Shown one piece after another: positions 1-64,000 of a stretch of DNA of 64,000 nucleotides (positions are counted from its first letter, which is position 1; every line of letters begins with the position of its first letter). The notes under the pieces are model-generated. The model was given only the letters and a program-made list of their open reading frames with translations. It was not told the origin of the DNA and made no database searches. Position numbers and translations under genes: made by a program. The stretch comes from a virus, in the IMG/VR virus record IMGVR_UViG_3300032285_003158, positions 1 through 64,000 of that record. One strand, written 5' to 3'.

Positions 1-1
1 G

Positions 2-631
2 GCCGGACGTAAGAAGGCTAGAGAAAAATCTGCGCTTGATTGGCATATGATCTTCGATATGCTTGGTAAATTCAAACTTGAATTGAAGGAAAGTTTCCCG
101 TATAAGGTCATTGACGTTGATGGTGCGGAAGCAGATGATATTATTGGAACCCTTGCACCCCGATACTGCAAGAATGAAAAGGTCCTTATTCTTTCCAGTG
201 ATGGTGACTTTCTGCAATTGCAGCAATATGGCAACATTAAGCAATACAATCCATCACAAAAGAAATTTGTTAAGTCTGAAAATCCTCTAATCGAACTCAA
301 AGAGAAGATTATTCGTGGTGATAAGGGCGATGGCATTCCTAATATGTTTTCTCCGTCCGATTGTTTCGTTCGTGACCTGCGACAGAAGCCTATTACACAA
401 AATCTAATTAAGAAACTTCTTGTTGAAGATGACAAGGAATGGAAATGTGATATTCGCGCAGGTTATTCACGTAATCAAGTTCTTATTGATCTAACTTTCA
501 TTCCTACAGAGATCAAAGAGAAAATAATAAATACGTATGATGAGACCAAACCCGCAACCAAGCAGAAAATGCTAAATTATTTTATCGAACATAAGTTAAA
601 AAATCTTATGGACGTAATTGAGGAATTTTAA
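2..631 (+). CDS. rnh: RNase H (5'-3' exonuclease, FEN-1 family), 5' end missing
   Basis: Partial gene; the reading frame is open from the first bases of the window, so the start lies upstream and the internal ATG at 47 is not the real start. It matches T4 RNase H, a FEN-1-type 5' nuclease that removes RNA primers from lagging-strand fragments. Visible are the acidic active-site stretch DGAEADDIIGT, the SSDGDFLQL metal-binding segment, and GDKGDGIPN, the helix-3-turn-helix DNA-binding motif of this family. The C-terminal half is complete. The stop overlaps the next ATG by one base (TAATG), suggesting coupled translation. Confidence 0.93.
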   Translation, partial: AGRKKAREKSALDWHMIFDMLGKFKLELKESFPYKVIDVDGAEADDIIGTLAPRYCKNEKVLILSSDGDFLQLQQYGNIKQYNPSQKKFVKSENPLIELKEKIIRGDKGDGIPNMFSPSDCFVRDLRQKPITQNLIKKLLVEDDKEWKCDIRAGYSRNQVLIDLTFIPTEIKEKIINTYDETKPATKQKMLNYFIEHKLKNLMDVIEEF

Positions 632-1053
632 TGAAAAATATGTATGAAATTTTTGATGAATTTGAACTTGCTAAAACAAAACAACAAAGAATAGCAGTAC
701 TTGAACAAAATATGTCGCAGGCATTATGTGATGTTATCTTGATGGCATTTCATCCAAAATATGAATGGCTTGTGACTGAACTACCGAAAAAATATAAGAT
801 GCCTGATATACTTACCGGCTCGGCTTTTTCTAGTATTCAACAACAACTGCGTAAATTGTATATGTTCCGTAAGGGTGATCCTACAGCTGAAAAATTAACT
901 CCGGAACGTAGAGAAGAAATTTTGCTTCAAATCTTAGAATCATTAGAATTCCGAGAAGCGGAAGTGATTATTGGTATATTCACAAAAGACCTAGGAGTAA
1001 AAGGTCTGGATCATAAATTCGTGAAAGAAGTCTTTCCAAATATGCTAACATGA
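631..1053 (+). CDS. conserved T4-like protein (DUF6433-like)
   Basis: 140-residue soluble protein with no membrane segment. The N-terminus (EIFDEFELAKTKQQRIAVLEQN) and the downstream 'LYMFRKGDPTAEKLTPERREEILLQILESL' region look like a small conserved family found in T4-like phages of aquatic bacteria, usually near replication genes. Function is unknown. It sits between RNase H and a nucleotidyltransferase-like gene, overlaps both by 1-4 bases, and is probably part of one replication-gene operon. Confidence 0.7.
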   Translation: MKNMYEIFDEFELAKTKQQRIAVLEQNMSQALCDVILMAFHPKYEWLVTELPKKYKMPDILTGSAFSSIQQQLRKLYMFRKGDPTAEKLTPERREEILLQILESLEFREAEVIIGIFTKDLGVKGLDHKFVKEVFPNMLT

Positions 1054-1430
1054 AGAAACGAGAAAAAATAATCGTCGTTTGCGGTGGATTTGATCCACTA
1101 TCAATAGAAGATTTATATTTTCTAAAGGCATGTAAGAGAAATGGAGACTGGCTTATAGTGGGTGTGCATTCTGACTGGTGGATGGGTATATCACAAGGTG
1201 GCTCGATGCAGAGTTACGATACAAGAAGAGAAATAATTAGGGAATTAAAGTGTGTCGATGAGGTCATGGATTTTAATGATTCGGATGGCACAGTTTGTCA
1301 AATATTAAAACTAGTAAAAATTTTGTATCCTAATTCAGACATAACATATGTTTCAGAATTTGATATGATTAATCAGCCAGAGTCTAAGATTCGTGGTATA
1401 ACTTTCGCAAAATTAACAGGAGATAGGTAA
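1050..1430 (+). CDS. cytidylyltransferase-like nucleotidyltransferase, degenerate active site
   Basis: 126 residues with the Rossmann-like layout of RfaE2/TagD-type nucleotidyltransferases: GGFDPLS at the N-terminus, then GDWLIVGVHSDWW, then RREIIRELKCVDEVMDF. This family transfers a nucleotide to a phosphorylated sugar or polyol. The diagnostic HxGH motif that should follow GGFDPL is replaced by SIED, so the two catalytic histidines are missing. The protein may have lost catalysis or be used for binding only. The start overlaps the preceding stop (ATGA). Confidence 0.7.
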   Translation: MKKREKIIVVCGGFDPLSIEDLYFLKACKRNGDWLIVGVHSDWWMGISQGGSMQSYDTRREIIRELKCVDEVMDFNDSDGTVCQILKLVKILYPNSDITYVSEFDMINQPESKIRGITFAKLTGDR

Positions 1431-1625
1431 GTGTCGAAATTTATAGGCAAATTCCGAAAAGATAAAGACTACAAAGACGATTATGTCAAATCTAAAAATG
1501 GTTCTAGTGAGCGTAGTCGAAAAAGTCTTCAGTCGGAAGTTCGGAAACAGAAAATGAATTGGGATCAAGAAAATTTCAATGATGATGAATATTTGTATGT
1601 GAGAAATAAAAACAATAAGTATTAA
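1431..1625 (+). CDS. small basic hypothetical protein, GTG start
   Basis: 64 residues, highly charged (KFRKDKDYKDDY..., SRKSLQSEVRKQK). It starts with GTG eight bases after a good AGGAG site at 1418-1422 and one base after the upstream stop, so it is translated with the preceding gene. Similar short lysine/aspartate-rich proteins occur in T4-like phages of aquatic bacteria. Function not recognised. It ends the first operon; a strong promoter follows. Confidence 0.6.
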   Translation: MSKFIGKFRKDKDYKDDYVKSKNGSSERSRKSLQSEVRKQKMNWDQENFNDDEYLYVRNKNNKY

Positions 1626-1650
1626 TTGTTGTTTATTTACAACACTAGTC

Positions 1651-1679
1651 TTGACAACAGTTTTTGTCTATGTTAAAAT
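1651..1679 (+). promoter_or_regulatory. sigma-70-like promoter
   Basis: TTGACA at 1651-1656, 17-base spacer, TAAAAT at 1674-1679. The expected start of transcription is near 1686, between the in-frame ATG at 1664 and the ATG at 1709, which decides the start of the next gene in favour of 1709. Confidence 0.75.
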
Positions 1680-1708
1680 TTATACCTCTACATTATGAGG
1701 TTTTTATT

Positions 1709-2092
1709 ATGCTTTATTATAGTTCAGTCCCGAAATCGAAAAAGAAAAAAGTTCCTAAGGCTCAACAAGAACAATATGATATTTGGTTGAAGTCGCATCA
1801 ACCAAAAGGCATTAGTTTGTCTAAGGGAGTCTCTTTTGAGCGAGTTAATCCTGTTGTTTCCAGTACTCCATACGTGCGAAAAGAACCTAGGATTGCTTCA
1901 CTTGATACGGGATTTAAAGGTGCTCTCACCAAAACTGGAATTATGAAGGACTATCACAGACTTTCTGCAAAAGATCGAGAAATTGTAGATCATTTGTCGA
2001 ATTGTGTAGCACCTATTCATAAATCTTCTTATGTTTATGTTTCCGAGGGCATGAATCCTGCTTGCCTTGGTCGAAAAAACGAAATTTTGTAA
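1709..2092 (+). CDS. hypothetical phage protein
   Basis: 127 residues, MLYYSSVPKSKKKKVPKAQQEQYDIWLKSHQ at the N-terminus, basic then mixed. The start at 1709 is chosen because a GAGG ribosome site lies at 1697-1700 and because the ATG at 1664 lies inside the promoter. The sequence resembles a conserved hypothetical family of T4-like environmental phages (lysine-rich N-terminus, later LDTGFKGALTKTGIMKDYHRLSAKDREIVDHL). No function is recognised. Confidence 0.65.
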   Translation: MLYYSSVPKSKKKKVPKAQQEQYDIWLKSHQPKGISLSKGVSFERVNPVVSSTPYVRKEPRIASLDTGFKGALTKTGIMKDYHRLSAKDREIVDHLSNCVAPIHKSSYVYVSEGMNPACLGRKNEIL

Positions 2093-2107
2093 TTACAAAG
2101 GTAAAAA

Positions 2108-2251
2108 ATGAACGAAAACACCCAAACCAACGAAACTCCTGAACCACAAGCTTGGCAACTACTCGACCAAGTGATCCGAAAGTGGGCAACACTCTCTGGA
2201 TTTGAAAAGGATCAAGAAAATTATGCGAATCTGAAAGAATTGTATGACTAA
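2108..2251 (+). CDS. small hypothetical protein
   Basis: 47 residues, beginning MNENTQTNETPEPQAWQLLDQ. It has a G-poor leader (aaggtaaaaa ATG) like many genes here and overlaps the next start by 8 bases (ATGACTAA), a coupling arrangement that supports it as a real gene. Function unknown; the pairing with a small AbrB-like protein is noted but no toxin function is claimed. Confidence 0.5.
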   Translation: MNENTQTNETPEPQAWQLLDQVIRKWATLSGFEKDQENYANLKELYD

Positions 2252-2444
2252 ATCATACGTAACCTTGATCGAAGAGGCGCCAGACGGCTCAGGCGACGGA
2301 ATCCTGACATTTCCAGATGAAATGATTGCGGAATTAGGTTGGAAAGAAGGGCAACGTCTTCAATTTTCAGTTAATGAAGAAGGAAATATCACTCTTAAAG
2401 CAGTTCCTTATGAAAATGTCTCTTCAGAGCAACAAAAAACTTGA
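2244..2444 (+). CDS. AbrB/MazE-like (SpoVT fold) small protein
   Basis: 66 residues. The segment GDGILTFPDEMIAELGWKEGQRLQFSVNEEGNITLKAV follows the AbrB/MazE swapped-hairpin pattern (a hydrophobic 'P-x-E-x-x-x-x-L-G-W-x-E-G' turn between beta strands). Members bind DNA as dimers or act as antitoxins. No toxin-like partner can be recognised; the overlapping upstream 47-residue gene is the only candidate and shows no toxin motif. Confidence 0.65.
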   Translation: MTKSYVTLIEEAPDGSGDGILTFPDEMIAELGWKEGQRLQFSVNEEGNITLKAVPYENVSSEQQKT

Positions 2445-2469
2445 CACACCGGTCATTTTTCGATAGAAT
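2441..2469 (+). promoter_or_regulatory. sigma-70-like promoter for the VWA gene
   Basis: TTGACA at 2441-2446, 17-base spacer, TAGAAT at 2464-2469; it begins inside the stop codon region of the AbrB-like gene. A ribosome site (TAGGA) follows at 2483-2487 before the ATG at 2494. Confidence 0.75.
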
Positions 2470-2493
2470 GTAGTCTTCTACATAGGAAATCGC

Positions 2494-4710
2494 ATGGATC
2501 TCATTCAATCTAAGTCACTTCTCGCCAAACTGATGGCAACAGAGAACATTATTGTTGAACAACGTAATGTTCGTACTGCATCTTTTGATGTTTCAAATCG
2601 TATTCTTACGGTTCCAACTCTGGATTCGAAAATCTCTCCTTTCCTCTATGACCTTTTTATGGGTCATGAGACTGGACATGCGATTTATACACCAGAAGAT
2701 GGTATGAAAAAGGCAATTTCCATGAAGTTGTCTATGTCCGTCGCAAATGTAGTTGAAGATGCACGGATTGAGCGTAAGATCAAGGACAAATATCCCGGTC
2801 TTCGCAATTCTTTCATCCGTGGATATCGTGAGCTTATCGAGAAGGATTTTTTTGGTACTAACGGCGTCGACCTTAATACTATGAACTTCATTGACCGTTG
2901 CAACCTTTACTTTAAGGGTGGTGCAACTTTCAGTATCAAGTTCAATGACAAAGAAAACCAACTTGTCGACCTCATCAATGGTACCAAGTCATATGATGAT
3001 GTTATCGAAGTTACCAAGAAGGTGATGGAGTATCTCAAAGAAGAAAAAGAAGAACGCAAGAAGACTCTTTCCTTGCCGGAAGAAAGTGATGACGATCTGG
3101 AATCCGATGAGGATGATGAACGTACTTCCGATTATCTGGATGATTATCTAGACGATCTAGATGATTTGTATGAAGATGAAAAACCTATCAAGTCTTCTTC
3201 TAATAAGTCTGATGAAAAAGGTGAAGAAAGTCCCAAAAAGGTTGACGCACCATCTGAAAAGAATATGTCTGGTTCTGAAGCCGACAAAGAGGAAGATGCA
3301 TATGATGCTTTCCGTGGAGCAGGTTTCGATTCTTTTCCAGAAGAAGACATCCGCTCACATACGGATGATGCATTCCGTCAAAACGAATCCAAGTTGTTTT
3401 CGGCTAGTAGCATGAACTACTACTATGGTAATATTCCTAACATCGAATCAAAAGATGTTATTGTTCCATACAAGACTATTTGGAATCGGTATCGGCAACA
3501 TAATTTCGAAATTACCGATTTGTATAAGAAGTATGGTGATCCAAGGGAAGTAACTGGTATCGATACTGCAAAGTTTCAAAAAGTTCGCACCGAAGCAGCC
3601 AAGGTTTCTTCTTATCTTGCGAAAGAGTTTGAACTCCGCAAGAATGCAGACCAGATGAAACGTGCATCGATCAGCAAGACTGGTGAGTTGAATATGTCTC
3701 GCATTTCAAACTATCAGTTCAGCGAAGATATCTTCAAGAAGATCACCGTTGTTCCTGGTGGTAAGTCTCATGGACTGGTTATGTTCATCGATTGGTCTGG
3801 TAGTATGACTGATCATATTCAAAGTACTATCAAGCAATTGATTAACCTTGTCATGTTCTGCAAGAAGGTTTCTATTCCTTACGAAGTTTATGCCTTCACC
3901 ACAAGTTATTATCCAGAGGGTCTAGGCCAGCATTATCGAGCATCAGATAAGCAAGGTGATATTGTAACCCATTCATTTTCTCTGTTGAATATTCTGTCGA
4001 GCAAAATGTCTGCTGTTGATTTCACTTATGCTGGATCCGCACTTATCGAGATGTTTGAGCCGCAGTACCGCAGAAACTTTCCCGACTGGTTCTCGCTAGG
4101 TGGTACTCCACTTAATGAGACAGTTATTGCAGCAATGAATATTGTTCCAGAGTTCCAGAAGTCTTATAAACTTCAGATTGTCAATACTGTGTTCCTGACC
4201 GATGGTGAAGGTCATAGTAATGCATCTGTCTACGGCGAAAGTAGTGAGAATTCCAAATGTGTAGTACAGGATCCTTCTTATAAAGACCGCCTGATTCTGC
4301 GTGATCCGATCACCAAGAACCAGGAGATTCCTGGCGGTAACCGTGGTAGGCAATTGACTGCGAGTTATATCAAACTTCTCAAGTCTAGGACTAACTGCAA
4401 TATCGTTGGTTTCTATATCCTGAACGGTCGTAACTTCCGATCAGATGCAAGAGATTTTTTCCCATCAACCGCAAACTTCGACCAATTGTACAGTACATTC
4501 AGCAAAGAGAAGTCACTGGTTGTAACCTCCGCAGGTTATGATGAGTATTATATGCTCCGTGCTAATGCTATGAACACCGAAGAAGGTACCGAATTTACCG
4601 TGAAAGAAAACGCAACAACCAAAGGCCTAGTTTCCGCATTCAGTAAGTACACCGGAAATAGACTGTCTAACCGAGTAGTACTGAACCGATTCATCGGTAT
4701 GATCGCATAA
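2494..4710 (+). CDS. HExxH metallopeptidase-like + VWA domain protein (CobT-like)
   Basis: 738 residues. N-terminal part carries H58-E-T-G-H62 (HExxH zinc motif) followed by VANVVEDARIER, which could supply the third ligand. A very acidic linker (about residues 185-250, runs of D/E/S) leads to a C-terminal von Willebrand A domain with the MIDAS motif D433-W-S-G-S437, plus the conserved GGTPL and LTDGEG segments. Such VWA proteins work with MoxR/CobS-type AAA+ ATPases as metal-insertion or protein-remodelling machines; a CobS-like ATPase is encoded at 17752-18894. Target unknown. Annotated in T4-like phages as 'peptidase' or 'CobT-like'. Own promoter. Confidence 0.8.
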   Translation: MDLIQSKSLLAKLMATENIIVEQRNVRTASFDVSNRILTVPTLDSKISPFLYDLFMGHETGHAIYTPEDGMKKAISMKLSMSVANVVEDARIERKIKDKYPGLRNSFIRGYRELIEKDFFGTNGVDLNTMNFIDRCNLYFKGGATFSIKFNDKENQLVDLINGTKSYDDVIEVTKKVMEYLKEEKEERKKTLSLPEESDDDLESDEDDERTSDYLDDYLDDLDDLYEDEKPIKSSSNKSDEKGEESPKKVDAPSEKNMSGSEADKEEDAYDAFRGAGFDSFPEEDIRSHTDDAFRQNESKLFSASSMNYYYGNIPNIESKDVIVPYKTIWNRYRQHNFEITDLYKKYGDPREVTGIDTAKFQKVRTEAAKVSSYLAKEFELRKNADQMKRASISKTGELNMSRISNYQFSEDIFKKITVVPGGKSHGLVMFIDWSGSMTDHIQSTIKQLINLVMFCKKVSIPYEVYAFTTSYYPEGLGQHYRASDKQGDIVTHSFSLLNILSSKMSAVDFTYAGSALIEMFEPQYRRNFPDWFSLGGTPLNETVIAAMNIVPEFQKSYKLQIVNTVFLTDGEGHSNASVYGESSENSKCVVQDPSYKDRLILRDPITKNQEIPGGNRGRQLTASYIKLLKSRTNCNIVGFYILNGRNFRSDARDFFPSTANFDQLYSTFSKEKSLVVTSAGYDEYYMLRANAMNTEEGTEFTVKENATTKGLVSAFSKYTGNRLSNRVVLNRFIGMIA

Positions 4711-4722
4711 TAGGAGAAACAA

Positions 4723-4929
4723 ATGAACAATCGAATTCTAAGTCTTTATAACTTACCCAAGAAAGCAGATGTAGTTAAAATCTCAGAGTCTGGTTATCTT
4801 GTCGAGTATTACGTAGATGACAGGATCATTCATAAGAGTGGTCCTTACTATAACATCGATGAAGCGAAAGATATCGCAGAAAACTATATTTTCGAATCTA
4901 CCTCTAAACCAACTCTACTGAATGAATAA
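4723..4929 (+). CDS. hypothetical protein
   Basis: 68 residues, starting MNNRILSLYNLPKKADVV, with a predicted beta-rich middle (GYLVEYYVDDRIIHKSGPYYNIDEAKDIAENYI). A GGAGAAAC ribosome site lies just upstream (about 4712). It is 12 bases after the VWA gene and overlaps the MazG-like gene by 8 bases, so it belongs to the same transcript. Not recognised. Confidence 0.6.
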   Translation: MNNRILSLYNLPKKADVVKISESGYLVEYYVDDRIIHKSGPYYNIDEAKDIAENYIFESTSKPTLLNE

Positions 4930-5248
4930 TATGGACGAAATTATAAAAGAAACTCTTCTTATTACACAGGAAGAATGTGCAGAAGTCACACAGGCTATCT
5001 CGAAAGTGTTTCGATTTGGTATGAATGCACAGTATCCCGCAGGAGCACCTACCAATAAGGAGAGGCTCGAAGAGGAGCTGGGTGACCTACAGGCAATGAT
5101 CATTCTGTTAGGACAGAAGGGCATCATCAGCACAAAGAGTGTTGAGTTTGCAGCAGCAGAAAAAATCGAGAAACTGAAGAAGTGGTCTAATATATTTGCA
5201 GATTCGAAGCCAAAGACCAATATGGATGATTTCAAGGACTTTCTGTGA
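4922..5248 (+). CDS. MazG-like nucleotide pyrophosphohydrolase
   Basis: 108 residues with the all-alpha NTP pyrophosphohydrolase signature: EECAEV early (ExxE) and EEELGDLQAMI later (ExxD), which bind the magnesium-nucleotide. Family members hydrolyse (d)NTPs to NMP and pyrophosphate; phage MazG proteins are thought to adjust nucleotide pools or alarmone levels. The start could also be the ATG at 4931. The stop overlaps the GTG start of the next tiny gene (GTGA). Confidence 0.8.
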   Translation: MNNMDEIIKETLLITQEECAEVTQAISKVFRFGMNAQYPAGAPTNKERLEEELGDLQAMIILLGQKGIISTKSVEFAAAEKIEKLKKWSNIFADSKPKTNMDDFKDFL

Positions 5249-5364
5249 ATCCCGACGAACTTATTAATTTTCTAAACCATGTGATGGTATGGATTGATCC
5301 AAGTAATCCAGTGAAGGTCGAGATATATCAGGTGATTCAGAGGCTGAAAGCTCAGAGGGGTTAA
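5245..5364 (+). CDS. tiny hypothetical protein, GTG start
   Basis: 39 residues (MNPDELINFLNHVMVWID... RLKAQRG). The GTG start overlaps the MazG-like stop codon (GTGA), the sort of coupling seen for genuine last genes of phage operons. Predicted helical; function unknown. Confidence 0.4.
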   Translation: MNPDELINFLNHVMVWIDPSNPVKVEIYQVIQRLKAQRG

Positions 5365-5518
5365 GAGTACCCCGAAAAAAATTAGAGGACCTTAGGGACC
5401 TCCTAAAAAAATTTCGAAAATGTGTGGGATTTGGCCGAGTAAAAAAGTTACAGAAACAACAGTTTGACCACCACCGAGCTTTTTACCTAACAGTCTGTTC
5501 CGCCACCCACCATAAGCC
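5365..5518. other. intergenic stretch at the switch of gene direction
   Basis: No convincing gene. It separates the plus-strand operon ending at 5364 from the minus-strand accessory operon ending at 5584. An imperfect hairpin (GAGGACC...GGACCTC, about 5383-5400) flanked on both sides by A/T runs could stop transcription from the right, in addition to the strong terminator at 5519-5541. Confidence 0.4.
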
Positions 5519-5541
5519 AAAAAAAGGGTGCCGAAGCACCC
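5519..5541 (-). terminator. intrinsic terminator of the minus-strand operon
   Basis: Read on the minus strand: GGGTGC, loop TTCG, GCACCC, then seven T residues. A perfect 6-bp GC-rich stem with a stable tetraloop and U-tract, placed 40 bases after the last minus-strand gene. Confidence 0.88.
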
Positions 5542-5583
5542 GTGTGGACTCCAGCCGGACCTCAGTCCAGCCTCAGAGTGACC

Positions 5584-5781
5584 TCAGGCAGCCAACATCT
5601 CCGCCGTGATACCAAATTCCTTCATGATTCCCCGAGCCTCGCGCACGGCTGCCACCTTCAGAGCCTCCGTGGCCTTTTGGTCGGCGCGAGCCTTGGCCAG
5701 TGCGGCCTTGGCAGCCTCTAGTGCCTGCAACGCGGTCTCCAGAACGGGAGCGGTGGTTTGGGTGGTAATGGTTTGTGTCAT
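5584..5781 (-). CDS. small Ala-rich helical protein
   Basis: 65 residues, MTQTITTQTTAPVLETALQAL... then an alanine/lysine-rich helix (EAAKAALAKARADQKATEALKVAAV). A ribosome site (AAAGGAAC) precedes the ATG at 5781. Last gene of the leftward operon, directly before the terminator. The coiled-coil character is visible; no family is recognised. Confidence 0.6.
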   Translation of the reverse strand: MTQTITTQTTAPVLETALQALEAAKAALAKARADQKATEALKVAAVREARGIMKEFGITAEMLAA

Positions 5782-5807
5782 GGTAGTTCCTTTTGGTTGT
5801 GGTAAAT

Positions 5808-6080
5808 TCAGATGGATGCCGACCGAGCCATGATAGCCTCGGCGCGGCGCTTGGCACGGATATCGTTCACCGTGCGGATGCGGGATTCAAGGTCAGCCAG
5901 AATGGTTGCCTTAGCCTTAGGGGTCAGTCCGTCAATAAAACCACCGAGAGCGGAGCCGATATAGCCCAGAGTGAAGGCAGAGGCGTCGGCATAGGTGGAG
6001 CCGTCTTCCACTTGGCGCTCACGGAGGGCGTCGATCAGATCGGAGATGATATCGCCGGCGGGGATGGTAGCTTTTGGCAT
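5808..6080 (-). CDS. hypothetical protein
   Basis: 90 residues, MPKATIPAGDIISDLIDALRERQVED at the N-terminus, a glycine-containing hydrophobic middle (FTLGYIGSALGGFIDGL) and a basic C-terminus. Start at 6080 is chosen over the upstream in-frame ATG because AAAGGAAAC lies 7 bases before it. Part of the leftward operon from the promoter at 6218-6245. Not recognised. Confidence 0.6.
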   Translation of the reverse strand: MPKATIPAGDIISDLIDALRERQVEDGSTYADASAFTLGYIGSALGGFIDGLTPKAKATILADLESRIRTVNDIRAKRRAEAIMARSASI

Positions 6081-6096
6081 GGTGTTTCCTTTTGGA

Positions 6097-6192
6097 TTAG
6101 GGTTGAGCGGCGAGGACAACCAGGCCGAACAGTGCGAAGACTGCGATCATGAAGACGAAGATGGTAATGGTTGCAAAGGTTTCGGTTTTCAT
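6097..6192 (-). CDS. 31-residue single-pass membrane peptide
   Basis: MKTETFATITIFVFMIAVFALFGLVVLAAQP: a short N-terminal tail followed by one continuous hydrophobic segment. A ribosome site (CAGGAAAC) precedes the ATG. First gene after the promoter cassette at 6218-6245. It is below usual gene-caller limits. The function is unknown; small membrane peptides like this are common in phage early regions. Confidence 0.6.
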   Translation of the reverse strand: MKTETFATITIFVFMIAVFALFGLVVLAAQP

Positions 6193-6217
6193 GTTGTTTC
6201 CTGATTCGATGGAGTCT

Positions 6218-6245
6218 ATTCTACACGTTTCGGTGGAAATGGCAA
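6218..6245 (-). promoter_or_regulatory. promoter cassette copy (minus)
   Basis: On the minus strand TTGCCA (6245-6240), 16-base spacer, TAGAAT (6223-6218), followed by the conserved leader AGACTCCATCGAATCAGG. One of about 16 copies of this cassette in the window. Confidence 0.8.
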
Positions 6246-6253
6246 CCATTTCC

Positions 6254-6412
6254 TTAAGCTTTTTCGATGGTGTCCACCTCGCCGTAGCAGGTCACGGAAT
6301 ACTTGGTTAGACTGGTGAACCTTGCCATGGCAACGGCTTGGCTTGGTGCCTGTACTACCCGGAATTCGGAGTCGGTCTGGGACCACTCCACGCGCAGGAT
6401 GTAGAATTTCAT
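6254..6412 (-). CDS. small hypothetical protein
   Basis: 52 residues, MKFYILRVEWSQTDSEFRVV..., ending VTCYGEVDTIEKA. Preceded by GGAGGGGTTGAA, a strong ribosome site, and starting immediately at the stop of the upstream 32-residue membrane peptide. Looks like a small beta-alpha-beta protein; no family recognised. Confidence 0.6.
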   Translation of the reverse strand: MKFYILRVEWSQTDSEFRVVQAPSQAVAMARFTSLTKYSVTCYGEVDTIEKA

Positions 6413-6413
6413 T

Positions 6414-6512
6414 TCAACCCCTCCAGGCCAACATTACACCGATTCCTGCGGAGATGGCCAAGACCAGCACCATCGCAAGAGCTTCTTTAATTTTTTCGTT
6501 TCGTTTCATCAT
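6414..6512 (-). CDS. small membrane peptide, possibly leaderless
   Basis: 32 residues (MMKRNEKIKEALAMVLVLAISAGIGVMLAWRG): charged N-terminus then one transmembrane helix. The double ATG lies about 8 bases from the -10 box TATAGT at 6525-6520 and there is no ribosome site, so the mRNA probably starts at or next to the initiation codon. Confidence 0.55.
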   Translation of the reverse strand: MMKRNEKIKEALAMVLVLAISAGIGVMLAWRG

Positions 6513-6519
6513 GGAATGG

Positions 6520-6547
6520 ACTATAGCAGAACCAGGGGAAATGGCAA
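6520..6547 (-). promoter_or_regulatory. promoter cassette copy (minus)
   Basis: TTGCCA (6547-6542), 16-base spacer ending in extended TGC, TATAGT (6525-6520). The ATG at 6512 falls at the expected transcription start. Confidence 0.8.
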
Positions 6548-6556
6548 CCATTTTCT

Positions 6557-6865
6557 TCAAAGCTTTGCCCAACCAACTGGCAGGCAGATCCACTCCACGC
6601 CGTCAACCACTACAATGTCACCGACGGAGAAGGAGCGATCGACCCAGCCCATGGACTCCTTAAGGGACTCCTTGGATGGGTTGTTGCACAGATCGAACAC
6701 CATCTCCGCAGCGTCCTCGCCAACCAGGTCGGTTGGAATCATACCGACCAGGCGGTAGTGTGACCGGTTGGTCCTAACCCGTTCCAGCGACTCGGAGCGG
6801 TACAATTCGAACAAACCGAACAGATGGTCCGGTGCCAAGAAAATGTGGACATTCCTTTGTGTCAT
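6557..6865 (-). CDS. hypothetical protein, possible YodL-like C-terminus
   Basis: 102 residues. Start at 6865 follows AAGGAG with good spacing. The C-terminal RSFSVGDIVVVDGVEWICLPVGW resembles the 'R-S-x-S-V-G-D-V-V' signature of YodL-type proteins found in phages and mobile elements; that link is by eye and tentative. The gene is 10 bases downstream of the 96-residue gene at 6876-7166 and shares its transcript. Confidence 0.55.
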   Translation of the reverse strand: MTQRNVHIFLAPDHLFGLFELYRSESLERVRTNRSHYRLVGMIPTDLVGEDAAEMVFDLCNNPSKESLKESMGWVDRSFSVGDIVVVDGVEWICLPVGWAKL

Positions 6866-6875
6866 GGTGTACTCC

Positions 6876-7166
6876 TTAGGCCTTGACGGCAACCGTAAAC
6901 GAACCGCAACAATTGGAGACCCGAATGCCGCGGAGCAAACCGTCGGCGTATTCCGTGAAATAATCGCGGGAGCCACCAACCAACCATACGCCAGCCAGAC
7001 CCAGATTGTTTTCGCACGGATAGTTGGCGTCCTTAGCCACCTCGAACGAGTCACCAACTGGCATAACGCAGTCCACCATCGGATCGAAGGACGATCCAAC
7101 CTTGATGAAAGGACGGGGATTCTTGCGGAGGAAGGCTTTGAAAGTGGCTTTGGTGATTTTGCTCAT
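6876..7166 (-). CDS. hypothetical phage protein
   Basis: 96 residues, MSKITKATFKAFLRKNPRPFIKVGSSFDPMVDCVMPV... The N-terminal 'SKITKATFKAFLRKN... SSFDPMVDCV' pattern is familiar from small conserved phage proteins of unknown function. A good ribosome site (AAGGAAACACC) precedes the ATG. First gene after the cassette promoter at 7203-7230. Confidence 0.65.
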   Translation of the reverse strand: MSKITKATFKAFLRKNPRPFIKVGSSFDPMVDCVMPVGDSFEVAKDANYPCENNLGLAGVWLVGGSRDYFTEYADGLLRGIRVSNCCGSFTVAVKA

Positions 7167-7351
7167 GGTGTTTCCTTGCTTGTTTCTTGATTCGATGGAT
7201 GGACTATAGCAGAACCGGATGGAATGTCAACCATCCGAACAACAAAACTGGCATCCATCCTAGTTGACAACCACTTGGAGAGGCCGGCGTGGTCATCCTG
7301 AAGGAGACCAGGCACCAGCGCGACGGATCGGTTATCAAGTGGACTTGGCAT
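7163..7351 (-). CDS. possible leaderless hypothetical protein
   Basis: 62 residues (MPSPLDNRSVALVPGLLQ...). The ATG at 7351 is 8 bases from the -10 box of the cassette promoter at 7359-7386, with no ribosome site. The open frame runs through the next promoter cassette, so it may be real only in its first part, or be a read-through frame. Kept because its promoter has a consensus TTGACA. Confidence 0.35.
   Translation of the reverse strand: MPSPLDNRSVALVPGLLQDDHAGLSKWLSTRMDASFVVRMVDIPSGSAIVHPSNQETSKETP
7203..7230 (-). promoter_or_regulatory. promoter cassette copy (minus)
   Basis: TTGACA (7230-7225), 16-base spacer, TATAGT (7208-7203), then CCATCCATCGAATCAAG leader and the ribosome site of the 96-residue gene. 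Confidence 0.8.
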
Positions 7352-7358
7352 GGAATGA

Positions 7359-7386
7359 ACTATAGCACACCGAACCGGAATGTCAA
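7359..7386 (-). promoter_or_regulatory. promoter cassette copy (minus)
   Basis: TTGACA (7386-7381), 16-base spacer, TATAGT (7364-7359), then TCATTCC and ATG. Confidence 0.78.
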
Positions 7387-7432
7387 CCAGTTCCGGATAG
7401 TTGACCAGGATGGTCGGGTATTTCCAGGAAGC

Positions 7433-7461
7433 TTGACGCAGTCCGCCAGTCCTGGTATAAT
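7433..7461 (+). promoter_or_regulatory. sigma-70 promoter (plus), near consensus
   Basis: TTGACG at 7433-7438, 17-base spacer, TATAAT at 7456-7461. It reads towards the HNH-like fragment. Downstream, at 7510-7523, is the perfect palindrome GAGTAAATTTACTC, a possible operator. Confidence 0.7.
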
Positions 7462-7509
7462 GAACCTATTCGAAAGCGAGACTGGGATGGACGGCATTTG
7501 CATATTACT

Positions 7510-7523
7510 GAGTAAATTTACTC
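7510..7523. repeat. perfect 14-bp palindrome
   Basis: GAGTAAATTTACTC, fully self-complementary, in an otherwise GC-rich stretch, about 50 bases after the promoter at 7433-7461. Size and symmetry fit a repressor operator; the binding protein is unknown. Confidence 0.5.
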
Positions 7524-7583
7524 TGTAGTATACAATTTATGTCGTTGACTTGCAACAGCGTACTTCCTGGCGGGGCATGTGTA

Positions 7584-7805
7584 ATGGGTAAAGCCTTCAA
7601 GAGCGGTCCATGCACCTATTGCGGCGTGGCTGGCTCCACCACCGCAGATCACGTCATTGCACGTGGCTTCTTCCCTCTGGACCTACGAGCGAACCTGCCC
7701 GACATCCTAACCTTCGCGCACTTGAAAACGGCGTCGGTTCGCCATTCGAAAATGGCGAAGGACTGGTTGCCATCCTCACCGGTCCGTGTATACTCCATTC
7801 CATGA
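7584..7805 (+). pseudogene. HNH endonuclease, truncated
   Basis: 73 residues. The N-terminal part (FKSGPCTYCG, then STTADHVIARGFFPLDLRANLP) is typical of an HNH nuclease: a CxxC zinc pair and the D-H catalytic pair. The expected continuation with the second CxxC and final His/Asn is missing; the frame continues into unrelated residues and into a promoter cassette. It looks like an HNH gene cut short by recombination. A start at 7539 in the same frame is also possible. Confidence 0.55.
7767..7794 (+). promoter_or_regulatory. promoter cassette copy (plus)
   Basis: TTGCCA 7767-7772, 16-base spacer, TATACT 7789-7794, then CCATTCC and ATGATG at 7802. Confidence 0.8.
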
Positions 7806-8185
7806 TGAAACAGGAGATCGAATTGTCCAAGTACCAATCCATGGACCTGAACGAGCTGGGCAGCCTTGCATCTGACTACCACAAGGACGTCCATGGCTTC
7901 CGACCACGTGGGAACGGTCTATACGCCAACCGGGACGCCTTGATTGACATCCTTGAGGGTTTGGATGCCTACATGGCTTCCCGCCGTTCCACCTTTGCTG
8001 GACGTGAGTCCATGCGGGCTGACGGCTGGCACGTATTGGAGACCGAGCCAGAATTGATCCAACAATCCATCTGGCTTGCAGAGGAGCGGGATCGGGAACG
8101 CCGTGAGAATGACGAAACCGGTGGCTACTGGTCAGAGGCCATGGCAGAGGCATCCAACCTCCGTCGCCAATACGGCAAGGCATAA
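7802..8185 (+). CDS. hypothetical protein
   Basis: 127 residues, GC-rich codon use. The double ATG at 7802 lies 7 bases after the -10 box, so a leaderless start is likely; alternatively TTG at 7823 has an ideal AGGAG at 7812-7816. The sequence is hydrophilic and helical (SMDLNELGSLASDYHKDVHGF..., ERDRERRENDETGGYWSEAMAEASNLRRQYGKA). No family recognised. The following gene's promoter starts right after the stop. Confidence 0.6.
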   Translation: MMKQEIELSKYQSMDLNELGSLASDYHKDVHGFRPRGNGLYANRDALIDILEGLDAYMASRRSTFAGRESMRADGWHVLETEPELIQQSIWLAEERDRERRENDETGGYWSEAMAEASNLRRQYGKA

Positions 8186-8188
8186 TGG

Positions 8189-8216
8189 TTGCCATCCTGC
8201 AGGACTCCTGTAGAAT
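8189..8216 (+). promoter_or_regulatory. promoter cassette copy (plus)
   Basis: TTGCCA 8189-8194, 16-base spacer, TAGAAT 8211-8216, leader AGACTCCATCGAATTG, then ribosome site AAAGGA before the ATG at 8248. Confidence 0.82.
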
Positions 8217-8247
8217 AGACTCCATCGAATTGAAAAGGACACCAACC

Positions 8248-8445
8248 ATGACCACCACCGAATATCTTTTCTCCAAGGGCTACTCCGCAACCGAAGTGGA
8301 GACCATCATGCGCGAGATTATGGAGCTCGACGGCACCACGGCATTCTCGGATCCAGTGGTCGCCGAATGGGTGGCAGCCGATCCGTACGCCGTCGATGGT
8401 GAGGAGTTGGTGGACGTGTGGGAATTGATGGATGTTCCGTTCTAA
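8248..8445 (+). CDS. small acidic protein, paralogue of the gene at 10496-10669
   Basis: 65 residues. MTTTEYLFSKGYSATEVETIM... matches the minus-strand protein MTTTDYLVSKGYSAEEIQTIM... at 10496-10669; both end in -PF after an acidic tail. The N-terminal half looks like a short three-helix (UBA-like) bundle by pattern only. Start at 8248 is set by AAAGGACACC. Expressed from its own cassette promoter. Function unknown. Confidence 0.65.
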   Translation: MTTTEYLFSKGYSATEVETIMREIMELDGTTAFSDPVVAEWVAADPYAVDGEELVDVWELMDVPF

Positions 8446-8460
8446 ACCACGCCGGCTGAC

Positions 8461-8476
8461 ACACTACCTGTAGTGT
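8461..8476. repeat. 16-bp palindrome, copy 1
   Basis: ACACTAC-CT-GTAGTGT, a perfect 7-bp inverted repeat with a two-base centre. An identical copy lies 63 bases downstream. Confidence 0.7.
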
Positions 8477-8523
8477 CCCGCCCGCAGAAAACAGGCGGAA
8501 ACCTCGGGTTTTTCGATCTCGTC

Positions 8524-8539
8524 ACACTACCTGTAGTGT
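8524..8539. repeat. 16-bp palindrome, copy 2
   Basis: Identical to copy 1; both are followed by TCC. The second copy ends 13 bases before the promoter at 8553-8580, so the pair could be an operator. Confidence 0.7.
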
Positions 8540-8552
8540 CCACAAAAAGTGG

Positions 8553-8580
8553 TTGCCAAACCGTCTGGAACCTGTACAAT
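8553..8580 (+). promoter_or_regulatory. promoter cassette copy (plus)
   Basis: TTGCCA 8553-8558, 16-base spacer, TACAAT 8575-8580, leader CCACTCCATTGATTCGAAGG. It reads into the non-coding region with the DnaA boxes; its product may be an RNA or a 20-residue peptide (8612-8674). Confidence 0.7.
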
Positions 8581-8851
8581 CCACTCCATTGATTCGAAGG
8601 GCAACCCCGGGATGGACGTGGAGGCTGGTCGCCATATATTATCCGCAGCGAAAATACCAGTATGCCACAGATAATCCTCAGCGGATTATCAGAAAATGCT
8701 CAGATACCTTTTGGATTCCGCGGAAATGGTATGGGGTTTTGCGCGGACAATCTCGGGAATCAACTAAGTCCAATACCATACACCATTCCAGCGATCATTA
8801 TCCAATGCAATTGCGAATGATTCTCATTTAGATCCACATGGTATCCAACAC

Positions 8852-8872
8852 TTATCCACAAAGTTATCCACA
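8852..8872. promoter_or_regulatory. two direct DnaA boxes
   Basis: Two exact copies of TTATCCACA (8852-8860 and 8864-8872) in the same orientation, 12 bases apart start to start. This is the strong E. coli DnaA consensus. Confidence 0.65.
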
Positions 8873-9019
8873 GCCTTACCTACCATTGCGACGGCATATG
8901 CGCGGGGATACACTATTATGCACAATTACCCACTTCGTTGCACTTTATTGCACGGAACATGGTTTTTTATTCTAAATTCTAGGCGATAGCCATCAATATG
9001 GAATAAGGTTATGCGATGA

Positions 9020-9190
9020 CTATCCTTCTATAATGACCAAATCATCGATGTATTCATGGTCGGCTAAACTACCCTTGAACGCGGATATAATGAAATAATG
9101 TAGTTGTTCTGTAGTATATTCTATCTTTTCACCAGTATGTGGTAATACATCATCGAGTTCCATTGTAAATGATACGGTGTATTTCTTCAT
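9020..9190 (-). CDS. small hypothetical protein
   Basis: 56 residues (MKKYTVSFTMELDDVLPHTGEKIEYTTEQLHYFIISAFKG...). Start at 9190 rather than 9205 because the GGAG that serves it lies at the upstream ATG. Overlaps the end of the next upstream gene in the same leftward operon. It resembles the adjacent 48-residue protein in its basic-hydrophobic opening (MKxYxVxF/MKLYRLTID), so the two may be related. Confidence 0.6.
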   Translation of the reverse strand: MKKYTVSFTMELDDVLPHTGEKIEYTTEQLHYFIISAFKGSLADHEYIDDLVIIEG

Positions 9191-9194
9191 TCTT

Positions 9195-9341
9195 TTATTC
9201 TCCATTGTATTCTAGTTGTTCACATTCGAATTGTACTATTGTTTCATAATCTCGGAGTTCTTTATTGATTATAGATTCAACATAGTTTGGACCAGTATCT
9301 TCCGATAATAGTACGTCAATGGTCAGGCGATATAGTTTCAT
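9195..9341 (-). CDS. small hypothetical protein
   Basis: 48 residues (MKLYRLTIDVLLSEDTGPNYVESI...). GAAGAGGT ribosome site upstream; its ATG overlaps the stop of a 19-codon frame (ATGA) and its stop lies near the start of the next gene. Function unknown. Confidence 0.55.
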   Translation of the reverse strand: MKLYRLTIDVLLSEDTGPNYVESIINKELRDYETIVQFECEQLEYNGE

Positions 9342-9397
9342 AGTGTTACCTCTTCCAGTTTGAATTCTACTTTAGATTGACGACGATAGTCATCCAT
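9338..9397 (-). CDS. possible 19-residue peptide
   Basis: MDDYRRQSKVEFKLEEVTL, starting after GGAGAAAGAAA and overlapping both neighbours (its stop overlaps the next ATG as ATGA). The overlaps on both sides suggest translational coupling rather than chance, but the length makes it uncertain. Confidence 0.35.
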   Translation of the reverse strand: MDDYRRQSKVEFKLEEVTL

Positions 9398-9608
9398 TTT
9401 CTTTCTCCTTGATTCCAAAATGTTCTAACATTTTTTCTTTGACTATGATTTCATCACCCACAAAATCAAACTTATCCTCAACGAACTGAGCACATTCTCG
9501 GATGATTAGTTCGGCAAACTTTTGGCAGAATTCATCGGGAATATACCAAGAAGGCGTCGGCATATTCTCACATACATTATCAGCTAATTGTAGGATTCTT
9601 TCGTTCAT
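9390..9608 (-). CDS. MNERI-family phage protein
   Basis: 72 residues: MNERILQLADNV... FCQKFAELIIRECAQFVED ... MLEHFGIKEKENG. This is a widespread small phage family whose marks are an MNERI start, 'FAELI(I/V)(R/E)EC' in the middle and '(L)xHFG(V/I)' near the end. Five further members are in this window. No function is known; the conserved core is helical. Confidence 0.7.
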   Translation of the reverse strand: MNERILQLADNVCENMPTPSWYIPDEFCQKFAELIIRECAQFVEDKFDFVGDEIIVKEKMLEHFGIKEKENG

Positions 9609-9623
9609 ATGGCGTAGCGTGTA

Positions 9624-9914
9624 TCAAGTAAACAAAAATTTAAGATTGGATGCGAGTATCATTGTAGTATCTTCGCATCCCTTACCATAATCGGACAAAT
9701 CATCATATCCGCCGTCGGTATTAGTTTGACCGAGTTCCAATGCAATATCGGAACATTCTTTGGCGATTAACCGTGCAAACTTATACAATACATCATCGGG
9801 AATATGGAGTGCAACTGAATCTGGTTCGTCCTTTAATGCTTCCCGCACTATTTCATAGAATCGGGGTGGATACTTGGTGTGAAACTGATGACTATCGTTA
9901 GACTGAGAGGACAT
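9624..9914 (-). CDS. MNERI-family relative, extended N-terminus
   Basis: 96 residues from MSSQSNDSHQF. The middle IPDDVLYKFARLIAKECSDIALELG aligns with the FAELIIREC core of the neighbouring 72-residue protein, so this is a divergent paralogue. Start at 9914 follows GGAG; the upstream in-frame ATG at 9929 overlaps that site. Confidence 0.55.
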   Translation of the reverse strand: MSSQSNDSHQFHTKYPPRFYEIVREALKDEPDSVALHIPDDVLYKFARLIAKECSDIALELGQTNTDGGYDDLSDYGKGCEDTTMILASNLKFLFT

Positions 9915-10278
9915 AGTATGAAACTCCATTAAATTCAGCGTCGGTGTAATCTACCTTCAGATTATCCGCAGTTTCTTCCCAGTCGATTGCAACATAATCA
10001 GGCAAATCACGGGGAATAGTACCGCAACCCTCAAGCATATCCTTGACATACTCGGTGAAATACTCTTCGGCAATAAAATCAGCACCATATTGCCACTCGG
10101 TGACAAAATCATATTTTGATTCAAATGCTTTCAATGCACACAATTCTGTAATTTCATCTTCGGTGATATTGCAATCAGATGAAAGACATTCTAATTCCTC
10201 AATGCGGAAGATAATATCCAACGAAGAAACCACGTTATCATCAAACAAATCACAGACTACGTTAGCGACTACTGACAT
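9898..10278 (-). CDS. conserved phage protein, unknown function
   Basis: 126 residues. Start at 10278 has AGGAGAT. The C-terminal 'ADFIAEEYFTEYVKDMLEGCG... VAIDWEETADNLKVDYTDAEFNGVSYYV' is a pattern common to small acidic proteins of phages and plasmids. The acidic, DNA-mimic-like composition and the Y-E/D-W motifs recall antirestriction proteins, but the match to ArdA is not good enough to name it so. Confidence 0.55.
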   Translation of the reverse strand: MSVVANVVCDLFDDNVVSSLDIIFRIEELECLSSDCNITEDEITELCALKAFESKYDFVTEWQYGADFIAEEYFTEYVKDMLEGCGTIPRDLPDYVAIDWEETADNLKVDYTDAEFNGVSYYVLSV

Positions 10279-10292
10279 AATATATCTCCTAT

Positions 10293-10481
10293 TCAATATA
10301 CAGAAAATGTGGTTGCGTTAACCTTGAGACAGGTCGACCTTTTCAAATCTCGCGGACGATTATCCGTCGGGATATTGAAACGTGGACCGCGATACCGAAT
10401 CCGAAACTTAAAACCATTGGCGCGAAGCATACTCTTAACATTATCCAACTCGGAGATTGGCATATTAGACATGATTGACAT
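10293..10481 (-). CDS. conserved small basic phage protein
   Basis: 62 residues. The C-terminal two thirds (VKSMLRANGFKFRIRYRGPR ... RSTCLKVNATTFSVY) is a common phage small-protein family with a basic RxRYRGPR patch and a TCLK...AxxFxVY ending. GGAGATAAGATT precedes the ATG. Function unknown. Confidence 0.7.
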   Translation of the reverse strand: MSIMSNMPISELDNVKSMLRANGFKFRIRYRGPRFNIPTDNRPRDLKRSTCLKVNATTFSVY

Positions 10482-10495
10482 AATCTTATCTCCAA

Positions 10496-10669
10496 TCAGA
10501 ATGGAATATCTTCAAACTCGGGAGCGAAAAACCGACCAATCTCACGCACGATAACCGGTTCAGTATCATACAGATATGGCGACTCATTATAATAAGCGAT
10601 TTCTTCCATAATGGTTTGAATCTCCTCGGCGGAGTAACCTTTGGAAACCAGATAATCGGTGGTGGTCAT
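10496..10669 (-). CDS. small acidic protein, paralogue of 8248-8445
   Basis: 57 residues (MTTTDYLVSKGYSAEEIQTIM... ending EFEDIPF). Clear paralogue of the plus-strand protein at 8248-8445. First gene of the leftward operon driven by the cassette at 10712-10739; ribosome site is weak (AGAAAGCAAAACGAA). Confidence 0.65.
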   Translation of the reverse strand: MTTTDYLVSKGYSAEEIQTIMEEIAYYNESPYLYDTEPVIVREIGRFFAPEFEDIPF

Positions 10670-10711
10670 TTCGTTTTGCTTTCTGTGAAACTTCGTTGAT
10701 TTGATGGATGG

Positions 10712-10739
10712 ACTATAGCACACCCGCAGGAAATGGCAA
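10712..10739 (-). promoter_or_regulatory. promoter cassette copy (minus)
   Basis: TTGCCA (10739-10734), 16-base spacer, TATAGT (10717-10712), leader CCATCCATCAAATCAAC. It heads the leftward operon that runs from 10669 to 9020. Confidence 0.82.
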
Positions 10740-10740
10740 C

Positions 10741-11007
10741 CTATTCCTCGATTTCTCGACAAAACCGGTCAGACATTGCCGCTTCGAACCTGTCGAATTC
10801 CTCAGCGGGATCGGCGTCAAAAGCGGTCTCCACTGGACCGAACACCTCCTCTTCGGTCGCCTCACCAGAGTCCACGGCGTCAACCTGGATATGATCCAAG
10901 AGTTCCAAGAGCCCCCATGCTACCTCACGGTCACCTTCCACGGCAACATCGGCGGCAGAGTACAGCCACAATTTTTGCTCACGCAGGAGTTTCCAGTCGA
11001 TTTTCAT
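10741..11007 (-). CDS. acidic hypothetical protein
   Basis: 88 residues, very acidic (MKIDWKLLREQKLWLYSAADVAVEGDREVAWGLLELLDHIQVDAVDSGEATEEE...). AAGGAT precedes the ATG. The 'LREQKxWL....' opening followed by a helical acidic body resembles small phage proteins without known role. Own cassette promoter at 11034-11061. Confidence 0.6.
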   Translation of the reverse strand: MKIDWKLLREQKLWLYSAADVAVEGDREVAWGLLELLDHIQVDAVDSGEATEEEVFGPVETAFDADPAEEFDRFEAAMSDRFCREIEE

Positions 11008-11033
11008 TTTTAATCCTTAGTTAAGATGGACGG

Positions 11034-11061
11034 ACTGTACAGGAACCGGATGGAATGGCAA
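11034..11061 (-). promoter_or_regulatory. promoter cassette copy (minus)
   Basis: TTGCCA (11061-11056), 16-base spacer, TACAGT (11039-11034). Confidence 0.75.
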
Positions 11062-11106
11062 GCGGTTTCGATTTGTTGACCGGACCGGTGGAGATTGGCA
11101 GGATGG

Positions 11107-11134
11107 TTGCCATTCCGGCGGATCGGTGTATAAT
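11107..11134 (+). promoter_or_regulatory. promoter cassette copy (plus), perfect -10
   Basis: TTGCCA 11107-11112, 16-base spacer, TATAAT 11129-11134, leader AGCTCCTATCGAACGG. Downstream (11135-11229) there is only a 12-codon frame (11158-11196), so the transcript may be a small RNA. Confidence 0.75.
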
Positions 11135-11229
11135 AGCTCCTATCGAACGGCAGGGGGTGGACGCTGGTCGTGGGCGTAGCACTTCGTTGGAATAATGTCA
11201 CACCAAACCGGTCAACTATCCGAAAACCG

Positions 11230-11257
11230 TTGCCAAATCCTAGGATTCCTGTATGAT
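11230..11257 (+). promoter_or_regulatory. promoter cassette copy (plus)
   Basis: TTGCCA 11230-11235, 16-base spacer, TATGAT 11252-11257, then CCATTCC and ATGATG at 11265. Confidence 0.78.
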
Positions 11258-11264
11258 CCATTCC

Positions 11265-11465
11265 ATGATGAAAAACCAAGCAAAACCAACCAACCTCATC
11301 GGTTTCCATAGGTCCAACCTCATGGAGGCATGCCGGTACACTTCGCTCCACCCAACCATCATCGGCGACCTGTGGTGTAATGCCATGGTCTCCGACGCGG
11401 ACCTGGAGACCTTCCGCTTGAACGGCTGGCCCTTCCGATTGTTGACCAATTCGGAAATGGTTTGA
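11265..11465 (+). CDS. hypothetical protein, probable leaderless mRNA
   Basis: 66 residues (MMKNQAKPTNLIGFHRSNLMEACRYTSLHPTIIGDLWCNAMVSDADLETF...). The double ATG begins 8 bases after the -10 box with no ribosome site, the same arrangement as at 6512, 7351 and 7802. No family recognised. Confidence 0.5.
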   Translation: MMKNQAKPTNLIGFHRSNLMEACRYTSLHPTIIGDLWCNAMVSDADLETFRLNGWPFRLLTNSEMV

Positions 11466-11486
11466 CCTGATATAATGCAAGGAATG

Positions 11487-11494
11487 GATAAATA
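11487..11494 (+). promoter_or_regulatory. possible T4-type late promoter
   Basis: GATAAATA, one base from the T4 late -10 TATAAATA, 69 bases before the NUMOD3 gene. Confidence 0.4.
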
Positions 11495-11562
11495 TAGTAT
11501 CCGTCGCGGTATTACCAGTACCCACGGACTCTAGACATTCTTACAATAATCAGGAGACTATT

Positions 11563-12081
11563 ATGTCCAGCACCAATATGTATATGCCTCAGGAAGAATG
11601 GGATACAATGTCCCAATCATTATGTTCTATATTCGATATAGAATATCAACCTAGCATATCAGAACCAATTCAATGTGATAATCAAGGCTCTAATTATAAT
11701 CGAAAAGGCTATAAACACACCGAAGATTCCAAACGCTTAATGTCCGAAAATAGTATCGGACAAATAAGTTGGAATACAGGCAAAACATTACCACCATTAT
11801 CTGATGCACATAAACAGGCATTATCTAATGCATTAAAGGGAAAACCTGCTTGGAATAGGGGTATACCCAATACAATCGAACAGAAAAAGAAAATCTCTGA
11901 ATCATTATCATTGAATAACCCTATGCATAAACCAGATAATTGCAAAAAAGTATCTGATGCATTAAAGGGTCGAGTATTTTCGGCAGAATGGAAGGAAAAT
12001 TTATCCATTGCCGCAAAGGCCCGGTGCGAAAGAAAAAAAATGTTGCAGGCAAACAACGCAAAGTTGACCGGTTTGGTGTGA
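11563..12081 (+). CDS. NUMOD3-repeat protein (homing endonuclease relic)
   Basis: 172 residues. The C-terminal two thirds consists of NUMOD3-type repeats (SDAHKQALSNALKGKPAWNRG, QKKKISESLSLNN, CKKVSDALKGRVFSAEWKENLSIAAKARCE), the DNA-binding modules of GIY-YIG and HNH homing endonucleases. No nuclease motif is visible in the N-terminal 60 residues, so it is either a DNA-binding remnant of a homing endonuclease or a derived regulator. CAGGAG precedes the ATG. Confidence 0.7.
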   Translation: MSSTNMYMPQEEWDTMSQSLCSIFDIEYQPSISEPIQCDNQGSNYNRKGYKHTEDSKRLMSENSIGQISWNTGKTLPPLSDAHKQALSNALKGKPAWNRGIPNTIEQKKKISESLSLNNPMHKPDNCKKVSDALKGRVFSAEWKENLSIAAKARCERKKMLQANNAKLTGLV

Positions 12082-12095
12082 CATTGTGTGGAAGC

Positions 12096-12123
12096 TTGCC
12101 ATTCTGTAGGAATCCTGTAGAAT
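12096..12123 (+). promoter_or_regulatory. promoter cassette copy (plus)
   Basis: TTGCCA 12096-12101, 16-base spacer, TAGAAT 12118-12123, leader AGACTCCATCGAATTGAG. Confidence 0.82.
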
Positions 12124-12156
12124 AGACTCCATCGAATTGAGAAACGAAAGAAAATT

Positions 12157-12909
12157 ATGAATCTTTTGAGCACCGGCAATCCTAAAATCCTCAAGGGTAT
12201 CTCCGAGGGTTATATGACATATATTCTTCATTTGGCTCCGGCATCATTATCCGGATACAATACTTGTGCAAAGGCCACGCCTGGATGCAAAGCGGCTTGC
12301 CTTAATCTGGCTGGAAGAGGGGGTATGTTCAAGAAAGGTGAGAATACCAACGTCATTCAAAAGGCCCGTATTCGCAAAACCATTATGTTTTTCGAACAGC
12401 GTGATATTTTTATGCGCCTTTTGGTCAAAGATATTGAATTGGCCATTAAGCAATCTGATAAAAAGTATCTCACGCCAGTTATTCGCCTCGATGGTACTTC
12501 GGATATTCCATTCGAAAAGTATCCAGCCATCCGTGACGGCATCGAATATGCTAATATCTTCTTTGCTTTTCCAGAGATTCAATTCTACGATTATACCAAG
12601 ATTCTTGGTCGCAAGGTAAATCATATTCCAAATTATCATTTGACCTTTTCTGCGGCCGATGGTAATGATTCGGATGTGATAAAGGCAATCGAGCAGGGTT
12701 ATAATATCGCCGTGGTATTTGGCATCAAGAAAGGTACTGCTTTTCCCGATACTTATCTCGGTCGCCCAGTATTCAATGGCGATGATTCTGACCTGCGATT
12801 CCTTGATCCAAAAGGTGTCGTGGTTGGTTTGTATGCTAAAGGTAAAGCCAAGAAAGATACTAGCGGTTTCGTTAAGTATCCTACCATTCAGTTGAAACTC
12901 GCTGCTTAA
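12157..12909 (+). CDS. GP88-family phage protein
   Basis: 250 residues. Matches by eye the 'gene product 88' phage family: NPKILKGISEGY near the start, LHLAPASLSGYNTC, then C-x6-C-x3-C (TCAKATPGCKAACLN) followed by AGRGG, a basic IQKARIRKT segment, RLDGTSDIPFEKY, FYDYTK and YHLTFSAADGND. The clustered cysteines suggest metal or Fe-S binding; biochemical role is unknown. Expressed from its own cassette promoter with a GAAAGAAAATT leader. Confidence 0.75.
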   Translation: MNLLSTGNPKILKGISEGYMTYILHLAPASLSGYNTCAKATPGCKAACLNLAGRGGMFKKGENTNVIQKARIRKTIMFFEQRDIFMRLLVKDIELAIKQSDKKYLTPVIRLDGTSDIPFEKYPAIRDGIEYANIFFAFPEIQFYDYTKILGRKVNHIPNYHLTFSAADGNDSDVIKAIEQGYNIAVVFGIKKGTAFPDTYLGRPVFNGDDSDLRFLDPKGVVVGLYAKGKAKKDTSGFVKYPTIQLKLAA

Positions 12910-12933
12910 TTATTAACTTAGAGGTAAATTATT

Positions 12934-13095
12934 ATGAATAATTTTGTAATTCGTTGTTTCGGTGACCATACTCTGCTTTGGTCTAATGATGAAGGCTGGA
13001 CAGAATCTGATAATTTCGAGGTATATTCTCTCGAAGAATCAGAAGAATGTGAATTGCCACTAGGTGGTGAATGGGTCCGACTGGAAACTCTTTGA
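12934..13095 (+). CDS. small acidic hypothetical protein
   Basis: 53 residues (MNNFVIRCFGDHTLLWSNDEGW... GGEWVRLETL). Strong GAGGTAAATTATT leader, the same ribosome-site phrase used by the next genes. Predicted beta-rich. Not recognised. Confidence 0.55.
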   Translation: MNNFVIRCFGDHTLLWSNDEGWTESDNFEVYSLEESEECELPLGGEWVRLETL

Positions 13096-13109
13096 TGAGG
13101 TAAATTATT

Positions 13110-13259
13110 ATGTTAAAACATTGCAAAGGGTGTATCCATCATAATGTCGGTGTTAAAAATACCAAGTATGAAGATTGGTGTTGCAAGCATAGTAATACTG
13201 CACAAAAATCTAAATCTATTTGTATCATTCAATCCAGTAAAAAGGTAAAAAATGTTTAA
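13110..13259 (+). CDS. small Cys/His protein, likely zinc-binding
   Basis: 49 residues: MLKHCKGCIHHNVG ... DWCCKHSNTAQKSKSICII. C-x2-C-x2-HH and CC-x-H clusters suggest a zinc ribbon. GATGAGGTAAATTATT precedes it, and its stop overlaps the next gene by 8 bases. Function unknown. Confidence 0.55.
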   Translation: MLKHCKGCIHHNVGVKNTKYEDWCCKHSNTAQKSKSICIIQSSKKVKNV

Positions 13260-13731
13260 TACTGATGAAAATCCAACTGAACCAGGTGTTTATCTCGTTG
13301 ATCGAGGTGATAAGTTTAAGGGTCATTGGTATCGTTATTATGACGGCAAAGGTAATTGGGGTCTGATGTTCGAAACTTATCAAGGTGCATTTGGTTATCG
13401 TGACCAAATCTCGCCATTGAAAACTCTTCCATGGCGTGCTATCCGGCAACGTACTGCCGAAGATATGGTTACTCCTGAGATTCAAGAGAAACCAGCAAAG
13501 GTAAGTAAGGTAAAAAAAGATAAGTTAGTGGTCGCAAAGGTTACTGAAAAGGTCGCAAAGGTACCTAAGGTAACTAAACCAAAAGGTAATGATGGTACTG
13601 TTTTCTTCCGTGCTGACCGTTCTAAATGGGTTGCCGTTATGAACGGAAAACAAGAGGCTGCGCGAGATACTAAAGAAGGTGCATTGGCATTCTTGTTCAA
13701 GAAATATAAAATCGAAGGTATTGTAGTTTAA
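13252..13731 (+). CDS. two-domain hypothetical protein with basic linker
   Basis: 159 residues. N-terminal domain (PTEPGVYLVDRGDKFKGHWYRYYDGKGNWGLMF) looks like a small beta domain; a Lys/Val/Pro repeat linker (KVSKVKK, KVAKVPKVTKPK, about residues 85-112) joins a C-terminal segment GTVFFRADRSKWVAVMNGKQEAARDTKEGALAFLFKKY that recalls AP2-like DNA-binding folds of phage proteins. The DNA-binding idea is inference. Overlaps the zinc protein gene. Confidence 0.55.
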   Translation: MFNTDENPTEPGVYLVDRGDKFKGHWYRYYDGKGNWGLMFETYQGAFGYRDQISPLKTLPWRAIRQRTAEDMVTPEIQEKPAKVSKVKKDKLVVAKVTEKVAKVPKVTKPKGNDGTVFFRADRSKWVAVMNGKQEAARDTKEGALAFLFKKYKIEGIVV

Positions 13732-13755
13732 TTAACAGTTAAGAGGTAAAATATT

Positions 13756-14169
13756 ATGGCTACTCGTTCAATGATTGGTGTTCAGCGTGAAAATGGTACC
13801 ATCGAGGCTATTTACTGCCATTGGGATGGTTATATGGCGCACCATGGTCCTATCCTGTTGGAGGCCTACAATGGTCCACGCAAAATCGAAGCCTTGATCC
13901 GTCAAGGTGACCTATCATCCCTCGGCCGCCGATTGGTGAAAGATACCTTTATTCTCGATGATGATGATTTTTGTTCCGTTGCGGCTGGCGGAAACCATGC
14001 GGCGGTTTATGATGACATCCATGACCTCCGCGAACGCCAGGATTGGTGCGAGTATTTTTACATTTACGGCTTTGGTCGGTGGTGGGTGACCACCTGTGAT
14101 GAAACCGACCATCTGAGGACGCTGGAAGGATGGTTTAAGCCGGAGGAATTGTTGACCAATCCGGTCTGA
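13756..14169 (+). CDS. conserved phage protein (MATRSxIG family)
   Basis: 137 residues. The start MATRSMIGVQRENGTIEAIYCHWDGYMAHHGPILLEAYN is a well-known opening of a phage and plasmid family of unknown function, usually encoded in early accessory regions. The rest (DDIHDLRERQDWCEYFYIYGFGRWWVTTCDE) is aromatic-rich. AGAGGTAAAATATT precedes the ATG. The end overlaps the upstream half of the next promoter cassette. Confidence 0.75.
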   Translation: MATRSMIGVQRENGTIEAIYCHWDGYMAHHGPILLEAYNGPRKIEALIRQGDLSSLGRRLVKDTFILDDDDFCSVAAGGNHAAVYDDIHDLRERQDWCEYFYIYGFGRWWVTTCDETDHLRTLEGWFKPEELLTNPV

Positions 14170-14183
14170 CATTCCTGTGATGG

Positions 14184-14211
14184 TTGCCATTCCTACCGAA
14201 ACCTGTACAAT
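14184..14211 (+). promoter_or_regulatory. promoter cassette copy (plus)
   Basis: TTGCCA 14184-14189, 16-base spacer, TACAAT 14206-14211, leader with TTATCGAATCAAC. Preceded by the block TTGACCAATCCGGTC that also precedes other copies. Confidence 0.8.
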
Positions 14212-14244
14212 TCTCTTTATCGAATCAACAAACGAAAGCAAAAA

Positions 14245-14499
14245 ATGCGTCGTCGTCAAGTAATTAAGGGTTTCAAGAATAGCCAACGTATCCGTGTCAT
14301 TCTGGATGGTATTGGTTTTAATAGTACCGTGCAGGATGCACTGGAAGGTCCATTCACCATTCAGAATACTGTCATTCAGATTGCATTGGAGAAAATGATT
14401 AACGGCTCTCCAAAATCCACTGGTTTTGCTACTCGGGTTACCACCTATGATAGCAAAATGCGTGCCAAAGATTTTGATATTCAAATTGATCTCATCTAA
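14245..14499 (+). CDS. hypothetical protein
   Basis: 84 residues, basic N-terminus (MRRRQVIKGFKNSQRIRVILDGIGFNSTVQDALEGPFTIQNTVIQIALEKMINGSPKSTGFATRV...). GAAAGC before the ATG is a weak ribosome site. First gene of a tight operon running to 15582. No family recognised. Confidence 0.55.
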   Translation: MRRRQVIKGFKNSQRIRVILDGIGFNSTVQDALEGPFTIQNTVIQIALEKMINGSPKSTGFATRVTTYDSKMRAKDFDIQIDLI

Positions 14500-14507
14500 G
14501 GAATAAT

Positions 14508-14714
14508 ATGACCAGGACTGGTTTCGAATCTCTCGATAATGAGATTGAATGTATTGAAAGTGTGTATAAGTTCACCTCGATTCTAGATTCTCTTGAATAC
14601 ATCAAGCGGAATTTCGATGAGGGTTATCGTGGTACTAAATGCGGTCGAGAATTTCATGAGTTCTGCCGTATTGGTCGCCAAATGTTTGAATCTATTGAAA
14701 AAGAAAAGGTGTAA
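14508..14714 (+). CDS. hypothetical protein
   Basis: 68 residues, helical and charged (MTRTGFESLDNEIECIESVYKFTSILDSLEYIKRNFDEGYRG...). AAGGAATAAT precedes the ATG, 8 bases after the previous stop. Not recognised. Confidence 0.55.
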   Translation: MTRTGFESLDNEIECIESVYKFTSILDSLEYIKRNFDEGYRGTKCGREFHEFCRIGRQMFESIEKEKV

Positions 14715-14716
14715 TT

Positions 14717-14959
14717 ATGTCTGTTATGTCAAATCTGGCTATTGACCTCGAAAATATGATCGAGTCGGGTTATAATGATAATGAGATTGCATCGGCTCTC
14801 GGTGTATCGATTATGATTGTCTCACAGTTCCGTGAAGAATTCGTCCAATACGAGGATCGTGATTATGACGATTCTATGGATGGTGATTTTGATTCTGCCA
14901 TGGCATCAGCCGGATATGGTACTGATGAAGATTATGGTTATTCAGGAGAAGATTTTTGA
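14717..14959 (+). CDS. small HTH protein with acidic tail
   Basis: 80 residues. Residues 13-36 (MIESGYNDNEIASALGVSIMIVSQ) fit a helix-turn-helix: helix, 'GYND-EIA' then A-L-G-V turn and recognition helix. A long Asp/Glu/Tyr/Gly tail (EDRDYDDSMDGDFD... DEDYGYSGEDF) follows, as in other phage transcription-related small proteins. Likely binds DNA or RNA polymerase; inference only. Its stop overlaps the next ATG (TGATG). Confidence 0.55.
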   Translation: MSVMSNLAIDLENMIESGYNDNEIASALGVSIMIVSQFREEFVQYEDRDYDDSMDGDFDSAMASAGYGTDEDYGYSGEDF

Positions 14960-15099
14960 TGAGTAATTCTAAGTTTGTAATCAAATTGAAAATGCCCAAG
15001 CCGTATACTCGCAAGAGTATTAAGCCAAGGCAGGCTCATAAACTGGCCAATCGTCCACAGAGGCATGAAAAACACAAAAAGGATTATTGTGATGAGTGA
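14959..15099 (+). CDS. small basic protein
   Basis: 46 residues, strongly basic (MSNSKFVIKLKMPKPYTRKSIKPRQAHKLANRPQRHEKHKKDYCDE). Start overlaps the previous stop (TGATG) and its end overlaps the next start by 8 bases, both signs of a real coupled gene. Nucleic-acid binding is possible from charge. Confidence 0.5.
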   Translation: MSNSKFVIKLKMPKPYTRKSIKPRQAHKLANRPQRHEKHKKDYCDE

Positions 15100-15277
15100 A
15101 AATTTTATTGAACGATTGATGTATTATATCTCCGGTATCATTGTATTGATATCCGGATTTATGATATTCCATACATGGAATGAACCAACCAATGAATATA
15201 TTGCATGGTTTGTGGCACTATTTGGTTGGTTACCCGATTTCATTTACGGTTCAATGGACAAAACGGATACAGAATGA
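15092..15277 (+). CDS. small two-helix membrane protein
   Basis: 61 residues (MSENFIERLMYYISGIIVLISGFMIFHTWNEPTNEYIAWFVALFGWLPDFIYGSMDKTDTE): two hydrophobic segments, about residues 10-26 and 37-53, separated by a polar turn. Start at 15092 is chosen over 15065 because it follows AAGGATTATTGTG and couples to the upstream stop. Its stop overlaps the next start (ATGA). Confidence 0.55.
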   Translation: MSENFIERLMYYISGIIVLISGFMIFHTWNEPTNEYIAWFVALFGWLPDFIYGSMDKTDTE

Positions 15278-15582
15278 AGATTGCAAAAGAAACTACCGTA
15301 TGGAAAAGCGGTAAGGTCAAGAACCATACCTATTTTCTCAATGATTCTATGACCAAAATGCTTGGTTATATTCCCGTTGGTCAAACTGAAAAGGTTATGT
15401 TCAAAAAGGAACAAAACTTTGATAAGAAGTATCGACAGTTTGAGATTCTCAAAGTCGAAACTCTGAAAAAGACCAAGGTGGTTATTGGTTCTAAGGGTAA
15501 CAAATACTATATCTCTGAATCTGGTTGTTCTTGTCCTGGTTTCACTTATCGGGGCAAATGTAAACATATGGAAACCAATTGA
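15274..15582 (+). CDS. SWIM zinc-finger protein
   Basis: 102 residues. The C-terminus GNKYYISESGCSCPGFTYRGKCKHMETN has the SWIM pattern C-x-C-x(n)-C-x-H, a zinc module found in DNA-associated and ubiquitin-like enzymes. Here it stands alone with an N-terminal beta domain. Probably DNA- or protein-binding. The ATGA start overlaps the membrane protein's stop. Confidence 0.65.
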   Translation: MKIAKETTVWKSGKVKNHTYFLNDSMTKMLGYIPVGQTEKVMFKKEQNFDKKYRQFEILKVETLKKTKVVIGSKGNKYYISESGCSCPGFTYRGKCKHMETN

Positions 15583-15665
15583 TTATTGTTATTACAACCG
15601 ACACCGCGGACTGTACGCTTTTGGCAACCAGTTTGGCAACATAATATATGCAAGTTTACCACAAA

Positions 15666-15965
15666 ATGAATAAGATTCACGTTTGGACTGAAACTCGAAG
15701 GAATTATGGTACGCCAGAATCTCCTGAATGGGGTCATTCTGGTCTCGAAAATTTCTTCATCATCAATTTCAAGGGCGGAGAAACCGAAGCAACCGCCACC
15801 GTGGCGTCCAAGCGTGGAAAGATCGAGTCTGATACACCGATGCTCACCCGCAAGATCCTAGGCTGGAGGATCGTTCCAGAGAACTACAGGACCCAATTTG
15901 AGCGGGATCAGGTCTACTATGAGGGCAAGGTCTTCCACCCCGTGGAGTTGATCGACAATAGTTGA
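15666..15965 (+). CDS. hypothetical protein
   Basis: 99 residues from MNKIHVWTETRRNYGTPESPEWGHSGLENFFIINFKGGET...; an in-frame ATG at 15648 would add six residues. No clear ribosome site precedes either. The frame becomes GC-richer after about 15760, like the 6-8 kb island. A TTGGCA repeat pair (15621, 15633) and AT-rich TAATAT lie upstream, a weak promoter at best. Confidence 0.55.
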   Translation: MNKIHVWTETRRNYGTPESPEWGHSGLENFFIINFKGGETEATATVASKRGKIESDTPMLTRKILGWRIVPENYRTQFERDQVYYEGKVFHPVELIDNS

Positions 15966-15993
15966 CCAATCCGGTCAAGATTGCCAGTGATGG

Positions 15994-16021
15994 TTGCCAT
16001 CTCCACTGGTTCCTGTACACT
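15994..16021 (+). promoter_or_regulatory. promoter cassette copy (plus)
   Basis: TTGCCA 15994-15999, 16-base spacer, TACACT 16016-16021, leader with TTGTCGATTCAAC; preceded by TTGACCAATCCGGTC as at 14152. Confidence 0.8.
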
Positions 16022-16058
16022 CTCTTTTGTCGATTCAACAAACAAACGAAAGATTTTT

Positions 16059-16904
16059 ATGTCACAAATTTTCATGGTTGGTTCCAAGTTTGCAGCGGTC
16101 ATCAACGGCAAGACCGTCACACGGTCTAAGCGTGAACACCTGGAATATGCCATCCGTAAGTCCACGGAAACCGTCGGTGCCGCACCAGTTGCCGTCAAAC
16201 CAAAATGCATTTTTTCTCCAACCAAACGTTTCGAATTCATCAATAAATTTATTAAACTACTTGGTCGTGGAGCCATCAATTCGTTCATTGTTACTGGTTC
16301 GGGTGGTATTGGAAAAACTACGGCCGTTATTAACGCATTGAATGAAATGAATTTGGTAGAAGATACTCCCAACAATCCTGGTGGTGATTTTATGGTTATT
16401 CGAGGTTTCTCTACGCCTCGGGCTTTGTATGAAACTCTGTGGAATTTCAAGGATAAAATCCTTGTATTGGATGATGCGGACCAAGCGTGGAAAGATCCTT
16501 TGTCGTCCAACCTACTCAAGGCGTGTTTGGATGATAAAAAGGTCCGTATTGTAAACTGGTCATCTTCACGTGAAGATTCGGAAATTCCAACTCGATTCAT
16601 TTATACTGGAAAAATCATTTTTGTATCAAATTTGTCAATTGATAATTTTCCTCAAGCCATTGTGTCACGGTCGCAAAAAGTTGATTTGACTTTGGATACA
16701 GATGAGAAAGTCGAATTGATTACTGAGGTAATTAAAGATACTGGTTATTCGAAGCAGTATCAAGATGATGTTACTAATTTTGTTATTGCATACGCTAATG
16801 ATGCAAAAGACCTGAATATTCGTTCGGCATTATCATTGTTTACGTTGCGTGAAAATTTTGGTGATGATTGGCAAGACATTGCTCGTTATTCATTCTGTGT
16901 GTAA
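16059..16904 (+). CDS. AAA+ ATPase
   Basis: 281 residues. Walker A GSGGIGKTT (about residue 90), Walker B KILVLDDAD, and a downstream sensor-like FVSN segment. After a 50-residue N-terminal extension it has the layout of a small phage AAA+ ATPase seen in several tailed phages (VTGSGGIGKTT..., FSTPRALYETLWNFKDKILVLDDAD). Such proteins may load helicases or remodel DNA-protein complexes; the exact role is not known. Own cassette promoter. Confidence 0.75.
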   Translation: MSQIFMVGSKFAAVINGKTVTRSKREHLEYAIRKSTETVGAAPVAVKPKCIFSPTKRFEFINKFIKLLGRGAINSFIVTGSGGIGKTTAVINALNEMNLVEDTPNNPGGDFMVIRGFSTPRALYETLWNFKDKILVLDDADQAWKDPLSSNLLKACLDDKKVRIVNWSSSREDSEIPTRFIYTGKIIFVSNLSIDNFPQAIVSRSQKVDLTLDTDEKVELITEVIKDTGYSKQYQDDVTNFVIAYANDAKDLNIRSALSLFTLRENFGDDWQDIARYSFCV

Positions 16905-16927
16905 TCTCATACAGAGTTCGATTATCA

Positions 16928-16935
16928 CATAAATA
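16928..16935 (+). promoter_or_regulatory. possible T4-type late promoter in a hairpin
   Basis: CATAAATA, 18 bases before the HNH gene, inside the inverted repeat CACATA-AATA-TATGTG (16926-16941). Confidence 0.45.
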
Positions 16936-16953
16936 TATGTGAAAGGACACTAT

Positions 16954-17505
16954 ATGATAAAACATAAACATCACATTATACCAAGGCATGCCGGAGGAAC
17001 AGATGATCCATCTAATATCATTGAACTGAATTTGCATGAACACGCTGAGGCTCATAAAAAACTTTATGAGGAATATGGAAGACCAGAAGATAAATTGGCT
17101 TGGCAATGTCTATCAGGTATGTTATCTAAAGAAGAAATTATACAACAAATTTGTAAGTTGGCCGGTGAAAAAGGTGGCGCAAAAGGTGGCCGCGCCGGTA
17201 GGGGCAAAAAACAAACAAATGAACACATTGAGAGTCGTAAGGTTTTCGGTGAAAAAAATGGAATGTACGGACGAAAATGGTCGGAAGAAGAAAATAAAAA
17301 ACGAAAAGACTTTATGAAGAATAAAGTGAGAGAATCTTCAGGTGAATGGCTAGGCACAACAAATTTACTTAATTCTGTAAAAAGAAGGAAAGAGCTGGGT
17401 GTGTTGCCGAGCCAATTGGAGTGGACCTGCAATTGTGGGAAAACTGGTAAAGGTTTATCAAATTATACCAGATGGCATGGAAACAATTGTAAATTAAAGA
17501 GGTAA
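16954..17505 (+). CDS. HNH homing endonuclease (free-standing)
   Basis: 183 residues. N-terminal HNH module: HKHHIIPRHAGGTDDPSNIIELNLHEHAEAHKKLY, with the H-H catalytic pair, the N, and the H-x3-H ending. The middle has NUMOD3-like basic repeats (NGMYGRKWSEEENKKRKDF). C-terminal CNCGKTGKGLSNYTRWHGNNC is a possible zinc finger. AAAGGA before the ATG. It sits between two cellular-type operon genes, as free-standing homing genes do, and shares its N-terminus with the HNH gene at 55068-55268. Confidence 0.85.
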   Translation: MIKHKHHIIPRHAGGTDDPSNIIELNLHEHAEAHKKLYEEYGRPEDKLAWQCLSGMLSKEEIIQQICKLAGEKGGAKGGRAGRGKKQTNEHIESRKVFGEKNGMYGRKWSEEENKKRKDFMKNKVRESSGEWLGTTNLLNSVKRRKELGVLPSQLEWTCNCGKTGKGLSNYTRWHGNNCKLKR

Positions 17506-17509
17506 AATA

Positions 17510-17689
17510 ATGGATAATGATGAGTACGGTAAACGTATGATGAGAGTTTTTTGTTCGGAATGTAATGAGTTCCATGATGCAGAAGAGGTAAAATTTCTGA
17601 ACATTGAAGAGGACTTTATGGGTCGGGATTTGATGACATTCGAATGTCACCTTACCAATACCGAACAAAAGTCTCATGTTTTTGGTTAA
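17510..17689 (+). CDS. small zinc-finger-like protein
   Basis: 59 residues: MRVFCSECNEFHDAEEV ... LMTFECHLTNTEQKSH. C-x2-C and a later C-x-H suggest a small zinc ribbon. AAAGAGGTAAAATA precedes the ATG, 4 bases after the HNH gene. Function unknown. Confidence 0.55.
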   Translation: MDNDEYGKRMMRVFCSECNEFHDAEEVKFLNIEEDFMGRDLMTFECHLTNTEQKSHVFG

Positions 17690-17694
17690 AACAC

Positions 17695-17723
17695 TTGCCA
17701 TTGTACCAGAACTATGGTATGAT
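17695..17723 (+). promoter_or_regulatory. promoter cassette copy (plus), 17-base spacer
   Basis: TTGCCA 17695-17700, 17-base spacer, TATGAT 17718-17723, leader ACACATATCGAAACTTGAGAGG. Confidence 0.8.
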
Positions 17724-17751
17724 ACACATATCGAAACTTGAGAGGTAAAAA

Positions 17752-18894
17752 ATGTTGAATCGTAATGCAAAGGCTTTCATCACCGCAGCCGAAGAAATTT
17801 TCGGTACTGATGCTATACTTACCCGTGATGAGATTACCCGTGTGGTTAATGAGAAGTCTTTGCCTCAACCATATTGGCTGTTTAATAAGACTGATTATCG
17901 TGTTGGTCGTGGGCAATATAAACTGCCGTCGATCAACAGTAAGCCTAAGGTAAATACTCCTGAACCAATGACAATTGATATGTCTGCACAGGTTATGGCT
18001 CTGCGCCAGCCTAAACTGATTGATGAATCTGATCCTGCTATCCCACAAAAGTTTGCAGATTATGTTCCATTCGGTTTCTTCAAAGATATGCGTAGTATCG
18101 TACAATCTAAGAGTTTCTATCCTGTATTCGTTACTGGTCAATCTGGTAATGGTAAGACTCTGATGGTCGAGCAAGTATGTGCTGAATTGCACCGTGAATG
18201 TATCCGAGTCAATATCTCGATTGAGACTGATGAGTCCGATTTGCTTGGTGGTCCAACTCTAATCAATGGCAGTATCGTTAATCGAGATGGTCCCGTTCTT
18301 ATTGCAATGAAACGCGGTGCAGTATTGCTTATCGACGAGGTAGACCGCGGTTCAAATAAACTTATGTGCCTGCAAGGTATTCTTGAGGGCAAGCCGTACT
18401 ATAACAAGAAGTCCGGTGAGAATGTTTATCCTGCACCAGGTTTCAATATCATCGCAACCGCCAACACCAAAGGTATGGGTGCCGATGAAGGTAAATATCT
18501 TGCACAGATTCTGGACTCCGCATTTCTTGAGCGATTCCCTATTACTGTGGAACAGGAATTCCCAGATACCAAAACTGAGAGGAAGATTCTCAGCCCTCTT
18601 ATTGATGATAAAGAATTCGTTGATAACCTGGTCCAATGGGCCGATGTTATTCGAAAGAGTTACCAAGAAGGTGCAGTTGATGAGGTTATTTCAACTCGCC
18701 GATTGGTCCATATCGCAAAGGCTTATGCCATTTTTGGTGATAAGATGAAGGCTATTACCCTTTGCGTGAATCGTTTTGATGAAGAAACTAAACTCGGTTT
18801 TCTTGATCTGTATGCCAAGGTTGATGCAAAGGTCGAAGCTGTTGACCCACCAGAAATGGTGAAGGCTCATGTATCCGACGATATTCCATTTTAA
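17752..18894 (+). CDS. cobS: MoxR/CobS-type AAA+ ATPase
   Basis: 380 residues. After an N-terminal region (about 110 residues) comes the ATPase: Walker A GQSGNGKT, NISIETDESDLLGG, Walker B VLLIDEVDRG, sensor 1 FNIIATANT, and the arginine-finger region FLERFPI. This matches the cobS annotated in T4-like cyanophages, a MoxR-class ATPase that normally works with a VWA partner (CobT). The 738-residue HExxH/VWA protein at 2494-4710 is the obvious partner here. A role in cobalamin synthesis is unproven; protein or metal-centre remodelling is as likely. GAGAGGTAAAAA precedes the ATG. Confidence 0.85.
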   Translation: MLNRNAKAFITAAEEIFGTDAILTRDEITRVVNEKSLPQPYWLFNKTDYRVGRGQYKLPSINSKPKVNTPEPMTIDMSAQVMALRQPKLIDESDPAIPQKFADYVPFGFFKDMRSIVQSKSFYPVFVTGQSGNGKTLMVEQVCAELHRECIRVNISIETDESDLLGGPTLINGSIVNRDGPVLIAMKRGAVLLIDEVDRGSNKLMCLQGILEGKPYYNKKSGENVYPAPGFNIIATANTKGMGADEGKYLAQILDSAFLERFPITVEQEFPDTKTERKILSPLIDDKEFVDNLVQWADVIRKSYQEGAVDEVISTRRLVHIAKAYAIFGDKMKAITLCVNRFDEETKLGFLDLYAKVDAKVEAVDPPEMVKAHVSDDIPF

Positions 18895-18913
18895 TTAAAG
18901 AAAGAAGTATATT

Positions 18914-19231
18914 ATGACTCAAACTGTCCGCAAGGGTAAGGTAAATCGCCATGAAAAGATCACTCAAGTTTTGCTGAGTGGTAAGCCAGTATCACCAGAA
19001 GAAATTCTTTCGGTATTTGAAGGTACTGACCAAGAATCGGTGCTATATCGCCTAAGTACAAACATCTATAATATCCGTCTTGATGGTGGTATTGTCAAGG
19101 TAATTAAATCTGGCCGCAAGGTAACTGGTTATCAATTGGTGAATTATGAAGAATTTGATCCGAATGGTCGATATTTTGGTCGCCGACCAGTGTCCCAAAC
19201 TGAACCTATTGTGGAAACTGAATATGTCTAA
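18914..19231 (+). CDS. possible winged-helix protein
   Basis: 105 residues. KITQVLLSGKPVSPEEILSVF... VLYRLSTNIYNIRLDGGIVKVIKSGRKVTGYQLVN reads like a winged-helix DNA-binding domain (three helices, then a beta hairpin). AAAGAAGTATATT precedes the ATG, 19 bases after cobS. Its stop overlaps the next start. Regulator role is inference. Confidence 0.55.
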   Translation: MTQTVRKGKVNRHEKITQVLLSGKPVSPEEILSVFEGTDQESVLYRLSTNIYNIRLDGGIVKVIKSGRKVTGYQLVNYEEFDPNGRYFGRRPVSQTEPIVETEYV

Positions 19232-19655
19232 TAATGGTTTTAATGGTATGAGTGCTACAGATTTGGAACCTAAAATCGTATGTAATCGTATTCGTACACC
19301 TGATGGCACGGTGATTTATTCTCGCCATCGACATGATTATGTGTGTCATGTTGATGATAATGGCTTCGAATATGTTGTTGATGGTGGGCTCGATTATCTG
19401 AAACGTGCGCGGTCGGATCGTGCGCCGTCGGCAGTAGAAATGTCGGTGTATTCAACGGATCCGCATGAGGTAATTCGAGAGGCTTTTGCTTGGGGGTCCC
19501 GAGGTATCAAAGGCGATCAACCTGTTATGTATCTTACTCTTATGAATATGCAGACGGAACATATTGAGGCAATTCTAGATACTCAACGACATATTACTCC
19601 TGTGATTCGCAAAGTGTTTGAAGACGAATTGAAATATAGGAAACAAAATGGTTGA
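19224..19655 (+). CDS. conserved phage protein
   Basis: 143 residues, MSNNGFNGMSATDLEPKIVCNRIRTPDGTVIYSRHRHDYVCHVDDNG... The 'TPDGTxIxSRHRHDYVxHxDxNG' start and 'VYSTDPHEVIREAFAWGSRG... YLTLMNMQTEHIEAIL' middle is a pattern widespread in tailed phages with no known function. Start at 19224 overlaps the previous gene by 8 bases. Confidence 0.75.
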   Translation: MSNNGFNGMSATDLEPKIVCNRIRTPDGTVIYSRHRHDYVCHVDDNGFEYVVDGGLDYLKRARSDRAPSAVEMSVYSTDPHEVIREAFAWGSRGIKGDQPVMYLTLMNMQTEHIEAILDTQRHITPVIRKVFEDELKYRKQNG

Positions 19656-20007
19656 AAACGGTAAATATTATAAAGGCGATTCTGTTGCCGTATTGGTGTC
19701 GGAAGGGCATGGTGCAGGTTGGTCCTCATGGGCACACACCGAAGAACAGCAAAAGTTGGCAATGTTCGATCCTGAGATTGTACAATGGATTTTGGACGGC
19801 AAACCTAATAACCATTTGGTTTTTGCTGATCCAATGCACCGTGGTTCATACTTTACTGATAAGTATGGTGGTACCTATTTCTATGATGGTGGTTTTGATG
19901 GCCTTATTGTTGAATGGGTTAAGGTAGGCACCAAGTTTCGTATTACCGAATATGATGGTTGCGAGGATATTCAGACTATGGAAAATGTAAAATGGATCGA
20001 AGCATGA
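19648..20007 (+). CDS. conserved phage protein
   Basis: 119 residues. 'VAVLVSEGHGAGWSSWA... QQKLAMFDPEIVQWI... GGTYFYDGGFDGLIVEWVKVGTKFRITEYDG' resembles a common phage family whose members hold a 'S-x-G-x-GAGW-x-(T/S)W' motif. Function unknown. Overlaps the previous gene by 8 bases and the next by 4. Confidence 0.7.
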   Translation: MVENGKYYKGDSVAVLVSEGHGAGWSSWAHTEEQQKLAMFDPEIVQWILDGKPNNHLVFADPMHRGSYFTDKYGGTYFYDGGFDGLIVEWVKVGTKFRITEYDGCEDIQTMENVKWIEA

Positions 20008-20135
20008 GTGAATCTCTAAATAGCGAGATGGATTTTTTCTTTTTTCTTGATGCGTGGAACTATTGTCGCCTAGAGAAAATTACCATGGATAAAATCAAAC
20101 GCAAGAATTGGACTACTTGGACTATTGTGAAGTGA
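20004..20135 (+). CDS. small hypothetical protein
   Basis: 43 residues (MSESLNSEMDFFFFLDAWNYCRLEKITMDKIKRKNWTTWTIVK). ATG overlaps the upstream stop (ATGA). Aromatic run FFFF then a basic tail. Not recognised. Confidence 0.45.
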   Translation: MSESLNSEMDFFFFLDAWNYCRLEKITMDKIKRKNWTTWTIVK

Positions 20136-20141
20136 GGTTGT

Positions 20142-20540
20142 ATGGCAACATTTAAAGATAAACAAATTCTCGCACATTTGGTGAAACACAAACAAGCAGA
20201 TATTCCTCTTCCTGTTTGGTATTGGATTAACCCAATGACTGGAGTTAAAATCTCACCTACTTTTCCAACAAAAGATGATGCAGATAAATGGTTTGACGAT
20301 CTTGTTGCTGTGCATAATGATACCTATGACCTATTGAATCGGTCCAAAGAAGGTAAAATTTTCAATGTTAAAGCAGTTATTGATAATAGTGGTATCATTT
20401 CATCGACTAAAACGAAGAAGTGCCCATTTGCATATCAGATTACTGGTGATGTTTTGTCTGTGAATATACTCGGTACAGATTTGGGTGATGCTCGAACTCG
20501 ACTAGAAGAATTCTTTGATATTATTGACTGGTTGGATTAA
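20142..20540 (+). CDS. hypothetical protein
   Basis: 132 residues. Two halves: MATFKDKQILAHLVKHKQADIPLPVWYWINPMTGVKISPTFPTKDDADKWFDDL, and a beta-rich C-terminal part (VLSVNILGTDLGDARTRLEEFFDIIDWLD). Six bases after the previous stop, leader AGTGAGGTTGT. Not recognised. Confidence 0.6.
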   Translation: MATFKDKQILAHLVKHKQADIPLPVWYWINPMTGVKISPTFPTKDDADKWFDDLVAVHNDTYDLLNRSKEGKIFNVKAVIDNSGIISSTKTKKCPFAYQITGDVLSVNILGTDLGDARTRLEEFFDIIDWLD

Positions 20541-20559
20541 TTTATTTTTGGAGTATAAT

Positions 20560-21219
20560 ATGTACGTTAACATTGGACCTTTTAAAAACTGGATTGGCCC
20601 ATATCAAATTTCCGACCATCTGCAATTCTTTGGTGTATCTAAGGATAAGTGCCATGAGATTGGTGAATTTCTATCCGAGAAAACTTGGTTAGGTCCAATC
20701 TGTACATGGATTGATAAGCGTCGTAAACGTAAGGTTGTTATTCGTATTGACAAGTATGATACTTGGAATATGGATGGTACTCTTGCTCCTATTATTCTTC
20801 CTATGTTGGTTCAATTGAAAGCAACCAAACACGGTGCGCCTTATGTTGATGATAATGATGTACCTGAATACATTCGATCCACCAGTGCGAAGCCAAAAGA
20901 GAATGAGTGGGATACTGATGGTTATCATTTTGATCGGTGGGATTGGGTACTTGATGAAATGATTTGGTCATTTGAACAACTGCAACCTGATTCTAAATGG
21001 GAAGAACAATATCATTCTGGTGTGCGAGATTTTAAATTTGTCGAATCTGAACAAGAATATACAGATTCTGAAACAGGTAAAGTATCAAAAACATTTGAAA
21101 TGATAAAAGGTCCTAATGATACTCATGTGTTTGATGCTGAGGGTTTCGAGAAGCATGTTAAGAGGATGGATGCCGGACTGTTGCTTTTTGGCAAATATTT
21201 TCGTCATCTGTGGGACTAA
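20560..21219 (+). CDS. conserved phage protein
   Basis: 219 residues beginning MYVNIGPFKNWIGPYQISDHLQFFGVSKDKCHEIGEFL; TTTGGAGTATAAT precedes. The IGPxxxWIGPYQIA-type opening and the later conserved H-x-FDRWDWVLDEMIWSFEQL segment are familiar from many tailed phages of Gram-negative bacteria. A real, conserved family without a known role. Confidence 0.75.
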   Translation: MYVNIGPFKNWIGPYQISDHLQFFGVSKDKCHEIGEFLSEKTWLGPICTWIDKRRKRKVVIRIDKYDTWNMDGTLAPIILPMLVQLKATKHGAPYVDDNDVPEYIRSTSAKPKENEWDTDGYHFDRWDWVLDEMIWSFEQLQPDSKWEEQYHSGVRDFKFVESEQEYTDSETGKVSKTFEMIKGPNDTHVFDAEGFEKHVKRMDAGLLLFGKYFRHLWD

Positions 21220-21222
21220 TAG

Positions 21223-21251
21223 TTGCCAACCACATGGACTTGTGATACACT
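21223..21251 (+). promoter_or_regulatory. promoter cassette copy (plus), 17-base spacer
   Basis: TTGCCA 21223-21228, 17-base spacer, TACACT 21246-21251, followed by AGTCTTATCG. It heads the operon that starts with the ATT-initiated gene. Confidence 0.75.
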
Positions 21252-21282
21252 AGTCTTATCGTAATTTGTTAGGAGAATTAAA

Positions 21283-21570
21283 ATTTCAGGCGGTCATTTT
21301 AATTATGAGCAATATCGTATTCAACGTATTGCAGATGAAATCGAGCAATTGATTCTGTCGAATGATAGAAACGCACTAAACGAATGGGGCGATCCAATTG
21401 GTCGTGGATACTCTAAAGAAACTATCAAAGAATTCGAGATTGGACTAGATCATTTGAAGAAGGCTATTATCTATGCACAACGCATTGATTGGTTGGTTTC
21501 TGGTGATGATGGCGAAGAATCATTTCATCAACGATTGTTATCTGATTTGGAGAAGATGCGGGATGAATGA
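21283..21570 (+). CDS. MSGGxF-family phage protein, apparent ATT start
   Basis: 95 residues if initiated at ATT 21283: (M)SGGHFNYEQYRIQRIADEIEQLI ... QRIDWLVSGDDGEESFHQRLLSDL. The conserved family begins exactly MSGGxFxY and ends DWLxSGDDGEESFHxRL. In this frame there is no ATG, GTG or TTG between the stop at 21262-21264 and the TTG at 21349, which would remove 22 conserved residues. The ATT has an ideal AGGAG (21271-21275) seven bases away. Function of the family is unknown. Confidence 0.75.
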   Translation: MSGGHFNYEQYRIQRIADEIEQLILSNDRNALNEWGDPIGRGYSKETIKEFEIGLDHLKKAIIYAQRIDWLVSGDDGEESFHQRLLSDLEKMRDE

Positions 21571-21790
21571 CTATATTAAAAAACTCGCTGAAGCGAATGG
21601 TTTTATTCATGATAATATGACCATTGGAGAGAAATCTGATGCTCTAAAGAAGTTTGAAAAAACCTCTGAGGTAATCCTGCAAGAATGCATCAATACTGTA
21701 CAGAAGCGGTATATGGGCGATAATAACCGTGAGGACATGGAAGTCCTTCGGTGCGTATCAGAATTGAAAAATCATTTTGGAGTTGAATAA
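21563..21790 (+). CDS. MNERI-family relative
   Basis: 75 residues: MNDYIKKLAEANGF ... EVILQECINTVQKRY ... VSELKNHFGVE. The ending HFGVE and the central 'ILxEC' align with the MNERI family. Start overlaps the previous stop by 8 bases; the stop overlaps the next ATG by one (TAATG). Confidence 0.6.
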   Translation: MNDYIKKLAEANGFIHDNMTIGEKSDALKKFEKTSEVILQECINTVQKRYMGDNNREDMEVLRCVSELKNHFGVE

Positions 21791-21966
21791 TGAAAAATCT
21801 ATTAGAAAAGATTCGCAACTTCTTCAATGCTCCTTGTCCTGAACAAGAGATTGAAGAACGATTCTATCGGCGTCTTCAAGATATGAAAGATCACCCAGAA
21901 AAGTATCAACATATTCTCAAAAGAGAATGTGGTAGTTCAACAATCCCACCAGTTTCTCTATTTTAA
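21790..21966 (+). CDS. small hypothetical protein
   Basis: 58 residues (MKNLLEKIRNFFNAPCPEQEIEERFYRRLQDMKDHPEKYQHILKREC...), amphipathic N-terminal helix. Start shares the A of the upstream stop (TAATG). Unknown function. Confidence 0.55.
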   Translation: MKNLLEKIRNFFNAPCPEQEIEERFYRRLQDMKDHPEKYQHILKRECGSSTIPPVSLF

Positions 21967-21977
21967 GGAGTTGAAGA

Positions 21978-22187
21978 ATGAAAAATCTACTAATCGTTAT
22001 TGGTATTACTCTAATGCTTTCGGGTTGTGGTAAGTTTGAACAGATGGTACAATCATCAGTATCTGGATTTACTACTCGATGCATTGAAGGTGCAACATTC
22101 GTAATTCTTGATTCAGAACATGGTGTTGCGATTACGCCTCTTGTCGGACAGAATGGTCTTCCAAAAGCGTGTGAGGTGCAAAAATGA
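21978..22187 (+). CDS. small lipoprotein
   Basis: 69 residues with a lipoprotein signal peptide: MKNLLIVIGITLMLSGC, the LSGC lipobox placing the lipidated cysteine at residue 17. The mature part is about 50 residues (GKFEQMVQSSVSGFTTRC..., second cysteine pair possible). Expected location is the host envelope. Phage lipoproteins often block superinfection or aid lysis (spanin partners); neither is shown here. AAGGAGTTGAAG precedes the ATG. Confidence 0.7.
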   Translation: MKNLLIVIGITLMLSGCGKFEQMVQSSVSGFTTRCIEGATFVILDSEHGVAITPLVGQNGLPKACEVQK

Positions 22188-22453
22188 GTGAGTTGAGAAA
22201 AGCAGCAGAACAGGAGCCTGTGGCGTGGCTATATGAATACACAAACCCTCGCCGAGAAAAGGCAGTCGGGTTTTATCCATCCCAAGTAAATGGCGTTATT
22301 TGCACCCCCCTCTATACCACTCCACCTGAGCGCAAGCCGCTGACGGATGAGGAAATCGTAAAGATTTGCATGAATTGTTGGCGGGTGACGCCGAGCGACA
22401 TCTACTTTGCCCGTGCCATCGAGAAGGCGCATGGGATTGGAGTTAAAGAATGA
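22184..22453 (+). CDS. conserved phage protein (EPVAW...PLTDEEI family)
   Basis: 89 residues: AEQEPVAWLYEYTN ... VNGVICTPLYTTPPERKPLTDEEIVKICMNCW ... FARAIEKAHGIGVKE. This family is very common in phages of beta- and gammaproteobacteria, with unknown function. Visibly GC-richer than its neighbours, so probably acquired. Overlaps the lipoprotein stop (ATGA). Confidence 0.75.
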   Translation: MSELRKAAEQEPVAWLYEYTNPRREKAVGFYPSQVNGVICTPLYTTPPERKPLTDEEIVKICMNCWRVTPSDIYFARAIEKAHGIGVKE

Positions 22454-22704
22454 ACGATCCAAGACTACCAGAATCCGAAGTAACTATCGGCAGACTTCGT
22501 AAGAGGATTGTTAAGTTGATGGAACAACGTGATGGTTACGAGAAACAACTGATTCATTATCGTGAGGTACTTGATCATCATCCTTTCCGTGAGCGAGAAT
22601 ATAAAGATTATAATGCTAGGATCAAAGAACGTGAACGAGTTAAAGCATTGGAAACAAGAGTTAAAGAACAGGAAGAACTCATCAAGTTGTTGAGGAAAGA
22701 ATAA
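22450..22704 (+). CDS. coiled-coil hypothetical protein
   Basis: 84 residues, nearly all helical and charged (VTIGRLRKRIVKLMEQRDGYEKQLIHYREVL... RIKERERVKALETRVKEQEELIKLLRKE). Coiled-coil expected at both ends. Overlaps both neighbours. Function unknown. Confidence 0.6.
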   Translation: MNDPRLPESEVTIGRLRKRIVKLMEQRDGYEKQLIHYREVLDHHPFREREYKDYNARIKERERVKALETRVKEQEELIKLLRKE

Positions 22705-23066
22705 TGAACGAACAAATTAAGTTGCCAGTTCAAGAGTGGTTGGGTTATGATCCTGAACGGGGTGATATGCACGGATACACATTTGAACAGATGCGAGAGT
22801 TCGCTGAGTTGATTATCGAAAAATGTTTGAATAACGAACAACCTGAGCAGGAGCCGGCAACTCTGGAGCAGTATTACGCCAAACATGGGGTCAGCCCTAT
22901 CGCCACCCCACCCCGCACGGCGCAGGACGACAAATACGACGAACTGCTGTTCGCTGTCGGCAACAAGTACCCCGGCGAAACGAGGCACGAAACCGCGCTG
23001 CGCTATATCCGGCAGGCCGAGCAGAGCAAGCCAGAAACTGACAGCGGGAAGGCGGTGACACCATGA
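22704..23066 (+). CDS. MNERI-family core fused to a second module
   Basis: 120 residues. N-terminal part (MNEQIKLPVQEWLGYDPERGDMHGYTFEQMREFAELIIEKCLNNEQ) is the MNERI family; the C-terminal part (DDKYDELLFAVGNKYPGETRHETALRYIRQAEQ) is a second small phage module. The DNA changes sharply to GC-rich at about 22850, at the joint, which suggests a recombination fusion. Confidence 0.6.
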   Translation: MNEQIKLPVQEWLGYDPERGDMHGYTFEQMREFAELIIEKCLNNEQPEQEPATLEQYYAKHGVSPIATPPRTAQDDKYDELLFAVGNKYPGETRHETALRYIRQAEQSKPETDSGKAVTP

Positions 23067-23440
23067 GCCGACTTGGCCGCGCATTGCTGCTTCACAAAAC
23101 GGATCGCAAGTTCTATCCGATGACACGGTTTGACTACACGGAGAAGTACGACCGACTGAGCCCCATCGATATGAATCTCGGCTACGTCTACACGCTGGAA
23201 GCCACGTTCAAGGTAAAGGTGCGATTTACTGAGCTTGAAGTTCACAATGGGCATCATGCCGATCGCATTGAGATGGCACGAAGGCAAGTGCTCCGCGAAG
23301 TTTTTGGCGAGTTTGTGCCCGTGTTGTGCGAGGCCGAGTTTGCCGCCACAAACCACGAAGGCCCGCGTGCCGCCGAACTGATCCGCAAAGTCATCGCGGC
23401 ATTTGACAGCACCGAGGAATTGAAGGAGCCGAAGACATGA
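23063..23440 (+). CDS. hypothetical protein
   Basis: 125 residues, GC-rich. MSRLGRALLLHKTDRKFYPMTRFDYTEKYDRLSPIDMNLGYVYTLEATFKVKVRFTELEV then a helical half. Overlaps the previous gene (ATGA). Not recognised. It ends the GC-rich stretch that began near 22850. Confidence 0.55.
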   Translation: MSRLGRALLLHKTDRKFYPMTRFDYTEKYDRLSPIDMNLGYVYTLEATFKVKVRFTELEVHNGHHADRIEMARRQVLREVFGEFVPVLCEAEFAATNHEGPRAAELIRKVIAAFDSTEELKEPKT

Positions 23441-23607
23441 GTGAAGATACTGATATTTTTACTTTTAGACCACTTCCAAAGTATGTTGGAATGTACAGAA
23501 TTGGTGGGGATGGAGGATTATGCATACACTTTGAAATCAAACCAAAATGGTTTCACCGTAAGATGATGCAGTTTTGTCTTGGTTGGGAATGGAAAGATAC
23601 AGTATGA
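23437..23607 (+). CDS. small hypothetical protein
   Basis: 56 residues (MSEDTDIFTFRPLPKYVGMYRIGGDGGLCIHFEIKPKWFHRKMMQFCLGWEWKDTV). The C-terminal 'IKPKWFHRKMMQFCLGWEWKD' is a pattern seen in small phage proteins. Overlaps both neighbours as ATGA. Confidence 0.55.
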   Translation: MSEDTDIFTFRPLPKYVGMYRIGGDGGLCIHFEIKPKWFHRKMMQFCLGWEWKDTV

Positions 23608-23828
23608 ATGAACGTATACTAGAATTGGCTGAGCAGGCTGGTCTTAAGAAAGACCACGGTGCTGATCGTGAGTATATCGGCGATTTTGATTGGCGACAGT
23701 TTGCCCAGTTGATTGTGGAAGAATGTGTTCAAATTGGTGGTCCAGAGGATTCTTACACAGATGAATGGTTCACGGCAAAGGCAGACAGCGTGAATAAGAT
23801 TAAAAAACATTTCGGAGTTGCGGAATGA
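23604..23828 (+). CDS. MNERI-family phage protein
   Basis: 74 residues: MNERILELAEQAGL ... FDWRQFAQLIVEECVQIG ... VNKIKKHFGVAE. The clearest member of the family in this window. Start overlaps the previous stop (ATGA), as does its end with the next start. Confidence 0.75.
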   Translation: MNERILELAEQAGLKKDHGADREYIGDFDWRQFAQLIVEECVQIGGPEDSYTDEWFTAKADSVNKIKKHFGVAE

Positions 23829-23926
23829 ATGCATTTGTTTGGGGCATCGTTGTAGGATGGATCGGCCACGCCGTATGGGTGTTTATGATTAGACCAATTT
23901 TTAGGGAGACCATGAAAAATGAATGA
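23825..23926 (+). CDS. small membrane peptide
   Basis: 33 residues (MNAFVWGIVVGWIGHAVWVFMIRPIFRETMKNE): one hydrophobic helix and a basic end. Overlaps both neighbours (ATGA at the start, 8 bases at the end), so translationally coupled. Confidence 0.5.
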   Translation: MNAFVWGIVVGWIGHAVWVFMIRPIFRETMKNE

Positions 23927-24113
23927 ACGAATTAAAGAACTCATTGATATGGATGAGCGTATGAGGGATTATTGTGCAGTTGGACCTGTTCAGAGTGCAA
24001 GTGTGGAAGATTTAGTGATTAGAATTCTGGAGGAATGCTGCCTTGTGATTGACAAACACTACGAACCAGTGTATGATGGTCAACTTATCAAGCGATATTT
24101 TGGAGTTGAATGA
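23919..24113 (+). CDS. MNERI-family relative
   Basis: 64 residues: MNERIKELIDMDERMRDY ... VEDLVIRILEECCLVIDKHYEP... IKRYFGVE. Keeps the MNERI start, the ILEEC core and the FGVE ending. Overlaps neighbours on both sides. Confidence 0.65.
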   Translation: MNERIKELIDMDERMRDYCAVGPVQSASVEDLVIRILEECCLVIDKHYEPVYDGQLIKRYFGVE

Positions 24114-24517
24114 TGGCACGTAGAACTAATCTTAATCTCAAGGCAGAATTCAGAGAATATATTGATGAACTAGAAGGTTTCACCCTGCGTTCAGAAAGAT
24201 TCTATGCTGAGTTTGAAGCAGGTATTATGCGCGAGAAGCGTATTCTAGAATGGATGGAAGCAGCATATATTGCTGGTGCCAGAGAAATGGCACAGGATAC
24301 TCTGGACACACTAGGCGATTATGCCTGTGCCTGTGCTGGTCTAGAACCTAGACTTATCAAGCCAGAAACTGTGTACGATCAGGCAGAATCTGATCTGCAA
24401 GTTTATTACACTAAAATTTTTGATAACTATGACAAGATTCTTGACAAGATTGATAAGATTGATGACAAGATTACCGATACCAATACTGCCGTAGAATATT
24501 TTAATCGCAATAGTTGA
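24113..24517 (+). CDS. helical hypothetical protein with coiled-coil tail
   Basis: 134 residues (MARRTNLNLKAEFREYIDELEGF... WMEAAYIAGAREMAQDTLDTLGDYACACAG...). The C-terminus has a repetitive DKILDKIDKIDDKITDTN coiled coil. The ATG at 24110 in the same frame would add one residue. Not recognised. Confidence 0.55.
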   Translation: MARRTNLNLKAEFREYIDELEGFTLRSERFYAEFEAGIMREKRILEWMEAAYIAGAREMAQDTLDTLGDYACACAGLEPRLIKPETVYDQAESDLQVYYTKIFDNYDKILDKIDKIDDKITDTNTAVEYFNRNS

Positions 24518-24520
24518 CGT

Positions 24521-24703
24521 ATGGACACAACTACTAACACGGATTTGGTTGACAGACTGCGGAAACGTGCTATGATACGCAGACAGATTCCTACACGCAA
24601 GAGTGTACTGGAAGGCGCACCAGATAGAATTGCTGATCTATTAGAAGAGGCAGCAAATGAGATTGAACAACTAAGGAAAGAAAATGAAAGAAACTTACTT
24701 TGA
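24521..24703 (+). CDS. conserved small phage protein (RADLLEEAA family)
   Basis: 60 residues: NTDLVDRLRKRAMIRRQIPTRKSV... GAPDRIADLLEEAANEIEQLRKENERNLL. 'LVxRLRKRAxIRRQI' and 'PDRIADLLEEAAxEIExL' are marks of a common phage family, function unknown. The end overlaps the next gene by 20 bases. Confidence 0.7.
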   Translation: MDTTTNTDLVDRLRKRAMIRRQIPTRKSVLEGAPDRIADLLEEAANEIEQLRKENERNLL

Positions 24704-24845
24704 GTATTTGAAATCCCTGAGAGATAGTGGAGTCACCAATATGTTTGGTGCTGCACCATATCTTCAAAATGAATTTGGTCTGGACAAGTACGAAGCAAAA
24801 GATATTCTTATTGAATGGATGGAATCTTATAGGAGCGGAAAATGA
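24684..24845 (+). CDS. conserved small phage protein (YFEYL...TNMFGAAPYL family)
   Basis: 53 residues: ETYFEYLKSLRDSGVTNMFGAAPYLQNEFGLDKYEAKDILIEWM. A widely found phage family with these exact motifs; a helical hairpin by pattern. Function unknown. AAGGAAAG precedes the ATG. Confidence 0.75.
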   Translation: MKETYFEYLKSLRDSGVTNMFGAAPYLQNEFGLDKYEAKDILIEWMESYRSGK

Positions 24846-25282
24846 ATGAATTTGATTTGAAGTGTCGTGAACAGTTGTATTATGATTATATGAAGCAACC
24901 AGCTAATTGTAGCGATCCGATTAGAGAAGCCTTTAACTATGCATACAATTGTGGTCTAGGTCTTAATAAAACCGAGGCAGGACCAGTACCTGTGAAGAAA
25001 GAATGGGTTCTTGTTGAATGCGTTCAGTCATATCGTATGCGTTATATGGTTGAGGTGCCTGAAGGTAAATCCGAATGGGCACTTGATACAGTATCAATGC
25101 ATCAAGCAAAAGAATTCTCGCAACAGGATATTGGAGAAACCATTGTATCTCATCGAGTTATCTCTGAAGAAGATGCATTGAAATTGTGTGATGTGGATAA
25201 TGATTATTGCAAATCATGGAATGAACATCTGAAGATAAAGGGTTTCTTCACTAAAGAGGAAGACAAGCCTTATGATGAATAA
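24842..25282 (+). CDS. hypothetical protein
   Basis: 146 residues (MNEFDLKCREQLYYDYMKQPANCSDPIREAFNYAYNCGLGL... KKEWVLVECVQSYRMRYMVEVPEGKSEWALDTVSMHQAKEFSQQDIGETIVSHRVI...). The central WVLVECVQSYRMRYMVEVPEGKSEWALDTV domain resembles a small phage beta-domain family. Overlaps the previous gene (ATGA). Confidence 0.6.
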   Translation: MNEFDLKCREQLYYDYMKQPANCSDPIREAFNYAYNCGLGLNKTEAGPVPVKKEWVLVECVQSYRMRYMVEVPEGKSEWALDTVSMHQAKEFSQQDIGETIVSHRVISEEDALKLCDVDNDYCKSWNEHLKIKGFFTKEEDKPYDE

Positions 25283-25418
25283 TGAAGATTTTATCTATGA
25301 ACAAACAAAAATTTATGAAGAAATTGATCGCAGAAGAAGAATTACAGTTACTATAATTTGTACTACGATTGTACTTTCTCTTGTTTGTGGCATTTGTTAT
25401 TATTTTGGAGTGTATTAA
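25272..25418 (+). CDS. small membrane protein
   Basis: 48 residues (MMNNEDFIYEQTKIYEEIDRRRRITVTIICTTIVLSLVCGICYYFGVY): cytoplasmic charged N-terminus, then one membrane helix. Overlaps both neighbours. Function unknown. Confidence 0.5.
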   Translation: MMNNEDFIYEQTKIYEEIDRRRRITVTIICTTIVLSLVCGICYYFGVY

Positions 25419-25693
25419 TGCTTGAGAAAATTGGTAAATGGCTTTTGAATTCTTCTCTTGTTCACCTTACGATTAGTGCCATTCTGGTTGCAGGTTTGAT
25501 TTTTGCGACACTATATACTCAGCAAGCATGGGACTATATCAACCGCACGAATAATCCTCCTGATTTGAAGGATTTCAAGAATGGTGTTCAAAATCATCTT
25601 GTTTGGGATATTGAAGGTCTGTGTTATTTTGTTCGGCCGTATACCGATAATACTGTATATTTGGTAACGGTTCCAGATTGTAATCGTAAGTAA
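25418..25693 (+). CDS. membrane-anchored small protein
   Basis: 91 residues from MLEKIGKWLLNSSLVHLTISAILVAGLIFATLYTQQAW: one N-terminal membrane helix and a soluble domain with two or three cysteines (GLCYFVRPYTDNTVYLVTVPDCNRK), likely exported. Start shares the A of the upstream stop (TAATG). Confidence 0.55.
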   Translation: MLEKIGKWLLNSSLVHLTISAILVAGLIFATLYTQQAWDYINRTNNPPDLKDFKNGVQNHLVWDIEGLCYFVRPYTDNTVYLVTVPDCNRK

Positions 25694-25717
25694 TGTTTTG
25701 TAAAGGAAATTATTATT

Positions 25718-25744
25718 ATGAAGTTTGAAATTGGCAAAAATTAA
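25718..25744 (+). pseudogene. 5' stub of a gene cut by the GIY-YIG element
   Basis: A strong ribosome site (AAAGGAAATTATT) and ATG open a frame MKFEIGKN that stops after 8 codons exactly where the minus-strand endonuclease gene begins. MKFEIGKxY is a usual opening of small phage proteins, so this looks like the start of a gene whose rest was replaced or displaced. Confidence 0.5.
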
Positions 25745-26226
25745 ATTTTAGAAAGTCTTTTTTTCTGAGATTCGGATATTTTATGTTTTGTTTCATCGGA
25801 CAGTTTTTTGCCATAATTTGGATTATTTTGACCGATATAACTTCTTCGTGTGAAGACACAAGGTGGAATTTTACCTTTTTTGACTATAGATAAATTCTCT
25901 TTGTGTGAATCTGACATTTTATATCTCCGTCCGGATGCCCCTTCACCACCATCAGTTTTATTTCTAAGTATTCCTGTGTTATTATCTTTTCGCCCGTACC
26001 AACGTATTAAATATCTCTCAATTGCCAATGAACCAATTTCAGTTAAATTGGCTTCAATTATTATAATTTTTGTTTTATTTTTTGGTGGTAGTATTTCATT
26101 TTTAAAATGAAACCAGGCTCTTTTGCCTTGACCTTTGCCAATATAATACGGAGTGTTATCTTCCCGGAGATAAGCATAAACGTAAAAATTTGGCGGAATA
26201 TTTTTTGTATCATATATACTTGACAT
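25741..26226 (-). CDS. GIY-YIG homing endonuclease with NUMOD3 repeats
   Basis: 161 residues. N-terminal GIY-YIG nuclease: FYVYAYLREDNTPYYIGKGQGKRAW (motif variant VYAYL...YYIGKG), then IIEANLTEIGSLAIERYLIRWYGR with the catalytic Glu region. C-terminal NUMOD3 modules (RYKMSDSHKENLS, NPNYGKKLSDETKHKISESQKKR). Free-standing, opposite to all neighbours, which marks it as an insertion. It has a T4-type late promoter upstream (26306-26299). Confidence 0.88.
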   Translation of the reverse strand: MSSIYDTKNIPPNFYVYAYLREDNTPYYIGKGQGKRAWFHFKNEILPPKNKTKIIIIEANLTEIGSLAIERYLIRWYGRKDNNTGILRNKTDGGEGASGRRYKMSDSHKENLSIVKKGKIPPCVFTRRSYIGQNNPNYGKKLSDETKHKISESQKKRLSKI

Positions 26227-26298
26227 AGCTGTGTCCTTGTGTTAAAGTGTATGACATAGAGCCAGTAGATGTTGACGCATCGTGACTGGCACCTTTCA

Positions 26299-26306
26299 TA
26301 TTTATA
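26299..26306 (-). promoter_or_regulatory. T4-type late promoter
   Basis: TATAAATA on the minus strand (26306-26299), about 70 bases before the GIY-YIG gene start. Confidence 0.6.
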
Positions 26307-26317
26307 GGAGAATAAAA

Positions 26318-26611
26318 GTGAGCTTATTTATCGAGGTGGATTCGATTGAAAAAGGTTGTAAAGTTATCATTAATTTAGATGAAGTGCTAGAAATTGCACC
26401 ATTAGCCGCCGGCGGATGTGCATTGTTCTTTGCAACCGCAGCAGGCAGTAAGGTATCATTCAAGGTGCGAGATAGTTATGAACTATTCAAGCAGTTTGTA
26501 TTGCAGACAGTATCAGTCGATGATATTGCAAAGAAGGTTAAGAGTCTAAAGGTCTCGGCACCACAAGATGACGATATAGTTATTCCAACACTTGGTTCAC
26601 CTAAGAAGTGA
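26318..26611 (+). CDS. hypothetical protein, GTG start
   Basis: 97 residues from GTG at 26318, with AGGAG at 26306-26310 seven bases before. MSLFIEVDSIEKGCKVIINLDEVLEIAPLAAGGCALFFATAAGSKVSFKVRDSYELFKQF: beta-rich N-terminal half like small phage proteins with 'I.L..V..I.P...GG' strands, helical C-terminus. Overlaps the next GTG start. Confidence 0.55.
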   Translation: MSLFIEVDSIEKGCKVIINLDEVLEIAPLAAGGCALFFATAAGSKVSFKVRDSYELFKQFVLQTVSVDDIAKKVKSLKVSAPQDDDIVIPTLGSPKK

Positions 26612-26898
26612 TTACTCAAGTAGTAAAGGATATAATTTCGTGGATTAAATTGGATTGGAAATCCAATCATATTAGATTTATTCTAGAAGTTATTGCTTGG
26701 GCAATTAGCATTAGTTGTGCTGTTATCATGGCAATAACAATACCTAATCCACCTTTTATCTTCTTGTATCCAATGTTCATTACTGGTTGTTCTTTATATG
26801 CATGGACTGCATATAGTAGAAATTCTTTTGGTATGTTGATCAATTATCTATTATTGGTAACTATTGATACTATTGGTTACATTCGTCTATTTTTTTAA
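26608..26898 (+). CDS. membrane protein conserved in T4-like phages
   Basis: 96 residues, GTG start overlapping the upstream stop (GTGA). IKLDWKSNHIRFILEVIAWAISISCAVIMAITIPNPPFIFLYPMFITGCSLYAWTAYSRNSFGMLINYLLLVTIDTIGYIRLFF: three or four membrane helices. Similar sequences occur in T4-like phages of marine bacteria. Host-membrane protein of unknown role. Confidence 0.7.
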   Translation: MITQVVKDIISWIKLDWKSNHIRFILEVIAWAISISCAVIMAITIPNPPFIFLYPMFITGCSLYAWTAYSRNSFGMLINYLLLVTIDTIGYIRLFF

Positions 26899-26910
26899 TG
26901 GAGAAATATT

Positions 26911-27171
26911 GTGAGTGCTGAAACTATTAAATTTAAACTGACTGAAATTGAAGCGCGATTGATTCTGTCGTTGCTTGATTACTGCCGTTCTGGTGATGAG
27001 AATGCATCAAATTTCCGAATGGCTTTGTCCTCACTTCAATACAAATTCGAACCGTATCGAACTGAGTATGAAGATACTGAACGCATTTCTTTCACCCGAG
27101 AAAATAATGCAGGTGAAAAGAAGAATTATAATTCCAAATCGAAATCTTTCATTACGATTGAAATTGAATAA
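26911..27171 (+). CDS. hypothetical protein, GTG start
   Basis: 86 residues (MSAETIKFKLTEIEARLILSLLDYCRSGDENASNFRMALSSLQYKFEPYRTEYEDTERIS...). TGGAGAAATATT precedes the GTG. The 'ELTEIEARLILSLLDYC' helix is a pattern of small phage proteins. Its 3' end overlaps the probable start of the Mom-like gene. Confidence 0.55.
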   Translation: MSAETIKFKLTEIEARLILSLLDYCRSGDENASNFRMALSSLQYKFEPYRTEYEDTERISFTRENNAGEKKNYNSKSKSFITIEIE

Positions 27172-27793
27172 CTGTAGACAATTTGACTACATCGTAGACA
27201 AAATATCATCAGCCGTGGGAAAAGAGTTTGTCAAGACTCATCACTATTCCCATGGCATTCATAATGGTCCTATGTGTTATGGACTATTTGATGGTACTAG
27301 GCTTGTAGGTGTATGTGCATTTGCTACCCCATGTTCTGAGGCAGTATGTGCAAGTGTATTTGGAGTAGAACATAAAAGGTCGGTTACTGAATTGCACCGT
27401 TTGGTTTTACTTGATGAATGTCCTAAAAACTCCGAGAGTTTCTTTATTGTCAGAGCATTAAAGTTGTTGAAAAGAGACAGGCCCAATTATAATGCGGTCT
27501 TATCTTTTGCTGATGCAACAGAAGGGCACAAGGGTACAATCTACCAAGCAACCAATGCATTGTACACTGGTACCTCAGGTAGGTCCACCTTCTACCTGGA
27601 CAGCACAGGACGCCTCAGGCATCCAAGGCAGAATGGTGTTAACGTATCGAAGGAATTCGTGCGGGAAAACAACTGGAAACCTGTTAAGAGAGAAGGTAAA
27701 CACCGTTATCTTTATTTGCTACCAGTTGACAAAAGACATAAAAGAGTGTTACAATCTAATTTGAAACTTGAAAAACTACCTTATCCTAAATGA
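27164..27793 (+). CDS. mom: Mom-like GNAT-fold DNA-modification protein
   Basis: 209 residues if started at TTG 27164; no ATG is available upstream of the conserved region in this frame after 27090, and GTG 27215 is an alternative. Conserved Mom-family marks: FVKTHHYSHG, a GLFDGTRLVGVCAF strand, LHRLVLLD, and SFADATEGHKGTIYQATNALYTG. In phage Mu, Mom converts adenine to a carbamoylmethyl derivative and protects DNA from restriction. Com, the translational activator of Mu mom, was not found. A host-defence evasion role is inferred. Confidence 0.75.
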   Translation: MNNCRQFDYIVDKISSAVGKEFVKTHHYSHGIHNGPMCYGLFDGTRLVGVCAFATPCSEAVCASVFGVEHKRSVTELHRLVLLDECPKNSESFFIVRALKLLKRDRPNYNAVLSFADATEGHKGTIYQATNALYTGTSGRSTFYLDSTGRLRHPRQNGVNVSKEFVRENNWKPVKREGKHRYLYLLPVDKRHKRVLQSNLKLEKLPYPK

Positions 27794-28362
27794 ATATTTT
27801 CTATCTCGATAAATCCGCAGTCGAATGTGCCAAAATGCATGCCGATAAACATGTGGTAAAAATGATTCTCGAATATTGCCAACTATTATCCACGGCTCAT
27901 CGAGTATTAGACGGCGTACAAACTGTTGGACTTTCTGAGTCTGGTAGAAAAAAAACTGTATATCATATTAGTGACAATCGAAATGATATTCTTTATTCTG
28001 CTACTCATATCAGTCATCCATCTGCCATTTGGGTAAGAAAATCTGTCAAGAATTATATGCATCTAGTTTGTATTCTCGTACACCTATGCGGAGAATATAC
28101 TTATCGTTATGGTAAAATTCATAAGTGTGAATCGTCAGGTCTAGTAGATAAACTTGGTGTTCCGCCAAATAATATTTCATATACTGAACCATTTTCTGAA
28201 CCGACTCCTGCAATGCCTGATGAGGTTAAAGTTGCAGGAGATTCTATTTCTTCCTATCGTAGCTACTATATAAAGAATAAACAGCACCTTGCTTCATGGC
28301 AAGGCAAAATCAATTCTCGTAATGTTCCGGAGTGGTTCACATGCCAACATATCAGTTCTTAA
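27790..28362 (+). CDS. conserved T4-like protein
   Basis: 190 residues: MNIFYLDKSAVECAKMHADKHVVKMILEYCQLLSTAHRVLDG ... HPSAIWVRKSVKNYMHLVCILVHLCGEYTYRYGK. This conserved protein of T4-like environmental phages has the pattern YLDxxxxxCAxxxxDKHVVKMILE.QLLSTAHR. The DKHVVK region recalls pyrimidine-dimer glycosylase-type folds but I cannot confirm a function. The start overlaps the Mom-like stop. Confidence 0.75.
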   Translation: MNIFYLDKSAVECAKMHADKHVVKMILEYCQLLSTAHRVLDGVQTVGLSESGRKKTVYHISDNRNDILYSATHISHPSAIWVRKSVKNYMHLVCILVHLCGEYTYRYGKIHKCESSGLVDKLGVPPNNISYTEPFSEPTPAMPDEVKVAGDSISSYRSYYIKNKQHLASWQGKINSRNVPEWFTCQHISS

Positions 28363-28622
28363 ACAAAGATACAAATGAAGTAGAGGAACATAAAATGTCC
28401 TATACTGTTCTTGAAGAGTTTAAAGAATCGAATCCACATCTAGAAAGATATTTCTGTGCAGAGAATCTACCCGTTATGAGTGATGGATCTCGCATGAGTG
28501 TTCCAGGAATGGGTCAACCATGTAAAGCATTTGAGCAAGGTGTCATCGAACGTATGAAAGCCACCATTCCAGGAAATACACTTGGTAAAACTCACAAAAC
28601 TAAACTCCCCCGAGAATGGTAA
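28341..28622 (+). CDS. FmdB-like small protein
   Basis: 93 residues from MPTYQFLNKDTNEVEEHKMSYTVLEEFKESNPHLERYF. 'MPTYxFxxxxTxExxExxxSxxxxxxFxxxNP' is the opening of a T4-like phage family related to FmdB-type zinc-ribbon proteins, here without cysteine pairs. Overlaps the preceding gene by 22 bases. Function unknown. Confidence 0.6.
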   Translation: MPTYQFLNKDTNEVEEHKMSYTVLEEFKESNPHLERYFCAENLPVMSDGSRMSVPGMGQPCKAFEQGVIERMKATIPGNTLGKTHKTKLPREW

Positions 28623-28756
28623 ACCAAAAAATCCCATATCTACTGAGGAGTAATCCAACTCCTGCAAATGTGAACGGTACATTGAAATCCAATGTACGCT
28701 TGATTAATAATGTTATTAAGGAAAAGAAGATAGCCGCTCTACTAAAACACAAATAA
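28616..28756 (+). CDS. small basic hypothetical protein
   Basis: 46 residues (MVNQKIPYLLRSNPTPANVNGTLKSNVRLINNVIKEKKIAALLKHK). The start overlaps the upstream stop by 7 bases; 12 bases before phoH. Not recognised. Confidence 0.5.
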   Translation: MVNQKIPYLLRSNPTPANVNGTLKSNVRLINNVIKEKKIAALLKHK

Positions 28757-28768
28757 TAAAGGTAAACA

Positions 28769-29533
28769 ATGGCCACTAAAAGAACTCCAGTACAAAAGCG
28801 TGATGATTTTGTTGAGAATGATGACTCGAATAGTAAGCATCTTCCTGTAGTAACAAACTCTCTGAAAATAAAGTTGGATCACCTTAAAACATTTCAAGCA
28901 CTAACAGAAAATCAGCAATTATTCTTTGATGCTTATAAGAGAGGTGATTATTTTATTGGCATGTTTGGTTCTCCTGGTGTGGGTAAAACCTTTCTTGCAG
29001 TCTATCGTGCAATTGAAGAGGTATTAGATAAAAATAATCCATTCAAGCAATTGGTTGTTGTTCGTTCCGCGGTACAGGTGAGGGATCAGGGTTTTGTTCC
29101 AGGTACACTTGATGAAAAGATGGAAATCTACGAACAACCTTATAAAGAAATATGTGAAACACTATTCGGTCGTAAGGATGCTTGGGAAAGACTAAAGGAG
29201 CAATCTCATGCAAGATTTATTTCCACCACAGCAATTCGTGGTATTTCTATTGATGATGCTATTGTTGTGGTCGACGAATCACAATCAATGACTTTTCATG
29301 AATTATCCTCTGTTATTAGCCGAGTTGGTCATAGGTCAAAGATTATCTTCATTGGTGACTTGAAGCAAAATGACTTGATTAAATCAAGAAATGACGTATC
29401 AGGACTCAAAGAGTTTCTGGAAGTTGCTCGTCATATGAGTGAGTTTACTGAAATTACATTTACACCAGATGATATTGTTCGCAGCAGTTTGGTTAAATCC
29501 TTTATTATGGCCTGCGAAAAATTAGGATATTGA
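28769..29533 (+). CDS. phoH: PhoH-like ATPase
   Basis: 254 residues. C-terminal PhoH domain: LTENQQLFFDAYKRGDYFIGMFGSPGVGKTFLA (Walker A GSPGVGKT), VRSAVQVRDQGFVPGTLDEKMEIY, IVVVDESQSMT (Walker B), GHRSKIIFIGDLKQND. A common gene of T4-like aquatic phages, related to host phosphate-regulated PhoH, thought to act on RNA or DNA as helicase/ATPase. Here it sits 1.2 kb upstream of the PlcP-Agt-like pair. AAGGTAAACA precedes the ATG. Confidence 0.9.
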   Translation: MATKRTPVQKRDDFVENDDSNSKHLPVVTNSLKIKLDHLKTFQALTENQQLFFDAYKRGDYFIGMFGSPGVGKTFLAVYRAIEEVLDKNNPFKQLVVVRSAVQVRDQGFVPGTLDEKMEIYEQPYKEICETLFGRKDAWERLKEQSHARFISTTAIRGISIDDAIVVVDESQSMTFHELSSVISRVGHRSKIIFIGDLKQNDLIKSRNDVSGLKEFLEVARHMSEFTEITFTPDDIVRSSLVKSFIMACEKLGY

Positions 29534-29536
29534 GAT

Positions 29537-30193
29537 ATGTTTAACTATTGCCCACCTAAAGAACTCGAAAATCTAGAATCTGAAACTGGTCAAGACGGTA
29601 AAAGATTCTATGTTTTACCTAGCGGAGTTCGTATTCCGTCCATCACCACCGTATTAGGTGCAATGAAGAAGGAAGCAATTCAGGCTTGGCGCCGTCGGGT
29701 GGGTGAAGATGTTGCCAACCAAATCTCTAGGAAAGCATCTGGAAGAGGCACCAATGTGCATACATTATGTGAACGATATCTGAACAACGATTCGCTTGGT
29801 GATGTTATGCCAGACGCTAGGGAGATGTTCTTTAGCATCAAACCTTATCTAAACAGGATTAATAATATTTGGTATCAGGAACAGACTTTATGGTCTGAAA
29901 AATTAGGCGTTGCTGGTCGTGTGGATTGTATAGGAGAATTTGATGGCGTATTGAGTATCATAGACTTTAAAACGTCTAAAAAAATAAAAACCAAAGATAT
30001 GATCGAGGACTATTTTTGGCAAGAATGTGCTTATTCCTTAATGGCAGAAGAAAGGACTGGCAAACCTATAAATCAATTGGTGACTATAATGGCGGTAGAA
30101 AATGAAGAGCCTTTATTGTTTATAGAAAAGACAGAAGACCACATTACAGGTTTAGTACGAGCAATCCGTTACTATAACGACCAAAATACCTGA
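29537..30193 (+). CDS. RecB/Cas4-like PD-(D/E)XK nuclease
   Basis: 218 residues. Motifs in order: SITTVLG, RRVGEDVANQISRKASGRGTNVHTLCERYL (the R-G-x-x-V-H histidine motif), LGVAGRVDCIGEFDGVLSIIDFKTSKK (D...D-x-K core of PD-(D/E)XK), and WQECAYSLMAEERTG (the Q-x-x-x-Y RecB signature). Likely a DNA exonuclease for recombination or host-DNA turnover, like the T4-like phage 'exonuclease' genes. AGGATATTGAGAT precedes the ATG. Confidence 0.88.
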   Translation: MFNYCPPKELENLESETGQDGKRFYVLPSGVRIPSITTVLGAMKKEAIQAWRRRVGEDVANQISRKASGRGTNVHTLCERYLNNDSLGDVMPDAREMFFSIKPYLNRINNIWYQEQTLWSEKLGVAGRVDCIGEFDGVLSIIDFKTSKKIKTKDMIEDYFWQECAYSLMAEERTGKPINQLVTIMAVENEEPLLFIEKTEDHITGLVRAIRYYNDQNT

Positions 30194-30207
30194 GTGTTTG
30201 TAGTATC

Positions 30208-30236
30208 TTGCCAAACACATAAATATGTGTTAAGAT
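30208..30236 (+). promoter_or_regulatory. promoter of the tmRNA transcript
   Basis: TTGCCA 30208-30213, 17-base spacer, TAAGAT 30231-30236. The spacer contains the inverted repeat ACACATA-AA-TATGTGT (30215-30230), which may be an operator; it also includes a CATAAATA late-promoter-like word. Confidence 0.7.
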
Positions 30237-30238
30237 GC

Positions 30239-30311
30239 AATCTCGGTCAGTACGGTGGGACGTGCAGGTAGACAATACATGGACAAGGTTCGAATCCAAA
30301 CTGAGATTTTT
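30239..30311 (+). ncRNA. tRNA-like structured RNA (degenerate)
   Basis: Starts near the expected +1. Closing stem AATCTC/GAGATT, a D-arm-like GTC...GAC with GG, and a T-loop-like GGTTCGAATCC are visible, followed by six T residues. The T stem does not pair beyond two bases and the anticodon stem has mismatches, so it is not a normal tRNA. It may be a decayed tRNA or a structured leader that ends in a terminator. Confidence 0.3.
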
Positions 30312-30333
30312 TGAAATAATTAAAGGAGTTATT

Positions 30334-30399
30334 ATGATCGCATTGTATTTCCTCATTATGTTTGTTGCTTTCATGGGGTTTTTACAACTCACGAAGTAA
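30334..30399 (+). CDS. 21-residue membrane peptide
   Basis: MIALYFLIMFVAFMGFLQLTK: entirely hydrophobic apart from the end, one membrane span. AAAGGAG seven bases before the ATG is a strong ribosome site. Lies between the tRNA-like RNA and the tmRNA. Confidence 0.45.
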   Translation: MIALYFLIMFVAFMGFLQLTK

Positions 30400-30692
30400 G
30401 AAGCTATGATTGTATGAAGTAAGTAGAAATGAGTTCTGGACGCGGAGGCAGTATCCGCCCGGTCCACCAAAAGCATATTCTGTTTGGTATCGGCAGTAGC
30501 CAAAAAGACTTAGTGTGCTTTTGATGGGCCGGAAATAGTTTCGACAGGGCAAAAAGTATATGCACGGACAATCCAGTAGGCGATGACTGTAAATCAAGCA
30601 AACCAAGTAAATGCAAACGAAGATGCATTTTTGATGGCGGCGTAAGCACCATCTGAGTTTTGCCAGTTGAACTTGGAAACAGAATCAACTGG
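30400..30692 (+). ncRNA. ssrA: circularly permuted (two-piece) tmRNA
   Basis: Acceptor piece first: T-arm GCGGA/TCCGC with 7-base loop (30442-30458), acceptor strand CCGGTCC (30459-30465), A, and an encoded CCA (30467-30469). A 56-base spacer follows, then the coding piece starting GGGCCGG (30526-30532), which pairs with CCGGTCC over 7 bp with G3-U70, the alanine identity pair. Next come the D-loop-like TAGTTTCGACAGGGC, a pseudoknot-like CAGT/ACTG region, and the tag frame 30613-30645 coding ANEDAFLMAA-stop, whose stop lies in a GATGG/CCATC hairpin. The last helix is CCAGTTGA/TCAACTGG. The 5' end of the acceptor piece is approximate. Confidence 0.88.
30613..30645 (+). other. tmRNA tag-peptide frame
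   Basis: GCA AAC GAA GAT GCA TTT TTG ATG GCG GCG TAA, i.e. ANEDAFLMAA. It follows the tmRNA tag pattern (A)N(D/E)...(L/M)AA. The hydrophobic C-terminus ending in AA is the ClpXP-type degradation signal. Confidence 0.88.
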
Positions 30693-30696
30693 TACT

Positions 30697-30704
30697 TATA
30701 AATA
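30697..30704 (+). promoter_or_regulatory. T4-type late promoter
   Basis: Exact TATAAATA, ending 5 bases before the ATG of the metallophosphoesterase gene at 30710. Either the mRNA is nearly leaderless or the motif is fortuitous. Confidence 0.5.
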
Positions 30705-30709
30705 AAATC

Positions 30710-31480
30710 ATGGACACAAAAAAATACAAAAGTATCTTCATTTCTGATGTACACTTAGGTACAAAAGACTGCAAGGCCGCATTACTTAATGATTTTTTGA
30801 AAAACAATAGTTGCGAGTCCCTTTATCTTGTCGGTGACATAATCGACGGATGGAGAATCCAACAAAATAAGTGGCGCTGGAAGCAAAGTCATACCAATGT
30901 GATTCGCAGAATTCTCAGTTGTTCCAAAGATGGAACAAAGGTTATTTACATTGCCGGAAACCATGATGAATTTCTGAGGCCACTATTATCTTATAATATA
31001 GGTTTTGGTATGGTAGAGATAGCAAACCAATATGAACACCTAGGCGTTGATGGTAAAAAATACTTGGTAGTACATGGTGATTTATTTGACGGTATCACCA
31101 GACTTGCTCCATGGATATCATTTTTAGGTGACCGCGCATATGATTTTATACTAAGCGCCAACACTAAATTAAACTGGTTGAGACATAGACTAGGTTTTGG
31201 ATATTGGAGTCTCAGTAGATTCTTAAAGCATAAGGTTAAAAAAGCAGTCGATTTTATCTTTCATTTTGAAAAAAATATCACTAACTATTGCATTAAAAGA
31301 GGTTTTGATGGCGTGATTTGTGGACATATACACAATGCAGAAATCAAAAATATTGATGGCATCATGTATATGAATGACGGTGATTGGGTAGAATCCTGTA
31401 CTGCATTAGTTGAACATCATGATGGTTCTTGGGAATTAATTACATGGTCCCAAAATATTAGTGAAGATACTTACGATTGA
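30710..31480 (+). CDS. plcP: PlcP-like metallophosphoesterase (LpxH fold)
   Basis: 256 residues. Calcineurin-type phosphoesterase motifs in order: D13-V-H15 (SDVHLGT), GDIIDGW, GNHDEF, HGDLFD, GHIHNA. Its layout (SDVHLGTxxCKAxxLxDFL, LYLVGDIIDGWR, YIAGNHDEFLRP, LGDRAYDFILSANT) matches the group often annotated 'UDP-2,3-diacylglucosamine diphosphatase', which includes PlcP, a phospholipase C that turns phospholipids into diacylglycerol under phosphate limitation. The glycosyltransferase next door is the usual genetic partner of PlcP, which favours PlcP over LpxH. No signal peptide; acts at the cytoplasmic face. Confidence 0.75.
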   Translation: MDTKKYKSIFISDVHLGTKDCKAALLNDFLKNNSCESLYLVGDIIDGWRIQQNKWRWKQSHTNVIRRILSCSKDGTKVIYIAGNHDEFLRPLLSYNIGFGMVEIANQYEHLGVDGKKYLVVHGDLFDGITRLAPWISFLGDRAYDFILSANTKLNWLRHRLGFGYWSLSRFLKHKVKKAVDFIFHFEKNITNYCIKRGFDGVICGHIHNAEIKNIDGIMYMNDGDWVESCTALVEHHDGSWELITWSQNISEDTYD

Positions 31481-31482
31481 AC

Positions 31483-32496
31483 ATGCGAAAGAAAATTTTA
31501 ATTATAACCGACAATTTACCGGATCAAATAAATGGAGTCGTTACTACATTCAAAAACATTGAAAAATGTGCTAACGCTGATGGGTTTGATATTGTATATC
31601 TTGATCCCGGGCAGTTCTATCATATTGATTGTCCTGGCTACTCTGATGTTAAACTCTCAATCCCGTTTAAAATTGGAAAAAAGATTGAAAGCATATCTCC
31701 GGATTATATACACATTGCTACGGAAGGTCCTATAGGATTTTTCGCAAGGTGTTATTTGGATAGAAAGAATATAAAGTATAACACTAGTTATCATACGAAG
31801 TTTCCTGAGTTCTTAAAGAAATTGTATGGAATTCCGGAGTGCGTTAGTTATGCTTATTTTAGATGGTTTCATAAACATAGTGGAAAAGTATTAACTACCA
31901 CCAATACAATGGTGAAAGAACTGGAAGAACATGGATTTCGTTCAGACATAATTCCATGGACCCGCGGTGTAGATAGAGAGATATTTAATAAAAATCTTCG
32001 AACTGAATATGAAGGTAAAGTTTTATTGAGTGTGGGTAGGGTAAGTAAAGAAAAGGGAATCGAGAATTTCTGTTCTCTCGATTGTTCGCCATGGGTTAAA
32101 AAAATAGTAGTTGGTGATGGTCCATGTCGAGAAGAATTACAATCAAAATATCCAGACGTAAAATTTGTTGGTGTTAAAACTGGTAAAGAACTTGCAGAGT
32201 ATTATGCGAATGCAGATGTGTTTGTGTTTACCTCTAAGGTAGATACTTTTGGCATAGTAATAATAGAAGCATTGTCCGTGGGAACTCCAGTTGCAGCATA
32301 CAAAGTTCCTGGTCCGATTGACATAATAGAACCTGGTGTCAATGGCTATATGGAAGAAATTTTGAATGACCCTTTGAATGATTGTATCAACAGGTGTCTT
32401 TCACTTGACCGAGATGAAGTGGAAAAATCCAGCATCAAATGGTCTTGGCAAGAATGTTGGAATGTATTCAGAGAAAATTTAATTCAATTGAAATAG
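31483..32496 (+). CDS. GT4-family glycosyltransferase (Agt-like)
   Basis: 337 residues. GT-B fold, family 4 marks: N-terminal KKILIITDNLPDQINGVVTTFKNI, middle IPWTRGVDREIF, GKVLLSVGRVSKEKG, and the nucleotide-sugar site DTFGIVIIEALSVGTPVAAYKVPGPIDII. Members near this type transfer a hexose from a nucleotide sugar to diacylglycerol. Directly follows the PlcP-like gene (2 bases between stop and ATG; TTG 31477 is an alternative start). In bacteria plcP and agt are adjacent and replace phospholipids with glycolipids. Substrate here is inferred from context. Confidence 0.75.
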   Translation: MRKKILIITDNLPDQINGVVTTFKNIEKCANADGFDIVYLDPGQFYHIDCPGYSDVKLSIPFKIGKKIESISPDYIHIATEGPIGFFARCYLDRKNIKYNTSYHTKFPEFLKKLYGIPECVSYAYFRWFHKHSGKVLTTTNTMVKELEEHGFRSDIIPWTRGVDREIFNKNLRTEYEGKVLLSVGRVSKEKGIENFCSLDCSPWVKKIVVGDGPCREELQSKYPDVKFVGVKTGKELAEYYANADVFVFTSKVDTFGIVIIEALSVGTPVAAYKVPGPIDIIEPGVNGYMEEILNDPLNDCINRCLSLDRDEVEKSSIKWSWQECWNVFRENLIQLK

Positions 32497-32531
32497 TTCA
32501 ATATTTTCTAAGTCCCAAAACAGGAGAAAAA

Positions 32532-33077
32532 ATGTTAACAACTAAGAAAGTGCTATATCATGTAGCACTAATGTCTGCCATTTCCGTTGTACTTTCGATG
32601 TTCTTGTCATTTAAAATTATTGATTTAATTAAAGAATATACGTTTCAATCGTATACAGTACGTGAAGTTGTTGTTCTACAACACATGATGCAAGAAGAAG
32701 TAAACTGTCTAGCCAATAATATCTATTATGAAGCTGGTACAGAATCGTATGAGGGTAAACTCGCCATTGCACAAGTTACAGTTAATCGAGTTAATAGTAA
32801 CAAATATGCCAAAGATATATGTGGTGTGGTGAAACAAAAAGACAACGGTGTCTGTCAATTCAGTTGGGTTTGTGTCAAGGTTTCGAAAGAAAAGGAACCA
32901 TATGCATGGGAAGAGTCTAAGTTAATTGCTGAAAAGATGTTGACACAGAGCACCTTTCATGATAAACTAGCCAAGACTAATGCTTTATTCTATCATGCAG
33001 ACTACATAACTACCAATTGGGACAAATCAAAGGTCGTGTCAAAAATAGGTAGACATATTTTCTATAAAACCATTTAA
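32532..33077 (+). CDS. SleB-type cell wall hydrolase, membrane-anchored
   Basis: 181 residues. N-terminal membrane anchor (VALMSAISVVLSMFLSFKIIDLI) then a Hydrolase_2/SleB domain: EEVNCLANNIYYEAGTESYEGKLAIAQVTVNRVNS, QKDNGVCQFSWVC, and TNALFYHADYITTNW. Such enzymes are lytic transglycosylase-like peptidoglycan hydrolases; in T4-like phages they are candidate endolysins. The membrane anchor suggests a signal-anchor-release type endolysin. GGAGAAAAA precedes the ATG. Confidence 0.8.
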   Translation: MLTTKKVLYHVALMSAISVVLSMFLSFKIIDLIKEYTFQSYTVREVVVLQHMMQEEVNCLANNIYYEAGTESYEGKLAIAQVTVNRVNSNKYAKDICGVVKQKDNGVCQFSWVCVKVSKEKEPYAWEESKLIAEKMLTQSTFHDKLAKTNALFYHADYITTNWDKSKVVSKIGRHIFYKTI

Positions 33078-33089
33078 CAAAGGTACATA

Positions 33090-33311
33090 ATGCCCAGTCG
33101 TGATGAAATTAAAGAGTTTTCTGATTTGATCGAAAACTTATCCTATGAAGAAAATTGTTCCCTCGTTGATGCTATTGTCTTCCATTGTGAGGGTACAGGT
33201 TTGGAAATCGAAGTTGCTGCAACTCTAATTTCTCCTATTCTTAAACAGAAGATCAAGGAAGAAGCGGAAGAAAACAACCTTATGAAGAAGACTTCCAAAC
33301 TCCCTATTTGA
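33090..33311 (+). CDS. 33: gp33-like late transcription co-activator
   Basis: 73 residues: MPSRDEIKEFSDLIENLSYEENCSLVDAIVFHCEGTGLEIEVAATLISPILKQKIKEEAEENNLMKKTSKLPI. Size and the 'AIxxxCExTGLEIEVAAxLIS' core match gp33 of T4-like environmental phages, and the T4 gene order gp33-gp59-gp32 is kept. gp33 links RNA polymerase to the sliding clamp for late transcription; the T4-style TATAAATA promoters here fit. CAAAGGTACATA precedes the ATG. Confidence 0.7.
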   Translation: MPSRDEIKEFSDLIENLSYEENCSLVDAIVFHCEGTGLEIEVAATLISPILKQKIKEEAEENNLMKKTSKLPI

Positions 33312-33318
33312 ATGAGTG

Positions 33319-33924
33319 ATGACTGAAAATACTGGATTTGCAGCATTTGCATTATATCACAGTCTGAAATTACACTTTACATCTAGTAGTTACAATTACC
33401 ATAAGTATAATGGTAAGACAAACGTATCTAAAGATAGTTTTCTGAAACGTAAAGATAAGTATTCTTTCTACAGACTATCACGAAAATATGATTTACCAGA
33501 ACTCAAGGACTTTTTGGTTGCTAATTTCGTTACATACAATGTAAACTGGATCGGCGAGATTATGGGTGCAGAGGCTGAGGACGCATACACCAAATGGCAA
33601 AAGCGTATTCAATCTCTGACATATAATTTCACCAATGATATGGACAAGGTGATGGAATCTGGTAATCCGGAACAATGTCTTAAAGTTGTAAATGGTCAGT
33701 ATCCCCAACTATATGATATGCTGGGTCACGACAAGATTACGCTGGAGTCCTTTGTTATTCTCAATGATATCCTCAACTTCTTTCCTATGTGGAGTAAGAA
33801 AATTGATGATGATATTATCTGGCCGAGTTTCAGATTGAAATGTGAGAAGTATGCACCATTTATTGAATATGATAAAGCAAAGTTCAAATCTATACTAAGA
33901 GACAAGATGCAAGAATATGCATAA
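33319..33924 (+). CDS. 59: gp59 DNA helicase loader
   Basis: 201 residues. ALYHSLKLHFTSSSYNYHKYNGKTNVSKDSFLKRKDKYSFYRLSRKY and LKDFLVANFVTYNVNWIGEI are characteristic of T4 gp59, which loads the gp41 helicase on forked DNA coated with gp32. It lies between gp33 and gp32 as in T4. The ATG at 33319 has no strong ribosome site; a GTG just before (33316) is in frame. Confidence 0.85.
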   Translation: MTENTGFAAFALYHSLKLHFTSSSYNYHKYNGKTNVSKDSFLKRKDKYSFYRLSRKYDLPELKDFLVANFVTYNVNWIGEIMGAEAEDAYTKWQKRIQSLTYNFTNDMDKVMESGNPEQCLKVVNGQYPQLYDMLGHDKITLESFVILNDILNFFPMWSKKIDDDIIWPSFRLKCEKYAPFIEYDKAKFKSILRDKMQEYA

Positions 33925-33927
33925 ATA
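33920..33927 (+). promoter_or_regulatory. T4-type late promoter
   Basis: CATAAATA, overlapping the gp59 stop and 34 bases before the next ATG, so it would drive the putative virion gene 33961-34518. Confidence 0.55.
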
Positions 33928-33960
33928 ATGGTCTGTATTTCCAACTACTAAAAAATCCTT

Positions 33961-34518
33961 ATGCGTTCATTTAAATCTTTCTTGGCTGAAAAAGTATTAT
34001 CCATCGGACTTAATCCTGAACATGAAAAATTCAGAGAGAAGCACCGCCAACAAATCCATGATGTTATTCAACACTCATATAAGAATGTAGACGGCGGCTA
34101 TGGTGGTAATGGATCAGGTACCAAGAAAGAATCTGATGCTATACATGATGATATTACAAACTCGGTCATCAAAGCAACCAAGCGTGGAGATAAGATAACC
34201 GCTGTTAATCTTTATAAGAAACAACATGGTAGAAAGTCTATTGCTTCTGGTACAGATGGTTCTGAACAAGGTAAAAATGATTGGAAGAAGACAAAGATGG
34301 AAGACCATGAGCAGAAACGCGCATGGGGTGAAGTCTCTGGTGCAGCCGAGAAAATCCAGCGTAAGATGGGAGTTCCTGTTATTCATAATAACAAAGTGGG
34401 TAAACTACTTAACAAAGATATTAGCCCACACGAAGGTGGTGAACATTATGATCGTAAGATTGGTGGAGAAACCCACACGAAAGTGGCCATGGGACACCCA
34501 AAGGTTGACAAGGATTAA
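33961..34518 (+). CDS. conserved T4-like protein, possible virion component
   Basis: 185 residues: MRSFKSFLAEKVLSIGLNPEHEKFREKHRQQIHDVIQHSYKNVDGGYGGNGSGTKKES ... ITAVNLYKKQHGRKSIASGTDGSEQGK ... EVSGAAEKIQRKMG. The 'LNPEHExxRxxHRxxIxDxIxxSYxxxGGYGG' pattern recurs in T4-like phages. The MRSFKSFLAEK start resembles the N-terminal sequences of T4-like proteins packaged in the head. The late-type promoter before it supports late expression. Function unknown. Confidence 0.65.
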   Translation: MRSFKSFLAEKVLSIGLNPEHEKFREKHRQQIHDVIQHSYKNVDGGYGGNGSGTKKESDAIHDDITNSVIKATKRGDKITAVNLYKKQHGRKSIASGTDGSEQGKNDWKKTKMEDHEQKRAWGEVSGAAEKIQRKMGVPVIHNNKVGKLLNKDISPHEGGEHYDRKIGGETHTKVAMGHPKVDKD

Positions 34519-34533
34519 AAGGTGTGATATACT
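34505..34533 (+). promoter_or_regulatory. consensus sigma-70 promoter
   Basis: TTGACA 34505-34510, 17-base spacer, TATACT 34528-34533, with TG just before the -10. The ATG at 34540 is 6 bases further, giving a leaderless or nearly leaderless message. Confidence 0.75.
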
Positions 34534-34539
34534 TTCTGC

Positions 34540-35058
34540 ATGAAGAAACTTATTGTTTATTGCCACGGCTACGGCTCAAATCCCAATACGGATAAATTGC
34601 AACAACTCAAAGATGCAGGATTTGATGCATATTGCTTTCATGCATGTATTGATCCTGTGGTCGCTTTTGATAGTATCAGTCGAGAAATCGATTTAGTGCT
34701 ACTGGATTATCTACACCAGGATATTGAACTTATCTTTGTCGGTACTTCTCTTGGTGGCTGGATGGCTTCTAAACTGGCTAAGGCATATGATTGCCGTGCA
34801 GTTATTATCAACCCATCATACGATCCAGAACTATCTCTTGAGAAATATGGAATATTCGAAGAAATTCGGAACAAGTATACTAAGTTGACTATTTCTGAAA
34901 AGTTCCATTACTTCTTCGCTGAAAAGGATGAAGTTCTAGACCATGCAGATTGTCTCGATGCTGTAGTATCTTCGTGTTCTTATGATATGATTCGTGGTGC
35001 AGATCACCGTTTCAACGAACACTTTCATTTGGTTATTGATTATTTGAAGAGCATTTAA
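34540..35058 (+). CDS. YqiA-like alpha/beta-hydrolase esterase
   Basis: 172 residues. Alpha/beta-hydrolase triad: nucleophile elbow GTSLGG (Ser about residue 70), Asp in FFAEKDEVLDHAD, His in GADHRF. HGYGSNPNTDK near the start is the YqiA/UPF0227 opening. Substrate unknown; a small cytosolic esterase. Start lies right after the -10 box of its promoter, with no ribosome site. Confidence 0.8.
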   Translation: MKKLIVYCHGYGSNPNTDKLQQLKDAGFDAYCFHACIDPVVAFDSISREIDLVLLDYLHQDIELIFVGTSLGGWMASKLAKAYDCRAVIINPSYDPELSLEKYGIFEEIRNKYTKLTISEKFHYFFAEKDEVLDHADCLDAVVSSCSYDMIRGADHRFNEHFHLVIDYLKSI

Positions 35059-35059
35059 T

Positions 35060-35539
35060 ATGATTGATAAAATTTATGTAGACATGGATGGCGTATTATC
35101 CGACTTCCATAAACGATATAACGAAGTTTTTAATGTATGCCCAGAAACATTAAGCAATAAGCAGTTTCATCGGCAATTTGATAAGTTTATTGTTGATATG
35201 AACTTTGCAACACTTGAAATGATGCCTGATGCACTGCAATTGTTATCTGCACTGGATTCTCTAGAAGTACCAAAAGAGATTTTATCCTCAACTGCATCTG
35301 AGTCTAGGCATGATGTTGTATCTAAACAAAAACGTATCTGGTTGAAAAACCATGGTATTACTTACAAGCAAAATTTTGTACCAGGAAAACACCTAAAGTA
35401 CAAATTTGCAACACCAAATTCCATAATCATTGATGATACGGTAAGTGTTATCGATGATTGGAACAAAGCCGGTGGAATTGGTATTCTTCACAAGTCTGCC
35501 GAAACCACCATTGACAAACTAAAAAGTCTTATGTTATGA
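35060..35539 (+). CDS. HAD-family 5'-nucleotidase-like phosphatase
   Basis: 159 residues. HAD motifs: DMDGVLSDF (motif I with two Asp), STAS (motif II), IIDDTVSVIDDW (motif III/IV). Matches the small HAD phosphatases of T4-like phages, related to deoxyribonucleotidases. Possible role in nucleotide pools. One base after the esterase stop; the gp32 promoter is in its 3' end. Confidence 0.8.
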   Translation: MIDKIYVDMDGVLSDFHKRYNEVFNVCPETLSNKQFHRQFDKFIVDMNFATLEMMPDALQLLSALDSLEVPKEILSSTASESRHDVVSKQKRIWLKNHGITYKQNFVPGKHLKYKFATPNSIIIDDTVSVIDDWNKAGGIGILHKSAETTIDKLKSLML

Positions 35540-35540
35540 T
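35511..35540 (+). promoter_or_regulatory. sigma-70-like promoter for gp32
   Basis: TTGACA 35511-35516, 18-base spacer, TATGAT 35535-35540, in the 3' end of the HAD gene. A long leader (about 75 bases) follows; gp32 in T4 is autoregulated at its leader, and this one is AT-rich as well. Confidence 0.6.
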
Positions 35541-35621
35541 GGCTATATAGATCATCATTATGATTTATGTGGATAATCCGTTAATACATTAATATACTCC
35601 GTAATACGAAAGGAAACTCAA

Positions 35622-36509
35622 ATGAGTTCATTTGCAAATCTCAAGCGCCAATCCGGCAATCTCGATAAGTTGTCTAAGGCAATCGAGGCACTCAATTCTT
35701 CTTCTGAGGGATCAGACAAGAAAGAAACCTTCTGGCGTCCAGAAGTCGATAAGGCAGGCAATGGTATGGCTACCATCCGTTTCTTGCCGGCATCTCCACA
35801 AGATGGTGATGATTCTCTCCCATGGGTTAAAATCTTCTCCCATGGATTTCAAGGTCCTGGCGGCTGGCTCATCGATAACTGCCTGACAACCAACAACCAA
35901 AAGTGTCCAGTGTGTGAACACAATTCGAGTCTGTGGAATTCAGGCATCGAAGCCAACAAGGACGTAGTTCGTAAGCAAAAGCGTAAGCTTAACTATATTG
36001 CTAACGTCTATATCGTTTCGGATCCTAAGCATCCAGAAAACGAAGGGCAGATCAAGTTGTTCAAGTTCGGTAAGAAAATCTTTGATAAGATTACTGAAGC
36101 AATGAACCCTGCTTTCGAAGATGAAACACCTATCAATCCGTTTGATATGTGGAAGGGTGCTAACTTCAAGTTGAAGATTCGTAAGGTCGAGGGCTATCAG
36201 AACTATGATAAGTCTGAGTTCGAATCTCCAGCACCATTGTCGGCTGATGATGACAAGTTGGAAAAGATTTGGCAGAACCAGCACTCTCTGAAGACCATGA
36301 CAGCCGATAGCGAATTCAAGTCATTCGATGATTTGAAGAGCCGTCTGGATAAGGTCTTGGGTCTTAATGGTGAAGTTCCCGCTGTTCGTACAACCGTAGA
36401 ACAGGCTAAGGCTGCACCACGCAAGCCAGCACCTGAACCTGAGTTGGTAACGACAGAGGAAGAAGATGATCTTAGCTACTTCTCGAAGTTGGCTAATGAT
36501 GATGAGTGA
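35622..36509 (+). CDS. 32: gp32 single-stranded DNA-binding protein
   Basis: 295 residues. Basic B-domain-like N-terminus (FANLKRQSGNLDKLSKAIE), core with FLPASPQDGDDSLPWVKIFSHGFQGPGGWLIDNCLTTNNQKCPVCEHN, where C-x2-C and a following H are zinc ligands as in T4 gp32, and an acidic C-terminal tail (TTEEEDDLSYFSKLANDDE) that recruits other replication proteins. AAAGGAAACTCAA precedes the ATG. Last gene of the rightward block. Confidence 0.95.
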   Translation: MSSFANLKRQSGNLDKLSKAIEALNSSSEGSDKKETFWRPEVDKAGNGMATIRFLPASPQDGDDSLPWVKIFSHGFQGPGGWLIDNCLTTNNQKCPVCEHNSSLWNSGIEANKDVVRKQKRKLNYIANVYIVSDPKHPENEGQIKLFKFGKKIFDKITEAMNPAFEDETPINPFDMWKGANFKLKIRKVEGYQNYDKSEFESPAPLSADDDKLEKIWQNQHSLKTMTADSEFKSFDDLKSRLDKVLGLNGEVPAVRTTVEQAKAAPRKPAPEPELVTTEEEDDLSYFSKLANDDE

Positions 36510-36532
36510 TTAGTCTTAATTGACCAACACAG

Positions 36533-36556
36533 AACCCCGCCTAGTGCGGGGTTTTT
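36533..36556 (+). terminator. intrinsic terminator after gp32
   Basis: AACCCCGC, loop CTAGT, GCGGGGTT followed by TTT. Lies between convergent gp32 and the minus-strand virion block, so it may act in both directions, but the T-run favours the plus strand. Confidence 0.85.
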
Positions 36557-36558
36557 CA

Positions 36559-38079
36559 TTATATGGGTCGAAGCCCCTGTTTCTGCAATTTTTGCAAAGT
36601 CGGATCATCAATTCGTACAGACACAGAACTGTCCATACCAATAGCAGGAGCAGAACTACCTCCACCAACAGTTTTCGAGTTATCAAGTTTTATTATTTTA
36701 GGTGTATTATCTTCACTTAGTTTTGCATCATTGTTATTAGTAGTCGCATCAACAATTCTTGCGCCGATAGGACTAGGTTCAGGTGGCATTTGTGTTGCAC
36801 CTGAACGTCCACCCATTTTTCCAATTTTTATGGAAGTTTCACCTGTACTCGCATTTGATTTTGCAACACCTATATCGTAAATACTTTGTCCTGCAGCAGG
36901 CAATTGTGAACCTGCGACTTCCATCGCAGATTTATTTTGTTTAGGATTTACTCTGAATTGGTTTAGTGCCGCAACCATATTTGGATTACTCTGCACCCAA
37001 TCTTGACTTAACAATTCATTTTTAACATCCTCATCTATTGTATTATTATTTTTTGTTGCCGCATCCGTCACGTCTTTGAAATGCTCTGCGTTCGCTTTAT
37101 CTGCTCTTTTTTCTTTTTCGGTTTTTATACCAAATATGTTTTTAACCTTATCACTTACAACTTCTTCAATTGTTGCATTTGGGTCTCCAGTATGCCATTG
37201 AGCCATCTTATCCAATATTTGTTTACCGGCCCAAGCAGTTAAAGCAATGCCTCCCACTATTAAAAGGGGTGTTAATAGTGGCGCTAAAAATCTTAAAACG
37301 TTAATTAATGTTTTTAAACCCGTTAGTTCCTTTAACCATCCCAAATCCTTGAGCCATTTGAAATCTGTTATCCAACCAAACATATCAGTCACTTGTTTAA
37401 TAGCACTATCAATCATTCCAGTAACGGTACCAATAACACTTTTAACCATTTCACCTATAATTTCAAGGAAAGATTTACCTTCTTCTTTTTTCGCTTTAAC
37501 TGGTACAGCCATGCCGGTTCCAGTTAAGGCTTTTAATATTTCTTTATGTTGTTTTTCTTTAAGTTCGTTTTCTTCTATCTTCTTCCGTTTGTCTTCATCT
37601 CTCGCATTCGAGTCTGCTTTACTGTTGATCAGGAATAAATTATAAATTTTAGCCAGAACATTGGAAACACTATCACCCGATTTTAATTTTGGTTGTTGAC
37701 CTTCAGAAACTTTTGTATGCAGTGCTTTACTCAGTTCACCTAAATCTGGTCCAGTTTTTGTATATTGGTGTGCAGGTGCATTTTTACTTCTTGGTGAACG
37801 CCCAGTAAAATGTTCCATATCTTCTTGGCTTCGGCCAGTTGCACGACCAATTACTGCCGCGCCAACATTGCCTGTCAGTTTCTTTGCAATGTTTAGCGGA
37901 TCAAATTTCTCTTTGAGTCCAGTTACTTTAGCCTTGAATGTGCTGGAAATTCCTCGACCAATAGAACCGGCAATAGAACCATTGCCTGATATTAAACTAT
38001 CAGTAACATTTCCTAGAAGCCCACGCTCTCTAGTTTGTGCTGCTGCTTGATATGATGGTGCTGAGGATTGTTTTGCCAT
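36559..38079 (-). CDS. large virion/tail protein, tape-measure-like paralogue
   Basis: 506 residues. N-terminus TRERGLLGNVTDSLISGNGSIAGSIGRGISSTFKAKVTGLKEKFDPLNIAKKLTG is shared with the upstream 601-residue protein (38089-39894). The middle has a helix-rich part and two hydrophobic segments (FLEIIGEMVKSVIGTVTGMID; LAPLLTPLLIVGGIALTAWAG), as in tape-measure and hub proteins. It ends with QGLRPI. Probably a structural protein of baseplate hub or tail interior. Not matched to a specific T4 gene. Confidence 0.6.
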   Translation of the reverse strand: MAKQSSAPSYQAAAQTRERGLLGNVTDSLISGNGSIAGSIGRGISSTFKAKVTGLKEKFDPLNIAKKLTGNVGAAVIGRATGRSQEDMEHFTGRSPRSKNAPAHQYTKTGPDLGELSKALHTKVSEGQQPKLKSGDSVSNVLAKIYNLFLINSKADSNARDEDKRKKIEENELKEKQHKEILKALTGTGMAVPVKAKKEEGKSFLEIIGEMVKSVIGTVTGMIDSAIKQVTDMFGWITDFKWLKDLGWLKELTGLKTLINVLRFLAPLLTPLLIVGGIALTAWAGKQILDKMAQWHTGDPNATIEEVVSDKVKNIFGIKTEKEKRADKANAEHFKDVTDAATKNNNTIDEDVKNELLSQDWVQSNPNMVAALNQFRVNPKQNKSAMEVAGSQLPAAGQSIYDIGVAKSNASTGETSIKIGKMGGRSGATQMPPEPSPIGARIVDATTNNNDAKLSEDNTPKIIKLDNSKTVGGGSSAPAIGMDSSVSVRIDDPTLQKLQKQGLRPI

Positions 38080-38088
38080 TTTGTTTTA

Positions 38089-39894
38089 TTATTGTTGGTA
38101 AGCAGGTCGATCTTGTTGTGTAGGGTTCGTTAATGTCATTCTTTTACCTCCAGGAGGTACAACTGCGGTAGTTGAACTGTCACTTATGACGGTTAACCTA
38201 ACTTTAGTTTGTTGCATATTTTTTAAGGTTTTGGATGCAGCATCAACTTTATTACCTGTTTGTAGTTCCTGACTGGCAGAGGAATGTGGAGACATTCCTC
38301 CTTTTTTTTCTAATCTACTTGCAAGTATTCCTTCAAAATCAGCTGCTTTTATTTCAAGCAATTCAGCATTATTACCTATATCATAATTATGATCAGACAT
38401 AACTTCTGCAACTGTTTTATCTTCACCCTTTTTAATTGAATTATAAACCGCAGCAGCACCTCCAGCACCAATGTAATGTGCCATATATTCATAACCTGGA
38501 GTTATAGGAACACCCAATCGTTTTAACGTTTTAACATCCTGTGTGTGCAAAAGTTGTTGCAATTCATCTTGTAATGCAGGCGTGAATTTCGTATTCATAT
38601 TCACATCTGGTTTTTTCAGCATCAATTGCTGCACAAGTCCTGTTCCTTTTTTGCTACCAAATAATGTCGAGGGCATAAATTGATATTTGCCTACGGCTCC
38701 AGCACCGGCACCATTTTTTGATCGATATTCACCAAAAGCCTTAACTTCCGCAAGAGTCATTTCTGTTAATTTTTTTCCAGAATATTCTTCTGGTGTTTTC
38801 AGATTGAGTGGTTTTTTAGTTTTTGGATCCTTTGCAATATTGATTGTCTTGCCGGCCTTCTTATTGAATACATCACCGTAAGAAAGATCATAATTACCAC
38901 CCGTTTCAGCACCACCAATAGCGTCGGCGGCCGAAACAGCAACACCAACTTTAGCTGCAGTTTTTGCCGCGGTTGAAACTGGTGCTTTAGTTGCAGTTGG
39001 GGCTGGTGCTTTAGCAGGTTCAGTTTTGGGTGCTGTTGATTCGGCAGGTTTGGCCGTAGTTTTAGGTGCAGTTGGCTCAGCACGTTTAGCCTTAGTTTTA
39101 ACATTCGATTTAGGAGCAGGTGCTGGTGCCTTAGCAGGTTCAGTTTTAGGTTCTGGTGCCTTAGCAGGTTCAGTTTTGGGTGCTGTTGATTCGGCAGGTT
39201 TGGCCGTAGTTTTAGGTGCAGGAGCAGGCGCAGCGGCCTTACCAGGTTCTGCTTTGGGTGCTGGAGCAGGTGCGGCGGGCTCAGCCTTTTTAGTCTGTTT
39301 CTCTACTTCTTTTTTTGTTTTCTTAGGCTCAGGCGCTTTCTTCTTGGACTTCTCAATTGCATCAATAAATTCTTCGTGTCGTCTTTTATCTTCAGCAGCA
39401 TTTTCTTTACTGAAGTCTTTATCCAATTCTCGTTCAAGTTTCTTAACATCATAAGAAGTCTTCATTGCATTGTACAATTTGGCACCAACATTGGCCAAAC
39501 TATCATTCTTCTTTAGTCCATTTCTAGAACCATCAGAAATATTTGCATAGAGTGCTGTGTCAACTCCACCTAATTTACCTTTGGGCTTTAATGCTGAAAA
39601 TGCTCTCCCCAGAAGTCCACCATCTTTACCCTTATTAGCAAAATAACTCATATCGGACTTTGATCGGCCCATCATACGACCAAGAATACCGACACCAACA
39701 CCACCTGTCATCTTCTTTGCAATGTTTAACGGATCAAACTTCTCTTTGACACCGGTAACCTTAGCCTTAAACGTGTCCGAAATTCCACGGCCAATACCTC
39801 CAGTAATGGAACCACCACCAGATATTAAATTATCAGTGATGTTTCCAAGTAAACCACGTTCTCTTACTTCGGCGGCACGTTCGTATTTGTTCAT
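38089..39894 (-). CDS. tail protein with lysozyme/transglycosylase-like domain
   Basis: 601 residues. N-terminal 85 residues are paralogous to the 506-residue neighbour. A long Ala/Pro/Lys/Thr repeat region (about residues 195-325; repeats of 'APKTTAKPAESTAPKTEPAKAP') is a flexible linker. The C-terminal part (AIGGAETGGNYDLSYGDVF... GAVGKYQFMPSTL... PDVNMNTKFTPALQDELQQLL) is a phage lysozyme-like fold with E-T-G-G-N-Y and G-x-Y-Q-F. Likely cuts peptidoglycan during DNA injection. ATG overlaps the stop of the -1-frame extension. Confidence 0.7.
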   Translation of the reverse strand: MNKYERAAEVRERGLLGNITDNLISGGGSITGGIGRGISDTFKAKVTGVKEKFDPLNIAKKMTGGVGVGILGRMMGRSKSDMSYFANKGKDGGLLGRAFSALKPKGKLGGVDTALYANISDGSRNGLKKNDSLANVGAKLYNAMKTSYDVKKLERELDKDFSKENAAEDKRRHEEFIDAIEKSKKKAPEPKKTKKEVEKQTKKAEPAAPAPAPKAEPGKAAAPAPAPKTTAKPAESTAPKTEPAKAPEPKTEPAKAPAPAPKSNVKTKAKRAEPTAPKTTAKPAESTAPKTEPAKAPAPTATKAPVSTAAKTAAKVGVAVSAADAIGGAETGGNYDLSYGDVFNKKAGKTINIAKDPKTKKPLNLKTPEEYSGKKLTEMTLAEVKAFGEYRSKNGAGAGAVGKYQFMPSTLFGSKKGTGLVQQLMLKKPDVNMNTKFTPALQDELQQLLHTQDVKTLKRLGVPITPGYEYMAHYIGAGGAAAVYNSIKKGEDKTVAEVMSDHNYDIGNNAELLEIKAADFEGILASRLEKKGGMSPHSSASQELQTGNKVDAASKTLKNMQQTKVRLTVISDSSTTAVVPPGGKRMTLTNPTQQDRPAYQQ

Positions 39895-40076
39895 CTTTGT
39901 TTCTGTTTAATTTTCTCGGTTTCTTCCTCAATATATTGTATAAGCATACTAATGTAAATGTCTCTCTCCCAAGGGATCATAGACTCCAATTCAGACAAAC
40001 TGTACTTATGATGTTGCATCAAAGCGAAATTAGTTTTATAGTAATTCCGCAAATTATCATGACGAAATATTAGCCG
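39891..40076 (-). CDS. -1-frame extension of the gp26-like gene
   Basis: 61 codons, RLIFRHDNLRNYYKTNFALMQHHKYSLSELESMIPWERDIYISMLIQYIEEETEKIKQKQR, open directly from the slippery site in the -1 frame of the gene at 40070-40795. Its own ATG (Met20) has no ribosome site, while a -1 slip on T-TTT-TTC (40082-40076) would give a fusion of about 301 residues. The 'HHxYSLxELExMIPWERDIY' part is the conserved region in T4-like phages. Either a frameshift product or a separate small hub protein. Confidence 0.6.
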   Translation of the reverse strand, partial: RLIFRHDNLRNYYKTNFALMQHHKYSLSELESMIPWERDIYISMLIQYIEEETEKIKQKQR

Positions 40077-40795
40077 AAAAAACTTTCCAGCCCTTCCACC
40101 TCAATCGTATGGTCGAAACCACACTTACCACATTTAATCTCAATCTTCTTATTTAACTTCGGCAAATTATCAAAAAATTCTTCAATCTTTGCAAACTGTT
40201 CTCGGTTCAAAGACTCCACAAACTCGATAAGTTCTGCGGTTGTAGATTCTTTAGCATAGTGAAACTGTTGACCATCATAGATGTATTCGATACTATCAAT
40301 AATCATCTGGAATGCTAAATCGGTAGATGATTCGAATTTAGTAGCCTTCTCCATGATAGAGAACTCAGGATACTTTAACTTGATACTGATCTGACTGTTT
40401 ATTTGAATCTCATCCTTGATGTTTTCATCCTTGTCGATTTTAATATCAAGCAGATTGACTTTAACATCCATGAGATTGTTGCATGTAACATCTTCTACAA
40501 GATTCTCACATCGATATTTGTTATCAACCACTTCACCAACAGACCTTGCTCTTAGGTGAATGAAGTAATATTCAACATCAAGAATCGGAAGTTTGTTGAT
40601 ATCAATATTTTCTGTCAATGTACAGTTATATAACACTTGTTTAATATTGCTCTCAATGGTTTCTTTATCTTCAGATTCCATTGCCATCATTAGATTACGC
40701 TGTTCTTTTACAAGGAACGGTCTAAATCTAAGTTGTTTTTTACATAACGGTAATTCCAGTTCATATACTGGTGCATCAAGTTTTGGCAAAGCCAT
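40070..40795 (-). CDS. 26: gp26-like baseplate hub protein (T4_baseplate family)
   Basis: 241 residues. MALPKLDAPVYELELPLCKKQLRFRPFLVKEQRNLMMAMESED is the hallmark start of the T4 gp26-type baseplate family. The C-terminus CGKCGFDHTIEVEGLESFFG has one C-x2-C pair; a further pair around residue 95-106 (CENLVEDVTC) may complete a zinc site. It ends at a T-TTT-TTC heptamer that may allow -1 frameshifting. GAGGAGAATACACT precedes the ATG. It lies right before the tape/hub-like genes. Confidence 0.8.
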   Translation of the reverse strand: MALPKLDAPVYELELPLCKKQLRFRPFLVKEQRNLMMAMESEDKETIESNIKQVLYNCTLTENIDINKLPILDVEYYFIHLRARSVGEVVDNKYRCENLVEDVTCNNLMDVKVNLLDIKIDKDENIKDEIQINSQISIKLKYPEFSIMEKATKFESSTDLAFQMIIDSIEYIYDGQQFHYAKESTTAELIEFVESLNREQFAKIEEFFDNLPKLNKKIEIKCGKCGFDHTIEVEGLESFFG

Positions 40796-40832
40796 AGTGT
40801 ATTCTCCTCAAAAATAATATATTAAAAAATAT

Positions 40833-41501
40833 TCATTTATTAACAGGTGTACCATCAGCATTCACATCGGCCGTAGGTATTCCAATCTGTGAACCCAATG
40901 GACCAGTATATGCTTTTGGTGAAAAACCTGTTGCAACCTGTGCAATAAAGTTCTGAGCCAAACTGGAACCAAACGATTGCAGAGAATTGTTTTGCCAGTA
41001 AGAATTAGCAAATACAACAGTCAGTTTATGATAATCAGTAGAACTCCAATTTAAATCCAACTGATTAACTGCAATAGGATATGCATCAATTATGTTAACC
41101 GAATATGTCAAATTATTCAGTTCATCATATTGATTGATTTGCAACGTGCTAATGTAATCTGTTTTGTAACGAAAATCATATTTGTATGTTGGATTGATAT
41201 ATTCCATCCATGCATCAAAGAATTTCTTTTCTTCCATGTTACCCGAAACAATAAATGTCATCTCGACATCATTATAGTTTGACATATATGGATATTTCTC
41301 AACAGGATTCGAACCGAACTTCTGTTCTGTTGTTGAGAATGTTCTGCTTGGTAAATTGGTACTCTCACACCTAAGTGATAATGTTCTTGCAATACCCCGA
41401 TACGGTAACAGAACCAATGGAATAGGAATACTAACATCAAATCGATTAGCCTTTGCTAAATCAGTAGTGAAGCTAGATTTAAACTCATTTAAACTTGGCA
41501 T
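40833..41501 (-). CDS. 54: gp54-like baseplate-tail tube initiator
   Basis: 222 residues. MPSLNEFKSSFTTDLAKANRFDVSIPIP then CESTNLPSRTFSTTEQKFGSNPVEKYPYMSNYNDVEMTFIVSGNMEEKKFFDAWMEYI has the gp19/gp54 tail-tube fold seen in T4 (similar core to the gp19 gene at 48182-48727). Its position beside gp26-like baseplate genes favours gp54, which starts tube polymerisation on the baseplate. Confidence 0.7.
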   Translation of the reverse strand: MPSLNEFKSSFTTDLAKANRFDVSIPIPLVLLPYRGIARTLSLRCESTNLPSRTFSTTEQKFGSNPVEKYPYMSNYNDVEMTFIVSGNMEEKKFFDAWMEYINPTYKYDFRYKTDYISTLQINQYDELNNLTYSVNIIDAYPIAVNQLDLNWSSTDYHKLTVVFANSYWQNNSLQSFGSSLAQNFIAQVATGFSPKAYTGPLGSQIGIPTADVNADGTPVNK

Positions 41502-42107
41502 TTAAGGATTCCTTATTTGTTCCATGGATTCTTTCCATACTGCCGCAGGTTTCGCTTTTCTGAACTGTTGCACTGGTAAAAATGCTGCAATATCCCATTC
41601 ATCAGGATGAACAGCAAGTATTTTTGATTTCACATGACCGTGCAAGTATTGCTTCACGCAGGGCTTGAACTCTTTCATGCGTTTGGATGCAGCCAGGATG
41701 TCGTAGGTGACACGGAGGCGCTTTATCTCATGCTCTGCAGTGTAGGATGCAAACTGCAGCAATTTAGCCAGGAATATGATTCTATATTTGAGAGGTAAAT
41801 AGTGTAAATTCAATCCTAGAAACCCATCAGGATACTTTTCCAACACTAATACTAATGGAAATCTATCGTAATACGGTAAATCCAATTTAGTTTTTGGATC
41901 ATAATAAAAGTAATATAATCCGCCCCTCATAAATTTACCTTTTGCGGTAAATCTATCTTGTTCTTTACTGATAGCGGAAGCAATATTACTTGTATTCTTC
42001 AAGTTATTAACTTTACCCATCAGCCATTTTATCGACTCTCTCGATAAGGTTTCAAGTTGAGCTTCGGTTTTCTGCTCGGCGAGTGTGGTTAGTTTAGATT
42101 TAGTCAT
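41502..42107 (-). CDS. conserved T4-like virion-associated protein
   Basis: 201 residues. 'GGLYYFYYDPKTKLDLPYYDRFPLVLVLEKYPDGFLGLNLHYLPLKYRIIFLAKLL' and 'FKPCVKQYLHGHVKSKILAVHPDEWDIAAFLPVQQFRKA...VWKESM' is a conserved pattern in T4-like phages; exact T4 counterpart uncertain (gp2/gp53-type annotations exist). A late promoter (TATAAATA, 42120-42113) ends 5 bases before the ATG, implying little or no leader. Confidence 0.65.
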   Translation of the reverse strand: MTKSKLTTLAEQKTEAQLETLSRESIKWLMGKVNNLKNTSNIASAISKEQDRFTAKGKFMRGGLYYFYYDPKTKLDLPYYDRFPLVLVLEKYPDGFLGLNLHYLPLKYRIIFLAKLLQFASYTAEHEIKRLRVTYDILAASKRMKEFKPCVKQYLHGHVKSKILAVHPDEWDIAAFLPVQQFRKAKPAAVWKESMEQIRNP

Positions 42108-42112
42108 ACTAC

Positions 42113-42120
42113 TATTTATA
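42113..42120 (-). promoter_or_regulatory. T4-type late promoter
   Basis: TATAAATA on the minus strand, directly between the gp23 terminator and the ATG at 42107. Confidence 0.65.
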
Positions 42121-42125
42121 GGACG

Positions 42126-42153
42126 AAAAAAAGGGAACCCGAAGGTTCCCTTT
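42126..42153 (-). terminator. intrinsic terminator after gp23
   Basis: On the minus strand AAGGGAACC, loop TTCG, GGTTCCCTT and five more T residues. Perfect stem with UUCG-type loop. It ends the major capsid transcript. Confidence 0.9.
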
Positions 42154-42189
42154 GAAACTCCACTCTACGGTGGATTTTTCCAACTTAAC

Positions 42190-43524
42190 TCACATCAAAT
42201 TCTTCACGCCAAAAAGTCGGTAGTAAACATTTGTACGAGCCAGCAACTGACCACCGTTGGTAGTAGTAGCGCCTTGTGCAAACGGATTTGCAACCATGCC
42301 GTAACGAGTCTTGAAACCAATCTTAGGTTGGAATGTGAACTGGTCAACTGCACGAACCATTTGTAGCGGAACGTATGGGCAGTAGAACAGACCAGCATCA
42401 TAAGGTGTCGAACCCTTATAACCGATTGTAACCAATTCTTGGTTGCTTGTGTAGCCACCGAAGTATGGGTCGATGTAGACCTTGATGCGGCGATGTAACA
42501 GACCAGCGAAGGTGTTACCGGTGTCATCAACTTGCAGGTCAGCAGTCAGAGCAGGTGTATACGAAAGAACGCCAGCCATTGCCATTGCGGATGCAACGTC
42601 AGACGAAACGATCAGAACGTTACCCTTACCACGACGAGTTTGCTTTGCAATTACGTTAGCATCACGCTCGATTTGGAAGATAAGACCCTTGAAACGCTCA
42701 ACAGACCAACGACCGTTCGAGTCAGTATCCAAGTCGAAGTAACCAGCAGTAGTTGTACCGTACTGAGCACCTGCAACAGCGCAAGTGTAGATTGTGCGGA
42801 TAACTTCACGGTTGATTTCAGCAAGAATTTCTGTAGACAGAATGTTCGACAATTCTGTTTCAGCGTCAAGACCGTGAATAGCCTTCAAGTCTTGAGCAAG
42901 TTCAAGCGAGTACTCAGCCTTCAGTGCGCGTGATTGAGCAGTTACAGTAACTTTCTCAATTGTGAACGCCATTTGCTGGAATGCATTAGCACCCGAAGCT
43001 TCTGAACCCAAGAATTCTGCAGCAGCAGTAGTCATGCCGATACCAGAAGTGGTAGCGCCAGAAGTTGGGTCTTGGAATGTAGTTGCAATGTCGGATGCAA
43101 CAGTACCCTTTGTACCGTATGGATTACCACGCGAATCAATACCGGAGAAGATGGTATTTGCTTCGTTGTAGAATGCTTCTGAACCAGATTGGTTAGCATA
43201 ACGGGCGCGCATTGCGAAGATCAGACCTGTAGGTCCAGTCATTGGCTGAACGCCAGCAACATCATAAGCAATCAGGTTAGGCAACGAACGGCGAACCAAG
43301 CTGATTAAGATTGGGTCGAAGTTGCTGATACCTGAGCCAGTAACGTTTGTAGGACCCGAATCGGTGATTTCGTTCAACGATTGGCGGTCTTGACGCATTG
43401 CTTGTTGTTGGTTTTCCAAAACAAGAGTCGTAACAGCCTTTTTGTATGGATCGGTAATCGATTCCAATTCTGGATGTTCCAGAACTGGAGCCCATTTCTT
43501 TTGTAGTTCTTCGGTTAAGTACAT
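42190..43524 (-). CDS. 23: gp23 major capsid protein
   Basis: 444 residues. Typical gp23 sequence: MYLTEELQKKWAPVLEHPELESITDPYKKAVTTLVLENQQQAM, DVAGVQPMTGPTGLIFAMRARY, then KYSLELAQDLKAIHGLDAETELSNILSTEILAEINREVIR. HK97-like coat fold. The N-terminal 60-70 residues are expected to be removed by the gp21 protease at a xxE site. AAGGAG precedes the ATG; a strong terminator follows. Confidence 0.96.
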   Translation of the reverse strand: MYLTEELQKKWAPVLEHPELESITDPYKKAVTTLVLENQQQAMRQDRQSLNEITDSGPTNVTGSGISNFDPILISLVRRSLPNLIAYDVAGVQPMTGPTGLIFAMRARYANQSGSEAFYNEANTIFSGIDSRGNPYGTKGTVASDIATTFQDPTSGATTSGIGMTTAAAEFLGSEASGANAFQQMAFTIEKVTVTAQSRALKAEYSLELAQDLKAIHGLDAETELSNILSTEILAEINREVIRTIYTCAVAGAQYGTTTAGYFDLDTDSNGRWSVERFKGLIFQIERDANVIAKQTRRGKGNVLIVSSDVASAMAMAGVLSYTPALTADLQVDDTGNTFAGLLHRRIKVYIDPYFGGYTSNQELVTIGYKGSTPYDAGLFYCPYVPLQMVRAVDQFTFQPKIGFKTRYGMVANPFAQGATTTNGGQLLARTNVYYRLFGVKNLM

Positions 43525-43539
43525 TTATAACTCCTTATT

Positions 43540-44820
43540 TTATTTTAAAAGGTTCTGTGAAATTGTCTTTGCGTATTGAGCAATCGAAGGATCATCAGAG
43601 ATGAATGTCTTCTTTTCTTCTTCGATCAGTACTTCGTCATCAAGAGCATTATTGCTTGCAACTCTAACATCTGTACGGAAATAAGATTCTTTCAATACTT
43701 CTAGTTTATTTGCAAATTCATAATCGGAAGAATAATCAACACCCTCTGCGAGCGATTTTAATTTTTCGACTTGAGTTTGCGACAGGCCTTCACACGCTGT
43801 GTAGATAGCCTCATTTTTCTTTTGTTCATTTAATTCTTTGTTCATTTCAACATTACGTTCGATTTCTTCGTTGAGTGATGCCTCAAGTTCTTCAACTCTA
43901 GCAGCAAGTTCCTCAACAACATCTACCTTTTCGGTAGGAATGTCGATGTAATGCTCGGTGAACAAGTCACGTAATCCAGAAATGAAATCTTCAACGATCT
44001 CAGCACGGAGACCGCGCTCAACTGCGAGTTCATTCTCTTTCATCCACTCTTCTGCCATGTAACCAAGATAGTCGTCAACCTTCTGTGCAAGGTCTTCTTT
44101 GATTTCTTCGACAGCAAGTTCAAATTGTTCTGAGAGTGCTTCTTCGGCTTCGGCGATAACTTCTTCAGCTCGTGCAATAACTGCTGCTTCAAAAATTGTA
44201 CCAGCCTTAGCAACGAATTCTTCAGAAAGGTTTTCACCAGAAAGAAGAGCATCCATGTCTTCCTTCATTTTCTCTTTCATTTTTTCCTTCTTCAATGCCG
44301 CTTTGATCATTTTTGCATCTTGTGCAGCATCTTCGTGACCTTCACCAGATTCTTCTTTCTCTTCGTCCAAGTAATCTTCATCTTCATATTCGGTTTCTTC
44401 TGGACAATTCATCTCAGGTGCACCTGGATTTGGTGCATAAGTCTTACGCATTTTAGGTGCAGCTTGGCGATCTCTTGTGCTATCCCAAGACTGAAAATTG
44501 TCGGCATCCGGACCATCACGTAAATCAGCACGACCCATAGTATCTTGCGGACCAGTAGATTTAGTGTAACCAACGCCTCTTTTTTCCGATCCAACAGGTG
44601 GAGTTGCTCCGGGTGGAGTTGCCTGGTTTACAGTTTTAGCAGCATTTTTACCAATGCTTACTTTGTCGAATTTGGTGTGCAAAGGTCCACCAATGTTCTC
44701 TTCACCTTGCTCATCAGCAGCAAGTTTCTTACCCAAACCAAATTTCTCACCACTACCCATTCTTGAAGTTGTTTGTCCAAGAATTTCTTTAGCGGCTTCT
44801 GACAGATTAAATGTTCCCAT
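43540..44820 (-). CDS. 22: gp22 prohead scaffold protein
   Basis: 426 residues, very acidic, mainly helical and coiled (EEYEDEDYLDEEKEESGEGHEDAAQD..., KIKEKMKEDMDALL..., VEELAARVEELEASLNEEIERNVEMNKELNEQ). Follows the T4-like gp22 pattern with SDDPSIAQYAKTIS near the end. It forms the prohead core and is degraded by gp21. AAGGAGC precedes the ATG; late promoter at 44856-44849. Confidence 0.9.
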   Translation of the reverse strand: MGTFNLSEAAKEILGQTTSRMGSGEKFGLGKKLAADEQGEENIGGPLHTKFDKVSIGKNAAKTVNQATPPGATPPVGSEKRGVGYTKSTGPQDTMGRADLRDGPDADNFQSWDSTRDRQAAPKMRKTYAPNPGAPEMNCPEETEYEDEDYLDEEKEESGEGHEDAAQDAKMIKAALKKEKMKEKMKEDMDALLSGENLSEEFVAKAGTIFEAAVIARAEEVIAEAEEALSEQFELAVEEIKEDLAQKVDDYLGYMAEEWMKENELAVERGLRAEIVEDFISGLRDLFTEHYIDIPTEKVDVVEELAARVEELEASLNEEIERNVEMNKELNEQKKNEAIYTACEGLSQTQVEKLKSLAEGVDYSSDYEFANKLEVLKESYFRTDVRVASNNALDDEVLIEEEKKTFISDDPSIAQYAKTISQNLLK

Positions 44821-44848
44821 TTGAAAAGCTCCTTGTTTCTATATTGTA

Positions 44849-44856
44849 TATTTATA
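44849..44856 (-). promoter_or_regulatory. T4-type late promoter for gp22-gp23
   Basis: Exact TATAAATA, 28 bases before the gp22 ATG. Confidence 0.75.
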
Positions 44857-44857
44857 T

Positions 44858-45502
44858 TTAAAGTTTTTTCATGAATTGTTCGAAGATATGTAGACTTACT
44901 TTTTCAATATCTTTACGTGATGCTTTAACGATTTTCTGTTTTGCTTCACGTAAATGTACTTCAGTCCACACACCATCAACTATCATCCATTCTTTACCCT
45001 CCATGATACCTTGTACGAAAGCACCTGGCGCGGAAGGGTCTGCTACAATATCCGCCGCTGTGGCTAGATAAAAATCGTTCTGAACAATATTAACACCGTT
45101 AACATTCTTCAACGAACCCATGCCTCTAGAAGATACACCTAATTGAGCACCACCTTCAATAAGTTTCTTGGCGATCTCACCCATTGGTGTGTCTAGAACT
45201 CTTGCTTTACCAATCCATTGTGTACCGTCTTCTTTCAAACTCTTGATGAGAATTGCAACACGGTCTAAATTGATAGATGGTGATTCAGGATGTCCCAATT
45301 CACCAAATGCTCTATTTTTATTGATGTATTCTTCATTGTAACGGTCTACTTCTTTTCTTAGAGTATTGAACTCATAAAGGCGTCCGTTACGATTCTTCTT
45401 TTCAGCGACAAGAAAAGGACCCTCAATGTGAAGGACTTTCTTGCCGTCGGCCTCTTCTGTCAGATAGTTGACGGTTTCATTAATTTCTTTGATTAGTTTC
45501 AT
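44858..45502 (-). CDS. 21: gp21 prohead protease
   Basis: 214 residues. KVLHIEGPFLVAEKKNRNGRLYEFNTLRKEV..., FGELGHPESPSINLDRVAILI and LGVSSRGMGSL are the conserved blocks of the T4 gp21 herpes-protease-like fold; His in GHPE and Ser in VSSRG form the active site. It cleaves gp22, gp23 and other prohead proteins. No strong ribosome site; 4 bases after the previous stop, so likely coupled. Confidence 0.92.
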   Translation of the reverse strand: MKLIKEINETVNYLTEEADGKKVLHIEGPFLVAEKKNRNGRLYEFNTLRKEVDRYNEEYINKNRAFGELGHPESPSINLDRVAILIKSLKEDGTQWIGKARVLDTPMGEIAKKLIEGGAQLGVSSRGMGSLKNVNGVNIVQNDFYLATAADIVADPSAPGAFVQGIMEGKEWMIVDGVWTEVHLREAKQKIVKASRKDIEKVSLHIFEQFMKKL

Positions 45503-45506
45503 GTTA

Positions 45507-46055
45507 TTATGGTTTTAGTGAATACTCGCCGTAATTGAATGCAGCAGGGTCATTGAATTGTCCGCGCTGATAATATGCATTGTCTTTGCGTAATTCCATA
45601 ATGATGGTATAGCTCGCATTTGCAATCTGACCTCTAGAACAAATGCTAATGTCTCCATTTGTATTGGCATCAATACTGGGGTTTTTAATTGTGATCCAAT
45701 TTCCATTGCCGTCATATTCACCATTACCCTGCATAAACATTATTGGAACACCAGAATTAGCTAATGCACCGGCTTGATTATTTGCTCTCCAGTATAATTG
45801 GATATCACCTGTAGCGGTATCACTATCATACCATACACGATGAATAGTCAAACCGTAATATGGTTTTGCAGTATTACTAACACTCAAAGCAGAACGCAAA
45901 GGAACATTATTTGCATCAAGCGCGCCGTAAAAAGTGTTCGCACGAATTCTAGCAATATTTTCTTCTTGACCTGAACCATCAAAGGCACCGGTCAATTTGA
46001 TAATCGCATGTTGCGTATCATCTTTTAATATTTGATATGAAAATAAATTTGCCAT
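45507..46055 (-). CDS. virion structural protein
   Basis: 182 residues: MANLFSYQILKDDTQHAIIKLTGAFDGSGQEEN... ALSVSNTAKPYYGLTIHRVWYDSDTATGDIQLYWRANN... GNGNWITIKNP. Beta-rich, found in the head gene block of T4-like phages between gp21 and the gp67/68-like gene; a decoration or head protein is likely by position only. Confidence 0.65.
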   Translation of the reverse strand: MANLFSYQILKDDTQHAIIKLTGAFDGSGQEENIARIRANTFYGALDANNVPLRSALSVSNTAKPYYGLTIHRVWYDSDTATGDIQLYWRANNQAGALANSGVPIMFMQGNGEYDGNGNWITIKNPSIDANTNGDISICSRGQIANASYTIIMELRKDNAYYQRGQFNDPAAFNYGEYSLKP

Positions 46056-46068
46056 GTTTTATCCTGAT

Positions 46069-46416
46069 TTATTTCGAATCTTTAGTAGGTTCGTCCTTAG
46101 GTGGCTTTCTAGAGTAAACTGTACCCGTAGAAACCTTTTTAGAAGTGAAACCTGCCTTCTCACCTGGTTTGGTTGGAACCTGACTCTTGTAGTCTTTATC
46201 AAAAGGACTACCAGATTCTTCCAATTCTTCATCCTCATCCCCATATTCATACTCAACTTCTTCTTCTTGTTGAGTAATTAGCGATTGTGCAATTTCAGCA
46301 CGTTTAGCATCAATGTGTGCGGTGACCTTATCATGAATAGCCGAATATAACGCATCGCGGAATTCCGAGCCATTCTCTTCGTATGCAAAGTCGATAAGTC
46401 TTCTTGTATCAGACAT
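46069..46416 (-). CDS. gp67/gp68-like prohead core protein
   Basis: 115 residues. MSDTRRLIDFAYEENGSEFRDALYSAIHDKVTAHIDAKRAEIAQSLI then a very acidic stretch (EEEVEYEYGDEDEELEESG) and a basic tail. 'LIDxAxEExGxEFxDALYxxIxDKVxAHIExKK' and position next to the portal fit the small prohead core proteins gp67/gp68. Late promoter 46455-46448 upstream. Confidence 0.7.
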   Translation of the reverse strand: MSDTRRLIDFAYEENGSEFRDALYSAIHDKVTAHIDAKRAEIAQSLITQQEEEVEYEYGDEDEELEESGSPFDKDYKSQVPTKPGEKAGFTSKKVSTGTVYSRKPPKDEPTKDSK

Positions 46417-46447
46417 GTTTTTTCTCCAAATAGTCTATTGATTATTA

Positions 46448-46455
46448 TATTTATA
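46448..46455 (-). promoter_or_regulatory. T4-type late promoter
   Basis: Exact TATAAATA on the minus strand, 31 bases before the ATG at 46416 and overlapping the end of the portal gene. Confidence 0.7.
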
Positions 46456-48085
46456 AAATTCTTTTTATCTTGCTGAAGATTGGCTCTTCTTCTTCTTTTT
46501 GTGGTGTGGCATCAGGTGCAGGAGCATCAGCAGCGGCCATGTTCATCATCTGTTGTTGTGCAATACTTGTTGTCACACTAACTGGAACTCCAAGGCCTTC
46601 TTCTTTTTCTTTATCAATTTCCTTTTGCATTTCTGCAATTTCATCATCAGTTAAACGCAGCACATTTCTTTGGATCCAAACTTGCGAGAAGTATCTACCG
46701 GTATAGTTATCAACTTGATCCAACAAGCTTAATCTTTCCTTCATCAACTCAGCTTCTTTGAGTTCGGTGATGTTATTGTCTTTTATGAAGTCGTAATGAA
46801 TATATTCTTTGAATTCTGCCCACTCCTCAGCGGTACAGATACCTTTCAGTACACATTGTACACGCATTGCTTGGTCGAACAAATCAGAAAACTTATTACG
46901 CATTCTGTCAACAAACTTAGAGAACTTTAATTCATCCCTAGTAATTTCCGATGCACGACCAAATGAGAAACCGGAACTGTTTGGATCAATACGCGAAACA
47001 GGAACATTCAATGCTTTATAAAGTTTCTTTTCGAAATATTTAACGTCCTCAAGTTCACCAAGATTCTGTCCGCCTGGCAATGTAGTAATCTCTGTGCCCT
47101 TACCACCTTCTCTACGTGGGAGCCAGAAGTCTTCCATCATGGACATAAACTTACGATCATCACGTACTTCACCGGTGTTTGCATCATACACAAGTTTATT
47201 TTTGTACTTGACCATGATATCACGGAGATACTGTTCAGCCTTTAACTTAGGCAGATTACCAACGTCGATATAAAAAATTCTACGCTCAGGTGCCCTAGAA
47301 ATACGATAGATGACAGTAGCATCTTCAATCATACGCAACTGATTAAGCGGCTTGATTGCTTTGTGTAGGTATGAAAGCACTACAGCACGGCGTGAGTCCA
47401 TCAAACCAGAAACTACAGAAATAATAGAGTCTGTAGTAATGCGAACACCAACTGGACCGAAACTGGAAGAAGAACTGGAAATAACCTTGTCATTATAAAT
47501 GTAATACTCATTTACAAGGTCCATGACCTCGACACCAGTACGTTCATCTTTTTGCTTCTTGACTTCACGAACCTTACGCAATTTTCTAGGATCAATATAG
47601 CGAAGTTCTTTAACACCAGACATTGGATTTTCGCGGTCAATAATGATATGATAGTACATTCTACCATCGATATAATATCTACGGAAAATATCTTGTGCCA
47701 TATTCTTATAATTCAAAAGGCGTAAGACATTTTGAAACTCTGTCTTGATCGCCTTTTTAATTTTTTCTGGCTGTTGCAGATCATCCAAAACAATTTTGAT
47801 AATCTTACCATCATCATCTTGACATATAGCCTCATTAACGATATCATCAATAGCGGATTCGATTTCTGGCTGCATAGCCATTTCGCGGTAACGAGAAATT
47901 AATTCTACGTCATTCTTTGCAGTACCGTCTAAGTCAACATATGTACCATAATATGCGGCAGACGTAATAGTTAATGCGCCGTCATCATTAGACGGTGGCG
48001 TAAACGATTGTTGCACGGAATTGTCTTCTTCAGACTTTTCCCGCGCAATCGTAAAACCAAATAGAGAGAATTTATTTGCTGCCAT
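46451..48085 (-). CDS. 20: gp20 portal protein
   Basis: 544 residues. T4 gp20 blocks: YVDLDGTAKNDVELISRYREMAMQPEIESAIDDIVNEAI, YYHIIIDRENPMSGVKELRYIDPRKLRKVREV, SYLHKAIKPLNQLRMIEDATVIYRISRAPERRIFYIDVGNLPKLKAEQYLRDIMVKYKNKLVYD, and DFWLPRREGGKGTEITTLPGGQNLGELEDVKYFEKKLYKALNVP. Dodecameric DNA gate at the head vertex. Gene ends with an acidic KEEEEPIFSKIKRIL tail. Confidence 0.96.
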   Translation of the reverse strand: MAANKFSLFGFTIAREKSEEDNSVQQSFTPPSNDDGALTITSAAYYGTYVDLDGTAKNDVELISRYREMAMQPEIESAIDDIVNEAICQDDDGKIIKIVLDDLQQPEKIKKAIKTEFQNVLRLLNYKNMAQDIFRRYYIDGRMYYHIIIDRENPMSGVKELRYIDPRKLRKVREVKKQKDERTGVEVMDLVNEYYIYNDKVISSSSSSFGPVGVRITTDSIISVVSGLMDSRRAVVLSYLHKAIKPLNQLRMIEDATVIYRISRAPERRIFYIDVGNLPKLKAEQYLRDIMVKYKNKLVYDANTGEVRDDRKFMSMMEDFWLPRREGGKGTEITTLPGGQNLGELEDVKYFEKKLYKALNVPVSRIDPNSSGFSFGRASEITRDELKFSKFVDRMRNKFSDLFDQAMRVQCVLKGICTAEEWAEFKEYIHYDFIKDNNITELKEAELMKERLSLLDQVDNYTGRYFSQVWIQRNVLRLTDDEIAEMQKEIDKEKEEGLGVPVSVTTSIAQQQMMNMAAADAPAPDATPQKEEEEPIFSKIKRIL

Positions 48086-48181
48086 TGTTACCTTTTCATT
48101 TCAAAAAAACATTCCTGATCAGTAAATTTTTGCACAATATCTAAGAATAAATGTTTAAAATTTACCAATCGGGAAATAATA

Positions 48182-48727
48182 TCAAGTTGTACTTTCGATG
48201 GCTTCCCACCATTGATAAGCAAATGTTACACCGTATTCTTCAATCGAATCATTGTCTTGCCAGTTCAAATCGATTGGTGCAATATCTGTCGGAAACAAAC
48301 CAACAAACTTGTACGTCTTCAATGCATCACCAGTTTTACCATATTGTGTTACAGTAGCATCAACAGTATATCCTGCTGGAGATTTTGCGCCACCATTACG
48401 TAGATTGCCTGCGTGACTATTTATTGCGTTCATCCACGACTCTAAAGAATTTCGGATTAGGAAATCTTCATCGTTAATGATCGTTGGTGTCCAATCAGCA
48501 AAAGTTCTGTTGCCTGCGAATTTCAGTTCACGACCAAAATAGAAAACAGGAACAGATGCAATTGTGGAGCCAGGCAGTTGAGCACCCTTTACCATGAAGG
48601 TTGCTTTCTGTCCCGCAGCAACACCATTTTCTGCAATTGTTGGGAAAGTTAAAGATACAGAGAATAGATTGGGACGAGCACCGTCCCCAATCATATTTGC
48701 TCTAAATTCTGCTACATTGAAACTCAT
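48182..48727 (-). CDS. 19: gp19 tail tube protein
   Basis: 181 residues: MSFNVAEFRANMIGDGARPNLFSVSLTFP ... GAQLPGSTIASVPVFYFGRELKFAGNRTFADWTPTIINDEDFLIRNSLESWMNAIN ... PIDLNWQDNDSIEEYGVTFAYQWW. The tube subunit fold of T4. AAGGAGATAAAA precedes the ATG; between gp18 and gp20 as in T4. Confidence 0.94.
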   Translation of the reverse strand: MSFNVAEFRANMIGDGARPNLFSVSLTFPTIAENGVAAGQKATFMVKGAQLPGSTIASVPVFYFGRELKFAGNRTFADWTPTIINDEDFLIRNSLESWMNAINSHAGNLRNGGAKSPAGYTVDATVTQYGKTGDALKTYKFVGLFPTDIAPIDLNWQDNDSIEEYGVTFAYQWWEAIESTT

Positions 48728-48755
48728 TTTTATCTCCTTATCGTTGTTTTATTTA

Positions 48756-50444
48756 TTAGAATTTACCAACGACTTCAGTGAAATCTACACCAGTTCTAAC
48801 TGCAACAAAATTCAGTTGGATGAAGTTAATTGCTCTTGCTGGCTTGACATAAATGTCACCAACAAACTGATTAGAATCGATAACTTGTGAAGTGTTATTT
48901 GTGGTATCACATACAACACGGAAGTCATAGATGCCACGGCGACCCTGAATGTCTCTTAGGAATGGAGTTACTAATGCAACAAACTGTGCGCGAGTAAACT
49001 CATCATTAAATTCAAACATCGAGAATTTCGAAGCTTGTGCAATTGCCTTTTCTAAGACAATAAACAATCTACGGACGTTAATTCTGTCAAATGCCGAAGG
49101 CTTGTTGAGAAGCGTTTTGTCACCAAATAGCACAGTTCCTTGACCGGGAAATGTCGCAACAGGATTGATACCTAGAGTATAAAGACTGTCTCTATCCGTC
49201 TTGTTTGGATTCCACGCAAGTTTGACAACATTCTTCAGATTACCACGGTTGTAACCTGCTGGTGAATACCATGGATCACGTACAGAATCGGTGTAAACAC
49301 AAAGACCAGCAATATCACCATTCAATGGAACCCAACGATATACGTTGTTGTACTTATCGAACATGTACTTCCAGCCAGAATCAGCAACAGCATATGATGT
49401 TGTACGATTAAGTGCAGTATTCCATGCGGTAATGTTGGTAACTTCACTACCTGATTGGTTTACAACGTTAGCTGACGGAGGCGAAACAAATGTGATACAA
49501 TCTTTGCGAGATGAAGAAATATCAATCGCAGTTTGTTGTACGGCTACTGCAGCATCACCAGCGATAAGCAATGAAACATCAACTTCATCGGCATTCAAGA
49601 ATAAATTAAATGCGGTTTGAAAGTTAGCTGCACTTGGTGTAGAATCTGCACCATTAGCCAATTGAAGTGAAACAGCAGATGCAATAGTTACATAAGTAGT
49701 TGCAGCTAATGGAAGACCCCATGTTGCATTAGTTGTTGCATACGACACTGGACCCATAGCATAAACATATTTTGAATTATTAAAGATATAATTTTTATAG
49801 TAGTTGGAATTTCCTAAAGAGTCATCAGAATCCGAACCTTTAGAAAGGAACTGAAATACTTCCAAAACTGTGCCTTTAGTTCCGGTGAATAAACCACCAG
49901 CATCAATAACAATAACATGCAGTTCATCATTTGACGCACCCGCAGCGGCACCTTGAGCAGAAGTTCCTGGAGCACCAGAGAAATAATTTTTGTATGTCCA
50001 AGCGGAATAAGATGCAGAGTCTGCAACAGATACGAGCAACGAATTACCTAATACACCAGGATATCTAGCAACAAATGCACCATAAGTATCAGCATTATCC
50101 GTGCGTAGATATGTTGCTTCGAATACATCCGGATTGGTAATTTGCAAGTTTGTGCCCGATCCGCACTCAGCATTATATGTAGCCGCACCAACTGCACGAA
50201 CAACTTTAAGATTATTGCCATATGCCAAGAAAGAGGCAGCAGTAAAATAAGATGTATAGTTATTGTTATCTGGATTACCAAATCTTTTGTTCAAATCAGA
50301 TTCACTTGAAACCGTAATTCTTTTGAATGCTGGACCCCATGCAAAACGTCCTGCAAATGCACCGGCTGTAGTAAGTACCGAAGGAACAACTGTTGTTAAG
50401 TCAACTTCAGATACTGTTACGCCTGGAGAGATTGAAAATGCCAT
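48756..50444 (-). CDS. 18: gp18 tail sheath protein
   Basis: 562 residues. Begins MAFSISPGVTVSEVDLTTVVPSVLTTAGAFAGRFAWGPAFKRITVSSESDLNKRFG and ends with the conserved DFRVVCDTTNNTSQVIDSNQFVGDIYVKPARAINFIQLNFVAVRTGVDF, both typical of contractile sheath proteins. CAAGGAG precedes the ATG; late promoter CATAAATA at 50505-50498. Confidence 0.96.
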   Translation of the reverse strand: MAFSISPGVTVSEVDLTTVVPSVLTTAGAFAGRFAWGPAFKRITVSSESDLNKRFGNPDNNNYTSYFTAASFLAYGNNLKVVRAVGAATYNAECGSGTNLQITNPDVFEATYLRTDNADTYGAFVARYPGVLGNSLLVSVADSASYSAWTYKNYFSGAPGTSAQGAAAGASNDELHVIVIDAGGLFTGTKGTVLEVFQFLSKGSDSDDSLGNSNYYKNYIFNNSKYVYAMGPVSYATTNATWGLPLAATTYVTIASAVSLQLANGADSTPSAANFQTAFNLFLNADEVDVSLLIAGDAAVAVQQTAIDISSSRKDCITFVSPPSANVVNQSGSEVTNITAWNTALNRTTSYAVADSGWKYMFDKYNNVYRWVPLNGDIAGLCVYTDSVRDPWYSPAGYNRGNLKNVVKLAWNPNKTDRDSLYTLGINPVATFPGQGTVLFGDKTLLNKPSAFDRINVRRLFIVLEKAIAQASKFSMFEFNDEFTRAQFVALVTPFLRDIQGRRGIYDFRVVCDTTNNTSQVIDSNQFVGDIYVKPARAINFIQLNFVAVRTGVDFTEVVGKF

Positions 50445-50497
50445 ATTATTTTCTCCTTGATATTTTATGTTATAGTGGCAATATTATACCGTACTAA

Positions 50498-50505
50498 TAT
50501 TTATG
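50498..50505 (-). promoter_or_regulatory. T4-type late promoter for gp18
   Basis: CATAAATA on the minus strand, 54 bases before the gp18 ATG. Confidence 0.55.
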
Positions 50506-50516
50506 TAAGACTACTT

Positions 50517-51716
50517 TTATAGATTACGCATCATATCCCGAATAAAACTTGAATAAGTTTGTCCGGAATCTGCAGATTCCCATACATCACCATCCATAAC
50601 CTCAAAACTATGTTCCAACCCATCTTCAATAATTGGTGCAGGCAGCGTTTCTTCATCAACTTGATTCATATTTTCAAGTTGAATCTGTTTACGTATATCG
50701 TGACTAACAATTTCCTTAAAGTATTTTTGTGTTGCTACCCATGCGAAAAGAACTAAAGTCATCACTAAGTCATCATTTGCACCTTCTTCAGCAGCAAATG
50801 AAGTTTTATTTGCAACAAATGTGGCCAATTCCGCAATCGTATCAAAATCTTGTATAATTAATTTGTTACCTTCAATCAAAGTCTTCAGATTGGAACATCC
50901 GATTCTTTTGACAGCAGGTGACATTTTAACACCTAACTGAACACCTCTGCCGAATCCCGCAGATAATTGTTGTGGTTTCTTGTTACCGGTAAATATCTTG
51001 AATAGGTTATCATATTCCAAATCTTGGTGTAAGATATCTGCAACCTGTGGATTATTATTTATCTCTACTAGAATGTACGCATCATTATAGAACTTTGCTG
51101 CGTTGTAGATGACTGTCGGAAACAAAATAGGAGAAATCGAAGAACTCTTATATGTTGCGACTTGTTTATACGGTGTTGTTGAAATATCAAACACGGAGAA
51201 CGCAGAAGCATCCATGTTTCTACCTTCAGACACATCAACCATCAAACAATACAAATGATCCTTTTTGAGGTCGTCATCACCTTTAATAGGATGATCATAT
51301 ATCTTCATCATATCATGTTCAACAACAACTTCTTTATATACAAGTTGTTGGAGTTTTGTGCCAGTGATTAGAGTATTGGTTGAACCTAAGAACTCGGTGT
51401 TATGCGATACAACTCCATTGGAGAGGTAAGTTTCATGCTTCTCCACTCCGACCGGATCATATACTTCATAGTCACCGGAAACATATTCAATGTTTGTAAT
51501 TATTTTACCAGATAAAGTATCAGTTAATAATATATCTTGCGCTTTTTTGAAGCCGGCATTCGTTAAAAATGCATGGCCGCCTGAACATTTTATATCAGTA
51601 TTGTCCGAAAATGTAAAGGTGTACAGTACATCTACAATCTTTTTTTGTACACCTCGAAAGTATTCATAACCTGTGGGTGTGTTAATTAAATACCGACCCC
51701 TATTCAACTTAAACAT
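50517..51716 (-). CDS. 17: gp17 terminase C-terminal part with C-intein
   Basis: 399 residues. The first 106 (51716-51399) are a C-terminal split-intein fragment: intein block B-like DIKCSGGHAFLT, then block F/G EVYDPVGVEKHETYLSNGVVSHN ending in the required His-Asn. The extein resumes with Thr107 (TEFLGSTNTLI), the +1 nucleophile. The rest is the RNase H-like nuclease of the large terminase (LYCLMVDVSEGRNMDASAFSVFD..., DIAYVEINN-like strands, NDDLVMTLVLFAW). With the N-part at 51891-52775 it would splice to about 557 residues, a normal gp17 size. Confidence 0.92.
   Translation of the reverse strand: MFKLNRGRYLINTPTGYEYFRGVQKKIVDVLYTFTFSDNTDIKCSGGHAFLTNAGFKKAQDILLTDTLSGKIITNIEYVSGDYEVYDPVGVEKHETYLSNGVVSHNTEFLGSTNTLITGTKLQQLVYKEVVVEHDMMKIYDHPIKGDDDLKKDHLYCLMVDVSEGRNMDASAFSVFDISTTPYKQVATYKSSSISPILFPTVIYNAAKFYNDAYILVEINNNPQVADILHQDLEYDNLFKIFTGNKKPQQLSAGFGRGVQLGVKMSPAVKRIGCSNLKTLIEGNKLIIQDFDTIAELATFVANKTSFAAEEGANDDLVMTLVLFAWVATQKYFKEIVSHDIRKQIQLENMNQVDEETLPAPIIEDGLEHSFEVMDGDVWESADSGQTYSSFIRDMMRNL
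51399..51716 (-). other. C-intein of atypically split TerL intein
   Basis: 106 residues starting MFKLNRGRYLINTPTGYEYFRGVQKKIVD. By length and pattern (MFxxN...I..PxGyexFxGVQK, VYDP(I/V)xVEKxxxYLxNGVVSHN) it resembles the C-fragment of the AceL-TerL intein from an Antarctic lake metagenome. Confidence 0.85.
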
Positions 51717-51894
51717 TTTTAGATGTTCCTCTTAGTATCCGAAATATATATTGTTCGGTCACATTATATTTTTTGGAGTATTCCACACAAAAGGCCCGTT
51801 CATAAGTAAACATTTTACCATTTCGTTTTATCTTACCGATATCAGGATTAATTATCTCAATTTTTTGTTGAAAATCCAAAGAATTCAATATCAA
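51709..51894 (-). CDS. small ORF between the split-intein halves
   Basis: 61 residues (MILNSLDFQQKIEIINPDIGKIKRNGKMFTYERAFCVEYSKKYNVTEQYIFRILRGTSKNV), TTG start overlapping the N-part stop (TTGA) and stop overlapping the C-part start (ATGTTTAA). The C-terminal EYSKKYNVTEQYIFRILRG looks like the HTH recognition part of homing-endonuclease DNA-binding modules. In other fractured intein genes this place is held by a homing endonuclease; this could be its remnant. No nuclease motif is visible. Confidence 0.5.
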   Translation of the reverse strand: MILNSLDFQQKIEIINPDIGKIKRNGKMFTYERAFCVEYSKKYNVTEQYIFRILRGTSKNV

Positions 51895-52775
51895 ACTAAA
51901 TCATACAAATCTCTAATCTTCATTTTTGATGTCATTCCTGTTTCATTATCAAAAATTTCAACAAGGGTATCTCCATCCAAACATTCAAACTCCTGTCTGA
52001 ATTGATGTTCGGAAGTATTCTTGATCGTTTCTTCTTTCCAGATTTCATCTCTACCTGGAACCATTGACCAGTGGATTTCAAACGGCACATAATTGTTTCG
52101 TTTGTTTATGGCATCAGTCCAAATCTTGTAGAACAGATTCATGCCGTTGGGAGTAGAAACAATAATGATCTTCGTTTTGGTACCAGCAGTAATAACTGGA
52201 TAAACTGAAGTAAAGAAGTCTGTAGCAATGTTTGATGGAACGAAAGCAAATTCGTCCAAGAATACAATGTTGAATGAACCAGATCGAGCAGCAGAAGATG
52301 ATGTGGATGATGCTACAAGTTTAGATCCGTTTTCCAGCTCAACAAAACCCTTGTTCCAAGTGACAACACCTTGTTGGAGCCACATAGGTAAATTTTCATA
52401 TGCAAGTTGATACTTACCTAGAATATCCCGTGAGGTTTGTCCGCGGTTTGCCAAGATAGCAATGTTCTGAGAGTCTTGAAACAATGAAGCCCAAAGAAGA
52501 TATGCAACTGTTGTTGTTGTCTTACCAACCTGACGAGGACATTTTGTGATAACAAATCTATTCTTATGAAAGATTCGAATCATGTCCTCCTGGAAATCAT
52601 ACATCTTGAAAGGAACAAGACCATCATCTAGTGTGATAATCTTTACATACTTGGCAAAGTATATTGGATCTTGAGCGCACTTTACATACTCATCGATCTG
52701 TTCTTGTGTATACTGTACATCAACACCAACACGTTTGAGTAAATTATTGTCACGGTACGTGTCTTTACTACTCAT
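51891..52775 (-). CDS. 17: gp17 terminase N-terminal part with N-intein
   Basis: 294 residues. N-extein 264 residues: ATPase of the large terminase with Walker A CPRQVGKTTTT, Walker B IVFLDEFAFV and coupling motif VSTPNG. It ends at HQFRQEFE. Then Cys265 opens a 30-residue N-intein: CLDGDTLVEIFDNETGMTSKMKIRDLYDLV (block A pattern C-x-x-G-D-T-L-V-E). The insertion site, between QEFE and (T)EFLGS, is in the conserved TerL core and is the same kind of place as in AceL-TerL. Confidence 0.92.
   Translation of the reverse strand: MSSKDTYRDNNLLKRVGVDVQYTQEQIDEYVKCAQDPIYFAKYVKIITLDDGLVPFKMYDFQEDMIRIFHKNRFVITKCPRQVGKTTTTVAYLLWASLFQDSQNIAILANRGQTSRDILGKYQLAYENLPMWLQQGVVTWNKGFVELENGSKLVASSTSSSAARSGSFNIVFLDEFAFVPSNIATDFFTSVYPVITAGTKTKIIIVSTPNGMNLFYKIWTDAINKRNNYVPFEIHWSMVPGRDEIWKEETIKNTSEHQFRQEFECLDGDTLVEIFDNETGMTSKMKIRDLYDLV
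51894..51983 (-). other. N-intein of atypically split TerL intein
   Basis: 30 residues from the splice-junction Cys to the stop. Much shorter than ordinary split N-inteins (about 100 residues), close to the 25-residue N-fragment of AceL-TerL. Confidence 0.85.
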
Positions 52776-53185
52776 TCTTTACCTTTTAGCAATTTACTTA
52801 ATTCTGCGGTGCTACCCACAAAAATTGCTTTGTCAATATTCGTATTGTTTGTTTCTTTTTTACCGTTCATGTCACGCATTTGTTTTTGCAAACTGATCAA
52901 TTCTTTATTTGCATCGACTACGTTCTTTAATAGTGTGCCATACACTTCGAATGCTCTTGGATGTTCAGAGGCCTTAGCAATGTGGAGTATTTCTTCCATT
53001 GCATCTTTACCTTGATCAATAATGTCCTGTAGATTTTCTTTTGATTGATTGTATGCATCAGTCAAATCTTGATCCAAATCCACCACATCTGATGGTGGTT
53101 TTGGTATCACAACAGGTAATTTTTCCGTTTTTACAACCGGAGTCACATCGAATAGTTCTGCCATATTTTTCTCAAAGTCGCTCAT
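52772..53185 (-). CDS. 16: gp16 small terminase
   Basis: 137 residues: MSDFEKNMAELFDVTP ... LTDAYNQSKENLQDIIDQGKDAMEEILHIAKASEHPRAFEVYGTLLKNVVDANKELISLQKQMRDMN, a long coiled-coil central domain as in T4 gp16, which forms rings and regulates the terminase motor. Overlaps the gp17 N-part start (ATGA). Confidence 0.9.
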   Translation of the reverse strand: MSDFEKNMAELFDVTPVVKTEKLPVVIPKPPSDVVDLDQDLTDAYNQSKENLQDIIDQGKDAMEEILHIAKASEHPRAFEVYGTLLKNVVDANKELISLQKQMRDMNGKKETNNTNIDKAIFVGSTAELSKLLKGKE

Positions 53186-53198
53186 AAGTGATTAATAA

Positions 53199-54188
53199 TT
53201 ATATATTAGGATATTCAGTAATGGTTGTGGTATATGTATATGCACTATTTGGTGTGGCATTTGTTGGATTAGGAACAATATTCACTTTTGCTAGTTGTAA
53301 TGGAACAACGGCATAAGAAGTAAAGGTATATTTTGCATTACTCTGTGCGCCGTAGATTGGCATACTTGAAACAAAATTACCTTGTATTTCAGTAACATGT
53401 AACACATTATTTGAATAATACAAAACCTTTGCTGTGGCCGTTGCTGTTGCTAAAGAATATCCTTGATAAACAATTTCACCTTCTGTATATGTTCCAGTGC
53501 CGGTTGCATTCATATTAAATGCAACGTTATCATGTTCCGACACACCACTCAATATATTTGTAATCGAATTTCTGATTATGTTTACAGGAGATGTTGCACC
53601 AAAAATGAAACCTTTTACGGTAAAATTTAAAGTCCAAATAACAATTCTAGGATCAGAATCTCTGTTACCCTCATCTTGAACAGAATAATCGATATTATTT
53701 AAAATGATAGGAACTTCTTTAACAACACCCATCTCAGGAATAAGATTTAACTTAATTGTATAATCTGGTGTGAAAAAAGGAAGTATATGTTCTATAACTT
53801 GATTACCATCTTCAATATTTCGTACATAAAGGTACAATGAAAAATCAAAATCGTATGGTACAGGATTGTATTGTGAAATTACTCCACCCGATGTTGTACT
53901 AGCAAAACTTTTTTGATTCGTATTCAGTTTGCGAGAAGTATCATATGTTATACCATTCAAAATATATGACAATCTAGGCAATGTCATCTGAACTTTTTTA
54001 TCAAGATCAGGATCGCCTTGCAAACGCATTACATACATTTCTTTTGATGCATATGCAATTGGGACTAAGAATCTTTCTTGTTCCGTCAAGTCTTCATTGT
54101 ACCGAACTAAGGTGATGTTATTAAACAGATCACCAAATGCTACGGTAAGTTTTCGTATAATTCTATTATATGTGGGAGTTGACATCAA
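53199..54188 (-). CDS. 15: gp15 tail completion/sheath stabiliser protein
   Basis: 329 residues. STPTYNRIIRKLTVAFGDLFNNITLVRYNEDLTEQERFLVPIAYASKEMYVMRLQGDPDLDKKVQMTLPRLSYILNGITYD matches T4 gp15, the hexamer that caps the tail and joins it to the neck. The C-terminal 100 residues (GTGTYTEGEIVYQGYSLATATATAKVLYYS...) hold a small repeat domain also seen in gp14 here. Overlaps gp14 by 4 bases. Confidence 0.88.
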   Translation of the reverse strand: MMSTPTYNRIIRKLTVAFGDLFNNITLVRYNEDLTEQERFLVPIAYASKEMYVMRLQGDPDLDKKVQMTLPRLSYILNGITYDTSRKLNTNQKSFASTTSGGVISQYNPVPYDFDFSLYLYVRNIEDGNQVIEHILPFFTPDYTIKLNLIPEMGVVKEVPIILNNIDYSVQDEGNRDSDPRIVIWTLNFTVKGFIFGATSPVNIIRNSITNILSGVSEHDNVAFNMNATGTGTYTEGEIVYQGYSLATATATAKVLYYSNNVLHVTEIQGNFVSSMPIYGAQSNAKYTFTSYAVVPLQLAKVNIVPNPTNATPNSAYTYTTTITEYPNI

Positions 54189-55066
54189 ATTCTACCAAAA
54201 GGATTAGACTCTGTTGTGTTCACAATTGAGGAACCTTGAGTTTCAATATAACTATTATCATAATTTTCATGCGTAGATGGAGCGTTCATCAGATCAAACG
54301 TGGCCAATGTATAACTTGCACCGCTTGTTTCACCCCTGACAACAGAACCGTCTGCAAATTCACCAAGAATATTCGTAACAGAAAGAACCTTACTTACTGA
54401 ATTCCATGAAGATACGGTTGCAGATGTTGTAGCATTTGCCGAAGTACCGTCAGGTGACTGGAACACAAGTTCTTTATCCAAATATGTTCCAGTTCCTGTA
54501 CCCAAATCTAGGTGTATTGTATATGCAGACTGTGTAACAACATCATCAATTTCTGTCATACCAGTTTCGATAACTTCTTGTGAGTACTTGAATTTCTCCA
54601 TTTCCAGTTCATAGAAATAAGGAACTTTTCTACCCAACATAAAGAAATCTTTAGTTTGGTTTGTAAATTTAATCTCGTATATTTCACCGGTTCCATTCAA
54701 GAAAGGAATATAAACAAGATCACCTTCACGCGGCCTAGTGAATGTATTTTGTGGAACTCTTTGAGAGAAAGAACGTTTCGAAACAATAACGCTAACATTA
54801 TTTTTAATTTCAAGACCAAACTTAGAAAAGAATTCTTTCTCTCCCATATATTCAGTAGAATTCGATAGATACATTTCTAATGGAAATGCAGTCTTAAATT
54901 TACGAAGCGGATCTTCACCAAACAGTAAGTCTCTAGCCTCACCATTATTATTAGGCAAATAATACGCATCAAAACCCATGATCTTGATAGACTCAACGAT
55001 CAGGTCTTCGATAACTCTTTGTTCGGAATGCGCTCCGTAATTATTAAAATATTGGCTGGTCGCAAT
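54185..55066 (-). CDS. 14: gp14 neck protein, apparent ATT start
   Basis: 293 residues if initiated at ATT 55066-55064: (M)ATSQYFNNYGAHSEQRVIEDLIVESIKMGFDAYYLPNN. The NNY...EQxxxEDLIxESIKxxGxDxYYxPR stretch is the conserved N-terminus of gp14; starting at the ATG at 54979 would lose it. Between the in-frame TAG (55076-55078) and ATG 54979 there is no ATG, GTG or TTG. AGGA lies 7 bases upstream. The C-terminus carries a GTGTYLDKELVFQSPDGTSANATTSATVSSW module like that of gp15. The neighbouring HNH gene was inserted directly upstream. Confidence 0.85.
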   Translation of the reverse strand: MATSQYFNNYGAHSEQRVIEDLIVESIKIMGFDAYYLPNNNGEARDLLFGEDPLRKFKTAFPLEMYLSNSTEYMGEKEFFSKFGLEIKNNVSVIVSKRSFSQRVPQNTFTRPREGDLVYIPFLNGTGEIYEIKFTNQTKDFFMLGRKVPYFYELEMEKFKYSQEVIETGMTEIDDVVTQSAYTIHLDLGTGTGTYLDKELVFQSPDGTSANATTSATVSSWNSVSKVLSVTNILGEFADGSVVRGETSGASYTLATFDLMNAPSTHENYDNSYIETQGSSIVNTTESNPFGRI

Positions 55067-55067
55067 T

Positions 55068-55268
55068 TTAGGTTCCTACCTTTCTTCTTTCATCCCACCA
55101 CAGTTTCATTCTTTCTGAATGGGCTTTTTGTCGTATCGGATCATTTTTGTATTTTTCCCACAATAAGCGATGAGCTTCTGCATGTTCCGAAACAGTAAGT
55201 TCCACCAAATTGGACGGATCATTTGTTCCACCCATGTGCTTAGGTATAATGTGATGTTTATGTCTCAT
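55068..55268 (-). CDS. short HNH homing endonuclease
   Basis: 66 residues: MRHKHHIIPKHMGGTNDPSNLVELTVSEHAEAHRLLWEKYKNDPIRQKAHSERMKLWWDERRKVGT. HNH core like that of the 16954-17505 gene (HKHHIIPxHxGGTxDPSNxxEL...EHAEAHxxL). Sits between gp13 (1 base away) and gp14, and its stop codon overlaps the leader of gp14. A minimal free-standing homing gene. Confidence 0.82.
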   Translation of the reverse strand: MRHKHHIIPKHMGGTNDPSNLVELTVSEHAEAHRLLWEKYKNDPIRQKAHSERMKLWWDERRKVGT

Positions 55269-55269
55269 T

Positions 55270-56043
55270 TTAGTTCATGAAAAATTCAACCGGTGCACCA
55301 TAATTGGTTTCCATTTCTTTCTCAAGGCGCTCAATCTCATCAGCAGCCTCTTGATAAATCTTATCACCATTTAGAGCAACACCGCCAGGCAATGAAAGTC
55401 CTGAGAATTTCTTTAGATTATTACCCCATGAACGCTTGATAAGTGCTGTTGCATACTCTTTGAGCCAACGATCATTCCATACATTATGGTAAACATCAGG
55501 ATTGATTGCAGCATAGGATTCAGCAACAACAATTGTACCTAATGGTGATTGATTGCTACCCCAACCCCAATCGATGTATAGTCTTTGCATATGTCTCTGG
55601 AAGCGAATAGGAACCGATCCAGTGAACATAAGTTCAAGTGAACGTAGGTGTTGTTGTGTTAGTGTATAATTTACGTAGGACGCAGAGGTAAAGTCATACA
55701 ATTCATTCAGACGGAGTTGGTATCTCAAGTCGAACATATTGATTGTTGCTTGCGAATCTGTAATAGGAAAGATTCTAGAGATGCCAACAATTTCCATTGG
55801 ATTGCCATCCTGATCCAAAGTATTACTCAGATCAATATATCGGTTATCAATATCAGTTTGTTGTAATGCTTTAATGTAATAGATTTTTTGCAGGCCATCA
55901 AAGTGATAGTCTTGCCAATATTGCAACGCATCATCAATACGATCTTGCACTTGGTCATCATCGACGTTAATGTCAATGACAGGAAAGCCCAATCTACGTA
56001 GACAGTAACTTGTGAAATCTGCTCTATTAGTAATCGTTGCCAT
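55270..56043 (-). CDS. 13: gp13 neck protein
   Basis: 257 residues: MATITNRADFTSYCLRRLGFPVIDINVDDDQVQDRIDDALQYWQDYHFDG..., IVGISRIFPIT, MFDLRYQLRLNELYDF, PIRFQRHMQRLYIDW and LKEYATALIKRSWGNNLKKFSGLSLPGGVALNGDKIYQEA are the T4 gp13 blocks. Part of the head-tail connector. Late promoter CATAAATA at 56079-56072. Confidence 0.93.
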   Translation of the reverse strand: MATITNRADFTSYCLRRLGFPVIDINVDDDQVQDRIDDALQYWQDYHFDGLQKIYYIKALQQTDIDNRYIDLSNTLDQDGNPMEIVGISRIFPITDSQATINMFDLRYQLRLNELYDFTSASYVNYTLTQQHLRSLELMFTGSVPIRFQRHMQRLYIDWGWGSNQSPLGTIVVAESYAAINPDVYHNVWNDRWLKEYATALIKRSWGNNLKKFSGLSLPGGVALNGDKIYQEAADEIERLEKEMETNYGAPVEFFMN

Positions 56044-56071
56044 TTTAATCCATCTTTTATGTTGGTATTAC

Positions 56072-56079
56072 TATTTATG
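56072..56079 (-). promoter_or_regulatory. T4-type late promoter for gp13
   Basis: CATAAATA on the minus strand, 29 bases before the gp13 ATG. Confidence 0.6.
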
Positions 56080-56081
56080 TT

Positions 56082-57914
56082 TTACCTAAAGAACATTGGA
56101 GTCATTTCAGGACTACTTATGTTGTTTGCTGCTGTTACTGTATATGTTAGTATGATTAGGCCGCCCGCACCTCGTTGAACCGATTCGCTTATGCCACCAC
56201 CACCACCGCCTCCACCGTAGCCACCTCCAGGACCACCATTGCCACCTCCGGTTGGCGCACCAGCACCGCCACCGCCACCGCCAGGACCATAAGTGGCATT
56301 TTGTACCGAAGTTGTCCATGATGACACCGTATTTGATCCTCCAGTACCACCCAACCAACGGCTTGGTGTAGCTGATGAAAATCCTCCACCACCACCACCA
56401 CCATTGGTGCCATTACCCGGATTGGCACCTGATGTTCCTGCGGAACCGCCGCCGCTGCCAGCAGGACCTGCACCACCAGCACCAGCAACAGTTGCGCTCG
56501 CATTTCCGCCTACTGTACTAGAAGTTCCGCCAGCACCGCCACCGCCACCGGCGCGCCCAGAAGTGGCTGTTGCACTTGCATTACCTCCTGCTTTACCTGC
56601 TCCTCCTGGACCTGCTGCGCCACCACCACCACCACCGGCGTTAACTCCCGGAGTAGAAGCAAAAGCATTGTTACCCGCTGCACCCCCAAGGAACGTTGTG
56701 GAACCTATGTTATTGGCGCCGAGACTCAGAATACCCCCAGCAGCACCGGTTGCACAAACTAATACGACACCACTATTTGTTTTAACGACAGTAGACCCTG
56801 GAGTGCTACTATTCTGACCGCCAGCAGAGTACGATTGTGATACGCCGACTTGAATATTTAAAATATCATTGGGTGTTACTGCAACAGTATTTGAAGCATA
56901 TGAACCGCCGGCGCCTGCAGTATTGGCTGGAGATACCGTAGAAAAACTATTGCCAGTTCCCCCCGCACCAACGCATTCAATCTTCAATGAAGTCACACCG
57001 GCAGGTACTTTCCAACCTGCTGGAGAATTATTTGTAATAGCCTCTACATAAGTTCCTGTTTGTGGTGATGTTGGAGTATATGTGATAACTATAAAACCAA
57101 AACCTGCTGTCATTCCAGTATTTACCGCATATGATCCGCCGACAAAATTGTTAGTGCTTGATGTAGTTGAATTAACGGATCCGCCGGGTCCACCACTTAC
57201 TCCGTAAGATATTTTTGAATAACTGTCTGTCCAAAAATAAGACAAACTTCCATTACCCGCGGTCCCCGGTGATGATGTGCTAGTAGCATATGATCCTCCG
57301 CCACCACTGCCGTTGGTGCCTGATGTGGCACTAATAGATGCCGTTTGTCCTATACCACCCGAACCGAAAAAAGAATTTCCGCCAGCGCCACCTCTATAAG
57401 GAGAATTGCCGGCATCACTACCTACTGTACCTCCGTTAGCTCCGCCGCCGCCGCCGCCTCCGCCAAAAGTATTATCTCCAACAGCGGTTGCTGAACCTCC
57501 ATTTGCGCCGTTGCCATTTGGTCCTGCTTGTCCTCCCGCGCCGCCATATATGTAGTAATACGAGCAACATCCTGGAGCATTAGCGAAAGTGGTCGGCGTC
57601 GGTGACAATCCTCCACTATACTTAATATCACCTATTCCGCTACTGGAACTTTGAGTGGCCGAAGCACCGTTGGCCGTATATGTTGGGGCAGAATTAGTGT
57701 CTTTATTAAACCAAGTGAGTGTAGTTTGAAGACCTATTTGTATATATACTTTTTGAAGTGGCGTTAAACTTACATTATTAGTTTTAGAATAACCCCCGCC
57801 ATTACCAGAACCTGAAAAATCACAGCCTCCAACAACTTCAACTGTAGCTGATGTACAATCTATCGGTACAGTCCAAGTGGTACCAGAAGTTAATACTATT
57901 GTGACTTTGCTCAT
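56082..57914 (-). CDS. glycine-rich tail fibre/adhesin
   Basis: 610 residues. Two beta domains (TIVLTSGTTWTVPIDCTSATVEVVGG...; GTYVEAITNNSPAGWKVPAGVTSLKIECVGAGG...) each followed by very glycine-rich runs (GGGGGGGGANGG, GGGGGGAAGPGGAGKAGG, GPGGGYGGGGGGGG). Such runs form polyglycine-II helix bundles in phage adhesins like S16 gp38. Probably a receptor-binding protein. One relative, cut by the right edge, is at 63132-64000. Confidence 0.8.
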   Translation of the reverse strand: MSKVTIVLTSGTTWTVPIDCTSATVEVVGGCDFSGSGNGGGYSKTNNVSLTPLQKVYIQIGLQTTLTWFNKDTNSAPTYTANGASATQSSSSGIGDIKYSGGLSPTPTTFANAPGCCSYYYIYGGAGGQAGPNGNGANGGSATAVGDNTFGGGGGGGGANGGTVGSDAGNSPYRGGAGGNSFFGSGGIGQTASISATSGTNGSGGGGSYATSTSSPGTAGNGSLSYFWTDSYSKISYGVSGGPGGSVNSTTSSTNNFVGGSYAVNTGMTAGFGFIVITYTPTSPQTGTYVEAITNNSPAGWKVPAGVTSLKIECVGAGGTGNSFSTVSPANTAGAGGSYASNTVAVTPNDILNIQVGVSQSYSAGGQNSSTPGSTVVKTNSGVVLVCATGAAGGILSLGANNIGSTTFLGGAAGNNAFASTPGVNAGGGGGGAAGPGGAGKAGGNASATATSGRAGGGGGAGGTSSTVGGNASATVAGAGGAGPAGSGGGSAGTSGANPGNGTNGGGGGGGFSSATPSRWLGGTGGSNTVSSWTTSVQNATYGPGGGGGGAGAPTGGGNGGPGGGYGGGGGGGGISESVQRGAGGLIILTYTVTAANNISSPEMTPMFFR

Positions 57915-58102
57915 ATTTCCAAAGGTGTAACTTTTTGTCCTGATCTAGGCACAAATTTTTCTCCGTTCCAAATATTATTTACTGGATCATTATCCGGAAC
58001 CAATTCAAATCTGTGACCCTCTCGACACTCATCATTTAATTCGGCCATAATTACGCCATATAATTCACCTGTTGTATTATTGATAACTGCTATTGCTGGC
58101 AT
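57911..58102 (-). CDS. small tail-fibre-region protein
   Basis: 63 residues: MPAIAVINNTTGELYGVIMAELNDECREGHRFELVPDNDPVNNIWNGEKFVPRSG. 'VINxxTGExxxVIxAxxxDxxxxGxxLVxxxxxxxxxxxWxGxxFV' resembles small fibre-associated proteins of T4-like phages, perhaps a fibre chaperone or capping protein. Overlaps both neighbours. Confidence 0.55.
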   Translation of the reverse strand: MPAIAVINNTTGELYGVIMAELNDECREGHRFELVPDNDPVNNIWNGEKFVPRSGQKVTPLEI

Positions 58103-58386
58103 TATAAATCCTCATTTGGAAAAACATTGATAAAAATACTATCCGGTTCTATCGCTTCAATACTGTGCCATTCATTGGCTTTTAGTTTAACCGGTGTGTG
58201 ATATTTATCGATTTCTAGATATAAATTTTCTTTACGTATTGCACATTTACCTTGCACACAATATGTCAGATGTGCGATAGTATGTTCATGTTTTGGTAAT
58301 CCTTCTCCGACAACTTTCGCATGATATACATGAGTTTTGGTATTTCCATAATCAAAACTGTAAGTTGGTATTAAATTAGTTATCAT
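58102..58386 (-). CDS. cupin-domain protein
   Basis: 94 residues from MITNLIPTYSFDYGNTKTHVYHAKVVGEGLPKHEHTIAHLTYCVQGKCAIRKENLYLEIDKYHTPVKLKANEWHSIEAIEPDSIFINVF. Cupin fold with H-x-H (KHEHT) and second motif H (EWHSIEA). Such proteins occur near T4-like fibre genes; metal-binding, function unknown. Start at 58386 overlaps the stop of the long fibre gene. Confidence 0.65.
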   Translation of the reverse strand: MITNLIPTYSFDYGNTKTHVYHAKVVGEGLPKHEHTIAHLTYCVQGKCAIRKENLYLEIDKYHTPVKLKANEWHSIEAIEPDSIFINVFPNEDL

Positions 58387-61300
58387 TGTTGTGTTACTGC
58401 AATCACATCCCAAAACGAATCTTGAGAATTGTAGATACATCCGACGTAAGTAACTTTACTGGCAACTGTAGTAGTTGGTAATGTTGTTCCCACTACTCGA
58501 TATGAGTTGGCGCCAGAAATGTTCCAAGATAATGCTCTTGCAGTTCCGTTGTCTTTAATTCGTATCATTAATTTCTGTGCATCTACGGGTGTGCCAGTCG
58601 GAATTGAAACGGATGCGGCTACTGCCAATGCTGTGATGTTATATTGATCTGTACTTGTGCTGACAGGAATAATTGGATTAGCACTAGCAATACTTGTAAC
58701 TCTAGGCGCATAAGAGGCAGCACTTGTCTGAGTGGTACCATCAGAGAATACAATACCATAACCAGTTATGACCGCATTAGCAACATATAATGAATTATTT
58801 GATGCGAAGAATTTAATAGTACTGGTGTTTGATAAGTAACCTGTGGTGTTGGCAAAGATAATTGAGTTTGCTAAGTAACCGGATGAACTACCATTAGCTT
58901 TATCAAATGCACCTTGAGCTAGTATGTTAGCTGAATTAGATTTATCAAATGCACCTTGAGCTAATGTATTTGCTGCTAATATTAATGTATTCTGTGCATT
59001 ATCAACACCAAGAATATAAGCAATATTAGCATTAGCAGTATTAAGACCACCTTGTAACTGAATCGTATTTGATGAGGCGTTATTGGCAGTAGTAAATGCT
59101 GCTTGAGAATATGCATTAGATGCGGCAGCAGTAATTTGTAATGTTCCATCAACAAATGTAATACCATTATTAGCACCTGTTATTGTATTAGCACCGGTAA
59201 ACAATAAACCAGATGTTAAGTTTACGGCACCGTTACCTTTCGGTGTCATTGTAATGTTGATATCAGTATTAGCACCTTGTGCTGACAGTATTGGATTATT
59301 ACCTAAAATTGCACCAATAACTTGTAAAAAATTGACGGATGACGCCAGCGATGCGATACGAAATTGAGTTACACCGGAAGTACCACCTGAGCCTGTTATA
59401 GCATTTGCAGGACTTGCAGTCGAGTTAATAAGCAAACCACCAGCACCGCCGCTGCTATAAATTGCAAAAGGGGCTGTCGAACTATCAAAAAATAATCTTG
59501 CGCTATTAGTTACTGTAGTAGTATCGCGGCTAAGAACTAATCCCGCTGGAACACCAGGTGGACCACTCACTTGGATCGAACCACTACCTTTTGGTGACAA
59601 TATTATGTTGATATCAGTATTTGATCCTATTGCCGATAATATTGGACTATTATTACCTGAAGTTGCACCAGAAACTTGTAAATAATTGACAGCACTTGTC
59701 ACAGAGTTTATATTAAATTGCTTGCTGCCATCAGAAGTTGTTGTTGCACCGGTGTAAAATCCTATATCATTACCTGCCGAAGATCCCAAAAAGAGAGCTT
59801 TACTGCTACGCAAAGCCACTCTACCGCTGGCCACGGATGCACCAACTAAGGTTAATGATGAAGTGCCAGCACCTATAGTGGTATCTTCTCTAATTTGAAA
59901 CAAAGTACTATTCGCACTTGCGGTCGTCGATTGCACCTGCAAGTTAATTATTCCGTTACCCTTGCTTCTCATTAATATAGAAACGTTGGCATCAGAACCT
60001 TGTGCAATAATACTGGGACTATTTCCAGAACTGGCTCCAGTTATTTGCAAATAATTGGATGCAGGGTTTGTACCCGCAACATAGAACTGTGTGTATCCAT
60101 TTGCAGTTATTGCAATATCTCCTAATGCTGGACTATACAATCCAGTATTTGCATAACCAATTGATAGTGTTGGATTTGAATTTGAACCTGTATTAGGAAG
60201 GTATAAACTCGATACAGGATTAACAGTAATTAATGATCCGGTATTAGGTAATAATGTATTCGCATAATTGTAAGAATTTTGTGCCAATACATTAGCTGAA
60301 TTAGCTTTATCAAATGCACCTTGAGCTAATGTATTTGCTGCCGTTATTAAGGTGTTTTGTGCTAGGTTCACACCAAATATATAAGAAATATTGGCATTAG
60401 CGGTATTAAGACCATCTTGTAACAATGAAATATTGGTATTCTGACTATCTTCAAGTCCTTGTAATCCAATTACTTGCGAAATAGGAATAGAGATTGCTGT
60501 ATTAGATACAGAAGAAACTCTACCATACGTGTCTGTAGTTAATACTGGAATATATGCAGAGTTACCATAAGTTCCAGCAGTTCCTGTGGTCGCAAGTGAG
60601 AACTGAGTTCCTGTTAATGTTATTGGAGCAGCGGCACTATAAGTTCCAGGTCCAGCAATCTGCACAAAAGTGATTGGAGAAGTTCCAATTACTATTGTTC
60701 CAGTCGAGGTTTGAATCCATGAAGTATTACCATTTATTGCTCCACCACTAACAAATACATAATCACCTGCAGAAACTTCATTTAGAATACTTTGATCATA
60801 ATCAGATGCTCTTGTCAGTATCCAATTTGTGGATATTGATCCATTTGAAGTGACAACATAAACACCATTTTGATTTGCTAGAGTTTGATTCTTGACCAAA
60901 ACTCTATCATTTGGTAGAGTTGTGTAACTGTCAATAACTAATGCAGTCTGTGTTCCAGAATTTGTTAAGTTTGCACCAATACCAGAAGATCCATTATTAT
61001 ATGTTGCAGTTAATGGACCTGTTGTCGATATTTGAGCTGCAAGGTGATAGTTTGTATTCGATATTGCAGCATCAACATATTGTTTTGTGGCCAATTGCAA
61101 CGCAGATGTAGCATCTTGAGTTACAGTAATCGAAGTTAAACCGCCTAATGTTAGTGTTGTGCCAGCGGGATTAATTGTAGTTGTACCAATAGTAACACCG
61201 GAGATTGCTGTATTAACAATTGATGTTACTCTACCGTTAGCGGCAATAGTTGTAACGGGAACATAAGTTGAATTACCATATACTCCAGGAGTTGTGGAAA

Positions 61301-62015
61301 TTGAGGTAATATCTAAGTTTGCTTGATTGTATGCATTTTGTGCTAGTACGTTAGATGAATTAGCTTTATCAAATGCACCTTGAGCTAATGTATTTGCTGC
61401 TGATATTAAGGTGTTTTGTGCTAGGTCCACACCAAGTATATAAGCAATATTGGCATTGGCAGTATTTAATCCACCTTGAAGTAAACTTATACTAGTATTC
61501 TGTGCTAGGTCCACACCAAGAATATATGCTATATTGGCATTGGCAGTATTTAATCCACCTTGAAGTAAACTTATATTAGCATTGGCAGTATTAAGACCAC
61601 CTTGTAACTGAATAGTATTTGATGAGGCAGTATTTGCAGAAGTAAATGCCGCTTGAGCTAGTACGTTAGCTGAATTAGCTTCATCAAATGCAGATTGTGC
61701 TAAAGTGCCTGATGCTGCTGCGGTTTGTATTGATCCATCCGGAAATACAATACCATAACCGGTTATGACCGCATTAGCAACATACAACGAGTTATTCGAA
61801 GAGAAGAATTTTATGGTGTTAGTATTTGATAAGTAACCCGTAGTGTTAGCAAAAATAACAGAATTGTTTAGATAACCGGAAGCAGAAATGCCACCTCCAC
61901 TACCACTAGTATTAGATGCGCCAACAAATTGAGAGGTTGACTGTACTACAGTTTGATTACCAGGATTTACTCTTACACTAATTGTTTGTATTGGATTAAC
62001 TGTAACATTTGGCAT
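58383..62015 (-). CDS. long repetitive tail fibre protein
   Basis: 1210 residues. Made of repeated helical 'TLAQGAFDKANSANVLAQNAYNQAN' and 'NTANANIAYILGVDLAQNT' units (about residues 105-230, 530-590, 980-1080) between beta domains. A block near the N-terminus (GYLNNSVIFANTTGYLSNTNTIKFF... GYGIVFPDGSIQTAA) is duplicated near the C-terminus. The 'GIVFxDGT(x)QxxAA' phrase occurs in T4-like fibre proteins. C-terminal domain ends VTYVGCIYNSQDSFWDVIAVTQQ. Probably the distal fibre. Confidence 0.82.
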   Translation of the reverse strand: MPNVTVNPIQTISVRVNPGNQTVVQSTSQFVGASNTSGSGGGISASGYLNNSVIFANTTGYLSNTNTIKFFSSNNSLYVANAVITGYGIVFPDGSIQTAAASGTLAQSAFDEANSANVLAQAAFTSANTASSNTIQLQGGLNTANANISLLQGGLNTANANIAYILGVDLAQNTSISLLQGGLNTANANIAYILGVDLAQNTLISAANTLAQGAFDKANSSNVLAQNAYNQANLDITSISTTPGVYGNSTYVPVTTIAANGRVTSIVNTAISGVTIGTTTINPAGTTLTLGGLTSITVTQDATSALQLATKQYVDAAISNTNYHLAAQISTTGPLTATYNNGSSGIGANLTNSGTQTALVIDSYTTLPNDRVLVKNQTLANQNGVYVVTSNGSISTNWILTRASDYDQSILNEVSAGDYVFVSGGAINGNTSWIQTSTGTIVIGTSPITFVQIAGPGTYSAAAPITLTGTQFSLATTGTAGTYGNSAYIPVLTTDTYGRVSSVSNTAISIPISQVIGLQGLEDSQNTNISLLQDGLNTANANISYIFGVNLAQNTLITAANTLAQGAFDKANSANVLAQNSYNYANTLLPNTGSLITVNPVSSLYLPNTGSNSNPTLSIGYANTGLYSPALGDIAITANGYTQFYVAGTNPASNYLQITGASSGNSPSIIAQGSDANVSILMRSKGNGIINLQVQSTTASANSTLFQIREDTTIGAGTSSLTLVGASVASGRVALRSSKALFLGSSAGNDIGFYTGATTTSDGSKQFNINSVTSAVNYLQVSGATSGNNSPILSAIGSNTDINIILSPKGSGSIQVSGPPGVPAGLVLSRDTTTVTNSARLFFDSSTAPFAIYSSGGAGGLLINSTASPANAITGSGGTSGVTQFRIASLASSVNFLQVIGAILGNNPILSAQGANTDINITMTPKGNGAVNLTSGLLFTGANTITGANNGITFVDGTLQITAAASNAYSQAAFTTANNASSNTIQLQGGLNTANANIAYILGVDNAQNTLILAANTLAQGAFDKSNSANILAQGAFDKANGSSSGYLANSIIFANTTGYLSNTSTIKFFASNNSLYVANAVITGYGIVFSDGTTQTSAASYAPRVTSIASANPIIPVSTSTDQYNITALAVAASVSIPTGTPVDAQKLMIRIKDNGTARALSWNISGANSYRVVGTTLPTTTVASKVTYVGCIYNSQDSFWDVIAVTQQ

Positions 62016-62024
62016 GTTGAGCCC

Positions 62025-62366
62025 TTATCGTGTTACTGATGGAGAAACAAATATTTGTCCTTCAAGAACACGCGTTACTGTCTCACTATTGCTGTCAGTA
62101 AGTAGAACATCATATACTAATTTACCCGCAGGCACATTTGCGGTGACACTTGGTGTTGCAGATAATTGAATTACTCCATTAGCAGCATCAGTAATCGTGG
62201 ACGTAAATGTCAGAGTAGCGTTACTTGAATAATATGAACGCCTAGCTTGACTTCTTACTGTAAAATAATTAAGGTTATAAGGTTCACCATTATTTCCATC
62301 AAGCGTAACCGATGTTACAAAAGTTGTTCCTTGTTCTAGGTATAAGTCAGAATAGGCAGCTGGCAT
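62025..62366 (-). CDS. structural protein of the fibre/baseplate block
   Basis: 113 residues: MPAAYSDLYLEQGTTFVTSVTLDGNNGEPYNLNYFTVRSQARRSYYSSNATLTFTSTITD ... GKLVYDVLLTDSNSETVTRVLEGQIFVSPSVTR. A beta-sandwich pattern common in T4-like phages of marine bacteria, often found beside fibre genes. Precise role unknown. GGAGAATTAAAAG precedes the ATG. Confidence 0.65.
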   Translation of the reverse strand: MPAAYSDLYLEQGTTFVTSVTLDGNNGEPYNLNYFTVRSQARRSYYSSNATLTFTSTITDAANGVIQLSATPSVTANVPAGKLVYDVLLTDSNSETVTRVLEGQIFVSPSVTR

Positions 62367-62421
62367 CTTTTAATTCTCCATATGAATGGATTATTTAGTT
62401 AACTACCATCCACATTAAATA

Positions 62422-62808
62422 TTAATGTATCGGAAATCTATACACCGATCCATCTAAAGATTTTATTTCTTCATAAGCAATAATTAAAGACTGTTGAACG
62501 TCAGGATTATCTAAAATTATTTGTTCTTTAATTGCCGATATATCAGATTCATTCGGTGTAGATTTGAAATGTTTTTCTATTGGATCATATACCAAATATT
62601 GAATATATTCATAGTATTTTGATACTTTTAATGCAGTTTGATTAGAAAATAATGATCTAACCCAATTTGCATAACCTGGCATATTATTTTCTTGCATAAT
62701 CTTTTCAACCGTATTGAGATCGAGATTTATGCAATTATATGTTTCGGCTGTTTGTTGTCCATGCTCACATACATCGACTGCTGTAAGTAATTCTTGAGTG
62801 AGTATCAT
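62422..62808 (-). CDS. hypothetical T4-like fibre-region protein
   Basis: 128 residues, mixed helical (MILTQELLTAVDVCEHGQQTAETYNCINLDLNTVEKIMQENNMPGYANWVRSLFSNQTALKVSKYYEYIQYLVYD...). Overlaps the next gene by 4 bases. Not recognised beyond its place among fibre genes. Confidence 0.55.
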   Translation of the reverse strand: MILTQELLTAVDVCEHGQQTAETYNCINLDLNTVEKIMQENNMPGYANWVRSLFSNQTALKVSKYYEYIQYLVYDPIEKHFKSTPNESDISAIKEQIILDNPDVQQSLIIAYEEIKSLDGSVYRFPIH

Positions 62809-63122
62809 GATATACGTATAACTGGAATAACAGGAACAATTAAATTATCTAGTTGAATAGAATTTTCATCTTCTATAGATTGTGCTCCAGCAGCACTCAA
62901 AATATCCAAAACTAGTTTCAATGCATCATCACTAGAAAGATTTAATGCATCTTGAACATTCATATCAATTGATGTGATGCCATTATGTATTGAAGTATAT
63001 ACATAATTTTCAGTATTCCTGGTAGTTAACTTCCAATGAATATTACAAACGGGAACTGCACCCTCTGTATATTGTTTTATACATTCTAAATGGTCGACAG
63101 ACCAACTATGTTGTTTACTCAT
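62805..63122 (-). CDS. hypothetical T4-like fibre-region protein
   Basis: 105 residues: HSWSVDHLECIKQYTEGAVPVCNIHWKLTTRNTENYVYTSIHNGITSIDMN..., resembling a small family near fibre genes of T4-like phages ('W.V..(L)xCxxxxxGxxxVVxxVHWxLTxxD'). Function unknown. AAGGAATAAT precedes the ATG. Confidence 0.6.
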   Translation of the reverse strand: MSKQHSWSVDHLECIKQYTEGAVPVCNIHWKLTTRNTENYVYTSIHNGITSIDMNVQDALNLSSDDALKLVLDILSAAGAQSIEDENSIQLDNLIVPVIPVIRIS

Positions 63123-63131
63123 TATTATTCC

Positions 63132-64000
63132 TTAATAATAAATTACTACTTGTCCGCCTTGACCCGAACCGCCATAACTTGCTACCCAACTAGTGCCCGT
63201 ATTGTATCCGGATTGACTGTATAAAATTGCACTGTTTGCGCCAGAAGTTAATGGATAATTTGATCCACCTGCACCACCATACTCGGTAAATGCGGTGGTG
63301 TTGTTAGCGCCGCCACCACCAAAATATCCACCGCCTCCACCTCCCGCAGAACCAGTTTTACCGTATATAGCTCCGTCGCCTCCAATCAATGATGCACCAC
63401 GCGCATTACCTCCTGCAATTTGCGTACCCGGAGTTGCTCCACCGACGGCAACATTATCAGAAAGTGCGCCACCCGCAGCACCACCGGTTCCTGTTGTGGT
63501 ACCCCCCCCACCACCACCACCAGCAATTAATAATGCAGTTGTACTACGAAATAATCCAGAATATCCTCCACCCGAATGTGCGGCATATGATGTTGCCGAT
63601 CTATAACCTCTACCGCCTCCATTAATACCAGCAGATGTATATCCTGTTACTCCGCTACCTGCAGGCATTGTATTGCCAGTACCCCCGACACGAACGGTTA
63701 ATGTTTCTGCAGGCGTGACAGTTATTAAACCTTCGATATAACCTCCGGCTGCCCCAACATTACCACCAGCACCAACCATCGTCACATATATTTGATAAAT
63801 TCCTGCGGGTACAGTAAATGTTCCCGATGAAGTTGGTGTTGAAAATGTTTGTGATGTGGTATAACTGAACCCATTTTTAAACGTTATTCTAGCATAACCT
63901 GAGCCACCATTACCGCCGTTATTAGACCAAGTGCCTGTACTGCCGCCTCCTCCTTGTCCACCAGAACCGTGTATGGCCGATATGGAACCTGTTTGACCAG
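63132..64000 (-). CDS. glycine-rich tail fibre/adhesin, N-terminal part outside the window
   Basis: Partial: the frame is open to the right edge, so the internal Met at 63785 is not the start. Visible are glycine-rich runs (HGSGGQGGGGSTG, GGGGGGTTTGTGGAAGG, GSAGGGGGGYFGGGG) and beta strands (SSGTFTVPAGIYQIYVTMVGAGG; VTPAETLTVRVGG), the same plan as 56082-57914. Probably a receptor-binding adhesin. Confidence 0.8.
   Translation of the reverse strand, partial: GQTGSISAIHGSGGQGGGGSTGTWSNNGGNGGSGYARITFKNGFSYTTSQTFSTPTSSGTFTVPAGIYQIYVTMVGAGGNVGAAGGYIEGLITVTPAETLTVRVGGTGNTMPAGSGVTGYTSAGINGGGRGYRSATSYAAHSGGGYSGLFRSTTALLIAGGGGGGGTTTGTGGAAGGALSDNVAVGGATPGTQIAGGNARGASLIGGDGAIYGKTGSAGGGGGGYFGGGGANNTTAFTEYGGAGGSNYPLTSGANSAILYSQSGYNTGTSWVASYGGSGQGGQVVIYY

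Follow-up and report, generated by a model that had tools for sequence, protein, structure and literature searches.

A phosphoesterase gene and a glycosyltransferase gene standing side by side in a T4-like phage genome probably make up, judging by their sequences, a phage-encoded PlcP-Agt lipid-remodelling module, which would convert phospholipid to diacylglycerol and then to glycolipid and so free phosphorus for phage DNA. Bacteria short of phosphate use plcP and agt to convert the phospholipids of their membranes into glycolipids that contain no phosphate. Most likely, the phage pair serves to salvage phosphorus and to replace the lost phospholipids by glycolipids, probably in the late phase of infection. 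Family identity, diagnostic residues, synteny, neighbouring genes, Pho-box enrichment and purifying selection were computed here; the activity, substrates, sugar, timing and benefit of the pair we infer.

The locus and its virus

The DNA analysed (the window, 64,000 nucleotides) makes up the greater part of a viral contig of 65.8 kb that has T4-type genes. The phosphoesterase (P0001, 256 aa), recognised as a PlcP-like metallophosphoesterase by Pfam, identity, tree and residues, is encoded on the plus strand at 30710..31480, from an ATG at 30710 to a TGA at 31478-31480. The putative Agt-like diacylglycerol glycosyltransferase (GT4, P0002, 337 aa), recognised by PF00534/PF13439, residues and clade, follows on the same strand at 31483..32496. 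Its ATG at 31483 lies two bases past the stop of the first gene, and translation could also begin at an in-frame TTG at 31477. Both reading frames are intact and arranged as the original prediction had described them. Compared with a near relative (L006), both genes are under purifying selection, with dN 0.05/dS 0.59 for the phosphoesterase and dN 0.07/dS 0.48 for the GT4.

The next gene after the GT4 encodes a cell-wall hydrolase (PF07486, 32532-33077). T4-type genes encode gp32 (35622-36509), the major head protein (42190-43524), the portal (46451-48085), the tail sheath (48756-50444), the terminase (51891-52775) and the tail sheath stabiliser (53199-54188). The contig is that of a T4-like phage, a virus of bacteria, and host contamination was ruled out because the T4-type head, portal and tail genes are present. 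Relatives of the tail sheath among isolates were those of the Stenotrophomonas phage DLP6, the pelagiphage Mosig, the Sinorhizobium phage phiM12 and the Methylophilales phage Melnitz, none of which reached 60% identity, and no isolated phage in the collection searched matched the locus at the DNA level. Elsewhere in the window, two ORFs carrying NUMOD3 motifs of the kind found in homing endonucleases (25741-26226, minus strand; 11563-12081, plus strand), and one for a UPF0227 (YqiA-like) alpha/beta hydrolase (34540-35058, plus strand) were observed.

Identity of the phosphoesterase

The window phosphoesterase matched Metallophos (PF00149) with 49.6 bits, and the calcineurin-type metal-binding residues (DxH, GD, GNH, H, GHxH) were found at D13, H15, D43, N84, H85, H122, H206 and H208. 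These ligands are kept across 157 viral and 80 bacterial sequences, D13/H15 being gapped in one viral row. The hallmark of a PlcP phospholipase C is the Mn-dependent hydrolysis of PE/PG/PC to diacylglycerol. The window protein is 53.0% identical to the PA3219-locus protein, in the copy carried by a P. aeruginosa plasmid, and 49% identical to the S. meliloti homologue; the latter two share 44.7% identity. On the plasmid the gene is found in a neighbourhood of a CsaA-like tRNA-binding protein, the phosphoesterase, a glycosyltransferase and an adenylate cyclase, which we take, from this gene order and that of PAO1, to be the PA3217-PA3222 region of the chromosome, captured as a copy; on the same grounds, the plasmid phosphoesterase is presumably PlcP PA3219 and the glycosyltransferase Agt1 PA3218. 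This apparent copy of the chromosomal plcP-agt1 neighbourhood on P. aeruginosa plasmids (L171, NZ_CP137508.1) is an observation in its own right. PA3219 (PlcP) and PA3218 (Agt1) have been validated experimentally, and validated PlcPs are 46-47% identical to each other (PMC8528852). The phage protein is thus as close to a validated-locus PlcP as validated PlcPs are to one another.

The original prediction had allowed for LpxH activity, and two observations might appear to favour it: relatives of the protein are annotated in databases as UDP-2,3-diacylglucosamine hydrolase, and LpxH, a member of the same metallophosphoesterase superfamily, is the closest solved fold. The fold search was informative at superfamily level only (TM 0.55 to LpxH), with a helical insert poorly modelled. 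Identity to LpxH, however, was 19-21%, and the score against the LpxH model TIGR01854 was 43.3 bits, whereas the cut-off is 190.35; against two curated LpxH models the scores were 43 and 50 bits, with cut-offs of 190 and 134. GNHD was present in all 157 viral and 80 bacterial PlcP-type sequences, and the window motif is GNHDE where LpxH has GNRDF. D46, W57, Y144, K173, N222 and E228 are common to PlcP and the viral phosphoesterases and absent from LpxH. In a 55-row tree LpxH was split from the PlcP-type sequences at 100*; the bacterial PlcPs formed a single group (97*), with the viral phosphoesterases outside it. A separate LpxH above the cut-off was encoded by 10 of 12 bacterial genomes with PlcP. 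The score below the cut-off, the residues, the tree split and the separate LpxH together ruled out LpxH, and the window phosphoesterase is, on its predicted family membership, a PlcP, as had been proposed.

Identity of the glycosyltransferase

The window GT4 matched Glycos_transf_1 (PF00534, 76.9 bits) and Glyco_transf_4 (PF13439, 44.8 bits). Its predicted structure was a confident GT-B fold (pLDDT 91.6), and the fold search identified a generic GT4, nearest to the MshA/BshA/PimA type. What defines an Agt is the movement of Glc, Gal or GlcA from a UDP-sugar to diacylglycerol. Mutagenesis of the SAR11 Agt, GTcp, showed G16, G82, G85, H104, R163, R190, K195, D256, T257, F258, G259, E264 and W320 to be essential (PMC8231724). 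Assigned by motif and position, all 13 of these, and 14 of 14 positions when T162 is included, were matched in the window GT4 by G18, G82, G85, H104, T160, R161, R186, K191, D254, T255, F256, G257, E262 and W322. The equivalent residues were nearly all invariant across 116 viral GT4s; the catalytic Asp (D256) was replaced by Glu in 39 of them, and the window enzyme has Asp at this position.

The viral GT4s formed one clade (98*) that adjoined plcP-adjacent bacterial GT4s including PA3218, although this join (83) was unstarred. WaaG, WaaB, WcaC, WcaI and WcaL of E. coli fell outside the Agt-containing GT4 group, and by this placement an LPS or capsule enzyme, the other alternative attached to the original prediction, was ruled out at family level. 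Among 80 bacterial PlcP relatives, a GT4 was encoded within 900 nt downstream in 53. The window GT4 is accordingly classed, by clade and residues, as a putative Agt-like enzyme. The viral enzymes share only some 36% of their residues with PA3218 and 36-44% with the plcP-adjacent bacterial GT4s, and the acceptor could therefore have changed.

Distribution and exchange of the second enzyme

The pair is no single case; it belongs to a very widespread cassette in which the second enzyme is exchangeable. Relatives of the phosphoesterase were detected in at least 598 IMG/VR stretches and, by an independent scan, relatives of the GT4 in at least 250. A survey of genome context, suggested with the original prediction, placed the phosphoesterase gene upstream of the GT4 in every one of the 79 viral GT4 loci whose upstream sequence was long enough, so that the adjacency is not a matter of chance. 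In the best 80 of the at least 598 phosphoesterase loci the downstream gene was a GT4 in 36 and a GT2 in 40; three ended too soon and one had neither. The GT2, of about 237 aa, takes the place of the GT4 in L013, L023, L045 and 37 other loci, and it was not found beside plcP in 80 bacterial loci. It is nearest to TIGR04283, under the cut-off of that model, and matches Glyco_transf_21 above the cut-off (31.1 bits, cut-off 21.7 bits). At least 15 swaps between GT4 and GT2 were counted on a phosphoesterase tree with 87 viral and 3 bacterial members, and starred branches force at least 5 of them. Thus the phosphoesterase is the constant part and the second enzyme the exchangeable one, and GT2 has apparently replaced GT4 many times in phages.

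A T4 capsid family was found in 13 of 50 larger carrier records, some above 350 kb, and several large carriers without this family have other phage hallmarks. A fatty-acid desaturase was encoded by 17 of 50 carrier contigs and near the GT4 in 11 of 80 loci; it sometimes adjoins the pair (L312:8947-9654 on the minus strand, L057 and others), which may represent a wider membrane-tailoring set. Several further neighbours were recorded. The gene of an ATP-grasp ligase of the RimK family (TIGR00768, 216 bits) separates plcP from the GT4 gene at L011:1970-2857, L043:8904-9791 and L076:8895-9782. An Mpo1-like protein, under the Pfam cut-off, follows agt in one phage (L312:8345-8950, plus strand), and ORFs similar to it lie near plcP in Pseudomonas loci (L091, L136). 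The record MT836169.1 (L003), named 'Bacteriophage sp.', has a plcP-like gene whose downstream neighbour encodes a glycosyltransferase of a different kind; its phosphoesterase is 40% identical, and it was not counted as a phage case, being bacterial-looking with tyrosyl-tRNA synthetase-, ppk- and ppx-like ORFs.

Phosphorus link in the relatives

The original prediction had pointed to phoH at a distance of 1.2 kb. The gene is indeed there (28769-29533; PF02562, 135.5 bits) and ends 1.18 kb upstream of the pair, but it is weak evidence for a phosphate role and its proximity was set aside because phoH is common in phages. PstS was encoded by 5 of the 50 carrier contigs surveyed, many of which are fragments, and its gene invariably shares the strand of the pair and lies no more than about 5 kb away from it. 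It directly follows the GT4 in G046 and G047 and is upstream of the pair in G036, G050 and G060. The phosphate-selective porin Porin_O_P (PF07396) lies between PstS and the pair in G036 and G060, and these porins are the only two PF07396 members among the 50 carrier records. The PstS carriers have phage hallmarks in the form of a terminase (G050), a baseplate wedge (G047), a phage DNA polymerase (G060) and a tail fibre (G036); none was detected on G046 by the families tried.

Upstream of the viral plcP genes a perfect YTGTNAY-N4-YTGTNAY repeat was present in 18 of 114 distinct regions, compared with 0.04 expected in shuffles, and it occurs in 0.3% of random segments. Near-perfect repeats (11 or 12 of 12 positions) were found in 32 of the 114 regions, with 0.6 expected; 30 of the 32 are located at −33 to −51 from the plcP start, and most are followed by TAAATA. 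The repeat has the layout of a Pho box and would presumably be bound by PhoB. PstS, the phosphate porin and the Pho boxes in relatives support the phosphorus link of the pair that had been anticipated. The occasional position of the relatives beside phosphate-uptake genes suggests that host membranes serve these viruses as a phosphorus store. With modest confidence, the cassette may be regarded as a phosphorus-salvage module that responds to host PhoB and is carried by many diverse aquatic phages, T4-like ones as well as others, with genomes of as much as 367 kb. Its core would be plcP with either a GT4 or a GT2 as interchangeable partner, joined in some phages by pstS, a phosphate porin and a fatty-acid desaturase. 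It would change the membrane of the infected cell from phospholipid to glycolipid, and where the water is low in phosphate, host membranes would be a major source of phosphorus for phage DNA.

Upstream elements of the window copy

The window copy is differently equipped. No Pho box was found upstream of its plcP, and no pstS was noted near the pair. Instead, a T4-type late-promoter-like element, TATAAATA, lies at 30697..30704 on the plus strand, 5 nt before the plcP-like start codon. In total the window has five TATAAATA copies, about as many as chance would give, but all five are located 6-73 nt ahead of an ORF start on their own strand, whereas 4.6% of positions are within 75 nt of one. The other four precede minus-strand ORFs, three of these in the structural block. 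Since all five copies stand before same-strand ORF starts, late expression is likely, and the window pair is more likely a late-class transcript from the TATAAATA promoter than a Pho-induced one.

The gap of about 500 bp before the pair contains a permuted two-piece tmRNA that had been missed in the original prediction. It lies directly upstream of plcP at 30356-30710 on the plus strand (RF04321 122 bits, RF01850 89.5 bits), and its tag frame reads ANEDAFLMAA before a stop. Of 11 related loci, 7 also have a permuted tmRNA, which in several immediately precedes plcP. Two-piece tmRNAs in phages are already known (PMC9004378). The match to beta_tmRNA is a hint that the host may be a betaproteobacterium.

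Proposed role and alternatives

We propose that the PlcP, a metal-dependent phospholipase C, would cut the phosphate-bearing head group off host glycerophospholipids and leave diacylglycerol. With a UDP-sugar as donor, the GT4 would then glycosylate the diacylglycerol, the sugar probably being glucose, galactose or glucuronate, so that the membrane would remain a bilayer and diacylglycerol would not build up. The released phospho-alcohol would be broken down to provide phosphate for phage DNA synthesis. The original prediction had the pair freeing both phosphate and diacylglycerol, but PlcP releases a phospho-alcohol and not free phosphate, so that any phosphate gain requires further enzymes. 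In the relatives the position beside PstS and the phosphate porin, under Pho boxes, makes control by the host probable, and the PhoR/PhoB system would turn on their module in phosphate-starved cells. In the window phage the module would more likely belong to the late class, driven from the TATAAATA promoter.

The same two enzymes might instead change the charge or make-up of the membrane in order to block superinfection, tune lysis or protect the cell, with the phosphorus gain as a by-product. We consider this unlikely, though it is the likeliest of the alternatives: the TATAAATA element and the following cell-wall hydrolase suggest late, lysis-time expression in the window phage, the window copy is without a Pho box, and the desaturase of 17 of the 50 carrier contigs fits membrane tailoring. 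Against these observations, the Pho boxes of 32 of the 114 relatives and the clustering with pstS and the phosphate porin point to phosphorus. Doubtful to a greater degree is a PlcP acting as proposed beside a viral GT4 (and GT2) with an acceptor other than diacylglycerol, only phospholipid breakdown being conserved. The repeated exchange of GT4 and GT2, the resemblance of the GT2 to TIGR04283 below its cut-off and a plcP in phage Mosig with no glycosyltransferase annotated beside it would agree with such a division; yet the DAG- and sugar-binding residues of GTcp are all kept (H104, R163, W320), the GT2 match to Glyco_transf_21 is above its cut-off, and cellular plcP is likewise followed by agt or by other glycolipid glycosyltransferases (PMC4796936).

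Very improbable, finally, is a pair that remodels lipid A or a surface polysaccharide by means of an LpxH-type hydrolase and an LPS or capsule GT4. The database names and the closest solved fold are what speak for it, and the profile scores, GNHDE and the PlcP-shared residues, the 100* split, the separate LpxH in PlcP genomes and the distance of the GT4 from WaaG/WaaB/WcaC/I/L in the tree speak against it, so that this reading is already largely refuted. Phosphorus salvage with glycolipid replacement is hence retained as the preferred role.

Relation to known systems and significance

The biochemistry of the cellular PlcP-Agt system has been described (PMC4796936, PMC8231724, PMC8528852, PMC9239053). 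The phage pair resembles the bacterial operons of S. meliloti, Phaeobacter MED193, SAR11 HTCC7211, P. aeruginosa (PA3219-PA3218) and Methylosinus OB3b in gene order, adjacency, catalytic residues and family trees, and in the Pho boxes of viral relatives. It differs from them in being borne by T4-like and other large phages, in phosphoesterase and GT4 groups separate from the sampled cellular ones, in a second gene that is exchangeable with a GT2, and in a window copy with a TATAAATA element and without a Pho box. The Pelagibacter phage Mosig EXVC030M, which also has a related tail sheath, encodes a PlcP-like protein (Mosig_00120) that is 51% identical. Its gene adjoins, divergently, one annotated as a phosphate ABC transporter, but it is itself annotated as a putative UDP-2,3-diacylglucosamine hydrolase. 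The pair is like the pstS/phoA-type auxiliary metabolic genes of cyanophages under host PhoB in that these are phage genes of phosphorus supply with, in the relatives, Pho-box-like control; unlike them, it would act on host membrane phospholipids and not on external phosphate.

The literature search covered open-access papers, none of which was found to describe a plcP-agt pair in a phage, so that this absence is no proof. Many kinds of phage phosphorus-acquisition genes are named in the main text of PMC10987575, and plcP and agt are not among them. At least one large catalogue of auxiliary metabolic genes drops contigs with glycosyltransferases (PMC11360552); this, and the naming of PlcP in databases as 'UDP-2,3-diacylglucosamine hydrolase', keeps these common genes hidden. 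Viral-fraction transcripts from Lake Baikal include lpxH and a stearoyl-CoA desaturase (PMC9611531), which could be the plcP cassette under the wrong name that it usually bears.

In the surveyed literature, the phosphorus genes named for phages act on external phosphorus, by uptake or mineralisation, or regulate how phosphorus is used. The phage described here would be the first equipped to strip phosphorus from the membrane lipids of its host and to refill the membrane with sugar lipids, and it would tie viral infection to membrane lipid remodelling, a main low-phosphate response of aquatic bacteria.
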